Source: Pseudoscleropodium purum (lineage: Eukaryota; Streptophyta; Bryopsida; Hypnales; Brachytheciaceae). Taken from it: DNA of 64,000 bases. The stretch covers positions 21,433,063 through 21,497,062 of the forward strand of contig OZ017795.1 of the NCBI GenBank assembly GCA_963969395.1, read 5' to 3'. Position numbers and translations under genes: made by a program. Shown in pieces: positions 1 through 64,000 of the stretch. Under the pieces are notes generated by a model. The model was not told where the DNA came from. It made no database searches and saw nothing but the letters and a program-made list of their open reading frames with translations. Position 1 is the first letter of the stretch, and each line of letters opens with the position of its first letter.

Positions 1-340
1 AATTTTACCAATATAAACTAGACGAGAGAGCACAACTTTTCCAACAAGTTTTTATTGAATTCGGACATAGGATGCAAAAATGATAGCACTTTGAATTAGA
101 TGTCAAGACACGTTGGGTCCCCTTCGATGATGAGGGGTTGATAACTTATGTAGACAATATCCAAATGCCACATTCTTCGGTGTGTTGGAACCTCCTTTCA
201 CTTGTCAACATGAACATATGAAAATCTGACTAGTTTAGGAATAGCAATTAGGCTCAATAGCAATAAAGTGGCGATTTGGAGAGTACCTACTTTATATAAA
301 ATGTTGAAATTCACTATGAATTTCAACTTCATTCATTCAA
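1..340. other. AT-rich intergenic DNA, nothing recognised
   Basis: No convincing open frame, RNA gene or clear repeat end is visible. The tandem repeat array begins at its right edge. Confidence 0.5.
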
Positions 341-1345
341 TCTAGTGTGCCCTATATAGTTGCCATAGTCAAATTAAAATTAAAAGTCATTTTCTGATTT
401 CCTAATTCATAAAAACTTTGAAATTCAATAACTTTCATGTCGTAGGTCATAATACTACAAAACCTAAAAGCCCATGTATCCCTCCATCCTAAGGGCTTTC
501 CAACAATACTAAGAATGTGACTGGAGGACGCATGGACATAGAGATCTCAATAAAACAAACAAACAAAACAAACAACCTATTTTAAGGTATTTATCGATTG
601 GAACTAGTGTGTCCCTTGTTGTTGCCATGGTCAAAATAAAAGTAAAAATCATTTTTTAATTTTCTTATTCATAATTTTTTTTTAATTCAATAACTTTCAT
701 GTTGTAGCTTAGAATGCCATGAAATAAAGCATGTGTACCCTTCCTTGCTGAGGGCTTTCCAATGATACCGAGAATATAACCATAGGATGTACAATCAAGG
801 AAATTTCAATGTAACAAACAAACAAAAACAAAACAGACAACCTATCTTAATGTATGGATTATTATGCCTTATGCCATTGCCACAACCAAAATAAAAGTAA
901 AAGCAATTTTGTAAATTTTTTAATCCATTAAAATTAAAACTTTGAAATTCAATAATTCAAATTTTTAATTAAAAAATCTATAATTTCTACACTATAGGTC
1001 TAAATGCCATGAAATTGGCATGAATAGAAAGCTTTATCTATGAAGTAATGCAAAGACTTTGTTTCATGGCATTTTGACAAGCAATGCAAAAGTTATGAAT
1101 TTTTCAAAATAAAGGATGATTTAATTCTATTTTTTGATTCATAAAAACTTTGAAATTCAATAACTTTTGCATTGTAAGTTGAAACACCACAAAACAAAAT
1201 CTATGCATCCTTTCGAGCAAAGAGCTTTCAAGCAATACCAAGAATGCCACCGGATGCCTTATGGTTTGTTAGATCTCAATGTATTAAACAAAACAAAACA
1301 ACTTAATTTAAGGGTATTGATTGGATTGGTACTCCCAAACAAAAA
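341..1345 (+). repeat. Tandem array of a ~260-bp AT-rich repeat, 3-4 degenerate units
   Basis: Units start near 341, 604 and 862, with a partial unit from about 1129. Each full unit begins with a 'ctagtgtgycc...gttgccatrgtcaaa' block. A 'cataaaaactttgaaattcaataacttt' core follows, then a 'gggctttccaa' block, and the unit closes with 'gatctcaat' plus a short CAAAC/AAAAC-rich tract. No coding capacity is seen. Other copies occur inverted at about 6715-6905 and direct at about 32464-32705, so the family is dispersed as well as tandem. It may derive from a non-autonomous transposon. I could not identify terminal repeats. Confidence 0.75.
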
Positions 1346-1784
1346 TTTGTAAGGGATAGTCCACTCTTCTATCGACCATTTAAGAGCTGATTGCCTTTTG
1401 GGGGAAGATATATTCTTTGGAACAATTTTTCGGAAATTTTCATAGGAAGCATAATGGAATTGGCATCTAATCCAAGTCTTTTCTTATTTTTTGGATCTTT
1501 ATGGAATTAGTTACAAACTTTTGAAGTTGAAATACAATGGTCACTAAAAACAACTACACCACTTCTTTGAATGTACATTTTTGGTGCATTGAAGAAAGTG
1601 AAATGTACTTGTGTATCATGATCACTATTAGAGCAACCTAGTGTACTTTACTATGGGTTGAATTCTCAACACATGTAGTCAAAATAATTCAAATATTTTT
1701 TGCAATGAAGGTGATAAGTAAATTATAGGGGTATCTACTTGAATAGAAGTTTGTTTGTGATTGGATTACTAATCCCTAAAGGTC
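1346..1784. other. AT-rich spacer, nothing recognised
   Basis: Non-coding AT-rich DNA between the tandem array and the palindromic repeat. No motif could be supported. Confidence 0.4.
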
Positions 1785-2440
1785 AGAGACTATGTTTTCA
1801 CCAAAAACACTCTAAAATTGTCATTTCTAATACAAGCACCAAATTTTAAATGGAAAACATTTTTAGACACATGTAACCATAGGATATTGTAGTAACCTTG
1901 TTTGAAAACATGTGGAAATTCTTTTAGAAACTTCCACCATTTAGATTGCAAGATAATAGCATTTGAAGTGACAAGTTTCCTTTTTTTGGTGTTGCAGAAA
2001 TTCGGGCAGATGCACTTCAAAAGGTCATATTTATATGAAAAAATGTCCAAAATGGTGGTTACTCTTTAAATTCATTTTTCAAATCAAGTTGGTTATATGC
2101 TTGAAAAATTCTAGATCATTTGGAATCATACAACATATAAGAAAAAAATAGTAAGTAGAAAGGAGTAGAGAATGATTCAAAAAATACTAAATCGTTAACA
2201 ATTTATTTATGGAATTGGAAAATGCCAATTCCAATGGTTGTAATGTTGTAATAAACAATCTATTCCCAATATTTTTATTTTTTTCCAAAAATATTGAAAA
2301 TTGAGTTAAATAAAGGACTTCAAAGTTTATTTTAGGGATTCTATAACAACTTGTACACTCCAACAAACTAATTTTCCTCATAACTTTTGACTCACTAATC
2401 AAAATGGAATGATTTCAAAGCTTTCCACACACACACACAC

Positions 2441-2508
<68 letters not shown>

Positions 2509-2740
2509 AGAGAACCAGTTTCAAATTTTAATTCTTAAGAAAATGATTTTTAAAGAAGTTTTTTTTATTGCCTGGGCTACTTGTCAAGTAATGAAAAGTA
2601 TATATCATACAATAACTTTTTAACCACAAAGTCAAAAGTTATGAAAATTGTTGGGCCTTAAAGAAACTCCTCAAACACATGTTGTATTAGAATTTCAAAG
2701 AAAAAAAATAAAAACTCCATTCATAGTGAGTTGCCCAAAT
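1785..2740 (+). repeat. Dispersed repeat, copy 1 (left arm of a large palindrome)
   Basis: This stretch matches 12395-13165 in the same orientation, starting with 'gactatrttttcaccaaaa' and running through 'atgaaaaaatgtccaaaatgg' to 'catacaataactttttaac'. Its right part (from about 2130) also pairs, inverted, with 2945-3440. Short open frames occur in both direct copies but are not conserved as protein, so I treat them as chance. The copy is interrupted by a CA then AT microsatellite at about 2428-2507. Confidence 0.75.
2441..2507. repeat. (AT)n microsatellite
   Basis: Uninterrupted AT dinucleotides of roughly 60 bp, preceded by a short (CA)n run. They sit inside the left palindrome arm and are absent from the copy at 12.4-13.2 kb, so they expanded after the copies separated. 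Confidence 0.9.
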
Positions 2741-2839
2741 TTTCTATATAGCCAAAAAACGCAATTTGGATGTTTAGGGGTTAAAGAATGTGATTCCTTC
2801 AAAAAATTTATATGATTTTGGCTTACATGGAAACATGAA

Positions 2840-3440
2840 GTGTGTTCTCAATCTCTCTCATTTTTGGTTTGGTCCATGTCCTTGAAATTCCTTTTTAATG
2901 CCTAAAAGACTAAACTATGTTTTGGGGGATATAATAATTTGGAGAGCTCACTATGAATGAAAATTTTATTTTCTTTGAAATTTTTCACAAAACATGTGGT
3001 TGAGGAGTAGCTTTAAGCTTCAACAATTTCATAACTTTAGAGTGCATGATTAAAAAGTTATTGTATGATGAGTAGTTTTTTCACAACCTAGGCACTCATG
3101 ACAGATCAAAAAAATTATTTGTTTTCATTGAAACTAGCTTTCTAGATTTATTTATGTTTAAAGACTTTGAATATTCCCATTTTAATTAATGAGATGAAAG
3201 TTATGGGGAGTTTTAGTTTGCAGGCAATTATGGGATCCCTACTTTTAAATAAATTTGAAGTCCCTTTATTAAACTAAATTTTCAATATTTAGAAAATAAT
3301 AAAAATTATGGGATGTAGATTATCTATTATAACATTACAACCATAGGCATTGACATTTTCAATTCCACAACTAAATTCTTAATAATTTTGTATTTTGAAT
3401 CATTTTGTACTTCTTTCTATGTACTATTTTTTTCAAGTAT
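2840..3440 (-). repeat. Right arm of the 1.3-kb imperfect palindrome
   Basis: Read on the minus strand, this arm matches 2130-2740: 'aaatttggagagctcactatgaatg' faces 'cattcatagtgagttgccc' in the left arm, and the block around 3300-3420 mirrors 2140-2340. The symmetry centre is near 2.83 kb. Arms are diverged and carry small indels. This is the structure of an old foldback element or of two copies inserted head to head. Confidence 0.7.
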
Positions 3441-4637
3441 AAATAGGAACCTCTTAAAAAAAATTATATGTATTTCCAAAATATTTCTCCAACGTATTAT
3501 AAAAAGTCCCAAGTTGTGGAATCCACACAATTTTTTAAGTAATTAAAATGTTTGAAAGGTGAAATCTAACCATCTTTGGGAAGAGATGAAAATACTTTGT
3601 TTTGAAACCCAAACATCATGATCTTGCAATTGATAAAGTTTCTTATTTTGAAATTTTAGGAGAGTGTATTCTAATAAATTAACTAAAGGATCCTACAGTT
3701 GGTTTTGCTTAGAAATAAATATACATGAAGATTTTGGCCTTGCTTTAGAGACTAGTATTTTGAAGCATTTTTGGACCTCGAAACTTAAAAGAACTTAAGG
3801 GGGGTAAATGATTTAAATTAGAGTGACTATTTTCTTCTAAGAAAAAAACACACTATCCTCATAATTTAAAGAAAGAGTTAACTTTAACTTCAAGACTAAT
3901 TTATATTATTTTCTTGTTGGTACTCCAATTGTATTTGCCTCATAAACTCAAAAAGTTCCTCACATTATGGAGAATAATTGGAAGTGTAGGGCATGGTAGG
4001 CACTTCTATGTCAAATATTATGCCATCATTTATCATATAAACATTTGACCTTGGTTCTAAACCCAAGGCTATATATATATCCAATTTGATTTTTTTCCTT
4101 GAAAACTTAAAGCAACCCAACTATTTAAAATTATTGTGTGAAGTTTCAATTTTAGAAATTGATATATAAATGGATTACAAAATGTTTTGTTGCAAGAAAA
4201 ACCTATTAATTTTGCACTAAAATATATGGAATAAAATGGAAGAATAAATTTTTTAAATCTTTTGGAAAAAAATGAAATTGAAAATATGTAGAAAATTGAA
4301 AAATTTACTAAAAAAAAGTACGCATAGGAAGAAAGATGAGAAGATATTGAACTCTAATAAAAATATGTGAACCTTGAAACAATACTAAGGAGGTTTTGTA
4401 TCCTTTCAAGAAGGGTTGTAGGATGAGAAACAAACTTTTTTTCATTCCTATTTTTGTAGGACTTCTTTGACTACATTTAAATTGAATGGTTCACTACTCT
4501 TTCATTGATTAATGTTTACTTTTCAAAAGAATAACAATGATTAAGCCACAAATCTCCCTTGTAGTGTTTTTTGACCACTTTTTATCTATACTCTTGATGT
4601 GAATTTTAGTCATAAAAAAATATGTTTTTTTGAATTT
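3441..4637. other. AT-rich intergenic DNA, nothing recognised
   Basis: No gene, RNA or bounded repeat could be supported in about 1.2 kb. Confidence 0.45.
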
Positions 4638-4640
4638 GAT

Positions 4641-5112
4641 CAACTAGAAGAAAAAGGTGTCATTAGAAGAGTTTTGGGGGGTCCAAAAGCCTGTTTTGGG
4701 CCTGTCCCTCCTCAGTTGTTCCCTGCAGTGAGGGGAACAGCTTGCTGTCAGAATTTTTTTTTTCATTAAAAAATAAAATAAAATATAGTCTTCAAATGCA
4801 AAAAAATAATTTATTTATTTTATTTTATTTTAAATAAATTTTGGTCAATGACGTAGCAAGGTCTCGGCCACGTCAGACTGTTGAGCCGAACCTGTCTTCT
4901 ACGTTCGCAAGTTGTGATAACTCGCAGGCATCCAGAGGCCCTCAAAATCTTCTAATGGTTTTAAGTACAATCCTAGTAGTATAATCCTATAAGTAATGAC
5001 CTTTCGGGGAGATTTTTAGTAAAATTTTATTAGAATTCTTTTTAAGAAGGTCATTACTTATAAGATTGTGCTACTAGGACTATACTTAAAAATACACCTT
5101 TTTCTTGTAGTG
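4641..5112. mobile_element. Non-autonomous CACTA (En/Spm-type) element with a nested hairpin
   Basis: The right end reads, on the minus strand, CACTACAAGAAAAAGGTGT, the typical plant CACTA terminal motif. The left end is a degenerate version, CAACTAGAAGAAAAAGGTGT. Both ends are flanked by GAT (4638-4640 and 5113-5115), the 3-bp target duplication expected for this superfamily. A second inverted pair lies just inside (about 4660-4682 and 4937-4960). The middle carries a GC-richer block (4680-4960). The right arm is split by a stem-loop at 4961-5093. No transposase is encoded, so movement would need an enzyme supplied elsewhere. Confidence 0.8.
4961..5093. repeat. Perfect-looking stem-loop with ~44-bp arms
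   Basis: The arm at about 4962-5003 ('tttaagtac...atgacctt') is the near-exact reverse complement of about 5046-5090 ('aaggtcattactt...acttaaa'), with a loop of roughly 40 bases. It lies inside the right subterminal region of the CACTA element and has no counterpart in the left arm, so it is probably a separate small insertion or part of an asymmetric end. Confidence 0.75.
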
Positions 5113-5115
5113 GAT

Positions 5116-6714
5116 TCCAACTAAAGCATTGAAGTTTATCAAGTATAATATAGACTTTAATTAGAAAGTTGAAAAAATATTCTTCAAATTCTATATTTTA
5201 TTGCAATTTGAACTTTTGACCTAAGACTATGGATTATTGATTTTTTAATTTTAGAATGACACAATATCTTTGGTTTATATCATGATGTTGGAGACTATAA
5301 TATACACCTATAGTTTTTGATTTTTTGAACATATCTTCTATTTCATATGAATTTTCTTCACTTTTTTTTTTTTGTTAATAATCAACAATAATCTCAAAAT
5401 TTTCACTAAAAATTAATTTTTTTAATAATTAGAAGATGTATGATTTCATCCAAGGATCATTCAAAAAAATCATTTGTATATAGTTGCAAAATAGTTGCAA
5501 ATAGAATGAAGGATTGCAAGGCTTGAATTTGTGGTTAGAGGTCCATCTTTTTAGGGTTAAAATCATTCTTTAAGAAAATAAAAATTTTGGTGTTATTTTT
5601 TTGAAATTAATAGGAAGTTTAAAATTTTAAATGGAGACTTTGCAACTTGACTTTTTTTGCTCAACTAATTAAAATTTGAAAAAATAATAATTAATGATCC
5701 TAGTTCAAAGAATCTTTTTTTCAAATTTCCTTTAGAAGATTGAATTTCTATCATGAAGATAGAATCTTAAAAACTGTTTTTTAAATCTATCCTAGAGGTG
5801 AACTTTCATCTTTCAAACTTTTTTTTTTGAATAATTGTTTGTCCTACAATTGATTTTTTTATATTTGAGAAAAAATTGGAATATATGATGTCATTTAAAA
5901 AAATGAATATTTTATACTCATTTTAAAAATCTCCTTCATCTTCTTCTTTTTCAAAAAGTTAAATAAATTAATAAAAAATACTAAATTCCTAATAATTCAA
6001 GAAAAATAAAAACTATTAAAAGCATTCTTATGTACTCAAGGTTTTGATCCTATCCATCCAAATAAAACATCTTTTAAAATTGTCCTAAGATTGACCATTT
6101 GACCATTTAAAAAAAAGTTTTTACCAAAGATTTTTAAACACATATCTTTTGTACATAAAATTTGAATGAAATATTAGATAGTGCTTTGGAATCATCTTAG
6201 AAGATAAATTAGAAAGAAAGATCAACACACTCAGTTTTTTTTTAGAAGATTGAATAGTTTTTTTGGAGTACATTCAAAGTTTACTAGTATACGATAAGGT
6301 AGACAACTTGAAATTCACAAAAATGAACTACTCCACAAAAATGGAATCCCCCAAAGTTGTTTTGATAAATGAGTCTATTTTTTGAGTGAATTTATGATTC
6401 TTTGAATCCTTTTGCACTACAATGATGGAAAGTGCAAAAATTGGAATTTAGAAAAAATTAACTTCACTTTTCTAAACTCCATTTTTCATTGACTTAGGTG
6501 AAATAACCAAAATTGTCAAAATAGGCAAGTTAGTTTACTCATAGGCCCTTTTTTCCTCTAAGATAAGAACATTTATGTAGTATCAGTAATTCAAAAATAT
6601 GAATAAATAATTATTATTTTTTGAATAAGACATGTAATTGTTGTAGATTTCAAGGGAGAACTCCCTTGGCCATAAAAACTGTCATATAGATTGATTCTAA
6701 TATCCCAAATTAGT
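5116..6714. other. AT-rich intergenic DNA, nothing recognised
   Basis: About 1.6 kb of very AT-rich sequence with homopolymer runs and no supportable feature. Confidence 0.45.
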
Positions 6715-6905
6715 GAATCAATAGTCAACCAATCTATACCTTAAAGGATGTTGGTTGTATTGTTTTGTTTGATACAATGAGATTGTTTGGATAGTGTGTC
6801 TAGTGTTCATGTTCTTGGTTGCATAAGAAAGGTGCATACACTTTGTTTCATGGTGTTCCAATTCATACTAGAAAATGTATTGAATTTTGAAGTTTTTTGA
6901 ATTTA
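6715..6905 (-). repeat. Inverted dispersed copy of the ~260-bp repeat
   Basis: On the minus strand this carries the family's blocks in order: 'aaaacttcaaaattcaata', then a 'caccatgaaacaaagtg' block, then 'ctcattgtatcaaacaaaac' and 'taaggtata...attgg'. It matches the tandem array at 341-1345. It ends only about 300 bp before the GC-rich WDL promoter. Confidence 0.6.
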
Positions 6906-7395
6906 AAGATTAGAAATGAATTTTCATTTCATTATATATAATGTGACCACAGCATATGGCACACAACACACAAAGTTAGTCTGAATTAAGTATGAGAATG
7001 GTTTTATTGCACTTTCGAGGACACTTTCAATAAAAGTGTAGCCAGGTCTGAGGAATGGCTACATGGACGGTTAAGGATCTTTTCCATTTTTTTTCCTGCA
7101 AATTTCATGTTTCCTTAGCCCAATGGCATGGAATACCCCCAAAATGAATACTTTGCAATACTCCCCGAAGTCTGTTCCGTGCACTTGGAAGTCGCCCATT
7201 GGACCAGCAGCTCCCTTCTTGTAGCCTTGGAGTCCGTCCTTCCTCAAGACTTGGCCAAGTCTCCCAGGCCGAGCCCCCCGGAGCTTCTGCACAAACTCCC
7301 AAGCCCCCATGTGAACGCCCTCCCCAACCTGTACGCCACGCGAACATCCCCGCCCACGTCCCGGTCGCTCGGCTTCGCAACCTGCGCCCCCCAGC

Positions 7396-7404
7396 TATAA
7401 AAAG
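7396..7404 (+). promoter_or_regulatory. Candidate TATA box of the WDL-like gene
   Basis: The motif tataaaaag lies in a sharply GC-rich stretch (7190-7480) and would place the transcription start near 7425-7435. Transcription would then begin just ahead of a GA-rich tract in a ~900-base leader. Confidence 0.6.
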
Positions 7405-7427
7405 CACATGTTTCCACGACGGATCAG

Positions 7428-8348
7428 GCGCACAAGCAGCCGAAGAGCGCCACCCGGGAGTGCTGGCACCCAAACACACAGGTCGAGCAAGCTCTTGAGA
7501 GAGAGAGAGAGACAGAGAGAGAAAGAACAGTAAGGGCGCGTCTCTTTCTTCGACTGGAGCATCGTGGATGCGCTAGGGCGCGGGTGTATCTCAGGCCGAA
7601 GCAGGGCGCCTGGTTTTCGGCGGAGCTTCGATCTCCCCAGGCGATCTCAGTGGTGAAGTGAATTGCTCAGTTTCTTGCTGCAGATCGAAGGTAGAACTTG
7701 TTGGAGCCATTGCGATATGTTTAGACTCGATCTGCGACCTTTTATTTGTAGATCATCTATGGTTGCGAGTTCAGTGTGGTGAGAATTTGGGATTGGGTTG
7801 TGCAGTTTCCTGGACTGGAGTGTGTAGTGAGTGCGTTGACGTTGTCGTCGTCGTAGCTTCAGATTGAGGTGAGGGGTTCGTTACGTGGATTGATCTTCAC
7901 TTGGAGCTTCTGTGGTGGTTGGGTTCCAAGAGTCACCGACCTTCAGTTCTCATGGTTTTCTGTCATTTTTCGTGGTACGATGGATTGTGATCGAGATGTT
8001 GGCTAGAGGGTTTTGAGCAATGTTGAGGTCGTTGCTTCATTTAATAATGTAATCTTGAAGAGTTGGACGTACAAGATCATGGAAGTCGTGAGGTGCTTGT
8101 TTGTCTGAGCACAAGCTCGCTATTTTGATGATCTTCTTGTGATCGATCTGACTGTTAATGATAACCGAGTCCAAAGTGATATACTGAACGCGTTGTTGAT
8201 TTGATTAAACGCTATCAGAAATCTGAATCGCTGGTTGGCGTTGGATTGGGGGATATAGAGCAGCAGAGCTATGATCCCCTGTCGTTGGAGAGTTGCTAGT
8301 TTCCGTGGGAGTTGAGGGACAAACGCATTGAGTTCGTAAGCGGCCGTG
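7428..8348 (+). other. Long 5' leader of the WDL-like gene, probably with an intron
   Basis: About 900 bases separate the candidate TATA box from the initiator ATG. Several ATGs lie in between, and a good donor-like site (AAG|GTAGAA, about 7690) is present, so a 5' UTR intron is likely. I could not choose the acceptor. No convincing upstream protein is encoded. Confidence 0.4.
7497..7526 (+). repeat. GA-rich tract in the predicted leader
   Basis: About 30 bases of GAGAGA with one C, just downstream of the inferred start. GA tracts in 5' leaders of plant genes are commonly bound by BPC/GAGA-type factors. That role is inference here. Confidence 0.6.
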
Positions 8349-10163
8349 ATGGGGCAAGAGGACGCGTCCAACGGCCGCACCCTTAAACCGAAGCGATTTG
8401 ACGATGAAGACGCCGACTTCCCTGAATTCGAGTTTCCTGTGGGCGACGCGACGCACACCACCCTCCCCGAACAGGAAGAGAATGGCGTGGCCACTGTGCT
8501 TCTCCGAGCCCATATCAGCGAGTCTCCGAAAAAGATGCCACTCGCAATCCTTGAAAACGGTGGCCGCGTGACAGCGCGCCTCTCCGAACCTCCGGAAGCA
8601 ACCCAACCCGAAACAAGCAAGCACGTCTTGGCCGAGTCGGAGTCCAGGATTCCGATCCCAGTTCCAGCGTCGTCCGCGCCGCAGCGGAAGGTCTTGTCTC
8701 CGAATCCTTCCTTCAAGAGCCTGGTGACGCTTCTCGGGGAGCCGCCCAAGGTTCGAAGGTCTACGAGCGTGGAACGCAGGGAAGCGAATGGGGAGTTCTC
8801 TAAAGAGGACGATCGGAATGGGGATTCATCGGGGAGCGACAGCAAGGGGACGCTTTCCACGCCGTCTAGTAAGAGATTGAACAGCATTCTGTCCCGAGTG
8901 AGCGCGAAAGTGGCCGCGCAAGCGGCTGATTCTGGATCCAGGACGCCGGAACGCGTGACGAGTGCGCTCAGCGTGAACGTGCTGGTGGAGAAATTCGCCG
9001 CCGGCGTGCGGCCGGGGTCGCCGCGCACCGGCCCTAGGAACCTTACCAGCCCTCGACGTGTGATGGCGGATCGTTCGCGGTCACCAACCCCTCGTCAATT
9101 ACAAGAGTCGCGCCCCGTGACGCCCAGGCCGCTCTCGAGCCCGCGACGGGGAAGTCTTGCGGAGCGATCCGTGTCACCCGTGCCGTCACGTTCATGGAAG
9201 GATTCCGTTTACAGCGACATGTCCAAGGACCGCCGACCCAGTTTCTCGAACCCAGGTCAGAAGCCTTTGCGCCACGCCAACTAGTTCTCTAACTTCTCTA
9301 TCTTGAGTTCTCCAGTTTTCATTATTGGGGATTCAGAGTCGGTGGACAATGTGATATATATGGTCATGTTGTCATTCACCAGCTGATACTCACTTCAAGG
9401 AGATCATATCTGATTGTTGATTTCGAAGATGTGAACCTATTTCCCACTTTCTAGGGCCTCTTTTCCATCATTGTAAGCCCTGCAGTTTTGATTTAAAATT
9501 GGCAACAAGGGAATGTAATGTCATACACTGAACTCTCGCTGCATGCAACCAGGTCCAGCCACATCCTCCCCCCCACGCTTCCTGACGCCCACTCAAGCCG
9601 CGGCTTTAAAAACTGTGGCGAGTCCGAACGCGAAGGCTTCCCAGTTCACCACCGTGTTCGGCATCACGACCCCCGTGAAGCACCCTACCCCGTCTGTCCT
9701 CAAGACCACTTCCACCGTCTCCAAGACCAGCCCCACGATCACCAAACCCGCGGGGTTCAACTTCCGCACCGACGAGCGCGCAGAGCGACGCCGCGACTTC
9801 TACTCCAAGCTGGAGGAGCGGTTGAAAGTGAAGGAGGAGGAGCGCCGACGCGCTGAACTGAAGTTGCTGGAGGAGAAGGAGTGGCAACTGCGGGAGCTTC
9901 GGAAAAGTTTGGCGTACAAGGCGAATCCCGTCCCTCGGTTCTACCAAGAGCCTGCTCCCGCACCGGCTGAGATTCGGAAGATTGCGCCCACGCGAGCCAA
10001 GTCGCCGAACTTCACGACGCCGCGACGCAGGGATAGCTGTCCTGCGAGCACCGCGAGTGAGCCTGGGCGGCTGAGCCCGTTGCGTAGTACGCGCTCGCTC
10101 TCGCGCTCGGAGAGCCTCAAGTCGTCGTTGCCGAAGCCCAAGCTACCCTTTCGACCTGTTTAG
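8349..10163 (+). CDS. WDL: WVD2/WDL-family TPX2-domain microtubule-associated protein, two exons
   Basis: Exons are 8349-9255 and 9553-10163. The 297-nt intron is flanked by CCAG|GTCAG and CCAG|GTCC and restores one frame, giving 505 aa. The ATG is at 8349; the GTG before it is not a eukaryotic start. Exon 2 carries the TPX2 C-terminal (KLEEK-type) region at about residues 371-437: FNFRTDERAERR, FYSKLEERL, a charged helix, then LRKSLAYKANPVPRFYQEP. This is the hallmark of WAVE-DAMPENED2-like proteins, which bind and bundle cortical microtubules and influence cell elongation. The rest is basic, Ser/Pro/Arg-rich and probably disordered, with many SPR/TPR phospho-type sites. Arabidopsis members are often shorter, so the long N-terminal half is notable. 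Family assignment is firm; orthology to one WDL is not. Confidence 0.9.
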
Positions 10164-10640
10164 GAGAGACAATCGTTGTGTCTATCGACATTAGTGGAAG
10201 TCTGAACTCTCACTCTGATCTCGACAAGCAAGCAAGCACACTTGGATTGCAACATTTTGGAGCTCTTGGGACATGTCTGTTTAGTTGTGTCTATCGACAT
10301 TCGTGGAAAAGCTTTTTGCTTGCGCTCCGATTGCAAGGATTAAATCGTGGTGAACTTAGCAGGGACCTGGTGACGGTAGCGTCTCTGCGAATTATCAAGT
10401 GATCTATGCAACTAGATTTTTTGGAGCTATCGGTGATGAACACCCCAATCACAAAAACATAAACATTTTTCAGTGGCAAATAGGAATGCAATGATTTTTC
10501 AGGTTTGATGCCATGATTTCCTGGTGCGAAGCTCGGGCCACTTGTAGAGTGCACCATTCACTAACAATGATAATTTTAAACAGCCTGTTACTTAAGAGCT
10601 CTCCCTTGCATTTTGCACGTCATTTGTAAAGTTCTGGCTG
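10164..10640 (+). other. 3' flank / probable 3' UTR of the WDL-like gene with a short duplication
   Basis: A 25-base segment beginning gttgtgtctatcgacatt occurs at 10175-10199 and again at 10284-10308 with one mismatch. Both copies are preceded by 'ctgtttag', which in the first copy contains the stop codon. The transcript end is not determinable. A tgtaaa motif at about 10624 is one candidate poly(A) signal. Confidence 0.45.
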
Positions 10641-11340
10641 CTTCACCTGCTCTCATTCTTGTGAACTACTGTTTGTTGCCAGAGATGAATCTCCTTGCTG
10701 AGGCAATGCTGAATTGCTGATGGATGATCGTTATGAAATCGTGGGACGCTGATAATTTCAGTTGAGCGTTGGATGCAAGAGCGTTTGAAATACAGAATGA
10801 CAAACATTTTCATTTAATAAAAAAACATTCTTACTAAATGGAAGCGCAGTAGCTTAGTTTTTGAATCTCTTCATCTGTTCCATTCCATTCCACTTGTTTT
10901 CCTTGTCAAATGTAGAAATTTGAATATCTTGCCCCCATTGGTAAATACTTTGAAATTCACTTTCAATGATAAAAATTTGAAATTCTAATTACAAACTGAT
11001 GTAGAGGCAGAAGTCCATTCAGTAGGGTAAATTTTGGTGTGCATTGAAGATGACGTCAACTCTATGGTGCAAGATGTTGTAGCCAATTACAAATTCCTAA
11101 GTATTCCTCTATTCAGTCCAACAGCGCCCATTAAGATACGTAATGTATTCGTTACTGATACATTTGAACTTTTTGTATGGTCATAATGGGGACTTCCATA
11201 CGGTGACATAAATAGTCACATGTCACAAATAAAAAACGTTGGTATTCTGTACCTTGTCGATAACCAATTAATAAACAGTGGAACATCAAATTCAATGGTA
11301 AAAAAGAAAGTGACATTCAAGCATCGGCGGACATGCAACT
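10641..11340. other. AT-rich intergenic DNA, nothing recognised
   Basis: No supportable gene or repeat boundary in this stretch. Confidence 0.4.
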
Positions 11341-11585
11341 CTGTTAGTAATAGTTGTTTGAATACACTATAGTATTGTGGTACGTACAGGTTACCAATTG
11401 CCGATAATTTCTCAGATACTGTAACTAATAATTGTTACAATTCAGTCTTTACAGTATTGTACAGATAATCAATTTTCGAGAATATTTCTCAGATAAGAAA
11501 TAATTGTTTGAATTCACTTCGTTATTGCAGTAAGTACAGATTACATATCACTAAGAAAATTTCTCAGATAATGATCATTCCCTGT
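11341..11585. repeat. Three degenerate tandem units of ~77-85 bp
   Basis: Each unit ends in ttctcagata (11409, 11486, 11571) and contains versions of 'aataattgtt...aattca' and 'gtacagatta'. Divergence is substantial. No coding capacity. Confidence 0.6.
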
Positions 11586-12394
11586 CGTTGAGGTCTGAAT
11601 TGTTTATTACTCATAGATAAATTACAATTAAGAAGATGTGGCGTTGTCTAAGAATGACATTTGAATTATCATGTAAGTTACTTGTAAAAGTCACGAGATG
11701 TCAAAAGTTTGGTTGATACAAATTAAGGACTCTCAAGAGTGTCTTTTTGTTTGTAGTTACTATTATTAGATTCTTCCAATTTTTATATTTCGTGTTGGCA
11801 ATTTAAAAGAGAGTTTAGAAGCATAAAAAAAAAACTGTTTCATTTAAATATTCCCTATCAAAGTTATAAAGGGTCAAATTTTTTTTAGTAGATGTTCTCG
11901 AATTGTTTCTTCAATAGAAGTAGATGTTGATTAATTAGATGTACACTTAGTGAAGATGGCACTTTTGGATTAGTGGCCCATTTAGATATCTTTACCTTAT
12001 TCTTTAAATCCACACTCTAATTTTAATGTCCCAAAGTTGGGAACATTGTGCAATGGACATCTATTTATTATAATGCTTTGGAAAAATACTCAAATTTGAG
12101 TAATTGAGAAGAATTATTGGATTTAGCACATTGTCTAATTTGAAAATTTACTTTACTTGTATATAGAATACAAACTAACTTTAAAAAAAAACTAAGAAAC
12201 TAACCAGAAGTGAATTGTAGTACATATAACTTAATATGACTTACCTTAACTATGAGATGATGAACCAAGGTACTTAGCTAAAATTGATCTGATTCATAAA
12301 CCAATAGATGCATTCTTTAGTAATCTTAAAAGTCATCCATTGTCCATTTTTTTATCTAAGCAATACTTTCTTTCCAATTTTAACTCCTAAATGA
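11586..12394. other. AT-rich intergenic DNA, nothing recognised
   Basis: No feature could be supported. A segment near 12290-12350 weakly resembles 20347-20410 and 22559-22620 ('...gcattc...aagtcatccat'). Confidence 0.35.
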
Positions 12395-13165
12395 TTTTGA
12401 CTATATTTTCACCAAAATCGCTCAAAAATTGCCATTTCTAGTACAAGTACCCAAATTAAAATTCTTTTTGGACACTTGTAACCATAAAATCTTGCAGTAT
12501 ATTAGATTGAAAAGATGCACAAAAACTTTCAAAAACTTTCTACCTTGTAGATTGCAAGATAATAGCATTTGAAGTGACAAAAATCTTTTATTTGGCCTTG
12601 TAAAAATTTGTATAGTTGCACTTTATAAGGTCACATTTGTATGAAAAAATGTCCAAAATGGTGGTTACTCTTTGAATTCATTCTTCAAGTTAAGTTGGCT
12701 ATATGTTTGAAAAAAATTCAAATCATTTTGAATTGTACAACATATAGGAAAAATATAGTAGGTAGAAAGAGTGAGAATGATTCAAAATACAAAGTTGTTA
12801 ACATTATATTTATGGAATTGAAAAATGCCAATCCCAATGGTTGTAATGTTGTAATAAACAATCTATACCTAGTGTTTTAATTTTTTTCCCAAAATATTGA
12901 AAATTGAGTTAAATAAAGGACTTCAATGTTTGTCTTAGAGTAGAAATTCAATACTGACCCATAAACTCCCGCAAACTAAAAACTCCTCATAAATTTTGAT
13001 TCATTAGTCAAAATGGAATGATTCAAAGCTTTGTAAGTATATCTAAATCTAGAGAAGCAATTTCGAATTTTAAAAAGGTGAATCTTAAAGAATTTTGTTT
13101 TGTTGCCTGGATTGCCTTCCAAGTAATGAAAACACATATCATACAATAACTTTTTAACCAAGCAC
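12395..13165 (+). repeat. Dispersed repeat, copy 2 (single arm)
   Basis: Direct copy of about 1785-2640, similar over most of its length but without the AT microsatellite and without the mirror arm. Homology stops abruptly at 'aactttttaacca'. The 79-codon frame starting at 12641 lies inside this repeat and is not conserved in copy 1, so it is not called as a gene. Confidence 0.75.
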
Positions 13166-13380
13166 CCACAGGAACACTGCATACTTTAGTATTGACAACC
13201 GCGATCCCATACAAATCCAAATATAATCCAAATGAATTGAAAATTCGGCTGAATGAATGCATGCAAGCAGTGCATCTACCGTAAGCACCGCTGTTAAAAA
13301 TCCATTATCACAGAATTTAGGAAATTTTGATATGGAACCTGACGAACGTTTAGGAGTGACAGGCTCAGCTGATTCGATAG
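13166..13380. other. Short intergenic stretch
   Basis: Transition from AT-rich repeat to a GC-richer block. Nothing recognised before the MITE at 13384. Confidence 0.35.
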
Positions 13381-13383
13381 TAA

Positions 13384-13796
13384 GGGTCAGTTTCCATTGG
13401 GCGTCTGGAGGGGGTTGGAAGGAGTCCGGATGCTCCAGGTGCTCTTGCTGGTTTCCATCACCACCACCACCATCTGAAACCGGAGCAGCCTAATTAAAAT
13501 AAAGGGGCGAATTTGCTATGCCGAACAAGGGCACATGGTAAATTGATCTGCGTCTTTAACTCGAAACACATGATCCACTCCTGAAAGCGCAGGCACTCTA
13601 GTTTAGAAAATTTGTATTCTTCCTAAAAATGACAGACTCCGGTTGACGCTCCAGTGCCCTCCAGGTCTGTAATTGCTGAAAACACGGGGTGGAAGCTGGA
13701 GGGGGTGGCTGGAGGCCCTGAATCTCCGTCTGCATCGATGGAAACCACCCGTCACTCTCCAGTTCGGAACTCCGATGCATCAATGGAAACGTGCTC
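13384..13796. mobile_element. PIF/Harbinger-type MITE, 413 bp, with doubled termini
   Basis: The left end GGGTCAGTTTCCATTG pairs with the right end CAATGGAAACGTGCTC. Both are flanked by TAA (13381-13383 and 13797-13799), the usual 3-bp target for PIF/Harbinger. A second inverted pair (GGTTTCCATCACCACC near 13448 and GATGGAAACCACC near 13736) lies inside, so the ends look doubled or one element sits inside another. It is GC-richer than its surroundings and has no coding capacity. A decayed Harbinger transposase lies at 55.9-57.0 kb in this window. Confidence 0.7.
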
Positions 13797-13799
13797 TAA

Positions 13800-14632
13800 G
13801 GCTGTCTGATATCTACAGTAAGATCCTCTCCTACTAGAACAGCTCATACACGCCTACAGAATCACAAGGATCTACGATTACATGACAAACGGTAATTCAA
13901 TGCTCGAAAGCAGCAGTAAGCTCTCAATGAAACCACCGTCTGGAAGAAACTCGGCTCGTAATCTATCGTACAAATTCTTCTCGGCAGCAACAGAGAAGAA
14001 AATCGGCCAGGGAGGATTGACCCCCTGGTTGCCCAATCCAAGAATAAATGTAAAAATTGCCCCGAATTTTGTGTCGCGTAAATCACCCGGGAAACCAGAT
14101 CTTGAGAGTCAGCTTTAACACATGCACGCAAAAGTCATCGATTTGAATTGGAACTACAGCAAATGAATTATGGGCGCAAAAAGTCCTGACAAATAAAAAG
14201 GTATCACAGTCCTCACCTCCCCATCCTTGTGAAGACGATTCTCCTATAATGTGGCGCTAAACATCAAACTGATGGCGAATTAGCCCAAATAAACTCTAAA
14301 AGGCCAAGAATTCTTCCATCCAGGCGAACCAAACGATGCAAATGTGATCAATGAAGCTCTCAAGAAACTCCACCGACAGTCCAAGAAACTCCCAAGTATC
14401 CTTCTCGTGACCCTGCCTCAGGGGTCTCAACGAAAAACTTTATAGGGTAAGTGCGATGCAGATTTCTGCACAATAAAATGGTGTTCCTCAACCCGTTCAA
14501 GCATGCTCGCTCATGCTCAACACGGCGAGCTCTTTCATACTTGTTACAGGATCAATAGCATTCCTAAACCGACTCAAGGGGCAATTGGCCTACCAAAAAC
14601 CTCAACCCGTCCACGGTAAAACCTACTCAATA
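13800..14632 (-). other. 3' flank of the SAC3A-like gene
   Basis: About 830 bp after the SAC3A stop. Composition is intermediate, and the first few hundred bases below the stop may be 3' UTR. No other gene is recognised; open frames on both strands lack familiar motifs. Confidence 0.35.
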
Positions 14633-17600
14633 CTACGAACGCGAAAAAAAGTCATTCAGAGCCAGATTCGCGTCGCCGTGGGGAACCACGTCCTCAGGCT
14701 CGGGCATGAACAGGCTCGTCGAGCTCGACTTCGCTTCCACCACCAACTCACTCGAGCTCACGTCCAACTGCACTTGGGCGCCGTGGACCCTCAACCACTC
14801 CTCGCACTCCTCCAACCCTTCACCCACAGACTCCGCTTCGCCTTCCGAAATAGGCTCACCGATGAACCCGAGAGCACGCGCCACCGAAGACACGGGAATC
14901 GTGGGACGGTACGAACGAGTCATGCACTTCACGGCTTCGAACCGCATCTTCTCCACGTGCATGTCCATCAAGCAAGGACTCAGCACAGGAGCCCGCCGGT
15001 ACAGACGGAAAAAAGAAGTGTAGTTGCCCATCGCCAAAGCATGACGCACGGACAGCGCGTGCTGCACCACGGAGTCTCGCCTTCCGTCCGCGCTCAGCCT
15101 CGACATCGCAGACACCAGGTCGCGGCTGTTGCCGCGGTTGAACAGAATGTACAGCAAGCTGTACGCAGCGAACTCGTTGCTGCAGCCACGGATGCCTTCC
15201 CCGTACAAAGACTTCAGTTGGGTCTGACACTGGTTGTACTCGGGAAGATCCCCGGCCTCCAAAGCCATGCGACCGTGCGTCTCGTACACCTCCACCGTGA
15301 ACTCGTCCCGGATACGCTGCACCGTCAGGTCCTGACGGATCGACTTCAACTGCTCGCACTTGAACAAATAGCTCTTCGAAGTGCTCTTCACCATCTCCAA
15401 CGCTCGCCTCAACACGTCCTCAGGCCTCACCGTACCGGGATCCGGAGCAGAAGTCAGACGCAGGTAACGCTTCTCCACCTCTTGACAGGTGCCGCGGATC
15501 GTCAAAGAATCCCAGTCGATGTCCTCCACGGCCCGACCGTTCTGACCCTCACCAGAACTCAAAGCCAGCTGCAGCGCCGTCGCCCGACGAGCGCTCGCAC
15601 TCCCCGCTGATGCTCCCCTCACGCGGACCGATCCCTTCCCTCCTCTCCCAGAATGCTCCTTCCCTCGATCGAAACGCTTGAAACGGTTCTGACGCCTCTC
15701 CTTCTCTTCCGGGGTGTCGGCCGTTGACACAGATCCTAGATGCATCCCACCCTCCTCTTCGCTCTCGCTCGAAGGAATCGTATCGCCCCACTTCAGATTC
15801 AGACCCACCTTCCGAAGCCTCTTCAGACCCCTCTTGGATATGTTCTTCATATCCACACTGTCTGAGATGCTCGTCGTCAAGCTCGACGACTTGTTCCACG
15901 TAGTCTCCCGCTTCTCCCATTTGCTCTGAGCATGCACGCTGTTCTTCTCTTTCGACGCATCCGGAACGCCTTCCCTCGCAGTGCCGTAAAAACTGGGACC
16001 CCGACCGGCTTTGTCATCGGAACCCTCCGGCGCGGGAGCCTCCCAACGAGTCTTCAGACGCCGGGACAGGCTCCAGTCGGGCTTCTCCAAACTGCTCTGC
16101 ACCTGCGGCGTCTTCTTCGTCGACGGACCCAAAGATGAGCCCGGAGGGATGGCAAACAGGGGCTCCGTGTCCCAATCCTTCGTGAACAATGTGCCATCCA
16201 TCGAAGCGCTCGTGATCATGTCCTTCATGATTTCCTGGCAACCCGCTTTCTGAGACTCATCCTTGCATCGAGACAAAGCTCGCTCCACATAGGCACGCAA
16301 CGAGGACGGAAACATCCCGGGCTGCAGCGTCGCGTCCGCCACAGCATCCGTAGAAGCGTTGGAAGCACTCGCCTTCTTGGCAGAAACGCTCAAGTAAGCC
16401 GGTTTCGCCGTCTCCTTGCCCGCACCCACACCGACAGCATTCCCAGTGATCCGTGGATTCGTCACGATGTGCAATTTCGCGGCTTTGGTCGGCAAATGCT
16501 GAGGCTGCTGCTGCGGAATACTGTGTCCGCCTTCCACCTTCTGGAACTCCAGCGGTTGATCCTCAGGCTGAACCGCAGCCGGTCTCGTCTGCGTCGGCAG
16601 CGGTGGAAAGTATCCCTGGTTCAAGTGATCGCTCTGGGACGCCTGAACGACACCGCCAATCCAAACCGCGCCTGCAGTCGGAGCTTCTGTATTTGAAGAA
16701 AGCTGGTAACCGTGTGACTCACCGTATCCTTGTTGTGACGCTGCAGAGCCTGCCCAAGAAACGACAGGTGCTGCAGCGCCAGGAGGAGGTGGTTGCTGGT
16801 CAGTCAGAGCAGACACAACACTCGCATATGTTGGTGCTGCCGACACCTGAACTGCTGCTGCTGTTGCCGCTGCCTGGGCACCGCCATTGCTCTCCCCATT
16901 AGCACCTTGTGCAGCAGCTTCCAAACTGGCATAGTATTCGGCCCACTGCTGCGAGTAATCTGGAGCTGCATACTGCGGGTTATCGTCCACCTTTGCAGTC
17001 ACAGCACCATAGCCGGCGTTCACGTAACCTCCGTAGCTGTACTTACCCTGGTTGGGATCGCTCCACGAGCCCTGAGCCTGTTCACCATCACCTGGATGTC
17101 GATAGCCAGCGGATTGGTACCCATTGGGATCGTAGTAGTTGCCGCTGGTTCCGTAAGAACCTGCATCCGGGTGGCTGCCGGGGTGGGGATACTGAGCAGG
17201 GGCCACATATGGAGCAGCGGCGTTGCTGTACATTGCCGCATTCTGGCCATACGAGTTCTCCCCCTGCTTCTGATATCCCTGATATCCCTGATAATTGTAT
17301 GCATTCTGGTCGCCCGCATAATTGTACCCCGCGTAACCCTGCGCATACGACCCTTGCGAGCCGTTTGCAGCCACCGGATTAGGGTTGCCATAGCTGTTGC
17401 CGGACTGCAGTTCCCCGGCTCCGTAACCACCATACTCTTGCACCTGCTGCACAGCGTAATTGTACGCGGCGTAGGGATCGCTGCCGCCGTTCGCTGTCGC
17501 CCCTGGATCGTTCCCCGCCCACGCCCCGGTCGTCGCCAAACCCGGTGGCAAGGGGGCCTGCGGGGGTGGCATTGCCGGCAAAGGAGGGGCTGCCATGCCG

Positions 17601-17806
17601 TCTTGCCCACCCTGCCCTCTGTCCTCCGTCTGCTGCTCCGGATAATACCCGTACCATTGCTGCTGCTGCTGGGACGCTGGATCGTAGAGTTGGCCACCCC
17701 AAGCAGTTCCGGGATCGGGATACGCCACAACATTGTTGTCCCGCGAGGACGGAACGCCATACACATTGATCCTCCGGTTGTCGTACTCGTCGCCAACCCC
17801 TGCCAT
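14633..17806 (-). CDS. SAC3A: SAC3/GANP-domain protein, SAC3A (LENG8/THP3) type, single exon
   Basis: An uninterrupted 1057-aa frame runs from the ATG at 17806 to a TAG at 14633. The C-terminal part (about residues 770-985) matches the SAC3/GANP domain: RGTCQEVEKRYLRLTSAPDP, YLFKCEQLKSIRQDLTVQ, FTVEVYETHGRMALEAGD, then the YNQCQTQLKSLY segment. These proteins act in the nucleus in mRNA export or splicing-linked complexes of the TREX-2/THP3 kind. Residues 1 to about 300 are Tyr/Gly/Gln/Asn-rich and prion-like. A basic linker (RFKRFDRGKEHSGRGGKG) precedes the domain. Length is close to that of Arabidopsis SAC3A as I remember it. The absence of coding introns is notable if the family is normally multi-exon. 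Assignment to the LENG8-like clade is confident. Confidence 0.92.
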   Translation of the reverse strand: MAGVGDEYDNRRINVYGVPSSRDNNVVAYPDPGTAWGGQLYDPASQQQQQWYGYYPEQQTEDRGQGGQDGMAAPPLPAMPPPQAPLPPGLATTGAWAGNDPGATANGGSDPYAAYNYAVQQVQEYGGYGAGELQSGNSYGNPNPVAANGSQGSYAQGYAGYNYAGDQNAYNYQGYQGYQKQGENSYGQNAAMYSNAAAPYVAPAQYPHPGSHPDAGSYGTSGNYYDPNGYQSAGYRHPGDGEQAQGSWSDPNQGKYSYGGYVNAGYGAVTAKVDDNPQYAAPDYSQQWAEYYASLEAAAQGANGESNGGAQAAATAAAVQVSAAPTYASVVSALTDQQPPPPGAAAPVVSWAGSAASQQGYGESHGYQLSSNTEAPTAGAVWIGGVVQASQSDHLNQGYFPPLPTQTRPAAVQPEDQPLEFQKVEGGHSIPQQQPQHLPTKAAKLHIVTNPRITGNAVGVGAGKETAKPAYLSVSAKKASASNASTDAVADATLQPGMFPSSLRAYVERALSRCKDESQKAGCQEIMKDMITSASMDGTLFTKDWDTEPLFAIPPGSSLGPSTKKTPQVQSSLEKPDWSLSRRLKTRWEAPAPEGSDDKAGRGPSFYGTAREGVPDASKEKNSVHAQSKWEKRETTWNKSSSLTTSISDSVDMKNISKRGLKRLRKVGLNLKWGDTIPSSESEEEGGMHLGSVSTADTPEEKERRQNRFKRFDRGKEHSGRGGKGSVRVRGASAGSASARRATALQLALSSGEGQNGRAVEDIDWDSLTIRGTCQEVEKRYLRLTSAPDPGTVRPEDVLRRALEMVKSTSKSYLFKCEQLKSIRQDLTVQRIRDEFTVEVYETHGRMALEAGDLPEYNQCQTQLKSLYGEGIRGCSNEFAAYSLLYILFNRGNSRDLVSAMSRLSADGRRDSVVQHALSVRHALAMGNYTSFFRLYRRAPVLSPCLMDMHVEKMRFEAVKCMTRSYRPTIPVSSVARALGFIGEPISEGEAESVGEGLEECEEWLRVHGAQVQLDVSSSELVVEAKSSSTSLFMPEPEDVVPHGDANLALNDFFSRS

Positions 17807-18720
17807 TAATGAATAGGGTTCAACTCAATAGTGCTTCAACTCGAGGTGACCTGCTTTTGCCCATCCTCGGCCACGCCCGAGTCTAGCAAACTTGCAGACC
17901 CGCACCGAAGAAAGAGAAGCCTCAGCACCTAAAGCAATACTCGCTGCTGGTCTCAACACCATGAATGCCTAAAAATGTGCCTCCTCTGAATTAGGTTGCA
18001 AAATCACCATACCTAATCACTACTCGCGCGGGTCATCCAATCCGTTTCCGTTCGCTGTCTGAGCACTCACTGATCACCCTCCACAACCCTGCCACAGAAA
18101 CCTCTTCCATTCGCTGCCTCCAAGAACGGCTGGGCAACAAGGCAGCTCAACACGATTTCTTTCAAATCCCTGAATCATACCAGCGTGTAGACGCACCGAC
18201 TCGAAATTTGGGTGCTAAAATTCCTTACCCGCCTACACAAATTCCACTAAAATGAGTGGACACCAACCGACACCCAATGCACTCACAACCAGATTAGAGT
18301 CCGTCCCCCAAGGCCCATCATTCTTCGCGATATTCATCCACACACAACCTTAGACTCGTCTCACAAAAATCCATCATCGCAATGGTTCCTACAAGCTGTT
18401 CAATTCACTCAGCATGGACCCTAAACCTAATCCCGCTCAATCATGACATTCATTCAAACCGCCATCTCATCATCGAGAATCTCTACACTTACCACGAGTA
18501 TCCTCCAACGCGGGGACTGCAACGGAACGGATTGCGGTGATTTCAGTGAAATTCAAGTTGGAGAAGCCTTAGGATTGCAGATTCCAAATCGGGAATGACG
18601 ATTTGAAGAGCGAAAAGAAAAACGATAGCAAAGAAGCTCACCTGAAACGAAGTGAAGGCGATCAGAGAAGGTGAACTTGGCATTGTGGGCATGAATCGGA
18701 GGTGGAACCCTAATAATAAT
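17807..18720 (-). promoter_or_regulatory. 5' leader and promoter region of SAC3A with a probable leader intron
   Basis: On the minus strand a strong donor CAG|GTGAGC lies at 18641. Candidate acceptors are CAAAAGCAG| (exon resuming at 17850) and TCTGCAAG| (near 17892), which has the better pyrimidine tract. A leader intron of about 750-790 bp is therefore likely. A telo-box-like aaccctaa lies at about 18706-18714. The start site was not determined. Confidence 0.45.
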
Positions 18721-19030
18721 AAGCAGGGACTTGCGAGAATTGGCGCAAGGAGGAGCGGTGAAAAAACTACTGAAGCTGTTGAGCCTCTCTCGGGCTCAGT
18801 ACTGTGGCAAGGATTGGACCGAGGTGACGACGCCGGTGACGCAGACCAGCGGGCGCAGTCTTCGGAGCCCGTGGCTGTATGAGTCAGCGCCGCTTTCTGC
18901 GATGCTGGTCATGATGAAGAGCAGCGGCCCCGCGTGAATCACCACGGTATGGGGCACTGCGAGTACGGGTTGGGATGACGCTGGAACGGTCCCTTTGGCC
19001 GTATGACTGTACGGCAAAAGGAATAAGAAT
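18721..19030. other. GC-rich upstream flank of SAC3A
   Basis: GC-rich DNA at the island edge with short open frames on both strands but no recognisable protein. Probably promoter sequence. Confidence 0.3.
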
Positions 19031-22000
19031 TTCTCAAAGGAAGGAGCATGTCAGTTCTTTAGAGGTCTATGGTAACTACACCTAAAATTGCACAAATGAG
19101 CTCTGTGACATATTCAATATGCTCTAGAAAATGAACAGCAGGTTTTGCACATTGTTGAAGGATAAGGAATCGAAATGCTAGTGGTTTATAATTTTTGAAC
19201 CCATTGTGAATTAGTTACAAATTTTCAAAGATGCAAGGTGTAGGGGGCTAATAGTGTTATATAGGTGATGCCAAAATGCATTTGATGGGCTAGTTAGAAG
19301 TTAAAACAACACAAAGTGTACCCAAAATGAACCACTTGTAAGGTTGCCACCTCCACAATATTAATTATCAATAGAGCTACATACTACTCAAAATTCACCT
19401 TACATTTGTTTTTGTCATGTTCACTATTTTGGGTATCCTCCCCATTCAGTTTTCCTTCTAAAATAGGGGGTCAATTTTGAGGAATGGTTTATTTTAGGTG
19501 CAATTACCTTATCTCCCAAAGGAGGCATCAAAGATGGAATTTGCCATTTGATATTTAACTCCATAAGCATGGGCCTATGACCACTAAGTTTTAACTTCAA
19601 TAGCCATTACTATGTTTATTTATTGCCATTTTCCAACTAGATATGAATGAAAATTTTCATATTTATTTTTTAAAGGTGAAGTCACATGCTTGCTACAAGT
19701 TGTAAAAAATTTTAATCCTTTTTTTGAAAAATTTGAAAGTACTGTAAACTTCTTTAGAACAAAATGAAGAAAATTCATATCAGATACAAAATATACTCAA
19801 AAAATCTGAAATTTTCAGTGTATATGTATAATATAGTGTATAACATCATGGAATAAACCAAAGTTATTGAGGTATTCTATAATTAAAAAATCAATAAACC
19901 ATGGTTGTAGGTTCAAAATTCATATTGCTACAAAATATTGAAATTTTAGATTTTTTCAAAATTTATAATTGGAGTAGAAAGTGAAATGGATAAGCTCCAT
20001 TTCATTAGTTGAACTCTCATTCAAAAAATTCTACTTTTATGGCTAAAATTCACATCAAGAGAAAAGAGCAAAAAATGACCCAAATACACTATTAATAAGA
20101 GTGATATGTGGATTAAGCATCTTTTTCTTCAGAAAAGTCAAGAAATCATAATGAGGGACTTTGCAATACTAATCACTGAAAATGTGCTCAAGTATCCTTC
20201 AATTTTATTAATTGGATGAAAAAACAATTTTTTCCATCCTCCAATTTTAGCTAAAGTCATCAATCAAACACTTAGTATTTTCCAGTAGCGATACATGATT
20301 AAAAAACATAGCCCGTTATAATCAAGGTATCACCCAAATTGCTTCAATTATTAGACTTATAGGTGCATTCCTTATTTCTACATTCAACAATGAAGTCATC
20401 CATCCATTGACCACTTTTCAACCTCATTGTTTTTCAAGGATTAGGTCCATGAGGCTTAGATAATAGACCAAAGTTAACTTTCTTTTACACTAAGGCTGGT
20501 AGGAGGTCTATAACCTCATAGAGTTCATTTATGGACTAATGGGATCCTCTCATTGCATAAAAGGAGGCATGTTCTTATACATAATATGTAGTTGCTTTTA
20601 CCATTGTAATGTCTTTTTCTTTAAACCCTTGATTGAGTACGGTTGACCAAAATCCAACTATTCAACATTGAGGTTATTTCTAGTAATGCAAAAAGAGAGC
20701 CTCATTACAACAAATAATAGAAGTCAAATTCATTCTTTTTATACTATGGCTTTGCTTGTGCATAATCTAATTCATAAAAGGTGACTATTTACTACCTAAT
20801 TTACAAAAATAAGGAGTTTGACTTGTTGAAACAATTTGTAGAAAATTGTCCTTGAAAAACAAATGGAAATGACATCATCTAACCCAAGTTGTTTCATATT
20901 GTTTAGATCTATCATTTTGAATGTAGTTATGAATCTTGAGGTTGGAATCATGTACAACTCTAAAAAGTTCTAACCCCATTTATGTTCATTGTTAATACAT
21001 TAACAAATGCAATTGTCACATTCAAGAAAGCAATATGTATTTTTTTTTATAACAAAATGCTTTTAAAGCCTAGTTGCATTATAGACCTCATATCTAAAGT
21101 GATCTTCTTTCAATTTGAATAAAAAAATTATTACCAAAGGACTCTTGAATTTTTTTTTCCATGCACTTAGAGAGCATCTCACATAGTGTGAGGCCTAGTT
21201 GATAGTGCTAAAAGGCAAAAAATAGGTCTATAAAGAATCTTACAAAATTTGTCACTTTACAATATAAAAATTTTCAAGCCTTTTAAAAGGAGAGGTCTTC
21301 CTAAAGATGCCACCCTCATTGCATGTGAGATGCTTCCTCATTGAATCTTACATTATAGGGTGGACTACTAATAGGACTTTTCTCTATGCAATCCCCTCAA
21401 AAATCACTAGCCACCTTTCTATCCTAAAAATTTGAAGGTCTTATTTATTGAATTTCTTATTTATTTAAGGTCCATGACAGATATATGCATATAGATACAT
21501 GAATACAAATATGGTATTATATACATGGACTTATACATATATACAACTAGTTTTTTGTTCTAGTTGACTATAAATATATATAAGTTTGTCATCTTTAAAT
21601 TTGGAAAAATCCCAATAGTTTGAAAAAAAATCACTTCTAGGTGGTGTTTATTAACACAAAAGTGATAATTTGCTCAAAAACATTGGCCACACCAAGTTGT
21701 GGTCAAGATACGGAGGTGTCAAGGTCATGGCCTATGGAAAAATCAATAAGTTTAGACTATAGTAACTATTTTAATTTTTCTAGACTTTTTTGGTAGGAAG
21801 TAGTAGATTTTGTATCTTGAATGCAACGTTTTTTGCTATAGTGTATAGAAAATGCCTTTGAGCCAATCATTTTGCACAAATACTTGAAGTGGGTAGCTAT
21901 GAAGACAATTCCTTCAATTAGATTTTCTTACTTCAACCATTTACTTAGTTCTTTATTGATTTATTAGCATCAAACCAAAGGGAAGAAGGCTTTGCATTGA

Positions 22001-22900
22001 CAAAACTTAAACGTAAGGAAGTTTGAGTAAGACCTTATTTACAAAGCACCTAAGTCTTGGAGTGCTACAGAAATAGAACCTTATTTTTTAAAGATTATAA
22101 ATTTTAAAAATCATAATAGTTTCATTTTTATTTTTTAATAAATACTAAAAAATCCTGAGATTTCTAGAAAACATATGAAAAAAACATTCAACTATGGAAA
22201 CAAAATTTTATCTACAAAAAATATTTTGAAAAATATTCTAATACATTTTCATAACCAAATTGCACGTGCAATTACATTTCCCTTTGCGAGAAAAATTGAG
22301 ACATCAAAAGGTTAACCCATACATGGCCTAAAGGGCCATTGTAGGCTATTTGAATACTATTTGGCTACTATTGCATTTGGCTACATTATCATGTTTTAGT
22401 ACACCTTCATATTGTATAATATGAAGCATATGAATACAAAACCATATTTCCATGCATGATTTAAAAAAAATGATAATATGGTGCCAATGAAGTAACATGA
22501 TGTTTAACCCTATAAAGACACAGCCCCCCATGACCAATGCAGGCACCAAAATTCTCCTACTGCTAGACCAACAGGTGCATTCTCTTTTTCTACAATAAAC
22601 AGTGAAGTCATCCATCAGACCATTCTGGTTCGCAGTGTCCTTACAGGATTAAACATCTCCCAAAAAATTTAATCCTAAAGAAAGAGGGAAACCCTCTTCA
22701 GACCCAATCCAGCTGAAATTTTGAAGACCGTAATTTTTAACCATTGAGAAAGGGTTCATGATAAATAAAACTTCTGCCAACTTTCTCTAGAAATAGCATG
22801 CTCTCTAATTGGCTCAAACTGTTAGCAGCTACTAATGTGGTATGAGGGCACCGGTTTGATCCAAGCCTCCGCTAAAATCTACTCCTCCTAGTAGATTTCA
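19031..22900. other. 3.9 kb of AT-rich DNA, no gene seen
   Basis: Many short homopolymer runs and ATATA tracts. No domain-bearing frame. Two segments (about 20347-20410 and 22559-22620) resemble each other, sharing 'ggtgcattc...tttctaca...aatgaagtcatccat', and suggest an old dispersed repeat whose limits I could not find. Confidence 0.45.
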
Positions 22901-23155
22901 GAGTTTAAAGACTAAAAACGGTTGAACAAGGATCCTCTTTCACGTTAGCAAGGTCTCCTTCTACCAGAAATCTTTCAATCTTGTTTCAAAAGCTTTCTAT
23001 CTGAAACCTATCTTACAATCAGTGCACAGAAATTAACGTTCCTAATACCTCCGAAACTAACATCACAGAACGGGAGTGGAAGTTTTGCTAATAGCTCTTG
23101 AACCAACTTCCGTATTCTTGCCAGTAATTGACTGCAGAAATAAGCAACGCAGGGT

Positions 23156-26100
23156 TTACAATGTTGTCAAGAGACTCCGACCTTTTCTTCCCGTGTATGA
23201 CTTGCTCTCTGTCTTCCGCGAGAGGATGGCAGACAAGGGCTCATTTGTCAGAGGGAAGTGCTTCTCCAGTTGCACTCCAGGCAACCAGTTTTGAAGTGCT
23301 GGTGCCCATGTGACAATTCGTCCTTCATTCCATTTGGCGAAGTCAAAGGGCGCACCTATATCTGTGAGGGAACCGAGCATTGCTCTCGCAATAGGAAGAG
23401 TCTTCAAATCCCTGCTTGGATCCTTGTCACCCCACCTGCACACACCCAATTAAATCAAACTGTTATACATTTTCTCGCATAAATCGCATTACGACGTGAT
23501 TGCATATACCATGATTTAGACACAATGCGTTGGACTCCGTTACAAAATCATTATATGATAAAAACATGGAAAAACAGTAAGATGACAGGCAATACAGCCC
23601 CAGAACGCTTATTCGTACAAGGTCTAACCTTCTGCGCAATTGCTAGAAGAAAGAAATCCAATCAGCTAACCTCGTAGTTATACGGATTTCATATCCATAG
23701 GGTTGGAAAAAGTTCATTTAAGAGCTTTTTACAAAATGTACCAATAGAAAAGAGTAATCGTACAATACATTTAATTAATGATGGAAATAGCTTTGGAAAA
23801 TTATTATAATTGACTATTAGCTTCCAGAGTGGACTTCTATTTTAGCCTGGGCACTCGCAGTTAACACAAACATGGAAAGAACAGCTATACTTAAAACCAT
23901 CAACGAAAGGTTTCAGAAATATACTTTGTAACTATACTCAGAAGAGGAGGAAAAGATGTCTCTTTCTTGATTTCAGCTTCCAATTCTAACAGCCAGACAA
24001 TAAGCGTAGTTATCGCAGCCCCTACTGACATCCTGGTAACACAAAAACGAGTCGTTCAGTTATGAGGTCAAAGAGATGATCATACAAGTGTAAACAAGCA
24101 AATCCACGCTAACCAGAAATTTGTTACGCTCAAAAAGTAGGAGACTTTCTTAAACCACCCTAAGCGGCCAAAAGCGGTCACTTCCATATCTCCTAGGAAT
24201 TCAAATAAGTCAATAAGAAAGCTTCAAGAAAGATAAAAATGTATTAATAGAAAGAAGAAAGCATAACCTACATTTTCGAACAACAGAAATATGTTTTCAA
24301 AGTTACTATAATCGACTATTAGCTTCCAAAGTGGCGGACTTCGTAGTTTTACTTTAGGCACTTGAGGTTTACCGAAATTTAAATTTCAGTGCATAGGATT
24401 GTAGTTAACAGCGAGGTAATTTTTACATATCGTGTCAGATAAAAAGCTCACTTTCAAAGCCCACTATGTTAGAAAAATTGACAAACAAGAGAAGCAATAG
24501 CAGTTGCAGAAAGTTCAAAATGACCTGTGCACATCAATCGACCACATCAAGTCCGAGCGGGAGAAAGCTTCGGCAAACACCCCACGCTGTCGTGCTTCAG
24601 CAAAGACTCGGCAAGCTCTCTGTCGTTGTCCAAGGCACCAAAGGGCTTCCAACAAAGCATTATAGAACGTCAAGTTACTGCCCACCCCATCTACTTTGAG
24701 GCCATCCAAGGCGTACTCCACCCTTTGCCAGTTTGTACCCTCGTCCATCTCACCCTTAAAAATGCCACCCACCACTCCATATATACTTGGCATGATTGGC
24801 TCGAGCATTTCCTCCACGACTTTGCTAGCATCTTCCCATCTGAAAAGCAAACAGATTCGAGAAAATTAAGACTCCAGCAAACTGAGACTCAGAAAACCAA
24901 TGTTACTACAGTGAGACCAATATATGCATATCTTCCAGGTCAATCCGATTAGAACGCTCAAAACGAAAAAAAATTGAATAACAACAAACAAAATACCTGT
25001 TCCGGCGAGCACAGACAGACAGCATGAGGCAATAGGCATCGACGCTGGGCACTCCACCCCCAACTTTCAGATCCAAGAATTGAGCTTTGGCTTCATCAAA
25101 CAGTCCTGCTGCGCAATAGACACCCATCAAAGCTTCATAAGTGAGTCTATTGGGTGGACACCGAGCCTCTTCCATATCTCGACTCACTTCGATGGCGTCG
25201 TCGAAAAGACCTCCACGACCGAATGCTTCAATGAGTGAATTGTATGTGGATACATCTGCTGGAAGGCCTGCATCGCTCATGGTTAAATAAGCACTTCCAG
25301 CTTCACAATACAGACCACCACCTGTACAGACAGTGAAAGAATATGAGGGACAAAACTCACAGCCATACCCAAAGGAAGCAATCCCTCGACTAACAACCAT
25401 CCTTCCACCTAGTGACTGAAAAATTATTACTGCGATGTGAATGGAAAATCCTCCATAGTATGCTTCCGAGATGTCATGAAAGAAATGAGCTAAAAGAGTT
25501 GAGCATGTCCAAGAAGGATAACGGTTGTAGGACCTGCAAAGGCCCCAATCAAGGCATTGTAGGTATCCTGGTCAATTTCGCATCCACTCTCCTTTAAGCT
25601 ATTGAATGCGCTAGTGGTGTCGGAATAAAGAGCAGCATTTCCGTAAGCTGCAATCAGACCTGTGCAGACACAAGAACCCGACCAACATTGGTCAGACCGT
25701 ATTCATACATGATATATCCTGATACATGACATAACACTAGATGCATCGAACCCAATTGCTTACCAGTAAAACCATCTGAAGTGGGTGTGACATTGCTTTG
25801 AAGCATGTGCCGGTGTATTTTAGTAGCCGCCTTGTGAAGTCCCCCTTTGCCACAAGAATAAAGCAGGCCAGCATAAGTTGACATATCTGGCTCCAGCCCA
25901 CCATCCTGCAATGAACCCAATATCAATAATAAGGTATTCGAATAGAAAAAACCAGTTGGGATGAGCTCCAACGTCGGTGCTCTACTCCACCCTAACCAGC
26001 GCTGTAAACTAACTGGAACAAAAGGGGAAACAATCAACTATTTCGTCCCAAGGGGTGAGTTCCCACTGAGAATTCCAATATCATGATATCCTAGCCCACA

Positions 26101-28272
26101 CGGTGGACATCTACAGTAAGAGAAGGAAATAGACATCACAACTAGAGAAAACGATGGAAGAGTGCTTACAAGCAAGTCCCAGAATAGGTTGATTGATTCT
26201 TGGAAATATCCTCCTTGCCCAAAAACATGAATGAGTGTGTTGTAGGTGGTGATATCAGGCTCAGTACCCCTCGATTTCATGTCCGTGAACAGAGCTCGCA
26301 CTTCATCATAACAACCATGCTTACCGTACGCCTCCAGAAGTGAACTAAACGTGACCACATTTGGGCTGCATCCAGCATCCTGCATTTGCCTAAACACTTT
26401 GGCAGCTGCTCGATACTTGCCAGCCCTTCCATAAGCGTCAATCAAAATGTTATAGGCCACTACGTCAGGGGCGTTTCCGGCCTTCTCCATTTCTCTTAAC
26501 AAATCTGCAGCGCCTTCATGCTGGCCTGCCTGCCCATACGTATCCACCAGAGCGTTGTACGTGACAGTGTCTGGAACCACACCTGCCTCGTTCATGGTCC
26601 GAAATATCATGCCAGCTTCCTCCACAAGAGCCCGGCTGCCAAACGTACATAAAATGCACTACTCAGAACCATAATTGGGCACATCAATTCCAAGTCTGTC
26701 ACCTATAAACAAGGATTTCAGTACACTTAGATTGTTCCAGAATTTTTAGACAATATCATAAAGAAATCTTCGCAATGATTCACAGGGAAGTCTCCAGATT
26801 GCTAGGGTGATCATACACAGGCCCCCATATGATCATTGTGACCATAGGAAGACGTCCATATGCAAAATGAGGAAAAAATTGTTTTTACACGCTTTTTACA
26901 TGCTGTTTCTAAATGCTGTCTAAAACAACCGGAAACAGTCTGATTTTACTAAAAATCTGTTCATGCCACCCACCCACCCAGAAATCCTCTATGAAAACAC
27001 ACAAAATAGAGTCCTCAGTATTTACTTAGAATATTTTGCAAATTCAGGTACTCGACATGTTAAGCATTGAAAGACACCAACCTGCTGCAGGCGCTTAGGA
27101 GCGTATTGTAGGTTATAATGTCAGGCTGAATACCCTCATGTCGCATTTGAGCAAACAGTCCTAGAAGACCCTCCCACTCCAAACCCCCTTTTGCACAAGC
27201 ATTAATCACAGTATTGTACGTTATTAAATTCGGTGTCACTTTCTCTCGTTTCATCCGAGTCAACAAATGAAGAGATGCTTCGTGTTGGCCGTTGCGTCCA
27301 TACGCATTAATCAGAGCTGTGAATGAGTACACATTCCATTCCACATCATTCAGTGGCATGTCTTCAAATAATTCGGAGGCCTTGTCCAGCATTCCTTCCC
27401 GTCCCATAATTCCTGTCAGACCCCAATCGGGAAAACTGTCCAATTCAATTGGTTTTGCAACAGAGAAGAACACATATCTGCATTTGCAACCGTTACATTT
27501 ACACAAACTGTAAAATTCTCGATCTACCACCATGCAAGTCTCTTTCTATGCAAGTCTCTCTAGACTTTCTCTTTCCATTTCTGGGCATCAGCACTGATAT
27601 TCCAGAAACCAAAAGCTTCAAACGGAGAGCTCAGATGCCTGGACCATTATAATTACACATACTGCAAAATTCACGATCTCTCACCATGCAAGTCTCTCTC
27701 TAGACTTTCTCTTTCCATTTTCTGCACTGATTTTCCAGATCCAAAAGCTTCAAAATGGAGAGTGATGCCAGGACCTTACCAATCATGATTGTGTAAACGT
27801 GCTCATTGGGCTTACACCACTGATGTCGCTGCATGTACTTGAACAACCGCAACGCCTTCTGCCAATCACTCCGCTGCGCAAATTCCCTGAAAATGAGAGA
27901 AAACTCGTGCATCGTGAGCTTGTTCTTAAACCCTTCCATGGTTCTGGCAATGCTTCCGCGCGGTGCGAGCGAGGTGAGGTTGTTGATGGCGTTCTCCACG
28001 TCGTAGCTGTACTTGCCCTTCACCATATCCGGATTCTCCAGGGCGGCAGCAACGGCCACATGCTGCGCTTGGCGACTGAGCGCCCTCCGGGGTCCTCTTG
28101 AAGAGGAAGCCTGCGCCACTTCCATGACGAATTTGGTCGATGCCCGGCGCGTATGCCACCCCAGGTGGGTACGGCATGACAGCAGAGAGCTTGAGAGCTT
28201 CTCGCATAGTGGCGAGAGTGGTTGCAGCGCGTCGCTCAACACGTATCCTGCAATGCACTGGTTTGCCGCCAT
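23156..28272 (-). CDS. PTAC2: PTAC2, plastid transcriptionally active chromosome PPR-SMR protein, nine exons
   Basis: Exons on the minus strand: 28272-27780, 27412-27082, 26635-26170, 25905-25764, 25659-25534, 25321-24997, 24839-24525, 24032-23925, 23435-23156. All junctions are GT-AG and keep frame, giving 861 aa, essentially the length of Arabidopsis PTAC2. Residues 1 to about 80 look like a plastid transit peptide: Ser/Arg-rich with few acidic residues. Then come KGKYSYDVENAINNL, LRLFKYMQRHQWCKPNEHVY and a long run of PPR repeats (about 120-725, e.g. YGRNGQHEASLHLLTRMK, CAKGGLEWEGLLGLFAQM). A C-terminal SMR-like domain (about 725-835) shows IDVHRM and a VTKWGDKD loop in place of the usual TGWG. 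PTAC2 works in the plastid nucleoid with the bacterial-type RNA polymerase and is needed for plastid gene expression. The splice model is inferred from sequence only. Confidence 0.95.
27492..27775. repeat. Tandem duplication (~150 bp) in PTAC2 intron 1
   Basis: About 27494-27650 and 27643-27775 are two copies of the same stretch. Both carry 'accatgcaagtctct', 'tagactttctctttccatt', 'ccaaaagcttcaaa' and 'gatgccwggacc'. The second copy ends at the exon 1 donor region, so the duplicated unit was taken from the exon edge. The first copy has an extra internal 16-bp repeat ('ctatgcaagtctct'). Confidence 0.75.
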
Positions 28273-28273
28273 T

Positions 28274-28297
28274 ACCCTAAACCCTAAACCCTCTCTG
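28274..28297 (-). promoter_or_regulatory. Telo-box repeat immediately upstream of the PTAC2 ATG
   Basis: Plus strand accctaaaccctaaaccct, so the minus-strand leader reads agggtttagggtttagggt just 1-2 bases before the ATG. AAACCCTAA telo-boxes are common in 5' regions of plant genes for translation and organelle biogenesis and bind Myb-like telobox factors. A second AAACCCTAAAACCCT lies at about 28726-28740. Confidence 0.7.
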
Positions 28298-29113
28298 AAC
28301 AATTGAACCCAACTGGAATCATCAACGTTATTCTCTACACCGTCTTATCATTCAAAAGCCCAACAACGTCCTCCCTCACCATAACCTCACTTCGCCAGAC
28401 AATCTCTCCCGTGAATTGCAACAGACACTCACAACCTCTCGCAGTCTCCACGACCTCACGAAAATTCCACGACGCAACCCTTTCAATTGTTTTAATTCCA
28501 ATTAAGCGAACGCTCTCCGAATTTCAGCTCACAATCACAGTCGCAGTCGCCACGACCACTCAAAACCCCATAAAAAAATAGAAAAGCTTCGACGCAACCA
28601 CCTCAAATTGTAACAGAACGTCCCACGTAGACCATGAGACACACCATAACGCTACAAATTACAATCCTACTGCGAGAAATCAATAGACGGAGTAAACCCC
28701 AGTCACACGCAAAATCCATAACTCCAAACCCTAAAACCCTGGAGAACTGGATAAGGCTGGCCCAGTGCTCCACAAACCATTCACGGCGAACCCTGATACC
28801 CGGATGAACTAAACTTCAACTTTCGACATGCTCTGACTTCCGATTTCAATTGCAAGCACGACGCAGTGGACAATCAGGAGTACGTGATTTTGTACTGTAT
28901 TACTTCCTATGAATTTTTTGTAGGGACTGAGTGCGCAGCATTCATGGCGAAGATATTCAAATGACCTGAAACCCCAATATTTCGACCGATTCACATGTTT
29001 TGTCATTCCACTTCAATTGCACAAGGACGCAGAGGCGAATCCGAAGCACATATTTGTATTGCTTTCTTTAAATTTTTTATACAAACGGAGTATTCGTCGC
29101 TTCGCGGACGCCG
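28298..29113. other. Spacer between PTAC2 and the esterase gene
   Basis: About 815 bp that must contain the PTAC2 promoter and leader and the 3' end of the esterase transcript. A second telo-box-like motif lies near 28730. A 92-codon frame at 28303-28581 (+) has no recognised motif and is not called. Confidence 0.4.
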
Positions 29114-31408
29114 TCAGGGGCTTAGAGTTTGAGAGAGAGGACAAACGGCATTAAGCAGGATATGTACGAGCATGAGATCCACAAAGTACTGGTGCCCGAT
29201 TTGCGGGCTCCGCCACGCTTCTTTCGGTGGTCGCCACGGCCACGGCGACTTCGCAGGCTCTCTACCGTAATGCACTCCATCGGTATGATTCAAATCGTAA
29301 TGCCACGGGAATGTCAAGTCGAACGCGTCCACCACTTTCAAGCGCTCGATGATCGCCTCCTTCTGCATCTTCTCCACAAATATTCTATTGTAGATTTCCA
29401 TTTTGTGAGGGTTAGGGAGGCCGTCTCGCGCATGACCGGCGTCGCTTTTGCTGTACCCGGCGCTCGTGATCGTGGTCCTGTAAACTACGGCGGGGTTCGT
29501 TTTCTGCCATATTGAATTCCAGAAATGAACGGCGTAATCCACTCCTTCTGCAAACTCTCTCGCAGTTTGATAGAAATGCGCGTCGTGGAGGCCGGAGTTC
29601 ATCACCATTGTGTCCGGGAATTGTGTCTCGTTCCAGAACGAGACCAGAAGCTCCCGGTAGGATTCGCTTTGCAAGCTCGATAGTCCATTGAGGTTTCCCA
29701 GCTCCTCCGCATGGCCGTTGAAGATCTTCGTGATGGTGACGGACTGGCTTGCGTTTCCAGGACGCGCGAATGTCCCATTGAACCATCGGCGCATGCGGAA
29801 AACGTCTTCGAGAGGAAATCCTAAAACGAAGTTGAGCAAGTTTCGGACCGTGTCTTCGTTGTTGGAGTCGCCCCAGAAGAACAACCACCGGTTGTTCAAA
29901 CACTCCCACGCTTCCTCCGTGGTGAAGATCTTGAACTTGCAATGCGCGGAATACGTCCATCCGTTGCTCTCCAGCAAGCCGACTTTCCCTTCGCACCAGG
30001 CCGAGTCGCAGTCTTCATCTGGAGGAATGCAAACAAACCTCCCGTCGTCGCGAATCTCGCACGAATCGTTCCAGGTATGGCGATTCCACCGCCCACTCCA
30101 CGCTTTCAATCCGAAATCGCCTTCTCCGCATCTTGCCAATGCAACCCTGAATTGTTCTCCCTGATCTGGAACCCGAAAATCAATCTCGACTGTGAGGATG
30201 TCTTCCAGACGCGACCAGGCGGTGCAGTTCCAGGCGTCTAAGGCGTGAAAATTCGCAAACAGGAGCACTACTTTGAAAAGAAAAATTCCTGCATACTGTG
30301 AGTCGACCATTATTTGGACGCCATAGCTGCCGTCTTGGTGGTCGAGGATGGGCGGCCGGGCCTTCCAGTGGGATCCAGAGAGGTCTGTTTCAAAGAAGTC
30401 GCCGCCTGCACAGCGTCTTCGACCGCTGGATTCGTAGGAGACGACCAGAATTTCATGGATTTGTCCTGTTTGGAGTTGAATGGGCTTCCCATTCTCCGGT
30501 TTCGGAAGGCCGAAGACTTCCGCGGTGAACGTTGGTTGTTGGTAACATGGCAAAGTGAGATTCTCGCTTTCTTGTTGAAGCAATCTCAAGCTTTCGTTTG
30601 GTAGCGTTGGGTACAGCAATGGCCAAGAGTCGGTCCTGATCTTCAACTCTGGTACACTGCTTTCCTGCAACGTGTGCAAGGTAAAGGATACTCTTTTCGT
30701 CACTTTCACTATATGTAGGAGTCAGTGTGCTTTCATTGAGATGTCACTCAATAGAGCTCACTGGAGAGCTCACTCTGCTATAAGAGCAAACTCTCTTTAG
30801 TACAAATTGCTTTATCAGTTAGTGTATGATAATTTCTTGTGCAATCATTGAAAGTGGGTGGTTGTAGACCACTATTGAAGAGCAAAGTAGACAATCCCAT
30901 TTCCAAAGATCAGTGGCCACAGACAGTTAACCAAGTCATGGTTACATCCATCTTGCTAGTTGAATGTCAACCGAGTATGTTGGAAGGAAAAAGAGTTGTT
31001 GGTAAAAGGGGCAGTCAACAGGAGGCTGTATCATGTCCCTAATGGTTTTGGTATCGTTGACCTTATCCAAAATTGTGTATTTGTCTGCAATCTTGGACAG
31101 GATTAGGACTACTCTTGCAGCTTGCGATGCATCCAGGAGGTAAATCATTCTACCTATTCAAGACTGTATATGAGATCAGGGTCTGCAAGTGTAGGACTTA
31201 CTTGCGACGCTTGTGATGATGAAGAATCAGTGGATGTTGGTAGGGAGACCACTAGGCCAGGTTGCAAACTGGCCATGTAGTCTTGCAGAAACACGTTGCG
31301 ACTGCACGCAATGGCCGTTTTGTAGCCCAGGAACAGCATAGTGACGATGAAGCCTACTTTGAAAGCTGCTCCCACCAGTACGCCCTTGTCTAGCAGCTTC
31401 GTCTTCAT
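29114..31408 (-). CDS. Type II membrane filamin-like + SGNH/PC-esterase protein (NXPE-like), two exons
   Basis: Exons 31408-31202 and 30664-29114, joined by CAA|GTAAGT and TTGCAG|GAAAG at a codon boundary, give 585 aa. Start chosen at MKTKLLDKG because it places a signal-anchor (GVLVGAAFKVGFIVTMLFLGY, about residues 9-29) right at the N-terminus; a longer frame upstream contains a likely leader acceptor. Residues about 105-205 resemble a filamin/Ig-like fold (SGSHWKARPPILDHQDGSY, then VQIMVDSQYAGIF). Residues about 320-570 form a PC-esterase-type SGNH domain with a GDS block (FFWGDSNNED, Ser336), the MNSGLHDAHF block (about 425-433) and a DGVHYG block (Asp531, His534). Family members O-acetylate or de-acetylate glycans in Golgi or wall, so a Golgi-lumen or secreted catalytic domain is inferred. 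Substrate unknown. Confidence 0.82.
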
Positions 31409-31640
31409 CCTTGTCACTGGAGGGTCTACACAGCACCGCAAATTAGTGTCGTTATACTTGTCCAAGCAAGACTCCTTCCTGCGATTATAGAAAAAAAAGT
31501 CCAGATTGCGCATAGAATAATTTATTTGCGTCAATGTAATACTGATATGTGAAACCTTACAATCTTACACTCATACTGTGAACTTGAGGGCTTACTCAGG
31601 TGTACTGTACAAAGTAATGTGTCTTTATTCTTTCCCCAGG
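31409..31640 (-). promoter_or_regulatory. Probable 5' leader of the esterase gene
   Basis: On the minus strand a pyrimidine-rich TTTTTTTTCTATAATCGCAG| acceptor lies just upstream of GAAGGAGTCTTG (near 31480), suggesting a leader intron. The upstream exon was not resolved. The stretch overlaps the first unit of a tandem duplication. Confidence 0.4.
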
Positions 31641-31830
31641 AGCCGAGCAAGACTCCTTCCTATGTCCACAAGAAAGGACTAGGATGTCCACTGAAATTTG
31701 TAATGTATGCCGGGAGTATGATTTTGTTTCCAAGTAGAACTGATGTGTGAGACTTTATAATCTTACTTGGAGACTATCAGCTTAAATTCTAGTCTGTCTC
31801 TTGTGTTGTAAGGAGGAGTTGCATGTGTTG
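31441..31830. repeat. Tandem duplication (~180-198 bp) upstream of the esterase gene
   Basis: agcaagactccttcct occurs exactly at 31465-31480 and 31646-31661. 'actgatrtgtgara...atcttac' recurs at about 31543 and 31741. The two units are diverged between these anchors. One contains the candidate leader acceptor, so the duplication may have copied leader sequence. Confidence 0.6.
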
Positions 31831-32463
31831 TTCTGCAAAGGTACGCAATGTCCAATTTTGTTTACAGATGGAAACGAGCTATCATGCTTTCAGTGAATTC
31901 AGACTTTTGTTTTCTTACAGTCAAGTTTAGGTGCATCATGATGCACTTGTGGGTACGAATTTTTTGAGTTGGTGAGATAAGCAGTTGTTTGTGGGCCAAA
32001 TATTAAACAGGCTGCGAGGGGATCAGTCATGACGGATGCATGTGAAATCATGAAGGAAAGGAATCACACCAGTTGGCCTTCGTAACCAGACAACTCAAAC
32101 AGACATCAGCAATTGTATGTGTTTGTATGTTTTCATGTGGTGTAGATTAAACTTGCAACTTGGATCTTTTGAGGAGAGAATCCATTTTAATCTTATCATA
32201 AATATAATTGATTATGACACTCGGTGATACAATTATGTGTTTGAATGTCCAATGCATGGCAAGTTGTGGGCATTGGAAGAACTTTGGCAACTTAACCCTA
32301 ATACTGTGTCAAGGACACAAAGTGTTCTATGGATGACTTTTGTTGGAAATAGAGAATGCTCCTATTGGTCCAAAGATTGAATCATTTTTGAGTGAGTACC
32401 TATTACTAAGGTAGTGTCCTTCTAGGATTATTATTGCATATTTCCCCTTTTTTTTTTTATCTC
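31831..32463. other. Intergenic DNA, nothing recognised
   Basis: Falls off from moderate to AT-rich composition; likely includes distal promoter of the esterase gene. No specific motif supported. Confidence 0.35.
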
Positions 32464-32705
32464 ATACTAGTGTACCCCATGCCGTTGCCATGATCAAAAC
32501 AAAAGAAAAAATAATTTTCTTATTTTTTTAATTCATAAAAACTTCAAAATTCAATAACTTTCACATCCTAGGGTAGAATGCGACAAAACCAAACTTAAGC
32601 ACCCTTCCTTGCCAAGGGCTACCAAACATGTAAACGGGAGATGCATAGTCTAGGAGATCTCAACATAACAAACAAACAAACAAAACAAATAGCCTAATTT
32701 AACAA
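32464..32705 (+). repeat. Dispersed single copy of the ~260-bp repeat
   Basis: Matches units at 341-1345 in order: ctagtgtacccc, gttgccatgatcaaa, aattcataaaaactt, aagggct, ggagatctcaacataacaaac. It is a single unit, about 31 kb from the array. Confidence 0.75.
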
Positions 32706-33589
32706 GAGGATGTACATTTCAAATTTCTCCCTAAACTATTTTATATTGCAGTAGATGTAAATTTCATAAATGGAAATTTTATTCATTTGACTTTCATATG
32801 AAGTCTAGTATTTCTATGAAGGATGGAATTTTTGGAAAAGATGATATTTTAGAGGGTGATTTAGGCTTCTATTTTTTTCTACATCTAGACTTTTGGTAAA
32901 AATAAATAGGAGGTGCATATGAAATCTTCATCTTGAGTAGTATTGATATTCTTTCACTAAAAGTCATATGAACTTCATAGGAAAAGGACAAGGGGCTTTT
33001 TTCTTTATGAACTTTGTATGACAATGAGAAAAAGACTTCTCAATGACAATCCAAAGCACCCATGACCTCAAATGTTTTCTTCTCAAAAGTTTTTGAAACA
33101 AAATATAAATGCTTTGATTATTTTTTGTACAACTCTTTAAATGCAAATAATCTTTCTACCCATTCAAAAGAGTCTTGCATTCCATTTCAATTAACCACCT
33201 TACTTTCAAAATAAATGAAAAAGCATAATTTTAGAGATATATTCAAAGATGAATATGAATACAAATATTAGGATGAGTACATGTATGGATGTTGAATACA
33301 TATATGTAGTAGATACATATACATGTTTCATATTTTTTGACAATGTTGGAACATAAAAAAAAACATTAGAAGTAATTTAAGGTCCAAAAGAAGCCTTATA
33401 AGGGCTTGCAAGTAAAGGGTAATTGTTAAAATGTGCATAAGATGTGATAGATCAATAAAAAATGCACTTGGACATCAAGACATGAAACAAGATGCATCAA
33501 ACTTGGTATTGTTCTGAAGCTTAGTGAGTAGAGTGGAATGGCATGAGATTTTGATCATTATAATAAAGTAGAAGCAATGGAAGGCCATG
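32706..33589. other. AT-rich intergenic DNA, nothing recognised
   Basis: No supportable feature. Confidence 0.4.
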
Positions 33590-33745
33590 CGGACTAGTAC
33601 ATATGCAAAATCCACCACATGGACAAAGCTACCACCTAGGCAAACTTGCCACACGGACAAAGTTGTTGATTGGGTTTGAATCCATAATCTCACATGCACA
33701 TGAGAATATACAACTCTAACTATTGCACTAAGGTTGGAGCTTTAA
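33590..33745 (-). repeat. Possible SINE fragment (tRNA-like B box)
   Basis: On the minus strand GGATTCAAACCC resembles a pol III B box, and the adjoining text ('cctaggcaaacttgcc...cacgg') resembles the SINE-like segment at 36165-36330. The A box is not convincing. Confidence 0.35.
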
Positions 33746-35375
33746 GAATATAATTGGAGTTTATTTTTTTATCCACAATTAGTAGAAAATAGCATCAGAG
33801 TCAACAAAACCAACTAACATATTGTGCAAGGTTGCTAAAATATGAGTAGGGAGCGACAAGCAACAAGCAATGAGCATTGAACAATGACCGTTTTAAAAAA
33901 ATCTTATGAAAAATTTAAATTTTTTTACTATAAGATGCCTATATCTATGGTTTACGGTAAACATTAATGGCTATAAATGAGTCTAAAAAGGATGAATGGG
34001 GATGAATGGATTTTTGATGAATTTTATGTAGTTGACTTTGTTGGATGAAATATATTTGTTGTTTATTGCTTTGGATGATGAATGTATATTGAATGGGATT
34101 AAAAACTCAATTGTTTAAGATAAGGATTGATGTCCAAGTACCTTGAATTAAAAGTAAAGGAGTTGCTAAAAGACCCTCCCTTTATTTATTTGGGAGTTTA
34201 TTTAATCTCTAAATGCCTAAACAGGCTTTTTTTATAACATAGCTATTTTGGGCAAGCCAGTACTAATAGAAAAATGAATATTTGGTAACAAAAAATTTTG
34301 AGCATGTTTTCTCAAGGAATAGCTTTTAGGGACAATAATTTTCAAGACGTTCTAATTTGTGGAGAAAAAATTATTAGAAGATAAATACTTTAGCTTGCTC
34401 AAAGGGCAGCACGAGCACATTAATTAACACTAGGTCGAAAAGTTTATAAACTTAATTAAAGGCAGAGAGGCAGGGTTAAGAGCAGGGATCTTTGACAATT
34501 AGAAAATGGGTTTCCATTATTCTTGTTGGACTACCATTCTTGATTTCTTGGACCTAGCATTCATGGCTTTGGCAATTCTATCATCAACCATTGTACATTT
34601 CAAAGTCACAGTATAGGGAAGAGTTTAGCAGTTTAGGCTTTAGACACAACAGTCACTGATATTGTGAAGTTCAAGTTCATCCTTGTTAGTGACATCAAAA
34701 AAATAAAGAATTTTAGAAGGATGATTTTCTTGTTGATCAATCTTGATACATTGCTACAAAATCAAAGCCATGACACAATTTCTACTCAAAAAAATGTGTT
34801 GAAGTTCACAAAATTTATTGAAATTTACAAAACTCAAACACCTACCTTTCAATACAAGATGGCAAGACCCGGAGCCATCTCTTTGATCTGTGCTAATGGA
34901 TATCAATTCAATGACACAACTAAGATTTTACCAATCCCTACAATGGTAATCCACTGTACAAATTGAATTTCAAGCTTATATATATCCTATCTACCTACAT
35001 ACAATACTTATGACCGTCAAAATCCCAAACCTCATAACATCATCCTACACTTACTGTCACAAAATAAAAAAATTAAAGATCAAAATTAAAAGGTAGTTGT
35101 TCCAATGTGTTTGCTACATACATTCATTACACGTAAACAATGTACACACAAATCAAAATAAACACTCCAACATGACATAAACTTCATAATCGAGAGAAGA
35201 ATGCTTGAAAACGGATACAAGCGTTAAGGTTGTTAGTACCACAAAGAATGCTAATCATGCATAGCTCGAGAGTAGTGCTAAGGGAGTGGATGACAAAAAA
35301 GGGAAATTGAATTAGACACACTACATGAGTTATAAGTTTCAAGACAGTGGGGCAATAAAAGAATTAGGCAGTAGA
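33746..35375. other. AT-rich intergenic DNA, nothing recognised
   Basis: Contains a 100-codon frame at 34664-34966 (+) with no recognised motif; not called. No other feature supported. Confidence 0.35.
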
Positions 35376-35521
35376 GAAGGTGTCAAGGTCAATGTCATAA
35401 TACCGTAGGTGGTACCCATATTGGTGGATTGGTGGGTAGGCAAGAGAGAGGGTATCAAGGTTAACATCACAATATTTGTGGGTGGCATTTGGGTGGCGGA
35501 GAGGTGGTTTGGTGGAGAAGG
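35376..35521. repeat. Two ~73-bp tandem units
   Basis: 'gagaaggtgtcaaggtcaatgtcataata' at 35376 and 'gagagggtatcaaggttaacatcacaata' at 35449 start two units that continue with G-rich 'ggtggyattgggtgg' text. Confidence 0.6.
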
Positions 35522-35953
35522 ATTCACTACACCAAAGCACTAAAGTACAAACCTGAAGCAACAAGGGAGCGCTTGGAACCTTAACATCAATCACCTTAGG
35601 TATGCCACAATCACACTTTATTTCCGTGACTTAGATGCAAATCAACAATAGTCCCTGTTTAAGTCGACAAGAGGGAGTGCAAGCAGTTTTGTTTGATGTT
35701 AGTATACCCGTTGTACCCCATTCTACAAGTACATTGAACTTTGTAAAATTTGCACATAGTGAAGAAATTTGAAATTTGTTATTTGGACTACTTAATAAAT
35801 ACGAAGAAGCCTCTGCATTGCAAGCTAACAGAGTGGTGGCATTGTTAGAAGTTTCACATTTGCATTCATTGCTAGTTCCTAGAGGTAGTGCAAAATAGCC
35901 AACAAATTTGAAACCAAGTAACTTCCGACACTATTTTTACAGATAAGCAACAA
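35522..35953. other. Intergenic DNA, nothing recognised
   Basis: No supportable gene, RNA or bounded repeat. It leads into the candidate target duplication of the foldback element. Confidence 0.35.
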
Positions 35954-35959
35954 GGTGCT

Positions 35960-37005
35960 TACACTACTAGAAAATTTATGACCAAAACAACAGAATTTCA
36001 ACTCAAATGTGTTGAGTAATTCAGTCATTTTAGAAGTGTTGTTTTGGACAAAATCAAATTGAAATTTATTGATTTTTTCTGTTGTTTTGGACAAATCAAA
36101 AAAATTAAATTAAATTTTAAATGAATTTTTTTTTTAAATTAAATTTTTTTTGGATGGTGTCCATACAAAATATTTTTTTTTCTACCTAGGCAACCCGCTA
36201 CGCAAGTAGGGCCACCTAAGCCACTCACCACGCAGGCAAGTGCCTCCAAGGGGGTTTGAACCTTGGACCTCATGTTTCGAGGTTTAAGGTTCCAACCACT
36301 AAACCACCTAAATACTCAAGTGACCACACATGAACTAGAACTTTATATATTTAATTTTTTCATGTGTTTTGTATTTTCAGCGGACTTCAAAGGTCATTTA
36401 GTCATAGTAGAACACATTTTTTCAAAAAACTTGAAACAAAGAAAAGTTATAAATTCAAACTAAATTTCACCTCCAAAAATCTGTTTGTGATTTTGAATCT
36501 CCAATAAAAAGATATGGACAAAAATCAGAGAGAATGTTTGAAAATGTCAAAATAAATGTTACTAACTACCCCTCTCTGATTTTTGTCTATAACTTTTGAT
36601 TGGAGGATTGAAATCACAAACTGATTTTTGGAGGTGAAAGTTATCTTGAATTTACAACTTTTCTCAGTTCTAAATTTTTTGAAATTTTTTATTTTACTAT
36701 GCAAGAATGGACTCCAAAGTCTGCTGAATTGAAAAAAGACTGAATTTTACATGATTAATTTTTTTTTAAATCATTATACTTAGATTCTCAAATATTCCAA
36801 AAAGATCCCAAAAATATTCTTGAAAGATTCCAAATTCAACAAAAACTTGTTGATTTGGTTATTGCACTATCCAAATCAACAGAAAGAACTTGCCATTGTG
36901 TTGATTTTTACAAAATGTTTCAAAATGGTCATTCTATTGTCCTAAATAACATAAATTAGTTGAATTTATGTTGTTTTGGTTGTGCATTTCTACCCTAATT
37001 AGGGT
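35960..37005. mobile_element. Long-terminal-inverted-repeat (foldback/MULE-like) element, ~1.05 kb
   Basis: The left end (TAGAAAATTTATGACCAAAA...) pairs with the right end read on the minus strand (TAGAAATGCACAACCAAAA...). Pairing continues inward over most of the element, with a tight inner hairpin (about 36418-36535 against 36571-36685, e.g. cacctccaaaaatctgtttg / ctgatttttggaggtg). GGTGCT occurs on both flanks (35954-35959 and 37006-37011) inside a partly matching 9-bp context, which suits a Mutator-like target duplication. The left end also resembles CACTA text (CACTACTAGAAAA), so superfamily is uncertain. No transposase is encoded. Confidence 0.65.
36165..36330 (-). mobile_element. tRNA-derived SINE fragment nested in the foldback element
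   Basis: On the minus strand a pol III A box TGGTTTAGTGG (36306-36296) and B box GGTTCAAACCC (36262-36252) are correctly ordered and spaced. The segment is GC-richer than the foldback arms and has no partner in the right arm, so it inserted after the foldback formed. Not a tRNA gene: no cloverleaf was found. Confidence 0.6.
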
Positions 37006-37011
37006 GGTGCT

Positions 37012-38390
37012 AACAACAACAATTTCGTCCAAGTGTTCTACTTTTGATCAAAGAAAGGGTGTAGCCAGATTTGGCAAGCACAACTACAACACTAGGATTC
37101 AAAAGAAATGCCGAGGATTCCAATATTTCAGAAGGAAAAATGAATATGTCACTACTTTTCTACTAATGAATAGCTTGCATTTACTTAGAAGCTAGAGCAT
37201 GATAAGGATTATTGAATTTAGTGCCTTACCTTCTACCTTGATGCTTTAACAGCTCACATCGGACAATCAACCTTCACGTCACAGTGAGCAATTGTAAGGG
37301 TAGTATTCCATTGTGGATGGAAATACAACTTCACTTGATGGACAACAATTCTATATGAACAGTAGCTTTGCCTCTGACAAGTCCGACACAATAGTACTTT
37401 CTTCTTTTATGACAAGTATTTTTGACATGCACATTTGTGATCCTAATCCAAACCTACTAGAATCACAAGAGCTATAGAAAAAGAATTGATTGTGGTGCGA
37501 GATTCATCATGCAAAGGATCCTCACCCAACTCTAGTAATGAAGATGAATATTTGTAGCTACTAGAGCTTTTCTGCTTTGACCTTTCTTTCAAGAAGGGCT
37601 TGCACAAGAAGAGGCGCCAACAATAGACAAAAAAACAAAAGTCCAAGTAGGCAAAATAAAAAGGGAGAAATGACTAATGATGGAGAAGGCCATTTGGAAA
37701 CCCTAAGTCTCCCCGAACAAAGGGCTACATGGCGCATGAGAGGAGCAAGTGATCCAATGGAAGGAAGGGAGTCACGTCAACATGATAGTAGTGCACTAAC
37801 CTTTAAACAAGGGGATGGTGGAGTGGGGTCTTCAGCCACTTGAGAAGAGGGCGGTCTTGTAGGGACAGAGGGAGGTCTAAAGAAGGTGGACACTCCAAGG
37901 TGGGTATCTCATTGTAGTGGTTGAGTAGAAGTTTATTTTATCCTCTATTGTGTTCCCTTAGGCTAGATTCAAGCTATAAGCAAATTTTGTATTCTTTTTT
38001 GTAATTTTATCCAACTTCTACTCTATGCTTTAGGTAGGGTTTAAGCAATGATATAATTGTATGGTTCTTTTTTTTACATGTTCAGAGAGCTCCCAATGCA
38101 ATACAAAACAAAACATGCAAATATAATTTGCATAGATTATGAAGGCTAAAATCTTTTTATGGCTACACCTTGTATAATCAATTTTGCACTATATATATAT
38201 ATATATATCGATAAATTGATTGATCTTAGAGATGTACACTCATTGATGGTAGTTGTTTCAAGCCGGGTCCAATTTTTGGTGTCCTCCCCCAACATCTCAA
38301 TTGGGGCAATTTTTATGAGGATATACACTTTGATTGGAGCAATTTTTATAATAATATACATCGGTCTCAACCTCCTTTACAAGTAGGAGA
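37012..38390 (+). other. Possible decayed N-terminal part of the piggyBac gene
   Basis: Contains short frames with acidic/serine-rich text (about 37488-37560, SSCKGSSPNSSNEDEY) and basic text (about 37590-37680). Such N-termini are usual for piggyBac transposases, but nothing here is diagnostic. A short TA microsatellite (38191-38210) and a 36-bp doublet (38295-38365, 'attggrgcaatttttat') follow. Confidence 0.3.
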
Positions 38391-38394
38391 TGAT

Positions 38395-38817
38395 ATGCCA
38401 ATTCAGACAATACCCTTGAATCCTCTTAGGGCTATACATAGAAGGAGGGTTCAAGGGAGGAGGATGCCTCATGATGCTCCAATGTTAAATCATTTATCAG
38501 AAGAGGAGGGTACATATGAAGGGGAGGAAAGTAGTGATAGAGGAAACCTAGAGAATCCTAATAGTATGAAGCATAAGTTTAGGGATTCAATATGGTCACG
38601 AAATTCTTTCACCTTTTCATCCAAACCAAAGGTTTATATAGGAGGGTCACGTCTTGTACAAAATTTCTACACAGTGTTAAGTTTTATGCAATTGTAGTCA
38701 TTATTTTTGCCTTATATTCTCTTCCAAAAAATTGTGGTAGAGAGTAATCATTATGCAACTACACCGGATGAAGATGGAAAAAAGGGGGGGCAAGGATGGT
38801 ATGAGCCCTCAAGTTAG
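38395..38817 (+). pseudogene. piggyBac transposase relic, N-terminal part
   Basis: One frame reads FTFSSKPKVYIGGSR, a TAG (38695), then FQKIVVESNHYATTPDEDGK and GWYEPSS before another stop. This is the start of the DDE_Tnp_1_7 (piggyBac) domain, whose members read 'F...P.P......YF..LF......IV.ETNRYA'. The reading resumes about 4 kb downstream at 42781, so the gene was split by an insertion. Not functional. Confidence 0.65.
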
Positions 38818-41800
38818 CACTTGAAACTCTGGATTTATTTTTTACAAATGTTTTACAACATTTAGCGAATATTTATGCAAATATGTATAAATTAGAGTGT
38901 TTGATTGAAATTGTTAGCAATTCTTGCCAATGAAGTTAGAAATAAGCTTGGAAGTGAGAAATATGCTTTTTAGCATGTTTCCACATTTCTAAGCGTTAGT
39001 GAGTATGTGAGGCTAGAATAGTATGTTTGAGTGAAAAGTGAAGGTATGAGACTATGAGAGTTAGTCAGACTTAGTATCTTATTCATAACCACTAGGGTGC
39101 ATGTGATAATCTAGCTAAGTATAGTAATCTAATTTTAGGTCTAAAGAGTCTAAAGTCTATAGAGTTCAATTTATAGAGAATTTGGATTCTTTATATCTGT
39201 CTTGCAAGAAATTGCTAAATATCAATCAAAATCAAGAGTAGACAGCGGAAATGGAGATTGGAGCTTACAGAGAGGTGCTTTTAAGATAAAGCATGCCAGA
39301 AGGTCAACAAAGGAGCCAATCATCCACAACAAACCCTGGTACCAAAATAATTTCCCCTCAAGTGGAAATTATTAAGGAGTTACAAATTTTAGCATCCACA
39401 TAAATAGTGCAATTGGAAGTTTGGTTTTGCCCTAAGGTTTTTTGAATTTCTTAAAGGTTACTCAAATTTTTTTGGGATTTTACAAGCTTCCATAATGACT
39501 CTATGGAAAGTCAACCGCGTTTGAAGTTGTTGATAGATTTATAGAAATTTTTTGGAGTGCGGTAAAATCCCACTAAAAATTGAATTAGTGTTTTGTGTGT
39601 TGAGTAATCACCTTGTCAAGTTTGAAGACTTTCTGATAGGCAGAAGTATCAAAATTGACAACGACATCAAATTTTATAAGAATTTACAATACGGTGGCTG
39701 GTTGATTAGCAAACCAGAAGCTAACGGTGTCTAATTTGCATGAATAAGGGGGATTTGTTTTCTTCTTCAACCTTTTAAACAACCCTAACTACTCAGATTT
39801 TTCAAAAATCATAAATTCTAAAAGTTAGAGTTTTCACTTTTCTATAGAATTATTGTGAGTGGTTTTTCCACTGAAGGACTTAGAGAAAAAAAGAAGGAGG
39901 TCCTTTAGATGAATATGGATCTTTTAAACTTGATGGCGCATTCCGTTTTGTGTTTGGAGTTATTCCCTAAAAGATAGCGAGGGTCAGCTCATAGTTTGAC
40001 TTTTTTAGTATAAATTGTGGTAAATTAAGATAGATTCCTAGATGGCTTGGAGAAGAAGCAAAGGTTTGATTTGATTAGATCTTCAAAACTTGTTTTAAAA
40101 AGTCAATTTTGACTTTTTAAGGGTTATTTTGGAGTTGACCTCAAGTTAGATTCAAAATATCTAGAGTAAGTTAGGATTTGATTCTCAAAATCTTTCAAGA
40201 GTCAATGGATTTGATTTAGGTATGATTCCTAGGGCTAATTGAAGCTCTTAAAGAATTTGCTTGAGAACCTTCATATTGACTAAAAAAAGTGTTGTGGGAC
40301 AAAAATCTTAGGATAGTTTAGGTTAAATAGGGAGTTACTTGGGTAGGGAAAAACAAAATATCTTGTGATAAGCGAAGAGGTGGGCCCTTTTCCACGAGTA
40401 TATAAGGGCCCCCCTTCCTTGTTTCTCGCAACCCATTCTAAATTTGTTTTTTTGAAACTCATTCTCTTTCTCTTAGTACCAAGGCTCTGGCACATTTTTG
40501 TACCAACAAAATTGTCGAACAAATTTTGCTTGGTGTACCAATACTCTATCAGATACAATTTCTCTCTTGGTACACCACCAACTATTAGGGTGACCAAATC
40601 TTTGCTTGATCCTCAATTTGTGTTAACAAAAGAAACTTAAGGACTTTGGATTCCCTTAAGTTTGCTCAAATATTTGCTAATAAACTCATGAAGTTCTCAA
40701 ATCCTTGATCATTGCTTTCTAGAGTGTTGGGAGTTGGATTCCCAAACTCATACACTTTGTCATTGAATAAGTACTTGTTTTTTTAAAACTCTTAAGGTGG
40801 CAATATTAGATTTTGCCAAAAGGTTTTAAAATACAAACTTGGCCATCTCATGTTGTATAATGGAGTTGGTTGGATTTTGTTCCAAAGTTTGATTTAAGCG
40901 CTGTCATGCATAACTTTTTTAGAAACTAAAATTTGGATACTATTGTTTGAGGATTTTTGATTCAAAATTCAGTTTAAACGTTATCATGCATACCTCCTTT
41001 GGAAAATAAAACCTTGAACACCAAAGTGATTTAGTTGAACACTAAAGTTCAGTTTAAACATTGCCATACATACTTCCTTTAGTGAATAAACAAATCTTTT
41101 GAACCTAGGTTGCCCTACGCATGGAAGCTCTATCCAAACAAGGATTGATTCTGTAAAAAGATTTCTTTAATAAAAGAAAATCAATCCATTAGTGTTTGGG
41201 GTTGCTCTTGCATGGCAGAGCTTTGACTTTCTATTGGTTGGCCCAAAATTGGGCAAAATCCAATCATACTAACAAAGTCACAAGTAAGTTGTCGGAAAGC
41301 CAAAAATATTCAAAATAGCTATAAGATTACCTTAATTGGCAATTCCATGATTTAAAATTGATGGTTGCTTGATTTTTTCCCTTGTGTTGATTGTGGAGAA
41401 AGTAGATGGACTAGCTTTTGGACGATTTGGATGACTTGGAATTAGGTAAGGTTTCTCCCTAGAAGTTATTTAAGTCAATTGATGGTGAAAATTGCTTTAT
41501 TATTTCTTTGAGTAATTCTTAGATTAAGGTTATATTACTTCCTTTGTTATTACTTTGGCATGCAATTTTTATTTATTTATTTTTGGTTTTTAAATTCTGG
41601 TATGCATGACAATAATACCTCTAAATAATTCCTAAATAAAATTAGGATTTATTTAAAACAATATAAAAACATTGGTAAGTTAAATTTACCAACAAAAGGT
41701 GCTAAAATCAAATTAATGGCATAGACCAAACATGGACAGAGATGAGTACTATGATATAATACATCTAATGGTTCACAAGGACAAAATGATAGACTCCTTC

Positions 41801-42780
41801 AAAGGAGAGGTACATTAATTTTCCTTTAATTTTAATTGTAATCAATTTGAATTTTAGATTAATGTATGAATTAAGTAGTTAGAATTTTGGTAGTTAGAAT
41901 TAATTAGAGATAGATCAGCATTACTAAAAAGAAACCTAAAATTAAAAACTTAACTAAAAATTAGATTAGGACTAGATTAAGCGTAGGAAGTTCATTAATT
42001 ATCAAGTCAAAGAATTTAGCTAAGAGTCCAATTTTACTTCACTAGGAAGTGAAATTATAATATCAACTTAAAACCTTGGAAGATCCTTTAAGAATCTCTA
42101 AAATCCATAATAATAACCAAAGAATAGACTTAGAAGTAGAATAATTAGAAATATCCTCAAAAAACCACTAAAAAATCTTTTGAAGAGAGAATCAATTAGG
42201 AAATCTTTTACAGATTCCAAATCCACCCTTACTTTGAAAATTGATTAATTTTTGAGATAATAATGTGTGGATGAAGTTTTGTCCCATTTTGGATGAACTT
42301 TCTCAAAATAGGTCAAAATTAGGATTTTTCTTAAAAATCTAATATTTTAACCAATCAATAATGATATCTTAAAGTTTGGGATTTTTTAAAATTGATTTGC
42401 TATTTTTAATAAGCGGATGAAGTCTTTAGGCCAGAATTAGGGGTAGTTTTCATCTGTCGATAACTTTTGATAGGAATAGTGGAATTTGACATACTTTATC
42501 ATTTTGGAAAGAATAAATCATATTCTACAACTTAGCTTAAATAAAACTCACGGATAGATTAGTTTTTACTTACTTATTTAGGATTAAACATTCTAACTAG
42601 TTAGGTAGGATTAAAACATTTAAATTAGGTTCAAAACATAAACATAAAAGTGTCCATTGCTTGAAAGGCCAAAAGAACACTTAACTGGTGAAACCCCATT
42701 GAATTAATTAAATTGTTGCTAGGACCTATGTGCAAGTTTTTACTCTAAGGGGTGGAGTTGAAAACACTCTCAAATGATGC
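38818..42780. mobile_element. ~4-kb insertion that splits the piggyBac relic; unclassified element
   Basis: It interrupts the piggyBac frame between GWYEP (38.8 kb) and LKAYLVACIFVGLK (42.8 kb). It is AT-rich with one readable piece at 39554-39734 (ECGKIPLKIELV...), which resembles a minus-strand piece at about 61985-62150 (ECDKISLKIIIA...). A promoter-like tatataagggcccc lies at about 40402. No reverse transcriptase, integrase or clear LTRs were found, so this could be a decayed LTR-derived (LARD-like) or other element. Exact ends and target duplication unresolved. Confidence 0.4.
39554..39734 (+). pseudogene. Unidentified ORF fragment shared with the inverted copy at 62 kb
   Basis: About 60 codons starting ECGKIPLKI, with KFEDFLIGRS later. 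The matching minus-strand frame at about 62150-61985 reads ECDKISLKI... KFCDILIAGD. Similarity is clearer in protein than in DNA, so it was once coding. Family unknown. Confidence 0.45.
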
Positions 42781-44125
42781 CTTTTGACAATAGCAACTTT
42801 GAAGGCCTACTTGGTAGCCTGCATTTTTGTGGGATTGAAAAGAAACCAAATTCGAGGACTTATTGGAGCAAGGAAGGTACATTTTTCCATTGTCCTTGAA
42901 TTTCCAAAATTTTATCTACAGTAATCTTTGAGGTGATGACAAGATGCCTCCACATCACAAATCTAGTTACCTATGTTACGGAGAGATATGCCAGGTTATG
43001 ACAAAATGGGGCAAGTGTGGTGGCTTATACATGAAATTAGAGATAGTTTCAAGCATGAGTAGGCTTTGGAGAAGTACCTTACTATTGACGAAATGATGAT
43101 ATGGTACAAAGGCTCTTACTGTCTTGCTAGGCAATATATGCCCAAAAAACCACAAAAATGGGGCATAAAAGTATGGTGCTTAACAAATTCTTCATCCAAG
43201 TACATTTTCAATTTTGAAATCTATTGTGGGGCAAATTACAATGGAGAAGAAGAAATGGCACCAATAGTTCGTGTAGAAGTGAATGTAGCACACAATGTTG
43301 TTTGCAATTGCTAAATGGCCAAGAAGGGAGGGGGCATGTTGTGGTCACGAACAACTATTTCTCTAACATTGGATTATTTATGGAGTTGGGTGCACTAGAA
43401 ATTTATGCCACAAGCACTATGAGGTCTAATAAGGTAGGACTACCAATGAAATTGAAACTTGTTCAAAATTGAGCCAATTCCACTCAAGGTACTTTACAAT
43501 GGGCAATGCATGAATCTCAAAGCATTGCATGTGTATTGTGGAAAGACAAACGCCCAGTCCTTTTCATTTCTACTCATGCATTACCCATCATTTTATCATG
43601 TATGCCAATACCTATGGTTCCACAAAAAAATGGAGCAAGAAGGAACCCAATTCTAACTTCCCCTATTCATTTAGAGTACACCACACACATGAGAGGGGTG
43701 GATATGATAGACCAAGTTAGAGCATTATACTCTAGCTAGACAAGGGCACACAAGTGGTGGCATTGAATTTTTTTATTTTTTATTGGATACAACAATGGTG
43801 AATATGTACATCATCTATCTAGCAGGCAATTGTGAACGATGACATCAATGGAAACCAATTAGTCACCTACAGTTCAAGGTGGATTTATATGATGCACTCA
43901 TCCAAAATTGGTGTGGCGGAGGTACTAACGTGGATGAAGAAGAAGCTCTACACCTTCACTTGCCAACTTCAAGTCGATTGAGGCGTATATGTGTAGTATA
44001 TGGTGATGAAAAGAATAGCTTCTATTGTCAAGCATGCAATTGGAATTTTATGTGCCTAAATTAGAGATGTTCTGAAGAGTATCATTACAAGCCACAAACT
44101 TGCAATCCTCACAACCATGAGTGAA
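42781..44125 (+). pseudogene. piggyBac transposase relic, central and C-terminal parts
   Basis: Frames shift and stop several times but the domain order is clear: LKAYLVACIFVGLK, YWSKEG, CLHITNLVTYVTER, YDKMGQVWWLIHEIRDSF, stop (43060), LTIDEMMIWYKGSYCL, YMPKKPQKWGIKVW, NFEIYCG, then after a shift GHVVVTNNYFSNIGLF and ATSTMRSNKVGLP, then MRGVDMIDQVRALYSS, HKWWH and a decayed Cys-rich tail (CQACNW...CSEEYH). The first and third catalytic Asp (in TIDE and GVDMID) are present. The second (normally in TDNYF) reads Asn. PiggyBac transposases cut at TTAA; this one cannot act. Confidence 0.85.
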
Positions 44126-45099
44126 GAGCATGAGGTGAATTCAATTTTCTATACCTTTACATTTTTTTGCTTTTGGCATGTTCAAGTTTTTCCTTAGGTG
44201 CTACAATTTCTTCTTCACCTTCAATTTTGATAGGCTACAACTTCTATTAATTTTTCTATAATCCTATGCTTTTTTTCCTATGTTGTAATAATTTTTGGAC
44301 CCCTCTATTTTTGTTCTACACCTTCATTATGGTTTTTCCATCCTTCTATATTTTTTTTATGCACCTATTTTTATTTTTTAGTATGTTATGTAATTTTTTC
44401 TTGAATTTATTTATTTATTTAAGCCTTTTCTATGGTTACCTTATAGACCCTTAATCCTTACCCTTGATATCTTTTAGACCACTTCTATAATTTTTTGTAA
44501 ATTTACCTTTAGCACCCATCCTAAACCCTAAGCTTAGTTGGGTCCTTTTCATTTTTGTGGATAGGTTTTTAGATGTCAAAAAAGTTAATTTGATTATAGC
44601 CAAATTGTGATGACATTTTTTACTCCTTGTTTGGACCAGGCAATAGCTCATCCATTCTTTGTCCTAGCTGGGGTGCTTTTCTTCCCTAGGAGATGTGGGA
44701 GTGAAAGGGAGCAAGATGTGGCAATTAGGAGCAGGAGGCAATGGGAGCATTGGAAGGTGCATCACATGAGTAGTCATATTAGAGAGGGTTGGCCAATTGA
44801 CTAGAGAGGGTCTATTAGAGGGAGTTCAAACAAGTAGATGACTTACACAGCAACTAGAAGAATAGGGGTGCACTAAGATGGAATTTTTTTATGATAGCAA
44901 TCTCCTTTTTGGGATAACAAGAAGTCTCTATATTCTTATGTTTTTAGTTTTTTTTATTAAGAATCCTTATTCTTCTTAGAAGAAATATAACTAGTATTGG
45001 TGATTTGAATAATGTATACAACCTTTTTAAGTGTGAATTTACTATGGAAAAAAATACATGGATTTATATTTATCTCCTTAGAAAAAAATGAAGTATAAG
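44126..45099. other. AT-rich DNA after the piggyBac relic
   Basis: T-rich text with no gene recognised. May contain the piggyBac right end; I found no convincing terminal repeat next to a TTAA. Confidence 0.35.
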
Positions 45100-45540
45100 A
45101 ATTTTTCTAATTTTTACCCTCCAAATACGTAGGATGTTTTGGAAGTCATCCTTCACACAAAACATATGCCTTGTACTTCATTAGAAAGTGTATAAGAAAT
45201 CCTAAAAGTATGCAAAAAAATCGTAGATAAAAAAGGATGGAAATGAAATAGCAATAAAAGCCATGAGCATCATTGTAATTTGTACCCTCCAAGTATGTGA
45301 CATGTTTTGGAAGTCATCCTTCATATAAAATATATATTTCATACTTCATTAAAAAGTGTGCAAAAAATCTTAAACAAGGAAGGTTGGAAATGAAATAGCA
45401 ATTGAAGCCATGAGCATCATTGCAATTTGTACTCCCCAAGTATGTGACATGTTTTGGAAGATAGTCATCCTCCACACAAGACATATATTTCATACTTCAT
45501 TGAAAAATGTATAGGAAATCCTAGACAAAGAAAAACAATA
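45100..45540. repeat. Three tandem units of ~147-168 bp
   Basis: Units begin near 45115, 45283 and 45430 with 'taccctccaartaygt...gatgttttggaagtcatcc' text and share 'catacttcatt' and 'gccatgagcatcatt'. No coding capacity. Confidence 0.7.
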
Positions 45541-45984
45541 AATTGAATTTATAATTGTAAAGTGTAAATGTAAGAGAGTATGTAGATAGAATTAGTGTAA
45601 AAAATATATATAAATATATATAAGTATAAAAAAAATTATACATATATATACATATATAGTGTAAAAGATAAAAATTTTCTCTATATATAATGTACATTAG
45701 TTATTTATGGATTCGAGGTCTAAAATTAAATCAAAACTAATATCTAAAGAAAGTATTTTGTATTATTTTGTATATATTCTCTAAGAATCCAAGTGTAAAA
45801 AATTGAAAATCTGAACTTCTTTTGATTCCAAAAGAATTTGTAGAGAATTTTGAAAATTTGAATTAGAAAGTTTCTTAAAATTTTAAAATTTTCTATATAA
45901 TTCTAAAAGATTTGATTCATGCCATGTAGATAATTCATGTGAAAGTTTTAAAGCAAATATTTAAAAAAATATTCCTTTGACTTT

Positions 45985-46172
45985 TCAAAAGTGTGAAAGA
46001 ACTCTAATATAAAAGGTTCTTTTTTATTTTTCAAAAGCATGAAAGAACTCTAATGTAAAAGGTTCTTTTTATATTTTTACAATGTATAAGAACTCTAATG
46101 TATAAAAAGTTCTTTTCACATTTCACAAAAATAAAAGAACTCCAATGTAAAAGGTTACTTTTACATTTAGAC
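45985..46172. repeat. Four short palindromic tandem units (~47 bp)
   Basis: Each unit reads about AAAGAACTCTAATGTAAAAGG then TTCTTTT, so GAACyt...aGGTTC can fold back on itself. Units lie at about 45993, 46037, 46088 and 46134, ending ~160 bp before the Tet-like relic. Confidence 0.65.
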
Positions 46173-46328
46173 ATAAGTCTATAAAAATAATATAATGAGC
46201 CATAGAAATATTATTTGCCTTTACCACATTGAATTTATTAACTATTATTCATTGTTAGTAAGTTTGAATAATACTAATTAATTTTATAGAACTATTGAAA
46301 ATTTATCATGATGCAAACTAATGTGAGC

Positions 46329-47412
46329 ATGAAGCGCAAAGCTCATGCTAAAGTTTGCTGAGAGAGAAGTTTGAATAAAACATTTGAACAAATAGGTCCA
46401 CATAAAGAAAATGAATGTTATGTGGTTGAACAATCTTGCAACTTGGAAGATAGTGCTTTAGATGGAACAATGATGAATGAGATTCTAGAAGGATATCTAA
46501 TGCTACACAAAAATAAAGTAGACATTCAAGACAAGAACACCAAAGAGATAGTGCTAATCATTTCATTCACAAAATTTGAAGACAGGAAATCTTTGAAAGA
46601 ATATGAAGACTTTGAAAAGCTAACAATTTCACTAGCGAAATTGACAAAGGGAGGCTTGGGCTTCACACAAAATAGTAAAGCACAAGTACATGGAAAGATG
46701 TTTGCATTGGGGTGGAGAAGTGCTATGGATGCTAGATACACTATGGGTCATTATATCATAGGGTGTGGCATTACAAATTCTAAAGCCACTATTGATGAAT
46801 GGGAAAAAGATCAAGTGGAGTTGGTTAAATGGGTTTCTGATTTTTATGAATCAAAATTAATGGGACAAATACCATATCTTTATGGAAAAACGATTGATGA
46901 AGTATAAGTGGGTGTTCCATTATTAGGCCAAACAGAGTTTACAAATCTAGAACAAAGCTCTAGAACTGGATTTTCAAGTACACTCACTTATATAATTGAT
47001 GATTTTTACAATACCATTCATCAGGATTACAATCATAATTCTCATGTGTATGGAATTTGGGCACCAACAATAGAAAAAAATTGGGAGAGTAGTAAAAGTG
47101 AGTGATGGGTTTAATTGTAATGGACGGCACTTTGTTGTCCCAAGTTACAAACTCTATGTCGACTTTGGACAATGTAATGGCGTTGTTGAAATAGTTTGGC
47201 GAGCAAAAACAGACTTCCATGCTACTTCACAATCAAAAACAACAAAAGGATTTACTCGTGTTGGAACTTTTGCTCGAATAACCAAAAGTTTGGTAGATAG
47301 AGTTCAATTGTTGACCAGACTTCAAAGAATTGGAGAAGATGTGAATCTTAAAATACATGGAGTGAAAGAAATTATAGAACAAAAGAAACAAAAACTCCAT
47401 GATAGTAGATAA
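46329..47412 (+). pseudogene. Tet-like 2OG-Fe(II) oxygenase relic (Tet_JBP_2 type)
   Basis: Readable over about 360 codons from an ATG at 46329. Breaks: TGA at 46359, TAA at 46905 and a one-base shift in an A4 run at 47094-47097. Conserved pieces in order: a central block ending GKMFALGWRSAMDA and GHYI; then LTYIIDDFYNTIHQDYN, giving the HxD iron pair; YGIWAP; FVVPSYKLYVDFGQCNGVVEI; DFHATSQSK (distal His); FTRVGTFARITKSLVDRV (2OG-binding Arg). This order matches, from memory, the Tet-like oxygenases abundant in rust and other basidiomycete fungi. TET/JBP enzymes oxidise 5-methylcytosine or thymine using Fe(II) and 2-oxoglutarate. No introns seen. Activity is excluded in the present state unless the breaks are assembly errors. 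Confidence 0.72.
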
Positions 47413-47440
47413 AATCTTATAGTTTCTAATCAAATGTATT

Positions 47441-47713
47441 CAGGGTTGACATGACGTCCGGATGCGGACGCTGTGTCCGCAGCGTCTGCTGACATTCACG
47501 GTCCCGACGGACGCAACGTCCGCCCGTCCGCCCGATTACGGCCGTCCGATCGACATGCGGACTGATGTGGTCCGCATGATCTGGGCGTCCGCTCCGTCCG
47601 TCCGCCCCACCCGTCCGCTTTCCGACGGTGGTTGGGACGCTACGTCCGCCAGCGTCCGTGCGTCCGGGTTACGGATGCTTTTTTCGGGCGGACGTAGAGA
47701 TTCGTCAACCCTG
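47441..47713. mobile_element. GC-rich hAT-type MITE, copy 1, with perfect 8-bp target duplication
   Basis: Ends CAGGGTTGAC...GTCAACCCTG, flanked by AATGTATT at 47433-47440 and 47714-47721. The CAGGG start and 8-bp duplication are hallmarks of hAT elements. The 273-bp interior is dense in CGTCC/GGACG words and can fold extensively, in strong contrast to the AT-rich surroundings. It lies 29 bp past the end of the Tet-like relic. No coding capacity. Confidence 0.9.
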
Positions 47714-47721
47714 AATGTATT

Positions 47722-48386
47722 AGGGAGTCATTCACTTTGAAAATATAATGGTTTACCAATTTATTGCCTAATTCGAATAATGTATGGTTTTTGTTTCAAT
47801 TGTATAAACCTTTCTAATTTGAAAAGGCATTTATTTCTTAAACTTCATATTCTTTTTCCTAAACCTCTTGTATGGCAATTTATTTCTTTAGCTTCCCATT
47901 TCTTTTCCTTTAATGGAAGTGCAATTGACTTTTCAAAAGCTCCCTATTTTTTTCCTAACTTTTCAATTTTTTATTCATCTTTGAATTTTTTTACTCATAC
48001 TTTCTCAATTTTTATCTACTTCTAAATGTTTTCCTGAGCTTCTATAATTTTGTCATGCTTGTATCCTAATCTTGGGGTTTATTTTTAGAAATTTTTTATA
48101 ATTTTTTTGGCTAATATGTAAGATAGTGTTCTATTTTTTGGACCTACCTACATATTCGTGCCTTAATTGTTGCACATGTAGTCTAGGCATAAGTATCTTT
48201 ATACACAAAAACGTAGTAAGATGATACGAATTATCATCCTAGGGAATTCCAGATGTTCTTCTAAACTTCAATATCTAGGTGGTCGTTTTCTCTTCTTTTG
48301 ACTACTCTCTTCCGCTCTTTTTCTAGAATCAACTATTATCCAGATTTTAATTTGGATTCGGTATCACCCGGTTTCCAGTTACGTCT
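47722..48386. other. AT-rich spacer between the two MITEs
   Basis: T-rich text, no gene recognised. Confidence 0.4.
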
Positions 48387-48394
48387 CTCCAAAC

Positions 48395-48721
48395 TAGGGT
48401 TGACAGGACAGTCGGACGTCCGGACGTGGACGCTGTGTCCGCAGCGTCCGCTGACATTCGCGGTCCCGGCGAACACAGCATCCACCGGGACCACCCCGTC
48501 CACCTGTCCCCCCATCTGCCTGTCTGCCCTTCCGCCCCGTCCGCCTGGTTACGGCCGTCCGATCGACACGCGGACTGATGTGGTCCGCATGATTTGGGTG
48601 TCCGCCCTGCCCGTTCGCCTTTCGACGGCGGGAAGGACGCTGCGTCCGTTGGCGTCCGTGAGGACGGACATCTGGGTTACGGACGCTATTTTGGGGCGGA
48701 CGTACTGATTTGTCAACCTTG
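48395..48721. mobile_element. GC-rich hAT-type MITE, copy 2
   Basis: Ends TAGGGTTGACA...TGTCAACCTTG, flanked by ctccaaac (48387-48394) and ttccaaac (48722-48729), 7 of 8 matching. Shares with copy 1 the blocks cgctgtgtccgcagcgtc, cggtccc, ttacggccgtccgatcgac and gactgatgtggtccgcatga. It is 54 bp longer, mainly through extra CCCC/CCGTCC text. The higher divergence of its ends and duplication suggests it inserted earlier than copy 1. Confidence 0.88.
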
Positions 48722-48729
48722 TTCCAAAC

Positions 48730-49620
48730 ACTGATTTTCAATTCCTCTATTTTACCATCAAAGGGTCTAATCTTGATCTTTCAAGGGGTAGGGACTTCAC
48801 CACTATTTCTCTATTCATTACATAGATAAAAACAACCAAACACCCACGTACTCAAGGTGTTATAGCACAAGAAGTAAGTTTTGATCCTCACAACATTTTG
48901 GATGGCCGATCTGGAATGCAGGTCACTCAGAACTACGTTCACTCCTCCTTACTACAATGACAGATCTCAAGCACTTGAAACTTACAAAGGGGTAATCTTT
49001 CTAGGTATAAGATGGATCCCAAGGTTGGTAGACCTTTCAGTGAGTGGGAGTTTCCTTTGACAGTTGCTAATCTCCGCATAGAGTTGTTTCCAATTCTGAA
49101 TCTACACTTACACCACTCTTCACTAAAAATTGGATTACCATTCCAGTAGTTCAAAGGCACCACGCACAGCTCCTTCGTCTCGTATCTAATAGCACTACAA
49201 TAATACTCCCTTAATTTGATCCAGTTATTCAAAATTCGGATTCTTTTTTACCTGTCCTTCTCACATTTCAACACTCCAACAACAAACCAACACAATCAAA
49301 ATACATGATTGGAGCCAGAATGTTCACCAAGTGACTCAAATTCAAGAAGAGAATGAAATACAACAAAATAATTGCTAGGATGGAATGAAAGGGCAACAAA
49401 CTTGCCCGCCCTTAAAAACCAAAACCAAAATCAAAGTCAACACCTAAAAAGCCAAAAAAGCATCTCGGAAATCATAGCAACCAATTAATGAACAACCCTA
49501 GATATCCAAAACGTTCATAGCTCAATTGTCCCTACAAATCCGGAACCCCTAAAACAATCCAGAACATGGGTCCATGTTTGGAAATCCCGTTCTGGAATGA
49601 AAAACCCTACCCCACTACCT
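48730..49620 (-). other. Possible downstream part of the coiled-coil relic
   Basis: Moderate GC. A 97-codon minus frame (49232-48939) has no recognised motif. May belong to the decayed element at 49.6-51.6 kb. Confidence 0.25.
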
Positions 49621-49625
49621 GCTAT

Positions 49626-51602
49626 CTATCTACCCCTCTGTGCCTTCTTCGAGTTGCTCTCGCTTTGACTACTTGAAGTCTTCACCGATGCCTTTACTAG
49701 TGTATTCTTTACTGATAACCAAGTTTGAAGCTTACGTGAAACCTTTGGAGGTGAGTTTTTAGATTTTGTCTCTTCATCGAATTCGGACTTCAACATCTCC
49801 TCTTCTAAATCTTCAATCTCTTGAATTTCCGGATCCTTGACTTGCGGCGACTCACTCAATTCAATCTCAATACGATCTTGCTTGGTATTGACTATTGCAT
49901 ATGGAAAAAATCTTATGGATGAGACTGAGCTGGATTCGTCATTACTCCAATCCATGCATCAAGGTTGCCGCGAATAGCCAACTCGGGTATCATGAACTTT
50001 TCGGCCGGGACTTTTTCAGGTAGTGGGAGACTTTAGACGAAAATTCTTTGTTCAATTGAAACGGGCCTCTCACTTGCCCCTTTCTCTAGCTCTAGTACCA
50101 CTAGTCCTGATAGAGTCTGTACTTAAGTATTTGATGGATCTGCAACTGGAGTGAGGTTAGACTTCAATCCTTCTGATTATGGCTGAATTGGACCACTAGA
50201 AGCTTGCCGAATTGAAGTCTGTCGAATTGGAGTATCCAAAAATATGCTTTTGGGGACTTCTAAAAACCCTTCTAAGTCGATAGCCTATTTCGAGTCCAAG
50301 TATCCTAACAACTTGTGCATATCCTTCAAAACAATTCCCATCCGAACTTCAAAGTCGACCAAGATCTTTACCATCCTTGATCTGGTCATGTGTCCTTCTT
50401 TCTCCAACTAGGTGATGTAGAGGTCAACTTGGATCACCGTATGCTCCGAAACCATGACGAATTCTTTGAGGTTGTAGACGAGTCAAAGAGCCTTCATCTC
50501 CTTCCATCTCACCACATTCAACTCCCCTTCCGTCCACTCGAGTTCGGACTTGAGGCTATCCTTTTCTTCCTCCAACTTTCGGATTTGTTCCTCTTTTTGT
50601 CGAAACTCTTCCAAATTTGGATATTTCCGGATCTCCTCCAAAATTTGGTCCGACTCCACCTTGAGTTCATCCGCAATAAGAAGCATGTGATCCTTTAGGT
50701 TGCCATACATCTATTTGACCTACTACATCTACTGGATTCCAGCTTCAAAAACCTTTAGTTCTTGGAGATGTTCCGGATCTGGAATCGATTCCTCTCGTTC
50801 CAAGGTTAGCGCCTTCCCCCATCCAGCCGGATTTGTAGACTTCCTTCATCTCCAGTCCACTACTTCTTCTTCCTCTTCTAATTGCTCTTCTTCTTTGGAT
50901 TCCTTCTCCTCCTTCTCCAACTCATCTGTAAGTCCGTACTTTAGGATTTCGACTTTGATGTTGTACTCAATCGTCTCCTCAGCACCCAAAACCTCCTTCT
51001 GGTGATAGAAGTGGAATAAATACAGCATGATAGGGTTGTGTTTCGCTCGACCCGCGTACTCTATTAGTTTGCCCCCTACTCCTTGAATCACTCTCCCCCA
51101 ATGGACAATCTGGTCCTCGAAAGCCCTGAAAATGGTATTAGCCACCATGATTGTAACTCGGGTAGGTTTTCCGAATAAAAAATCAGAATTAGAAAATTCA
51201 ATACCCGTCTATGCCTCTCGTTCTTACAGTCACTAATGGCAAAACCCACCTTTAAGTGAGCTTGACTCTGGAACTTTCCGGCTATGTACTTATCTGTTCT
51301 TCCAACTAGTCTGAGTCCATTTTTTTTAAATGAATAGACATCCGCCTAGATGTCTTCCGTCCAAGCTACGGGTCAACCTTTCACTATCAACTTGTACTAG
51401 TTCGGAACTCCGTAAATGAGTTCCTGAATCATCTCCTTGTTCTTCATGCTCCACGGCCTATTTAACAATGCGACACACCCAATATACATGAAGTTCTCCT
51501 CTAATTGAGCTCGGTGAGCCAGATTGGAAGGGATAATCGGACAAACCATCTAGACTACAACTCTAGACTTTTGTGCAGCTTGATCGGTAGCCGCCACTAT
51601 GA
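49626..51602 (-). pseudogene. Decayed coiled-coil, TE-associated protein of unknown family
   Basis: On the minus strand a protein of roughly 650 residues can be read through stops. Start near AATDQAAQKSRVVV, then MVCPIIPSNLAHRAQ, FMYIGCVALLNRPW, VGRTDKYIAGKFQSQAHLKV, MVANTIFRAFEDQIVHWGRV, GGKLIEYAGRAKHNPIMLY, an acidic coil (EKEEKESKEEEQ), a second coil (NLEEFRQKEEQIRKLEEEK) and a basic tail. At least four stops (TAG, TAG, TGA, TAG between 51350 and 51560) would each revert by T-to-C to CAG or CGA. The layout suits a gag-like or mobile-domain protein, but I cannot name the family. Confidence 0.45.
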
Positions 51603-53570
51603 ATCACCAACAATTGATAACCTATTCTGATACTAATCTTTCCATTCTCTTCCTATCTCAGTCGTTAACTCACCACTCTTTCTTTCAGCTATACGTTCAC
51701 AAAGTTCAGTGAGCAGAAAGGGAGAGAAAGAGAAGTGGCAGTGGATTTAAGTACTCGACGCATGATTGACAGTTCCCGGTGGAGAATAGATAGAAGACCG
51801 TTCCCCTAATGGTCTCCTAGTTTCCTAGACCGAAAGTCTAGAACGTAGGTTTTAGGAATCCGATACTTTTCTAGATCCCAGATTCGTATCGGATTTGTTT
51901 CCGTATTGTTACTAACGATTTTAGCAATCCAGAAAGTGATTATTTCTATCATAGTCGTAGTGTAGCGAAAATTTCTAGGAGTTACCAAAAAAATAAAATT
52001 TGCAAGTCTATCTAACCTAATTCCAGACTAATTTATCTGGTTTGAGTTTTTGTGCTCCCACATTATCTTGGGGTTTAACTTTACAAACCCTCTAAAATTT
52101 GGAAAGCTTACCTTTATAATTGTGTCTAAATTTTTTTAACACTTATGTCCTAATCTTGAGGTTTATATTTTGAAACGTTCTATAATTTTTGTGGCTTATT
52201 TTTACAATTGTATCCTATTTTTTTTTTGCCTATATTTATACTTGTATCCTAATTTTGGAGTTTATTTTTTCAAAATCACACTACAATTTTTTTCTATCTT
52301 ATTTCTATAATTGTGTATTATTTTTTTAGCCTACATTCACACTTGTGTCTTAATTTTATTTTAAAAAAAGTTCTATAAGTATTTTGACTTCTACAATAGT
52401 ATCCCATTTTTTAGCCTACATGCATACTTGTGTCCAATCTTGGTATTTACCTTACAAACCTTCTACAAAAATTTTTGTTTACATAGTACCATCATTTTGT
52501 AGCTCTTATTATTTGCTTACCTTCCCATGACCTTATCTTTGGTATTCACTAACTCTCATCTTTGTTTTACTCTTTTTATATCCTCACTATTTCATTTGTC
52601 TAATCTTTTTATATAAATATTGATTCTTTTCCATACCTTTTATTTCATAACCTTTCTATATTCTAAATTTGTTTGTATCCTTATATATTTTTTCCTAAAT
52701 TTTTAAAATTTTTTTTCTGTCCTAAATATTCTTGTTTCCTTATCTTTGTTATCCAAAACCCTTTTTATTTCCTACACTATTCTAAGCCCTAAATCTTTTT
52801 GTTTCCTCATCATTTGGACCCCAAAATCCTTTTAGTTTCTTTACCTTTTTATAAACTAATATTCCTTGTTTGAAACTCATTGAGGAAAGGGAAGCAAGGG
52901 TAAATTTACTTCCATAGGTTGCAAGTAAAAAAAACTGGTCTACACCTTTCTTTGCTAATTTGGGGCCTTTGATTGTAAATATGAATTAAAAATTTGATAA
53001 TTTTATCATGCAAAGGAGATAAAAAAATTCAAAGTTTTCTTTCAAAGACAATCAAGGGGATTAGTTCACTCTAGGCAGAGGACTAGGGGAGGGATAGGAT
53101 TTGTGGAGATAGGTATGAGGTGGAGGGGGCAGGGGTTGTAGGGAGGGATACCAAGTTGAGGGAGGCAGGGATTAATGGGGAGGGAAGTGGGCACTGAGAC
53201 CATGCTCATGCCAACAGGTGTTGGCGGGTGCTAGCGTTTTTATCTTGACGCTTGGCAAAACTAGCTTTGGTAGGTTTGAGCCCCACCATCGCCAATGCTA
53301 GATAACATCATAGGTTTTTTTTTATCGCTTGGTAGGCTCCTTCGTTGTTGTTTTCACTTTTTGACTGTGGGCTCAACTTTGAGGAAGCTGCCACTTTGTC
53401 TTCTCTAACCTGACCTGGTCTGACGTACATCTAGGACTTTAGGCCAAAGTTTTTTTTTATTGTTTTGAGCTGTGAGGATTGTGTCGTACTTGTGTTTGGG
53501 TTGTGTTTAGGATTCATTAGAGGTGTGAGGGGGGGGGGGGTGATTAGGTTTTGAGGGGAAAGTAGAGTTT
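51603..53570. other. Intergenic DNA, T-rich; nothing recognised
   Basis: Includes a T-rich block (52050-52860) with repeated 'ttgtrtcctaattttgg' phrases suggesting degenerate short repeats, and a G-rich block (53080-53260). A run of about 12 G lies at 53529-53540. Confidence 0.4.
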
Positions 53571-53580
53571 ATAGTTCACA

Positions 53581-54512
53581 ATGGAGGAAAAAAATTATTT
53601 GCATTTGCTTCTTACAAACTCTCTATCCATTTTGTTTGGTGCCTCTTCTCCTCAAACCTCCCTTCCTACTTCTTCTGTTCCTACATGTCCACCTCTACAA
53701 GCACCACCGGCACCACTTGTAGATCAACATTGGAGTAATGTTGCCGTGCATTTTTTATTGTTGCAATGCAAAGAGCATGTGGAGGCTCATAATACTGTCA
53801 TAGGGCAATAGTATCAATGGCAACAAATCCACAAGTTCCTCATTGCGCAATTTTTGTAGGAGTCTTTGAGGAAGGTCAAGTCGTTGTCAAACAAGTGGGA
53901 GAAGTTGAGGAGCACGTATTCTAAGATAAAAAAAAACTTTGCAATTAGATGGGCGGTACTGTCAAAGAGAAAGGTGCAAAATTCATTTGGTATGAAAACA
54001 TCAATGAGATCCTAAGCCTCACAGCTAAGGCTAACGGGGTTTCAGAGGAGATGGATCAAGGCATACTAATGCCAAGGACAGGAACCTCGAGTACACTGTT
54101 GGGCTTGACCAAGGAGCACAATGGAGAAGGGTCAGTTTCTCCATTGTAGTCACTTCCAATTTCTACTCCAACTTTCTCTACGAGTACCGACCAAGAGAAT
54201 AATGGAAGCAACCCGCAAACACGTGCTGCAAATTTAGTGGATTGTTGTGGAAAAGGTATAGCCATGAAACCTATTAAAAAGGTCAAGTTTGAGAAGAATT
54301 TGATGGACACTTTGAATTGAATGGTTGATTCCACTATTGAGATTGAGAAGTTGAGGATTGAATACACCTTGTAGATGCACAAAGGGAACCTAGTTGAGCA
54401 TCAAGAAAACGAAAAATTGGAGCTTGAGCTCTTTCAGCTACAATAGGCTAGTGATGAGTGCATGGCAGCTCTTTTTGTTGATGTTGTGAAGAATAATGTG
54501 AAGTAGCTTTGG
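53581..54512 (+). pseudogene. Myb/SANT-like second protein of a PIF/Harbinger element, decayed
   Basis: After a Ser/Pro-rich start (SLPTSSVPTCPPLQAPPAP) comes HWSNVAVHFLLLQCKEHVE, a stop, then SLRKVKSLSNKWEKLRSTY and KIKKNFAIRW, the pattern of the trihelix-like domain carried by Harbinger elements. A charged helical tail follows (EIEKLRIEYTL and HQENEKLELELFQ). Several stops. Such proteins bring the transposase to the nucleus and to the ends. Its partner transposase lies convergently at 55.9-57.0 kb. Confidence 0.6.
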
Positions 54513-55865
54513 TTTTGTGTCATTTTCTTTATACTGTTCTAGGGATTTTTATGTAGGGCTACATGGTATCAACTCATTGCTTTTAAATTGAAGGCTTGTT
54601 TGCTTACCTAATTTTTGTACTTGTTTTTTTTATATTATACATATGTGTATTATCAATGCATTTGTATTACTACTGTAATTGTTTCCATTTAAAAGTGCAT
54701 TCATTTGAAAATTCTATCTTGTATGGATATACTATGGTACTTGATTTTTTATGTGTTTGTACTATGAAAATGGATTTTAAGTCATAAACTAAATTTTGAG
54801 CAATATGTACTGTTTTTATGTGATGAGGTATTGGTAGAGAGAAGGAACTGAAGTATGTAATCTAGGTTATGTTCATGCTTGTGAATTTAGTCTGTTGAAA
54901 TGACCATCTTGATTAAATAATTGCATTTGTGTTCCATCTAAATAAAAAAATCTTCATAAAGCATCTCTTTATCTTGATTATTTTTATTTAGATGGGACAC
55001 AAATGCAGTCAAATAAGAGTTGAAAAATAATACTTGTTTGCAATTACAAATTAGAAAAGTGCACTTTGGACATCTTGGTATTTATTTCGGCCAAATTTTT
55101 GGTTTAGTCAATCAATGTAATTAAATTTGTTTTATATGTCTTGAATTTTTGTTGAATTTCTTTTCAATTTTTAAATGACAAGTGCCATTGGTCATTATTT
55201 GTGACCCTAGATCTTCTATAAACTGCTCTCTTGCAACTTCTAAGGAAAATTGAAATAGAAAAGATATTTATTGGCTATTTCGATTACTAATCGTATTTTT
55301 GTTTAGGGTAATTCCTTGAATGGAGATGTCAGTCTAAATTATTGTTCACTTCCATGACTTGTAGAGTAACTTTTATGAATGAAACTAAACAATTTATGAA
55401 GGAAAATTAATTTCACTATTTTATGTATAGAAAGTTGTGAAAGTAGGTTGATTTAACTATTTAAAGACAATGTCCATTGCCAATTGGTCACATACCTTAT
55501 GCATGGTGGTTTTAGCTTACTAAATTCCATTCAAATTTGAATGAAAAAATTTTATGTAGCAAATTCACTTCAAATATGAATGCAATATAGTGATTCTCAT
55601 CAATGTCATTGCAAAAAATCAAATTGACTAAGAAAAAATAGAAAAGAATATCAAAATTTAATGAAACTTTTTTAGGCCATTTTCATACATTGAGGTTTAG
55701 GAATCACAAATACAACAATAAATAATTCCAGAAAATGGCATTGTAGGTCACAAATTGTAAATGCTCATGTAGTGTTAAATAAAAAGGCATATAAAGATGT
55801 TTTTGTTTTGTTTATTATAAGAAATAAAATTTTATATACTAAGTTTTCTCAAGATTTTGTTCTAG
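54513..55865. other. Spacer inside the PIF/Harbinger relic
   Basis: AT-rich DNA between the two convergent genes. No other gene recognised. Confidence 0.45.
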
Positions 55866-56990
55866 CTAGGATGCAAACAAAATATCTCTCATAGCCTCTC
55901 TTGCCACCTTTGACACCAAACCTTCACACGTAAGTTGTATTCTTCCTACATGAAAATCAACAAAAGGATTGTTTTGAAGTCTAACATCAGCTGATACAAA
56001 TGCCCGTTGCTTGTGTATCTTACAAAAATTGTACAAAACACAACAAGCCAAAGTAACAAGAGCAACTTTTTCAACCGACATATTGAAAGCTTTAAGAATG
56101 TGCCATTGATTCTTTAAAGACCTAAAAGCTTGTTCAATAACAACTCTACTACTATTCACAGAAGAATCAAATCTGCACAAATCTCAAAGGTTTTTAATAA
56201 ACTATGAATTGAATTTGAAAATTTGTGAATACAATTATGTGAGAAAATCATAAACTAAAGAAATGACCATACCTAATTTAATCCACCATAGTTGAATTAC
56301 TTGGTTTAAAATTTTTTTGCAGATGTGGTCTGCTTGGATAAGCTATGTCGCCAATTAGGTATGGCCTTATGTCCATTTCACTCAAGTGGATGACTAGTCT
56401 TCTTAGAATTTGTCTTGTGCTCAATTGAGTAGCAAAGGAAGAAACTAGAAATTGAGTTGCATTGTGTACACTTTTCGGTTGTTGCGCACATACATTCCAA
56501 AACATCCGATTTGAGTCACACACTCCTTCTAAAGCAATGCTATGAAATTTTTCCGATTAAAAAAGTCTTGCGGCATAGGAATATGTTGTTTACTAGGTCA
56601 ACATGTCAAAGGGATGTGGGTGCCATCTATGGCACTTGTTATGTTTGATAAATTAGTGATGTTCCTAAAACTTTCTATGATACCATGTAGCCGATCACTA
56701 TGTGGTGTGTGAATGAATTGAAAAAAGACACCATGTTCTGCAATTTCTAAAGCCCAACATACAATCATGGTATATTTTTGAATAGTTGATTCACCGCATC
56801 CATATAAGTTGTGCATTCTAGCACAACTTATATCATATGCAAGTCAATATAAAATAAGCTTCACTTGCTTTCTAACTAGAATGAATGGTCTCACAAACCT
56901 AATAGCAATGGGACTTAAAAAGAGCGTCAAAAAATCAACTAATGCCTCAAATGTTAAGAAGTCCAGGCAATAAATTTCCAACACCTCATA
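55866..56990 (-). pseudogene. PIF/Harbinger transposase relic (DDE_Tnp_4)
   Basis: Minus-strand pieces in order: FEALVDFLTLFLSPIAIRFV, a stop, MHNLYGCGESTIQKYTMIV, SAIDGTHIPLTC (first Asp), MCDSNRMFWNV (VCD block), IRPYLIGDIAYPSRPHLQ (second Asp), then NSSRVVIEQAFRSLKNQWHI (Glu) and LACCVLYNFCKIH. All three catalytic residues are still present. The last two pieces appear joined by a ~97-bp GT-AG intron (about 56272-56176, AG|GTATGG...GTGCAG|A), which puts VD*I next to RFDSS. Frameshifts and stops disable it. Confidence 0.8.
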
Positions 56991-57720
56991 TCTAGCATTT
57001 GAGGTGATGCATGCCACACGTTCGCTTCAACAACGTTGTGGTGGATGTACTAGCATGGCTCAACCCACCACATGTGAATTGGAAACCGTTGCTTCTAAAC
57101 CATGGCTGCAATAACAAATAAAAAAAAGTCGATTTGGGTGACCTCCCACAATGTCAAGTAGAACAATTGGATGAATGCACAATTGGGTGGCTCACTTTTT
57201 TTGTCATAGGGCTATTCTCAAGAAATACTTTGTATTGCAAGATGAAATAGACAATGTAAACTAATGTTGTTTAGTGTAAAAATTTGTATGTACATAGGAA
57301 ACTTTATTGTGTTGAAGGTTGTGCTTTATTTTTCTAAAATTCATTTGAAATTATAGTAGTTAAGGACTTTTGAAGTTGGAATATGGATTTGTGCAAATAG
57401 GAAAAGTAACCCACATTTTTGGTGTTTTCATGAAGAAACAAAACATATTATTGGAATACCAAATTACTATATGGTGTATTTTAGGTTTAGGGTCCTAGAA
57501 TGCATTTTTTTAGTAGAATCATTTGTAAAAGTGTAGTTATGGACTTTATAAGGGTTTGAATTTGACCTTTTTTTTCCAAAGTACATATGAAGGATAAAAA
57601 AAGGTGTTTTGCCAAATTTGTTTTTGGAGAGAATGAAATCTTCAAGTGGATTTTATGTTGGAATGTTGCAAATTGCAATGTTGTTGCAGAGTTTTCATTT
57701 GTGGGTAGTTAGGATTAGAT
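56991..57720. other. Right flank of the PIF/Harbinger relic
   Basis: I looked for terminal repeats and TTA/TAA duplications matching 53.0-53.6 kb and found none I trust. Confidence 0.3.
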
Positions 57721-57729
57721 GACGTCACC

Positions 57730-59360
57730 TACTCGTTCTAAATTCTATTCGTTAGGCTATTTAGGGTTTGAGGTCGCAAGAAAGACCATCCTACAATGGC
57801 CCTCGTGAGTATTTGGCCTTTGGCGATGGAGTTGTGATTGTAGGTAGGTACAATGTGTGGTCACATCTCCTCCTATGACTACTTCTGGCTATGGAAAATT
57901 AAGTTGTTCTCATATGTGTGCTCAACTTTGGAAGTCTTTTGTTTGTATTACAGATCTCTCTCGGTGTTGCTTGAGATTGCTTATTAATTTTTAGGATTTA
58001 AGGTGTTGTATGTGTGCGATTTAGACCTGTAGTATGTGACTCTCTATATACTTGCCACTCTAGCCAAAAGTTTGACGAGCAAATGCTAGAGCACTTTGAA
58101 CCTCCATTGAAGGATAAAGGTCTTGCTTGCCATAGACTGTAGCTACAAGATTTCGTCGACTTTTTTCAGGATTTTTGTGTCTTCTTCAATCGTTGCGGTC
58201 AAATCAACAACAATGTGGACCACAATATCCCATCTCTTGTTGTCTTGCATATTCTTTGTCAATGAGATCTCCATCCCACTCAAAAGCAACATTTTGACCA
58301 ACAATGCATACTTTTGCTTTAAATAGCTCAAAAGTTGTTTTGCCTCCTCCCCCTCGTTGAGCTATTAACATTGTGTAATCAGTGTCTGCACTGCACCGCA
58401 ACTATTTCAGGTGCAATCGAGAAGAAGGTCTCTCGGATGGAATGTTGAAGGTCGCAATACAAGCATTCTATTATTTGACATGCTTCCTTATTGTCTTTGA
58501 ACATGCTCTAGTTTTCTTTCAAGACGTCACAACGTTGCGTAGAATGCACATTGGAGGTTGGGGCATCGCACTCATTGTCGAGGCCATTCAAATCAAAAGA
58601 TTGAGATGATTTCATATTGGGGTTGGAAGGTGGTGTGTGATCTACACCTTCCACGACCAATGATATGAGAGCTCCTAGGACCCAGGTCCACCGGCCACAT
58701 GCCTTCAAACATTGCCCACTACTTTTTGATCATGGGTCGTTTGAAAGTCAAGGCCACCTTCCTTGTGCCTACCTTCATACGTTTTGCATCGTGGGGTTGA
58801 AAGGGAAAACCGTCATGCGCAAGGCGGATCCAACGATACAAAAAAGAGAAGCGGAAGCCCAAGTCTACGATAGTCTGACGTTGATAAAGGTGGTGGACCA
58901 ATCTTGCGTCTACTAAAACGCTAACGTGCGGTAGATGAAAATGCTGAGGAAGTGAAAGATGGGCATAGTCGGACCGGTGGTAAATCTCATGGTGCTCAAT
59001 TTGTATAGCAAAAGTTGTAGCTCTAAAGTGATGGCATGCATCATGATCCCCTTTAGTACATCTTTGCACTATTGCATGCAACGAGAATGAGGATGAACCA
59101 ATCGGTGGGGATGTAGTTGATTGCATAAAGGGCAAAGAGAGTTCGAGAATTGCCCCTATAGCGTTGAGCCAACACTTTGTCCCAAACCTCGCTTATGATT
59201 ACTTGCAAATTGTATGCACAACACCATGACATGCGTCAGTTAAATCAAGGGTCACTCTTACTCAAAGACGATAGAGACCATGAAGGTCCACAAATCGGAA
59301 AGGAAGGATCTCCACAACAATATATTTTGCAAAAGACACAAACATCCAAAGAGGAGTGTT
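57730..59360 (-). pseudogene. Unidentified coding relic with moderate GC
   Basis: Composition is more gene-like than the surroundings. Minus-strand frames include SEVWDKVLAQRYRGNSRTL, QSFDLNGLDNECDAP and KILKKVDEIL, split by stops and shifts. The arrangement is reminiscent of trihelix-like proteins of transposons, but no diagnostic motif is intact, so I do not assign a function. Confidence 0.3.
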
Positions 59361-61000
59361 AGTACTTATTTACCCACCCTTTGTAAATAGGTGAGCACAA
59401 CTAGGCTTTTAAGATTTGAAGTTTAATTTATTCTATGGATGCCTAGCATCAATCCATTATGCCTTCCAAACAATGAATCTTTTTTAATTCCTTAACATAC
59501 ACAAGTTTGCAAGAAAACCAAGAAAATCAAACAAAACTACTTCAATTTGCAATATTTATCCTAATTAGGGTGTACTAACTAGGCCGTTGTGGTTTTTGAG
59601 CAAAAGTTGAGACAATCTAAATTTAGCCACATAAAATAAAATAATATTTCATTCCATTTCTAAAAATATAAAATTCAAAATCGTACAACCTTCCTAGCAA
59701 AAGTTATGGATGGATGAAGATTTAGCTTCTATAAGCCTATCTAAACTTCATCCATATTTTTCTACTAATCTACTATTTGAATTCTAATTTTTGTTTCACT
59801 TCTGACTTCTAGTTTTATATCTCTGCCTATATTTTCATTCTTGTTCCCCTTGGATGAAGTTTACTATATTTCATCCAATATGACTCCTAAACTTCATCCA
59901 CTAATATTTCTCTCAATTTAATTCCAAATCCTAAGTATGAGATGGTTTTGGAAATCTCTAACTAGGCTCTACAACACTAATTCCATGATTCTCAAAATAA
60001 TACTTGTCTAAACACTCTGAATTGACTTTGTATTGTTTGTAGTTTGGCCCTACTTTTAATTGTCTAATTTTGATAATTTGAAATGGAGGGTTTGTAATTA
60101 GGAACTTACTTCAGAATGGGTGTCATTGTTGAAGTAGTCGTACATTCCGTCAAACTCTCCATTGTTTGCCATGGTCGAAACCTTTGTTGAACTGTGTTCA
60201 CCACTTAAAGGAGTTTTAATACAAAGTTGCCAATTTCTTGGACTTCTTTCTTTTCTTTTTCTCCCAATCTTTCTTTCTCTTTTAACACTATTCTAATTCA
60301 ATTATTTAACTATCCCAAGAGTTGACTTGGTTTGGAATATATAATTGAATTCAAACTCCAAAATAATAATTGACCTTTAAACTTCTTATCTCTTATCTTG
60401 GTTAATTATTGTCTAATCCTAATTCTAATGGTTCAAACTCATTTCCAAAGATTTCCTTCTAATCTTATCCATTCTTCAATTTCTCTTCAAATTCTAATTG
60501 GGCTCCTCATCTTCTTCACTTACAAGTTTGAATTTGATACTTCTATTTCTTGCGTGTAGAGACTTGAAAGCTATGAAAAAGTGCTAAATCTCTACTCTAT
60601 TCTTCTTCTGATTGCTAATTTCTTCTCCCTAAATCTACTTCTATGGATTCTAGCTCTCGGTCTATGTTTTGACAAATTACTATTTAAGAAAATTTATAGT
60701 TTTTGGTGGATAGAGCCGCTCAGTAGCTTTCCGAAACTATAAGACACTTGTAATTTGGACTTTCCTAGCAAAACTTATGCATGGATGAAGTTTAATCACT
60801 AATTAGTATTTAAAAACTTCATCCACTCATAACCTCCTTATTTCAATTTGGATTTCTACATGCCATATGTTTTTGGAAAGCTCTCAACCTCTATTCTTAA
60901 ATTATCAACTCAAATCTATAGTATCATCATTTTCTAAAGGTTTGATTCTACTCTTGGCCTCCGCTCTAATTAAACATTAATTACAAAAAGCGAACTTACA
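59361..61000. other. AT-rich DNA with scattered 'ggatgaagttt' motifs
   Basis: The words ggatgaagttt or aacttcatcc recur (about 59712, 59750, 59855, 59890, 60785, 60820). They also occur at 42.2-42.5 kb and 63.2-63.4 kb, consistent with one repeat family. No gene seen. Confidence 0.4.
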
Positions 61001-61009
61001 ACTATTAGG

Positions 61010-61207
61010 TTCAAAGCTTTGCCGTCGTTTCTAAATTCACTAAATTTCTAATAAATTCTAAAAACTCAAGGCTAGAACTTCACCATCGTTTCTAAAATCA
61101 CTATATTTCTAATAAATTCTAAAAACTCAAGGCCAAAGCTTCGCCATTGTTTCTAAAATCTCTAAATTTTTAATAAACTCTAAAAACTCAAGGCCAAAGC
61201 CTTGCCA
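61010..61207. repeat. Three 61-bp tandem units
   Basis: cgtttctaaa or gtttctaaaa recurs at 61026, 61087 and 61148, each followed by 'tcact...ttctaataaattctaaaaactcaagg'. Highly similar units, so relatively young. Not a CRISPR: no spacers. Confidence 0.85.
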
Positions 61208-62440
61208 TGGGAATGGAAACTTTGGAAATTCTAACATCAATGTAAGTCAACTTCAACATGTAATCAAGAGTTTCAAACACACTTACAAACACTAGAGGTC
61301 CTCCAAAGTGGCATCACCAAGGTACGAAGGGGGAATTCTCTAGGATTAATACAACAACTCAAAAATCATAAAAAATATTGACATAAGGACTCTACCATAC
61401 ATAGACTTAAGACAATTCTTGAAGGAACTTCAATGTCCTTCAAGAAAGCTAGAAAATAGTGATAATTGAGCTAAAAATGTTCCAAAAACACAAATTTGGC
61501 AACGTTGGTATTCAATGGTCAAAATGTCCAACTAAATGGATCTAAATTGTATAGAAAGCCAAAATAATGGCTTTAAGAGGTGTTTGTAAGAGGGAAATGA
61601 GCCCCCTTATATACATTTCCAAGGGTACTCCCTCCCTCTCTTTTTCTTAGTAGTAATCTTATCATCTAAGATTTTCATCTTGAATAATCTATTTTGACTT
61701 TCTATATTGGTCCAAAGTTCTAACTTTTGGAAAAATACTTCAAATGGCAAACGGATTGCGCTAATGGCTTCAGAATGCAATTTTTTAGTGGATTACACCT
61801 TTTACTCCCTTTTCCAACCTCAAAATCCTAAAGAATCTTAGTGATGACTAGAAACCCCCAATGGATAAAAATCCAAGTTTGGGAGTTTTCAATGTTTGAC
61901 AAAAGTGATTAGCTTAGGCTCTTAGATAGGTTCAAGGGAGTAGAAGAGACCCTAAGTTTGTTTTATTCTAATGTCGTGTGCTTCTGATACGCCGCTCAAG
62001 TCCGTACTTGATTGTTGAATTTGCTGATTTCGAAGGATCTTGCTACTTTGGGCATCTCCCGCTATCAGAATATCACAAAACTTGTTGGAGTGCTTTATAA
62101 ACATGAAAGAAGCTATAATAATTTTTAGTGAGATTTTATCGCACTCATGGTAATTTCCACAAATTTTCTACATCAAATTCGGATAGTTGATTGTTCGAAA
62201 AAAAATCTAGGATGATTAGAAAAATCAAGACTTTTTGGAGAATCTCTCATGGAATTCACCAAGAATTGTGCAAGTTTACAATTTCACCTTGCATCTATGG
62301 AAAAGAAAAAGAAATCCAACTACCTTCTTTAATTTTCAGTGAAATAGGGAATCTTTTACGAAAAGGAAAATCTTGGCGAAATGATGGCTCCGTTGGACTC
62401 TTGCTTCAAATTAGCATACTTAGATCGTAGATGCCCTTTG
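61208..62440 (-). mobile_element. Second copy of the unclassified element, inverted relative to 39 kb
   Basis: Minus-strand text matches parts of 39.2-40.4 kb: a 'ggagccatcat' block, 'gagtgcgataaaatctcactaaaaatt' (compare 39556-39585), an 'aagtttt...ttctgatag' block, and a promoter-like 'tatataaggggg' (about 61616-61605), like the 'tatataagggcccc' at 40402. Readable piece ECDKISLKIIIA lies at about 62150-61985. Element ends unresolved. Confidence 0.4.
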
Positions 62441-64000
62441 ATGCTCTAGTTTGAGTTTCTTCATCTATAGGCTAATAATTAAGGTTTCTAGTATTTCATT
62501 GATGGAATGGGGAACTAAAACCTATCATGGGAAATCTATACTAAAATTCTCACAAGATTCCTTCAAACCAATTTTAACCAATTTGTGTCTCATTATACAA
62601 GTAGGTGTAGATAATCAGGCAATTTCTATTAAATATACTTACTATGTACAAAAGGTGGGTTTCTACCCTATCTACACGTGGGTTTGTGTTGTATATATAT
62701 AAAACTAGGCATAAAGTGACTAGGAGGTGTATTGATATGTGCAACATAGGTTTTGGTCCAACACGCATTCCCAGTCTTTTCTCACCAAAAACCACACTTA
62801 AAACTATAGGAAATTGAAAAAAATAAAGACTGAGTTCCAAGTGACTAAATCGGGACTCACAAGGAGGAAATGCCGTAAATTTACATGCAGATGAGGCCAT
62901 GCGTTGCTTTCAAAGCAACTGACAAGATAGTCGTTGGGCCTATCAATTAGCAACCATACTTCATCAACTCATAACTTTCAAGTAAAAAAATTAGTTTTCA
63001 AGTTTCTTAGCATTTTTGATAGGTGATTTTAATCCCTACAAAGATAAAAACTCAAAATTCAAAAAATAGTAAAATTATAGAAAAAATCTAGTGTCTTTAA
63101 AACAAAATAGATGACAATCCAAAATCTTTCAAAAACAACCAAGTATTAATTAGAGCTTATAATCATACAGGGGCAATTTAGAAGATCTTAGAACTAGCTT
63201 ACACTTAGAAAACCAAGCTAAAATCCATAAGATAATGAAGGATGAAGTTTAGAATGGAAATTAGATGAAAGTAAAAAATTTCCATCTGATTTGAGTCAAA
63301 CTTGGAACTAAGTAAATAGATTTTATCTTAAAACCACAACTGAAATCCAAAGTCAATTTGAGTTTTGGAATCAAGAGAAATCAATGGATGAAGTTTGAAT
63401 TGCCCTTTTAAAGTTGAAACTTCATCCAATTGTAATTCATTCACAAAAACTCCAATTAAATCAAATTTTACCACTTAGAAAATGGCAACCTTTGATCTAC
63501 AACTTAAGATAGATTAATCTTTTCTACAAACTCTTTACCTCAAAAACATAGAGTCCTTGCTTAATTTGGCCGTTTGGCTTAACCCTTTAAGGACTAAGGG
63601 GACACAATGTGTCTTCTTTAAATTTTCAATGGCAAATACCCAATAGGGTGAAACAAATTTCAATATTTTGTAAACTAGGGACTTGTAGAATAACAAGTTG
63701 AAGTACTTGTTGAATTCTTTGATTTTCAAAATTTCAATGTAGGAAGTATTTAAAAATTTATTAAGGAAATATAGTCTAATAGGAAAAGGGAACAAACATA
63801 ATTTGTTTACAGTGAAGGAAATAGTGGAGATGGAAAAATACATTTTCTTGGACATTTCTAGTCTTTACTTTAATTTGCACAAAAAAACTAGGTTTGGAGA
63901 AAGAATTTCAAATTTGTATTTTCAGCAATTTAAAAAATACAAAATCCAATCTAGTGTGATTAAGAATACAAAAATAATAAGAATGATTCCAAAAATTTTG
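62441..64000. other. AT-rich DNA to the window end, nothing recognised
   Basis: Includes further aacttcatcc/ggatgaagt words (63240, 63388, 63420). Open frames at 62574-62900 and 63535-63855 lack recognisable motifs. Confidence 0.4.

Follow-up and report, generated by a model that had tools for sequence, protein, structure and literature searches.

Locus and reading frame

Within the window (the whole 64-kb stretch of DNA that was analysed), a Tet-like 2OG-Fe(II) dioxygenase pseudogene is located on the plus strand at 46308..47412, where a match to the Pfam family PF20515 is spread over a broken frame. The frame runs from an ATG at 46308 to a stop codon at 47410-47412, giving about 367 codons, and no intron is apparent. 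The initial annotation had placed the relic at 46329 to 47412; its end was kept and its start was moved slightly upstream to the ATG. The three breaks that it had listed (two stops and one shift) were all seen in the sequence. Two in-frame stops are present at 46359 and 46905, and a single frame shift falls somewhere in 47074 to ~47094. Around this shift, separate PF20515 matches stop at ~47090 and restart at ~47092, which suits a position of 47094. The longest stop-free run of the relic is 181 codons, and the maximum in 200 base shuffles of the same 1105 bp was 104 codons over the three forward frames.

The breaks might be sequencing or assembly errors in an intact gene, as only three of them were found, one lies near A-runs and the iron-binding residues are intact. 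However, two of the three are stops outside homopolymer runs, and the CpG loss and decayed neighbourhood described below fit a true pseudogene, which makes this explanation very improbable. We take the relic as a pseudogene whose present copy yields no working protein. The whole account is built on this single Tet-like locus. A retrocopy origin was considered and rejected, because no A-tail was found downstream and the longest flanking direct repeat was 9 bp, all A/T save one base.

Family assignment and catalytic residues

With an X placed at each break, the read-through relic matched PF20515 (2OG-FeII_Oxy_6, Tet-like 2OG-Fe(II) oxygenase superfamily) with 119.5 bits (E 2.6e-34) and covered positions 26-211 of the 211-position profile. 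The three pieces taken singly gave 24.5, 37.6 and 48.6 bits. The curated cutoff of the family is 27 bits, so the first piece falls just below it and the read-through relic above it. PF20515 was the sole Pfam family listed for the read-through relic at a limit of E 10, at which the HMMER filters still discard most matches above about 0.1. The profile search thus bears out the Tet-like family proposed at the outset. Confusion with another 2OG dioxygenase family, such as ALKBH or prolyl hydroxylase, is conceivable because the fold and the motif order are general to the superfamily. It is disfavoured and hardly credible here, since no other Pfam family was listed and the pieces match PF20515 singly.

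Because the profile tool gives no alignment, conserved columns were probed by in silico Ala swaps in the relic core, with a reference score of 89.9 bits. In the HxD iron-binding pair (His-Gln-Asp, 47019..47027, plus strand), the swap of His cost 5.4 bits and that of Asp 4.4 bits. The swap of the distal iron-binding His (47218..47220, plus strand) cost 6.5 bits and shortened the match. Four controls inside the profile, with Ala at two other His and at two other Arg, shifted the score by +2.0, -1.3, -2.4 and +0.1 bits. The HxD pair and the distal His therefore lie on conserved PF20515 columns, as expected if they align with the Tet core. Swaps of two downstream Arg gave a change of 0.0, and PF20515 ends upstream of both; the candidate 2OG-binding Arg (47257..47259, plus strand), 13 residues past the distal His, is thus assigned by spacing only. 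The motif set described earlier, with HxD, distal His and Arg in this order, was found as such, the iron-binding residues being placed by the profile and the Arg by its distance. In profile coverage and iron-binding columns the relic resembles other PF20515 members, and it differs from them by its moss host and its broken frame.

The relic was further compared with characterized Tet enzymes. The algal TET homologue CMD1 shares the order H-x-D...H...R, and its H397-R410 spacing of 13 equals that from distal His to Arg in the relic, whereas the HxD-His to distal-His distance is 52 residues in CMD1 and 66 in the relic (PMC7854593). CcTet of Coprinopsis cinerea has the same residue order (H326, D328, H376, R385), with spacings of 50 and 9 against 66 and 13 in the relic (PMC11040006). 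At the position five residues after the first His of HxD (H+5), an Asp or Asn contacts N4 of 5mC, namely Asp350 in CMD1 and Asn1387 in TET2 (PMC7854593). By plain count the relic has His instead, so 5mC as its substrate is not assured. CcTet also has neither Asp nor Asn at H+5, where Gly331 is found (PMC11040006, PMC12730594), and this residue is therefore not defining for the whole TET/JBP family. The 6mA residues of CcTet, which is of the AG type (Gly331 and Asp337), correspond to His and Gly in the relic by a plain ungapped count of unaligned sequences.

Moss nuclear context

To the left of the relic, a gene at 29117-30721 (minus strand) encodes a protein which is 69% identical to a Ceratodon purpureus protein, whereas no other named plant exceeds 47% identity among the 120 matches listed out of 455. 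The 455 relatives at E 1e-5 or better indicate a conserved land-plant protein, for which no Pfam match was obtained. The names listed for these relatives were mostly 'hypothetical' or 'uncharacterized', and a few were mutually conflicting. In a 14-row tree, in which Ceratodon was the only named moss, the protein joined Ceratodon and two environmental sequences with support of 99/99. The gene after it codes for PTAC2/PAP2, which is associated with the plastid RNA polymerase (E 5.2e-39 to the solved protein), and SAC3/GANP and TPX2 genes are located further left in the window. Based on the Ceratodon-like gene and its PTAC2/PAP2 neighbour, the window was taken as moss nuclear DNA, which agrees with the plant host of the initial annotation and specifies it as a moss. 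To the right of the relic, a profile search found no host-gene protein domain up to 61.8 kb, so the plant anchoring is one-sided. In the whole window, no Rfam family reached its gathering threshold and no tRNA was found.

PF20515 is known mainly from fungi. The Tet-like family of the relic and its moss host are both well supported; the relic is a genuine member of an established enzyme family, found in a host lineage that was not expected to have it.

Transposon-rich surroundings

A piggyBac-type transposase relic is located at 42768..44124 (plus strand, ends approximate), about 2.2 kb upstream of the Tet-like relic and on the same strand. It matched PF13843 with 75.4 and 62 bits in two frames, and it also matched the solved transposases piggyBac (PDB 6x67, E 3.3e-07) and piggyBat (PDB 9c0f, E 2.7e-04). 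The alignment extends across the stretches of what we take to be the first and third catalytic Asp, whereas the position presumed to be the second holds Asn, as judged from the motif. Unlike the solved enzymes the relic is heavily decayed; counted by eye, its frame is interrupted by three shifts and by five or six stops. A Cys-rich C-terminal stretch is still visible. A fern genome paper tabulates PiggyBac repeats (1230; PMC6890710), so the mere presence of repeats classed as piggyBac in a seedless plant is no novelty. Another candidate source, PMC10619864, was set aside, as its matching word was 'piggybacking' and not the transposon.

Just downstream of the Tet-like relic lies a MITE at 47441..47713 with the TIR CAGGGTTGAC/GTCAACCCTG and the 8-bp TSD AATGTATT, and a second copy of the same family is found at 48395..48721 with the TSD CTCCAAAC/TTCCAAAC (7/8). 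Both are presumably hAT-like, judging from the form of their TIR and TSD. A DDE_Tnp_4 match at ~56028-56171 (minus strand), which we assume to be of PIF/Harbinger type, reached 22.8 bits, below its cutoff of 24.8. In a six-frame domain search of 32.1-61.8 kb with E up to 0.1, only the piggyBac and Tet-like relics and this sub-cutoff match were found; the region of 1-32 kb was covered for domains through its ORFs. The surroundings of the relic thus look like a transposon graveyard, and the transposon zone recognised by the initial annotation was found again in the form of the piggyBac relic, the two MITEs and the Harbinger-type match.

Other repeats were also observed in the window. A dispersed repeat at 1788-2424 and 12399-13032 shows 81% identity over 646 bp and has a related inverted copy at 3042-3434. 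An inverted repeat at 36364-36740 has 169-nt arms (78% complementary) and a 39-nt loop. Tandem or near-tandem repeats occur at 45095-45532, 45982-46168 and 61012-61208 with units of ~147-168, 46 and 61 bp, respectively, the first two falling between the piggyBac and Tet-like relics.

Base composition and decay

Loss of CpG is what long-lasting cytosine methylation usually leaves behind. The observed/expected CpG ratio of the Tet-like relic (0.29) resembles those of the piggyBac relic (0.22) and of the two 10-kb flanks (0.27 and 0.38), whereas four host gene stretches, of which two contain introns, gave 0.67-1.13. The TpG/CpA values were 1.43 and 1.44 for the Tet-like and piggyBac relics, 1.20 and 1.19 for the flanks, and 0.92-1.29 for the host stretches. 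GC3 was 0.21-0.28 in the Tet-like relic, and six measured stretches of host coding sequence gave 0.44-0.74. As the relic is depleted in CpG like the zone around it, it has long been resident and was probably methylated. The loss is not uniform across the zone, since both hAT-like MITEs are GC-rich (65%) and CpG-rich (CpG o/e 1.43 and 1.17). In our reading the Tet-like relic is no contaminant but a silenced, transposon-like resident of the genome.

These values also bear on the possibility that the relic is a former moss host gene, that is a domesticated or ancestral TET turned pseudogene. A green alga keeps the TET homologue CMD1 (PMC7854593), so the green lineage once had the fold. However, host coding stretches are richer in GC3 and CpG than the AT-rich, CpG-depleted relic, and the longer distance between the iron-binding His residues (66 against 52) separates the relic from CMD1. 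A host-gene origin therefore appears improbable.

Search for relatives

Protein relatives of the relic were searched among 5.8 billion NCBI, UniRef, nr and EukProt proteins, covering proteins of about 202-644 aa that share 5-residue words with it. One search returned 732 candidates, none at E 0.01 or better, and another protein-word search of the same set returned 4 candidates, none at E 1 or better. Given the span of the database, this result is informative. It says little on unannotated copies, because transposon genes are frequently left unannotated. Pattern matches to the relic were obtained in bacterial and archaeal contigs (76) and in viral contigs (17), and none was confirmed. A sequence search of the PDB gave no meaningful match, only one stray alpha-galactosidase at E 1.2. 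No significant second Tet-like copy was found in the 64-kb window, where two stray matches had E 5.0 and 9.3.

According to a 2019 research paper that cites a 2009 survey, no TET/JBP dioxygenase had been identified in plants (PMC6917789), and plant TETs are treated as an open question in PMC6949463. Green algae are listed among the organisms with TET_JBP proteins in PMC11065753, and the 'plant' passages of PMC12730594 name no plant TET. No report of TET in moss appeared in titles and abstract openings among the matches listed, and part of this search may have missed the wording 'TET/JBP'.

With no fungal or other relative retrieved, the origin of the relic could be either a horizontal transfer or an old plant transposon lineage. 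Horizontal transfer into a moss lineage, of either a TET+ transposon or a gene from a fungus, would accord with a family known mainly from fungi and with the statement of PMC6917789 on plants. Against it, the two word-based searches of 5.8 billion proteins gave no relative, although a sequenced and annotated fungus that had donated the gene recently should have shown up, and the loss of CpG points to long residence. The transfer may also be an old one, or the donor a fungus not yet sampled, and we consider horizontal transfer overall an unlikely but serious alternative.

Putative transposon carrier

Transposon carriage of the Tet-like gene is likely. Points in its favour are the lack of an apparent intron, the low GC3, a CpG decay like that of the piggyBac relic, and the transposase relic upstream. 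A precedent is provided by fungal DNA transposons, of which 11 lineages bear TET/JBP genes (TET+; PMC12730594). The relic shares the transposon-zone setting with these fungal genes (PU, AG and PE types) and has HxD, unlike the HxE of the PE type; it differs from them in its plant host and in that no terminal repeats were found. Searches for a TIR/TSD pair enclosing the Tet gene alone, and for a TIR with TSD enclosing the Tet and piggyBac relics together, each gave 0 matches, and decayed ends could be missed by them. Around the piggyBac relic alone, two weak matches were obtained, a number and score also reached in 15 shuffles.

One specific form of carriage is that the piggyBac element represented by the transposase relic 2.2 kb upstream also bore the Tet-like gene, in one element with the transposase first and Tet second. 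The same strand and order and the near-identical CpG-decay signatures are in line with this arrangement, as are the break densities (3/1105 bp vs 8-9/1357 bp), which are not significantly different (one-sided binomial p 0.19-0.14). However, transposon graveyards put unrelated relics side by side, and piggyBac is not one of the 11 TET+ lineages of PMC12730594. Furthermore, no TIR with TSD was found around both genes, and TTAA-bounded inverted repeats in three layouts did not rise above shuffles; the best around both genes was 11/16, against a mean of 9.9 and a maximum of 11 in 50 shuffles. PiggyBac carriage is thus possible but unproven, and we regard this arrangement as rather unlikely. We are similarly doubtful that mosses harbour a piggyBac lineage which counters its silencing with a Tet-like DNA dioxygenase gene of its own; if true, no TET-bearing transposon would have been known from plants before, and a further transposon superfamily would be added to those with such cargo.

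The explanation preferred here, with a probability of roughly 0.6, is that a Tet-like DNA dioxygenase gene, most likely borne at one time by a DNA transposon, has left a dead copy in the nuclear genome of a moss. Enzyme function, origin and carrier of the relic are what we infer. The intact ancestor would have held Fe(II) through H-x-D...H and bound 2-oxoglutarate through the downstream Arg, and it may have oxidised a methylated DNA base, most likely 5mC. Such oxidation could have allowed the carrier element to evade cytosine methylation, by which plant transposons are silenced. Once inserted, the present copy would itself have been methylated, leading to CpG loss and decay.

Biological meaning

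In plants, 5mC is held to be excised directly by ROS1/DME glycosylases (PMC6917789). A Tet-like gene in a moss, even a dead one, means that a land-plant genome has at some time contained a presumed oxidative base-modifying enzyme, which probably served a transposon. Should intact siblings exist, the reports of oxidised cytosine in plants would gain a testable source, and the moss would offer a system in which to follow how a transposon resists methylation.
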